Shown: positions 1 through 6,508 of the stretch, piece after piece
Position numbering within the stretch: position 1 is the stretch's first letter
Layout: every line of letters starts with the position of its first letter
Assembly (NCBI GenBank): GCA_029856375.1
Contig: JAHQWX010000107.1
Coordinates: 1 to 6,508, forward strand
Source: Promethearchaeia archaeon
Lineage (GTDB): Archaea > Asgardarchaeota > Lokiarchaeia > Sigyniarchaeales > SOKP01
Direction of reading: 5' to 3'
Length of the DNA: 6,508 nt
Notes under the pieces: model-generated
What the model was told of the DNA's origin: nothing
Database searches by the model: none
The model's input: only the letters and a program-made list of their open reading frames with translations
Position numbers and translations under genes: made by a program

Positions 1-1
1 C

Positions 2-214
2 GAAATCTTAGCTAGTCTTTTTATATTTGGTTTTACCATAAGCGGTATTGGAGTTGGTATTCTTTTAAGATATTTTGAATTTGATGGTTTTATAATTACA
101 TTTTATTCGATAATTGCCGAAGCGATAGGTATAGTGGTTTTATATTTTATTCTAAGAGGATATTTAAAATCTCGGGAAAAACCAACTGAAACTATGAGAA
201 AGAAGAAATTATAA
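2..214 (+). CDS. C-terminal fragment of a membrane protein
   Basis: This reading frame is open from the window edge and ends at TAA 212-214, giving about 70 residues; the 5' part lies outside the window. Two hydrophobic stretches are visible, at fragment residues ~4-23 and ~31-49, the second containing IVVLYFIL. They are joined by a short loop containing RYFEFDG and followed by a basic tail ending MRKKKL. The basic tail suggests that the C-terminus is cytoplasmic. Family and function cannot be recognised from this fragment. The gene is convergent with the nuclease gene and overlaps it by 6 bp: the palindrome TTATAA at 209-214 encodes Leu-stop for both proteins. No ribosomal or transport motif is visible. 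The frame is well supported by its composition and by the clean stop next to the neighbouring gene's end. Confidence 0.6.
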   Translation, partial: EILASLFIFGFTISGIGVGILLRYFEFDGFIITFYSIIAEAIGIVVLYFILRGYLKSREKPTETMRKKKL

Positions 215-922
215 AAGAAACTTCTCCCATTCTATTTCTTTAATTCCATGAGAATTTAAGAACTCCTTTAGGTCGGTCATTAATATCTCGGGATCGTATT
301 CCCACGCTTCTTTAGAATTAAATGAGATGCACCGTAGTTTTGCTACTCTAAAAAGCTTTTTTAAGAGAAATCCATACATGGCAACTTGCGGTAAACTCCG
401 AAGGAACCGTTTTTCTGGTTTATAATCAATTACTTTAATTGTGTCTCCATTTGCTTGTATTAAATCAATATGACCTGTTAAGGGCCCGTATTGACCTCGG
501 TTCCATATAGGAACTTCAATTGCTAACGATTCAGGGTCGTTAATGAGTATGTTATTTAAAATATTTTCGTGATTTGTTTTTATATTGACCCCTTTTAAAT
601 TATTTTCTGCGACTTGGGCCATTTTTGAATATTTGGAATCATCTTTCAAGACTTTTATCTTACCTTGTCTAATTAACTTAGTTCTAAGAGAATTAATAAA
701 TTTAGGATGAATATTTGTTAATTTAAACTGTGAAACGCGAGGTACCGAATAGTCGTTGAATAAATTATTTGGAATATCTCCCTTCTTAACTCTTTCAAAA
801 AAGTTCCATAACTTTATTAGTGTCGAATTATCTGAAGATATTTTAAGTTTTTCGTGGTTACGGTCGTTCCATCTGAAGATATATTCAATTCCCCGGTGTA
901 AATATCTTTTTCGCTTAATCAT
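209..922 (-). CDS. Stand-alone PD-(D/E)XK nuclease (RecB/Cas4-like)
   Basis: This 237-residue protein has the motif series of the RecB/Cas4-like branch of the PD-(D/E)XK nuclease superfamily. H118 (HENIL) is the candidate motif I histidine. E136 lies in a strand (AIEVP). D153 lies in GHIDLI (motif II), D166-Y-K168 in VIDYKPE (motif III), and Q179-x3-Y183 (QVAMY) in the family's following helix. In this family these residues bind a divalent metal and cut DNA. The Cas4 iron-sulfur cysteines are missing (only C198 is present), no helicase domain is attached, and no CRISPR repeats are nearby, so it is not a canonical Cas4. Residues 1-100 are an unrecognised N-terminal region that is basic at its start and may be a recognition or helper region. 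The ATG at 922 has no Shine-Dalgarno; a TATA-like element 30-40 nt upstream suggests a near-leaderless transcript. The substrate and biological role (repair, defence, or RNA processing) are unknown. Confidence 0.82.
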   Translation of the reverse strand: MIKRKRYLHRGIEYIFRWNDRNHEKLKISSDNSTLIKLWNFFERVKKGDIPNNLFNDYSVPRVSQFKLTNIHPKFINSLRTKLIRQGKIKVLKDDSKYSKMAQVAENNLKGVNIKTNHENILNNILINDPESLAIEVPIWNRGQYGPLTGHIDLIQANGDTIKVIDYKPEKRFLRSLPQVAMYGFLLKKLFRVAKLRCISFNSKEAWEYDPEILMTDLKEFLNSHGIKEIEWEKFLL

Positions 923-950
923 TGCACAAGCGATTAATTATATTTTATTT

Positions 951-962
951 AAGATTTATAAG
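951..962 (-). promoter_or_regulatory. Probable TATA box of the nuclease gene
   Basis: Read on the minus strand this is CTTATAAATCTT, centred about 35 nt upstream of the nuclease ATG. An archaeal start site about 25 nt downstream would fall within roughly 10 nt of the ATG. That fits the lack of a Shine-Dalgarno and a leaderless or near-leaderless mRNA. The surrounding DNA is very AT-rich, so the match is only suggestive. Confidence 0.35.
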
Positions 963-998
963 AAGAGATAACACGGAAATTTTAATAAAACCAAGATA

Positions 999-1027
999 TT
1001 AAGGAATTATTAATTTAATTTCCTTAA
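999..1027. repeat. Inverted repeat in the divergent intergenic region
   Basis: The arms TTAAGGAA (999-1006) and TTCCTTAA (1020-1027) are perfect 8-bp inverted repeats separated by a 13-nt AT-only spacer. They lie in the 221-bp region (923-1143) between the divergent nuclease and membrane-protein genes, which holds no supportable ORF or RNA gene. The pair could be an operator serving either promoter. Arms of 8 bp can occur by chance in DNA this AT-rich, although each contains a GG/CC core. Confidence 0.35.
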
Positions 1028-1109
1028 ATTTACGCTTCTTGCCGACAAAATTAGCATAAAATTTTTCAGAAAGAATAAATATTAATTTTTAAATAATAAA
1101 ATGATTAAA

Positions 1110-1121
1110 GTTTATTTAATC
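1110..1121 (+). promoter_or_regulatory. Possible TATA box of the membrane-protein gene
   Basis: GTTTATTTAATC lies 23-34 nt before the ATG at 1144, which would give a leaderless transcript. The ATG has no convincing Shine-Dalgarno. A second AT-rich candidate, TTTTTAAATAATAAA at about 1086-1100, would instead give a 20-30 nt leader. I cannot choose firmly between the two. Confidence 0.28.
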
Positions 1122-1143
1122 AAAAAATTGAAGTGGATTTTTA

Positions 1144-1881
1144 ATGGCTGCCGAAGAAGATAAACCTCAAGAATCTGAAGAAAAGGAGGAAGAAAAGGAA
1201 GATCTAAAACCTGTAGAAAAAGAAAAGAAGAAAAAAGAAAAGAAACCCAAGAAACCTAAATCATATAAGAGATACGATGAACCCAGAAAATTAATGATAA
1301 GCGCCGTAGGTGGGGGCTTTCTTGCAGTGCTTTCAATTGTATTTTTGACATATATCTTCTGGCATTTAACGGGTGAAAGCCTAATACATATGAGCGAGAT
1401 GTTAGACAATCTCTCTAAAGGAAACACCATTAACGCAGTCTTAGGTATATGGGCTTTATCGTTTACGCCATTTACATCTCTAGGAGTGCTTGCACCTAAT
1501 TGGGTAAACGATTGGTACTTTTTTATAATTCCCGTTATTGTTTCTGGCTTAATTATAGCATTATCCACAAAAAAAATTGCATATACGCTAGTCACAGGAT
1601 TTTTTTTCATATTCTGGGCCATTGTTATGCCTTTAATTTTCTTTTTTATATTTCCACTTTTTGGTCTTTGTGATCCGGTTATTGTTGATGCGGTGCTCGC
1701 AGCGATACTTGAAGACGCAATTGCTAGCTGGACTCCCGTTCATCTGTGGTTGAACTCAATTTTAAATAGTGTTTTCTTAACTTGGTGTATATCTGGTGCG
1801 ATCGAAATTGGGTTATTATCTATGCTTATGTCTTTACCATTTGCATTGCTCTTTCACTTCATAAAATCCGCAAGGAGTTAA
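1144..1881 (+). CDS. Multi-pass membrane protein with K/E-rich N-tail
   Basis: I do not recognise the family of this 245-residue protein. Residues 2-50 are an extremely charged, probably disordered tail: acidic first (EEKEEEKED), then lysine- and proline-rich (KKKKEKKPKKPK), ending in a basic patch, KRYDEPRK. After this come hydrophobic segments at ~51-74 (beginning MISAVGGG), ~96-116 (weaker), ~124-141, ~146-175 (very aromatic, long enough for one or two passes) and ~205-241 (one or two passes). This gives about five or six membrane crossings. The positive-inside rule puts the charged tail in the cytoplasm. There is no signal peptide, transporter motif or catalytic signature that I can identify. 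The tail could be an interaction platform or simply low complexity. The ATG at 1144 is the first start in the frame. A T6 run follows the stop codon, and the next gene is a tRNA. Confidence 0.72.
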   Translation: MAAEEDKPQESEEKEEEKEDLKPVEKEKKKKEKKPKKPKSYKRYDEPRKLMISAVGGGFLAVLSIVFLTYIFWHLTGESLIHMSEMLDNLSKGNTINAVLGIWALSFTPFTSLGVLAPNWVNDWYFFIIPVIVSGLIIALSTKKIAYTLVTGFFFIFWAIVMPLIFFFIFPLFGLCDPVIVDAVLAAILEDAIASWTPVHLWLNSILNSVFLTWCISGAIEIGLLSMLMSLPFALLFHFIKSARS

Positions 1882-1883
1882 AA

Positions 1884-1889
1884 TTTTTT
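1884..1889 (+). terminator. T-tract terminator after the membrane-protein gene
   Basis: A run of six T starts 3 nt after the TAA at 1879-1881. Archaeal RNA polymerase can terminate at such U-tracts without a hairpin. A weak inverted repeat (ACTCTT 1897-1902, AAGAGT 1925-1930) follows, but its arms are only 6 bp and its loop is 22 nt. Confidence 0.35.
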
Positions 1890-1992
1890 CTAATTAACTC
1901 TTCTCATAATTTTATTTCTAATTTAAGAGTAAGATTTAATTTATTAGATAATTTTTATTAAAATAATCTTCAATTATATAATAATAAATTCT

Positions 1993-2085
1993 GGACCCGT
2001 AGCCTAGCCTGGACAAGGCGTCGGACTTCTAGCACACAGTGTGGAAGAAATCCGACGATCGTGGGTTCAAATCCCATCGGGTCCA
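1993..2085 (+). tRNA. tRNA-Arg(UCU), intron-containing
   Basis: All arms fold. The acceptor stem GGACCCG (1993-1999) pairs with CGGGTCC (2078-2084), with discriminator A2085. The D stem is GCCT (2002-2005) with AGGC (2016-2019). The anticodon stem is TCGGA (2021-2025) with TCCGA (2051-2055). The T arm is GTGGG (2061-2065), loop TTCAAAT, CCCAT (2073-2077), with one G-U pair. The anticodon loop reads C32 U33 UCU A37, so the anticodon UCU (2028-2030) decodes AGA. An 18-nt intron (2032-2049) sits at the canonical 37/38 position; the mature tRNA is 75 nt. CCA is not encoded. G15 (2007) and C48 (2060) can form the Levitt pair, so G15 is a potential archaeosine site for the arcTGT in this window. 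Position 37 is A, so Trm5 would not methylate this tRNA. Confidence 0.96.
2032..2049 (+). other. Archaeal tRNA intron (bulge-helix-bulge)
   Basis: The 18-nt intron begins after A37. A 4-bp central helix forms between C32-U-U-C35 (2026-2029) and GAAG (2044-2047). It is flanked by two 3-nt bulges: UAG (2030-2032) on the 5' side and AAA (2048-2050) on the 3' side. Cutting after the second base of each bulge, as archaeal splicing endonuclease does, releases exactly 2032-2049. The rest of the intron closes a small hairpin, CAC (2033-2035) with GTG (2041-2043). This is a textbook symmetric hBHBh' motif. Confidence 0.92.
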
Positions 2086-2102
2086 TTTAATTATGTATAA
2101 AA

Positions 2103-2117
2103 AATATATATATAAAA
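2103..2117 (+). promoter_or_regulatory. Probable TATA box of the coiled-coil gene
   Basis: An alternating AT stretch, AATATATATATAAAA, lies between the tRNA and the coiled-coil gene. A start site about 25 nt downstream falls near 2135, leaving a leader of about 35 nt that contains the GTGAT ribosome binding site. This implies that the gene is transcribed independently of the tRNA. Confidence 0.4.
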
Positions 2118-2123
2118 TCCTAT

Positions 2124-2136
2124 TTCTAAATTAGAA
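2124..2136. promoter_or_regulatory. Palindrome at the predicted start site (operator candidate)
   Basis: TTCTAA-A-TTAGAA is a perfect 6-bp inverted repeat around a single central base. It lies a few bases downstream of the TATA-like element and overlaps the predicted transcription start of the coiled-coil gene. Its size and placement suit a dimeric repressor, but the composition is AT-rich and there is only one copy in the window. Confidence 0.3.
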
Positions 2137-2162
2137 GTATCAAATTAAAGAAACTCACTATC

Positions 2163-2167
2163 GTGAT
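2163..2167 (+). promoter_or_regulatory. Shine-Dalgarno of the coiled-coil gene
   Basis: GTGAT, complementary to the anti-Shine-Dalgarno tail of archaeal 16S rRNA, lies 5 nt before the ATG at 2173 and supports that start. It resembles the GGGTGAT found before the arcTGT gene. Confidence 0.5.
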
Positions 2168-2172
2168 AATCG

Positions 2173-3207
2173 ATGAGCCTAGAAGATGAGTTAATAATAA
2201 AAAATTTGAAAAAAGAACTGAGCGAGAAAGAAAATACGATTTTAGAACTAAAAGAACAGATGTCAGATATGAAGTTTAAGGTGAATGAAACTCAAAATGA
2301 TAATATTAAGATTTTGAGCGATTTAAAGGCGCAAGTGGCTGAAACGAAATTATTAGAAATGAAGGTGAAAAACAATGAAATCCTTGAAGAACGAATACAC
2401 AACTTATCTACAGAAAAAAAGAGTCTAAAAACCCAATTGCTGGAATCTAGAACAAGAAATGAAAATTTATTAAAAGAGCGAGAAACTCTATTGAAGGAAA
2501 AAGCCCAAATTTCAGAAAGTAAAAACGAAATTCTTCAAAAAATTTCAGAATTACAACTAGAAATTAAAGAAAAAGACCTAAAATTCGCAGACCTTCAATC
2601 AAAATTCAAGGAAATTTCAAGCCAGAATTTAACAAGGGAAATGGATTTGGATAAATCCAATAAAAAAATTGAAACTTTAGAAAATGAGAAATTAGAACTC
2701 GCTAAAAAAATCGAAGAACTTGAAATCACTCTAGAAGTTATAGATGAAGGAAATACTATTCAATCTGAAATAGATTCTACTCAAGGTCAAATAATCGAAG
2801 GAACGGGAATTATAATCAATACCTCATCTCTGACGGATTTTTTTAGGAATAATATTAGAACAGCTAAAAGCAACATTCGAATAGTTCTACCAGATATTCA
2901 TGACATCGAACGATTTAGTCTTATTGAAGATTTACATGAACTCCCAAAAAATGTAACCGTAAGCATTGCAGCAAAAATAGATGATGTTTACTCAGACGAT
3001 TTTGTACGAGAACTTAAAAAGAATTATCAACTTATAAATTACGAGGGAGAAAATGTTTTTGCACTTAATATCGATTCAGCAAAAATTGGAATTGGTACTA
3101 CTAGCGAAAAAGGCACATTAGGTATTTATACTGATTCAATGGCGCTTATCGATTTGTTCAAATCAACGATAATGGCCCCGTTCTTAAGAGGTAGAAAAGT
3201 AATGTAG
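2173..3207 (+). CDS. Coiled-coil protein with C-terminal alpha/beta domain
   Basis: This protein has 344 residues. Residues ~5-192 are an almost uninterrupted charged heptad pattern rich in E, K, L and N without prolines, predicting a long parallel coiled coil. Residues ~193-210 are a linker. Residues ~211-344 form a compact globular domain with alternating strands and helices: GIIIN, then FFRNNIRTAKSNIRIVLP, VTVSIAAK, VFALNIDSAKIGIGTT and LGIYTDSMALIDLF. The sequence 'helix - NIRIVLP - VTVSIAAK - strand displaying a fixed residue - final helix' is reminiscent of the degenerate phospholipase-D-like sensor domain at the C-terminus of TrmB-type archaeal regulators. No HKD catalytic motif is present, so enzyme activity is not expected. 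No DNA-binding helix-turn-helix is seen. The coiled coil may oligomerise or space the sensor domain. The gene ends 6 bp from the convergent Trm5 gene. The family assignment is inference. Confidence 0.75.
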   Translation: MSLEDELIIKNLKKELSEKENTILELKEQMSDMKFKVNETQNDNIKILSDLKAQVAETKLLEMKVKNNEILEERIHNLSTEKKSLKTQLLESRTRNENLLKERETLLKEKAQISESKNEILQKISELQLEIKEKDLKFADLQSKFKEISSQNLTREMDLDKSNKKIETLENEKLELAKKIEELEITLEVIDEGNTIQSEIDSTQGQIIEGTGIIINTSSLTDFFRNNIRTAKSNIRIVLPDIHDIERFSLIEDLHELPKNVTVSIAAKIDDVYSDDFVRELKKNYQLINYEGENVFALNIDSAKIGIGTTSEKGTLGIYTDSMALIDLFKSTIMAPFLRGRKVM

Positions 3208-3208
3208 G

Positions 3209-3226
3209 TTAGTTTATTTAATTTTT
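3209..3226 (+). terminator. Possible T-rich terminator of the coiled-coil gene
   Basis: Immediately after the TAG at 3205-3207 the plus strand is T-rich and ends in TTTTT at 3222-3226, already inside the 3' end of the convergent Trm5 gene. No hairpin is seen. U-tract termination is plausible but weakly supported. Confidence 0.22.
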
Positions 3227-4347
3227 ACATCTATTACAGTTAAATACTTATGAGGACTGTAATTCTTCACAACCTTTGTGTGAAAAATTTCGTCTATTTT
3301 ATGGTTCAAATCCCTTAATCTCGTCTTAAAATTATTTATTCCTTCTTCTAGGGGCTCTGGATCCTTAGTAATCTGATAAAAATGAATTATTCCCGCTCTC
3401 TTCTTTATTAAATAACACGCAACTTCTAAAAACTCGATTGAATTTTTAGGTAAATTCATGATTATCCTATCCGTATTATCTTTAAGCAGAATACCTAGTT
3501 CATTTTTTTCGGATAAGAGCTCTTTAGCATCCATTTGGAAGCAATGAACTTTACTTTCAACCTTATTTAATCTTACATTTTCCTTCAAATAATCAATTGC
3601 ATCGGGATTGATATCAATTGCATAGACATCGGCGTTGCATTTCTTAGCAATTTGTATAGAAAACGGTCCCACACCACAAAACATGTCCAAAACAATTTGA
3701 CTCTCTCTTATTCCAGAAGATGTAATTCTGTCCCTCTCGAATAGCAATCGCGGTGAGAAAAAGACTTTTTTCACATCTAATTTGAATATACAATCGTTTT
3801 CTTTGTGAACTGTTTCTGTTTTATTAAATCCCGATAAAAAGTCTAGTTCTCTCGTTCGATATATTCCTTCTCTTTTACTTTTTTTCTCAAATACAGAATT
3901 TATCGTTTGATTTACTTGTAATATTGCGTTAGCTATTTCAGATTTAAATTTTCCATATTCTTCTGGATCTTCAATTGCATTCTCAGGAAACTCGATGATT
4001 GCGATTTTGTGTGCCTTTTTCGACCCAATTATATCGATTGAACTTGGAATTAAATGAATATATTTCTGATCTATTTTATTCTTCAACGCTTCGTGCAAAT
4101 TTCTCGGTATGTAATCTTCGTTTTCTACGCCTACATCTGATACAATTTCCATAAATGGAAGATCTTCTATTTTATTAAGAATAGATTTTTCGCCATTAAT
4201 TTCTTTTTTTAGAGGGAATGAAATATGTGTCGCATCCCTTAGAATTTTATATCGCTTATCTATATAAGATTTACCTCCAAAAATCTTTTTGGAAAAATCT
4301 GCCTTTTCCTTTTCAATTTTCAAGTATTGAATTGTTTTTTCATCCAT
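3214..4347 (-). CDS. trm5: tRNA (guanine37-N1)-methyltransferase Trm5
   Basis: Trm5 transfers methyl from S-adenosylmethionine to N1 of G37 next to the anticodon, which prevents +1 frameshifting; in archaea this is also the first step toward wyosine. Numbering from the ATG at 4347 (377 residues): an N-terminal D1-like region with DKRYKI is followed by the characteristic D2 segment IPSSIDIIG (~101-109), then FSPRLLFERDR (197-207, the conserved SPR and ER). The Rossmann SAM loop is DMFCGVGPFS (221-230). D245 lies in AIDINP, D273 in MDAKEL, NLP is at 298-300 and YSPH at 363-366. Length and motif order match archaeal Trm5; I cannot tell the Trm5a, b and c subtypes apart. The ATG lies within ATGGATGA, so it overlaps the DUF371 stop, consistent with translational coupling. 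A TTG at 4359 would add four residues. No Shine-Dalgarno is seen. It is the last gene of the cluster. Confidence 0.94.
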   Translation of the reverse strand: MDEKTIQYLKIEKEKADFSKKIFGGKSYIDKRYKILRDATHISFPLKKEINGEKSILNKIEDLPFMEIVSDVGVENEDYIPRNLHEALKNKIDQKYIHLIPSSIDIIGSKKAHKIAIIEFPENAIEDPEEYGKFKSEIANAILQVNQTINSVFEKKSKREGIYRTRELDFLSGFNKTETVHKENDCIFKLDVKKVFFSPRLLFERDRITSSGIRESQIVLDMFCGVGPFSIQIAKKCNADVYAIDINPDAIDYLKENVRLNKVESKVHCFQMDAKELLSEKNELGILLKDNTDRIIMNLPKNSIEFLEVACYLIKKRAGIIHFYQITKDPEPLEEGINNFKTRLRDLNHKIDEIFHTKVVKNYSPHKYLTVIDVKIK

Positions 4348-4765
4348 TAGTATACTCAAAAGAAATTTTTATCTTACGACTCTCGTATTTTAATGCATTT
4401 AGAAGCTTTCTGCTTAACTCATTGCTCGATTTTGTACAATTTATTAAAACAGTTCTATTACAAATATAAGTGCTTTTTCTAAACACCAAATCGTGTTTAT
4501 TAGTTAAATATAATTTCTTATGTCCATATCCATAAAAAACTTCACTTAAATTTTGTACTTCAATAGTTACCTTTATTTTTTTTCCTTCTCTAATTGCATC
4601 TTTTAATTTTGCATTTAAATCAAAACAAGCTTTATCTGCATTAATACCTATTATGCAATCTCCTTTTCTTGTTAGAAATCCGTCTTTAGTTATTTCAATG
4701 GTTGTTTTATGAGTTCCTAAAATATTCTTGTGTCCATAGGCAAATATTGTTTCTAATGGAGCCAT
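4340..4765 (-). CDS. DUF371 family protein
   Basis: This is a 141-residue protein of the archaeal DUF371 family, recognised by AYGHKNI, GTHKTTIEIT, GDCIIGINADKA and the second YGYGHKKL block. The family has no established function. The sequence contains a clear internal duplication. Residues 10-70 align with 80-138: YGHK (10-13 and 80-83), INADKACFDLNAKLKDAI with INCTKSSNELSRKLLNAL (41-58 and 108-125), and KIKVTIEV with KIKISFEY (63-70 and 131-138). Two copies of a small beta-alpha-beta-like unit are implied. There is no membrane segment or signal peptide, so it should be cytoplasmic. The gene starts 25 nt after the arcTGT stop, and its TGA overlaps the Trm5 ATG. A role in tRNA modification or translation is inferred from context only. 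The first unit is much more family-like than the second, and the conserved His and Cys residues would be worth testing. Confidence 0.88.
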   Translation of the reverse strand: MAPLETIFAYGHKNILGTHKTTIEITKDGFLTRKGDCIIGINADKACFDLNAKLKDAIREGKKIKVTIEVQNLSEVFYGYGHKKLYLTNKHDLVFRKSTYICNRTVLINCTKSSNELSRKLLNALKYESRKIKISFEYTNG

Positions 4766-4790
4766 TTTTCAGCGCTCAATCGTTTTTAGG

Positions 4791-6431
4791 TTAATTATTT
4801 AGGAAAAAATTTAATATTGTCTGCAACGAATCGCTCACAATTAAATTGTCTTTGAAATATGTTTTCAAACGAGTTTGAAGTTTGTTGATTGGATGAATTA
4901 AGAAATCTGTTTTTTCGTTAAATTCATTGAGATAATCCTTAGGGATTAACAATCCACACTTCTCATAAAATTGTTTATATTTTTTAATAAATTCTATGGA
5001 TGCATTTAGTGTTTTCGTGTATATCTCGTCCGTTGAGTTTTGAAATGCAATTGATTCGTTTTGACCAAAGGGGTAAGAATCAATTAACTCTAAGGAAACG
5101 ATCCCAAAGAGTTCAGTCATAAAAAGAACGTGAATAAATTCTCTCTTTATTTCTTTAAAATCATTAATTGCGTTTAGCCATTTATTTACCGATGGAGAAT
5201 TTTCTCGTTTCGCGTCTAATTCAGGTAAAATAACCGCATATTTAACCGAAGTGGGCACGATATATTTGTCTTTTATATCCCGTAATTGCCTCTTAATTAT
5301 TGGGCGGTTGAGCGTATCCGAAGATATAAAGAAAAGGCCTCGTTTATTGTATCTCCGTTCATATTTTTCTATATATTGGGATTCGTTGAGCAGTAATTTC
5401 AATGCTTTGATTAAATTGGGGTGAGAGCGCGCTCTCGTTTCAACTAATTCCCAAAGAGCTCCATCTCTTATCGCTTCTCGTATCGTTCTTAATTCGGAAT
5501 AAGAAATATGTAGGTTGTGTTTCGCTATTAGTTCGGTTTTTAATTTTTTATCGAATAAATTTAATTCTTTAGGGGTAAAATTCGAGCAAACTGGACAATG
5601 GCACGGAAATTCTACTAAATCACTTAACTTTTTTGTTCCTGTCGATAATGTAAAATAGCGTTCGTCCCTTGCGTATAGTATGTAAGCAGCAGAATCCATT
5701 AAATCGCATCCACAGGCAACAGCTAAAGAGAAAAATTGTGGAAGTCCTAAGCCAAACATGTGCAATGGTTTATTTGGAGCAACTCTTTTTTTAACATTGA
5801 TAAAAACATCCACTGCTAAATCAAATCTGTAGTCGATAAATGTTTTAACGAGACCTCCAATTGCGTAAATACCGAAGTCTAATTTACTCATTTCTAATGT
5901 ACTCGTTTCTAATAAATCTTTGTATATAGAACCGTGAATTGGACCAATCCATTTAGACTGATCGCGTTTTCTTCGTTTAATGTTTTTTTTCGCTCTCTCA
6001 ATGTTTTTTAACACTTTTTCCTTTGCCAATTCATATGGATCGTCGAGCTGCACTGGAATGTCTAAAATAACAGGAAAATCCGAACCAATTTCTTCTTGAA
6101 ACCTTTCAATCTCTTTAGGTTCAATAGTTAAATCTTCCTTATACATATATTGTTGGAACGCACCAGAATCAGTAGCAATTAATCCATCGTAATTAAATAA
6201 TTCGTGAACGCCTACTTGTTTCGCTCTTTCCCTTAATTTCTCATCTTTATACATAATGTAAGCGTTAGTAAATATGCAATCAATCCCCAGTCTTTTCATC
6301 TCATAGGGAGTAATAATATTTTTTGAAGGGTGTACCACGGTAAATAAATTGGGGGTAATTAATTTCTTCCCATTAAATTCAATTTTTCCCAGTCTTGAGA
6401 GCCCGTCTGTTTCGAGTACTTCGAAGTTAAT
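4791..6431 (-). CDS. tgtA: Archaeosine tRNA-guanine transglycosylase (arcTGT), probable ATT start
   Basis: arcTGT exchanges G15 in the D-loop of archaeal tRNAs for preQ0, the precursor of archaeosine. Numbering from the proposed ATT start (546 residues): DSGAFQ (88-93) carries the conserved active-site Asp; MDSAAY carries D246, the expected nucleophile; the zinc site is C277-x-C279-x2-C282 plus H305. Identity and position match arcTGT, not ArcS, which lacks these. Residues ~390-490 resemble the domain shared with ArcS (GIVSLELIDSYPFGQNE). The C-terminal PUA domain usual in arcTGT is not apparent. Start choice: the first canonical start is GTG at 6338, but the 31 codons upstream stay open and encode a typical family N-terminus, with GLSRLGKIEFNGKK and ITPNLFTVVHP continuing into the core. 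No ATG, GTG or TTG occurs there. ATT at 6429-6431 sits 8 nt after GGGTGAT; ATA at 6435-6437 is too close to it. First gene of the cluster. Confidence 0.93.
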   Translation of the reverse strand: MNFEVLETDGLSRLGKIEFNGKKLITPNLFTVVHPSKNIITPYEMKRLGIDCIFTNAYIMYKDEKLRERAKQVGVHELFNYDGLIATDSGAFQQYMYKEDLTIEPKEIERFQEEIGSDFPVILDIPVQLDDPYELAKEKVLKNIERAKKNIKRRKRDQSKWIGPIHGSIYKDLLETSTLEMSKLDFGIYAIGGLVKTFIDYRFDLAVDVFINVKKRVAPNKPLHMFGLGLPQFFSLAVACGCDLMDSAAYILYARDERYFTLSTGTKKLSDLVEFPCHCPVCSNFTPKELNLFDKKLKTELIAKHNLHISYSELRTIREAIRDGALWELVETRARSHPNLIKALKLLLNESQYIEKYERRYNKRGLFFISSDTLNRPIIKRQLRDIKDKYIVPTSVKYAVILPELDAKRENSPSVNKWLNAINDFKEIKREFIHVLFMTELFGIVSLELIDSYPFGQNESIAFQNSTDEIYTKTLNASIEFIKKYKQFYEKCGLLIPKDYLNEFNEKTDFLIHPINKLQTRLKTYFKDNLIVSDSLQTILNFFLNN

Positions 6432-6439
6432 TTTTATTT

Positions 6440-6446
6440 ATCACCC
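6440..6446 (-). promoter_or_regulatory. Strong Shine-Dalgarno before the ATT start of arcTGT
   Basis: On the minus strand this reads GGGTGAT, which contains GGTGAT, a perfect match to the archaeal anti-Shine-Dalgarno. It is 8 nt from the ATT at 6431, whereas nothing similar precedes the GTG at 6338. It therefore decides the start in favour of the longer protein. The in-frame stop TAA at 6438-6440 overlaps the end of this site, so translation cannot begin further upstream in this frame. Confidence 0.7.
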
Positions 6447-6471
6447 AAATATATTATCTAAAAAATTTAAC

Positions 6472-6481
6472 TTAAATTTAA
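6472..6481 (-). promoter_or_regulatory. Possible TATA box of the arcTGT cluster
   Basis: An AT-only stretch with TTAAATTTAA character on the minus strand lies about 45 nt upstream of the proposed ATT. A start site about 25 nt downstream would fall just before GGGTGAT, giving a leader of about 20 nt. The whole region is AT-rich, so the exact box is uncertain. Confidence 0.25.
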
Positions 6482-6483
6482 TT

Positions 6484-6508
6484 AATCGAAGAATTCTTTC
6501 AATCGATT
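6484..6508. repeat. Nested palindromes at the window edge, upstream of arcTGT
   Basis: A perfect 10-bp palindrome AAGAATTCTT (6489-6498) is flanked by AATCGA (6484-6489) and its reverse complement TCGATT (6503-6508). The right flank is itself the palindrome AATCGATT (6501-6508). The arrangement is asymmetric by about 5 bp and is cut off by the window edge. It could be a regulatory site for the arcTGT cluster or for an unseen neighbour. Confidence 0.3.

Follow-up and report, generated by a model that had tools for sequence, protein, structure and literature searches.

A probable AUU start codon behind a strong Shine-Dalgarno sequence in a Lokiarchaeial tRNA guanosine(15) transglycosylase gene, and recurrence of AUU, AUA and AUC at aligned gene starts in the same archaeal family

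The gene for tRNA guanosine(15) transglycosylase (arcTGT) of a Lokiarchaeial archaeon is, judging from its sequence, probably translated from a genuine near-cognate start codon, an AUU at position 6431, whose weakness would be compensated by a strong Shine-Dalgarno (SD) sequence. An AUU start had been proposed in a sequence-only reading of the same DNA, and the proposal is now supported by the homology of the start position, by the coding constraint on the codons that follow, by the SD, and by the recurrence of AUU, AUA or AUC (AUH) in one archaeal family, where four gene families have such a codon at their aligned start. The window analysed here is a whole contig of 6508 bp (C27), and belongs to a metagenome-assembled genome (MAG) of 2.54 Mb (G000; 503 contigs, 69.3% complete).

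The identity of the gene is given by TIGR00432 (461.1 bits against a curated cut-off of 350), with a further match to PF01702. Its product carries the CxCxxC...H pattern and the DSG/DSA aspartates (C277, C279, C282, H305, D88, D243 and D246, invariant in a 21-sequence alignment), both of them motifs of arcTGT enzymes. Numbered from the ATT, position 1 of the TIGR00432 profile falls on residue 3, and the alignment to the solved archaeal enzyme (1iq8) begins at residue 2. The minus strand from 6448 to 6419 reads TTGGGTGATA AATAAAAATT AACTTCGAAG, and the frame opens after the TAA with the codons ATA, AAA and ATT (Table 1). The sequence-only reading had given 31 open codons above the GTG at 6338; the count is 33, because ATA and AAA precede the ATT. 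Its statement that no in-frame ATG, GTG or TTG lies between the stop and this GTG, which is 31 codons downstream of the ATT, is borne out by the sequence. The ATA at 6437 was rejected as a start, being just 2 nt after GGTGAT. A distance of 77 nt separates the ATT from the end of the contig, which cuts off an upstream gene; in relatives, a same-strand ORF bearing SGTPGTGKT stands just upstream of arcTGT, and by this position the truncated gene likely encodes a GxPGxGK nucleotide-binding protein.

Table 1. Features of the arcTGT start region in the window, and inositol-1-phosphate synthase loci with no canonical start
Feature	Position or loci	Strand	Basis or remark
arcTGT (tRNA guanosine(15) transglycosylase) coding sequence	4791..6431	-	546 codons from ATT, plus stop; frame without internal stops
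Proposed AUU start codon	6429..6431	-	Homologous, by alignment, to the start codon of relatives
Shine-Dalgarno GGGTGAT (GGTGAT = 6445-6440)	6440..6446	-	8 nt before ATT; can pair with the 3′ end of the G001 (congener) 16S rRNA
A-rich 8-nt spacer, AAATAAAA	6432..6439	-	Sequence
In-frame stop TAA, closing the frame upstream	6438..6440	-	Sequence
GTG, start of database protein P0001 (515 aa)	6336..6338	-	Rejected: internal codon for V32
3′ end of upstream gene (NRLKEFFD, stop), cut by contig end	6482..6508	-	Sequence
Start-less inositol-1-phosphate synthase loci	L207, L249, L283, L290, L291, L293, L295, L296, L301	L207 minus	Start-region alignment

The position of the start was examined by aligning N-termini from 120 fetched arcTGT loci, three of which were unusable (L058 and L122, without a 5′ end, and L139, the wrong part); 63 were distinct once copies had been merged. 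A canonical ATG, TTG or GTG stands exactly on the codon of ATT 6431 in 49 of the 63, and within -6 to +2 codons of it in 12 more, for a total of 61. The two loci with no canonical start at this site are the window, with ATT, and isolate 9R3_44, a Lokiarchaeal MAG (G018; JAHLWP010000037.1, contig title cov_272.7), with ATA. The latter reads ATGAGGTGAATACTGA followed by ATA AAA TAT GAA, with a stop immediately before the ATA at the homologous codon, GAGGTGA 7 nt upstream, and a GTG seven codons on. Seven database arcTGT proteins of the 9R3_44 lineage (mutual identity 90-100%) are all called from codon +7, which is what the lack of a canonical start farther upstream would produce, with the limit that DNA was examined for one of them alone (P0109) and that a nearby upstream contig edge could mimic a start-less appearance. 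By this alignment, ATT 6431 is the homologous start codon of arcTGT. The codon itself is not conserved as AUH among congeners, being ATG in G001 and TTG in G002, G003 and G004, and beyond the window only 9R3_44 has an ATA. The sequence-only reading had held that an ATG at this site in close relatives would refute an AUU start. One congener does have it and three have TTG, which shows that the start site is fixed and that its codon varies; the single ATG also makes a one-base error in the window MAG the chief rival.

The same reading had pointed to a GGGTGAT 8 nt before the ATT and to the lack of an SD before the GTG, and in both it was correct. GGTGAT is complementary to ATCACC within GGATCACCTCC, the 16S rRNA 3′ end of congener G001 (a search of G000 itself found no 16S rRNA); no SD precedes GTG 6338 in the sequence. 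Paired with this 16S end, the leader of the window gives a duplex of -9.3 kcal/mol, against -5.8 for the TTG-started G003 and -0.1 for the ATG-started G001. Over the 63 loci, the median pairing by start codon is -2.6 kcal/mol for ATG (n = 50), -4.3 for GTG (n = 4), -5.6 for TTG (n = 7), -9.3 for ATT (n = 1) and -11.5 for ATA (n = 1), a compensation of weak codons by strong SDs like that reported, in the text available of PMC5622118, for GUG and UUG starts. In the sampled genome, 0.56% of 20,000 positions drawn at random are preceded by an SD match of at least 6 nt. As a separate observation on the 16S rRNA, the match is broken at model position 828/829 in G002, G003 and G004 (L242-L246), partly at contig ends, and is unbroken in G001; the break is either an intron or only an assembly break.

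Other AUH starts were sought in 2.07 Mb of DNA (437 kb of G000, 1.17 Mb of G004, 55 arcTGT neighbourhoods and 29 small-gene loci), with antisense shadow ORFs filtered out. Among 603 ORFs with start-marking partners, 583 have a canonical start and 20 have none (4 of 97 in G000, 4 of 118 in G004, 6 of 327 in the arcTGT loci and 6 of 61 in the small-gene loci). Seven of these 20 were counted as AUH with an SD (o11, o457, o4766, o4837, o5390, o5421 and o5507); the SD was not used for flagging ORFs, but it was used together with the alignment for picking the seven. The ATA of 9R3_44 falls outside the 20 because of the GTG seven codons on. Within G000, AUH is found in arcTGT (ATT) and in a 64-codon CxxC gene (ATC), 2 of the 97 testable genes. 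A DUF371 gene has ATA at its aligned start in L110 (19 of 19 votes on the start position) and in CP070805.1 (15 of 19), the latter a single-contig chromosome. The CxxC family also has AUH in G074 (ATA), G012 (ATT) and G032 (ATT), all with tied or minority votes, so that three of the four AUH cases in this small gene have split votes: in o5507 most votes go to an AAA (6 of 16), with the ATT two codons on (4 of 16), and the votes for o5390 and o5421 are tied.

Thirteen of the start-less ORFs were not counted as AUH. The alignment of o1255 (DnaK-like) ran above its ATG, o1608 carries the dnaG insert described below, o1017 has a possible ATT and a single distant partner, and o1719 perhaps an ACG; votes were weak or single for o1713, o2384, o4440, o4479, o5132 and o5227, and split for o5338, o5351 and o5360, copies of the small CxxC gene with an ATT near.

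The surveyed DNA holds several further peculiarities. An ORF from about 381047 of G004:C2 (plus strand) runs for 52 codons without a canonical start, with GAAGTGAG just before an ACG after the stop; an ACG start or a broken gene is possible. The CxxC proteins, of about 60-80 residues, are multi-copy (L141:589-780, plus strand, G000:C21, and relatives in L249-L277), have ATC, ATA or ATT often where other copies have ATG, and gave no match in searches of Pfam and NCBIfam. Within the window, the DUF371 gene and a Trm5-like gene overlap by 20 nt (4340-4359, minus strand), and in G004 they form a single open frame of 521 codons. An in-frame TGA precedes a conserved reading frame at L077:5076-5078 (plus strand, G000; VLVVG-TGA-YPGEC) and is also present in G004; it is consistent with a codon for selenocysteine in a hydrogenase subunit of the MvhD type.

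Inositol-1-phosphate synthase (PF01658) was noticed because its G004 copy was flagged as start-less (L207:7461-8993, minus strand, G004:C3), and further loci were then collected by homology. Nine of the 21 family loci have ATA (G002, G003 and G004) or ATT (G031, G058, G061, G063, G073 and G081) with no canonical start in frame within the fetched stretch; nine are canonical, with ATG or TTG at the homologous codon, and three are ambiguous, with a GTG or ATG 1-3 codons upstream. AUH spans three genera at this gene. The start region of G061 reads GAGGTGAATAATT followed by ATT AGT AAA ATA. All of 20 loci chosen from other families of the phylum have an in-frame canonical start, in two of them 14 codons upstream. 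At inositol-1-phosphate synthase, unlike arcTGT, the non-canonical codon is conserved among orthologues. Because it is shared by three genera and by several assemblies, sequencing error is ruled out as a general explanation of AUH starts. The G004 protein also has a C-terminal part, about residues 371-511, whose counterparts in many genomes are separate ORFs.

The SDs of these genes are stronger than usual. Median pairing for 17 AUH starts is -7.4 kcal/mol, as against -3.6 for 67 canonical starts of G000 and -2.4 for 67 of G004 (P = 6e-9, or P = 1e-5 with nine gene lineages), values of P that are descriptive only, since the 17 starts are non-independent and seven were chosen partly for having an SD. 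A match of at least 5 nt is present at 14 of the 17 AUH starts, at 15 of the 67 canonical G000 starts, and at 3.5% of random positions.

These results bear on the possibility that sequencing, assembly or strain mixture has given the contig an ATT where the true codon is ATG. Such an error would be easiest to accept in a MAG of 503 contigs, at a site so close to a contig end, and with a congener that carries ATG. Against it, AUH recurs at the aligned starts of other genes and in other assemblies, including the three genera at inositol-1-phosphate synthase; the same arcTGT codon is ATA in a contig titled cov_272.7; and the SD is strong in the window, whereas that of the ATG congener is almost without pairing energy. 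Moreover, AUH is found in 2 of 97 testable genes of G000, while gross errors in its sampled contigs are few, with 78 aligned genes (28,734 codons) giving four early 3′ ends and a single split, which reflects a true fusion in G004. On balance we consider an error at this codon unlikely.

That the start lies farther upstream, separated from the gene by an indel, a frameshift or an intron, is very improbable. A GTG does exist at 6444-6442, which the gain or loss of one base in the A run would bring into frame, and dnaG of G000 carries an intron-like insert; yet no coding sequence is missing, given that the genes of relatives begin at the ATT codon itself, no ATG lies between the upstream gene and the ATT, and folding of the 90-nt leader yields only -9.5 kcal/mol (no shuffle control). 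The dnaG gene (DNA primase, NF003108) is itself of note, being interrupted after ...DIVGAIFGQ by 29 nt (L070:2118-2146, minus strand, G000:C7) and at the same place in G004 by 32 nt (L188:2590-2621, plus strand, G004:C2). The inserts contain stop codons, and each has a length of 2 mod 3, in agreement with the change of frame. On sequence they look like a tiny archaeal mRNA intron; their minimum-energy folds have no clear bulge-helix-bulge. In the window, a tRNA gene at 1993-2085 (plus strand), found by Rfam (58.6 bits) and missed by ARAGORN, has 93 nt against 71 model positions, which suggests that it contains an intron.

The codons above GTG 6338 evolve as protein-coding sequence. Between the window and four congeners, codons 2-31 differ at 6-8 first, 1-2 second and 14-18 third codon positions, with pN of 0.11-0.14 and pS of 0.66-0.85 (synonymous sites near saturation), similar to codons 32-262 (pN 0.15-0.16, pS 0.70-0.71). 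D9, L11, R13, T26 and P27, all upstream of the GTG, are invariant in the 21-sequence alignment, as is V32, which the GTG encodes. This pattern marks the 30 codons that follow ATT 6431 as protein-coding and under purifying selection, in keeping with the earlier description of them as an arcTGT N-terminus. A start at GTG 6338, with the 31 codons above untranslated or vestigial, would agree with its being the first canonical start and with the database protein P0001, and is the least credible reading of all, given an invariant valine inside the family with five invariant residues upstream, constraint equal to that on the rest of the gene, a GTG without an SD, and the alignment of 1iq8 from residue 2. 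Among the peptides predicted from residues 2-31 of the AUU-started protein is INFEVLETDGLSR without its first residue.

Initiation at the AUU would begin with binding of the 30S subunit through GGUGAU:AUCACC pairing, the SD 8 nt upstream holding the subunit in place while the initiator Met-tRNAi would read AUU as a near-cognate of AUG, with a third-base mismatch in the P site. The discrimination of aIF1 against non-canonical start codons, described in Sulfolobus work cited in PMC8211752, would be overcome often enough to yield, at a low level, a protein beginning Met-Asn-Phe-Glu. Loss of aIF1 was rejected as a cause of lax starts, the SUI1 family being present in 36 of 44 genomes, including G000. 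The weak codon would be expected to lower the yield of arcTGT, by analogy with what has been measured for AUU and AUA starts in Staphylococcus. The suggestion of the sequence-only reading that the AUU could throttle the level of the enzyme agrees with such bacterial measurements. Since the congeners have ATG or TTG at this codon, we read the arcTGT AUU as a drifting, SD-compensated weak start that may set a low enzyme level rather than as a feedback switch, and the three TTG congeners suggest that the gene tolerates weak starts. Autoregulation like that of infC was rejected, since the product gives no reason for it; we know of no link of arcTGT to translation initiation.

Similar starts are known in bacteria. 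The sequence-only reading had named Escherichia coli infC as the known example of an AUU start, which is too narrow, as pcnB of E. coli and cvfC1 of Staphylococcus aureus have one too. Both infC (PMC5472188) and pcnB (by a title cited in PMC13009471) are chromosomal genes with an AUU start and weak initiation, as proposed for arcTGT; the infC codon, however, serves feedback of IF3 on itself (PMC5472188), and no such loop is known for arcTGT, a tRNA-modifying enzyme. In S. aureus, according to the portions available of PMC13009471, AUU and AUA starts with an extended SD give about 10% of the output of AUG in poor medium, with one start reaching as much as 30% when the medium was rich. The S. 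aureus genes cvfC1 (AUU), ccpN, citZ and infC (AUA) resemble the present ones in that the AUU or AUA was missed by annotation and is preceded by an unusually strong SD (PMC13009471); the cvfC1 product is small and may have a zinc-finger fold, and in this it is like one of the gene families here. Some of those starts, that of cvfC1 among them, are conserved among relatives, whereas the congeners of the window genome do not share the arcTGT codon; they are also bacterial, established by ribosome profiling and reporters, and subject to IF3-type proofreading (PMC13009471), in contrast to the archaeal cases, with aIF1, aIF1A and aIF2, known from sequence alone. The GTC start of Streptomyces sigR, in the text seen of PMC5472188, is likewise a non-canonical codon missed by annotation whose weakness sets the protein level, but it differs in not being AUH, in being repressed by IF3 and in belonging to a conserved regulatory circuit.

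The closest archaeal parallel is the tubulin AtubA of Kariarchaeaceae (Heimdallarchaeia), also Asgard archaea, for which a too-short database protein, an upstream ATT and a plausible ribosome-binding site led to a start inferred from homology, much as for arcTGT; it concerns one gene in one MAG of a different class from Lokiarchaeia (PMC13394414, in the part available). In the open-licence PMC literature searched for AUU, AUA or non-AUG starts in archaea, and seen in part, this ATT was the sole Asgard case found. The study of PMC5622118, which is based on annotated starts, counted a single switch to AUU among 61,358 ancestral AUG starts. A near-cognate AUU or AUA with a strong SD is thus known in bacteria and the window gene is one more member of this class; what appears new, against the literature searched, is the recurrence in Lokiarchaeia, with a case that spans genera.

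For the family as a whole, the evidence leans, if by a little, towards AUH as a regular class of start in one family of Lokiarchaeia, used by of the order of 1% of genes. These codons would be third-base near-cognates of AUG, driven by strong SD pairing of the GGTGA type, and would have been exchanged for ATG and TTG, and the reverse, in the course of evolution. At inositol-1-phosphate synthase they would have been kept across genera as a built-in setting for low output, and annotation would get such starts wrong systematically. Gene-finders restricted to ATG, GTG and TTG would miss the true starts of such Lokiarchaeal genes. If the AUH starts are true, the N-termini of some Asgard proteins are missing from their annotation, as in the database arcTGT, which is short by 31 residues, and the choice of start codons in archaea would be laxer than the AUG, GUG and UUG given in a review (PMC7531240, as far as its text was available). 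These genes would then also form a natural set on which to test the inspection of the third start-codon base by aIF1, aIF1A and aIF2.
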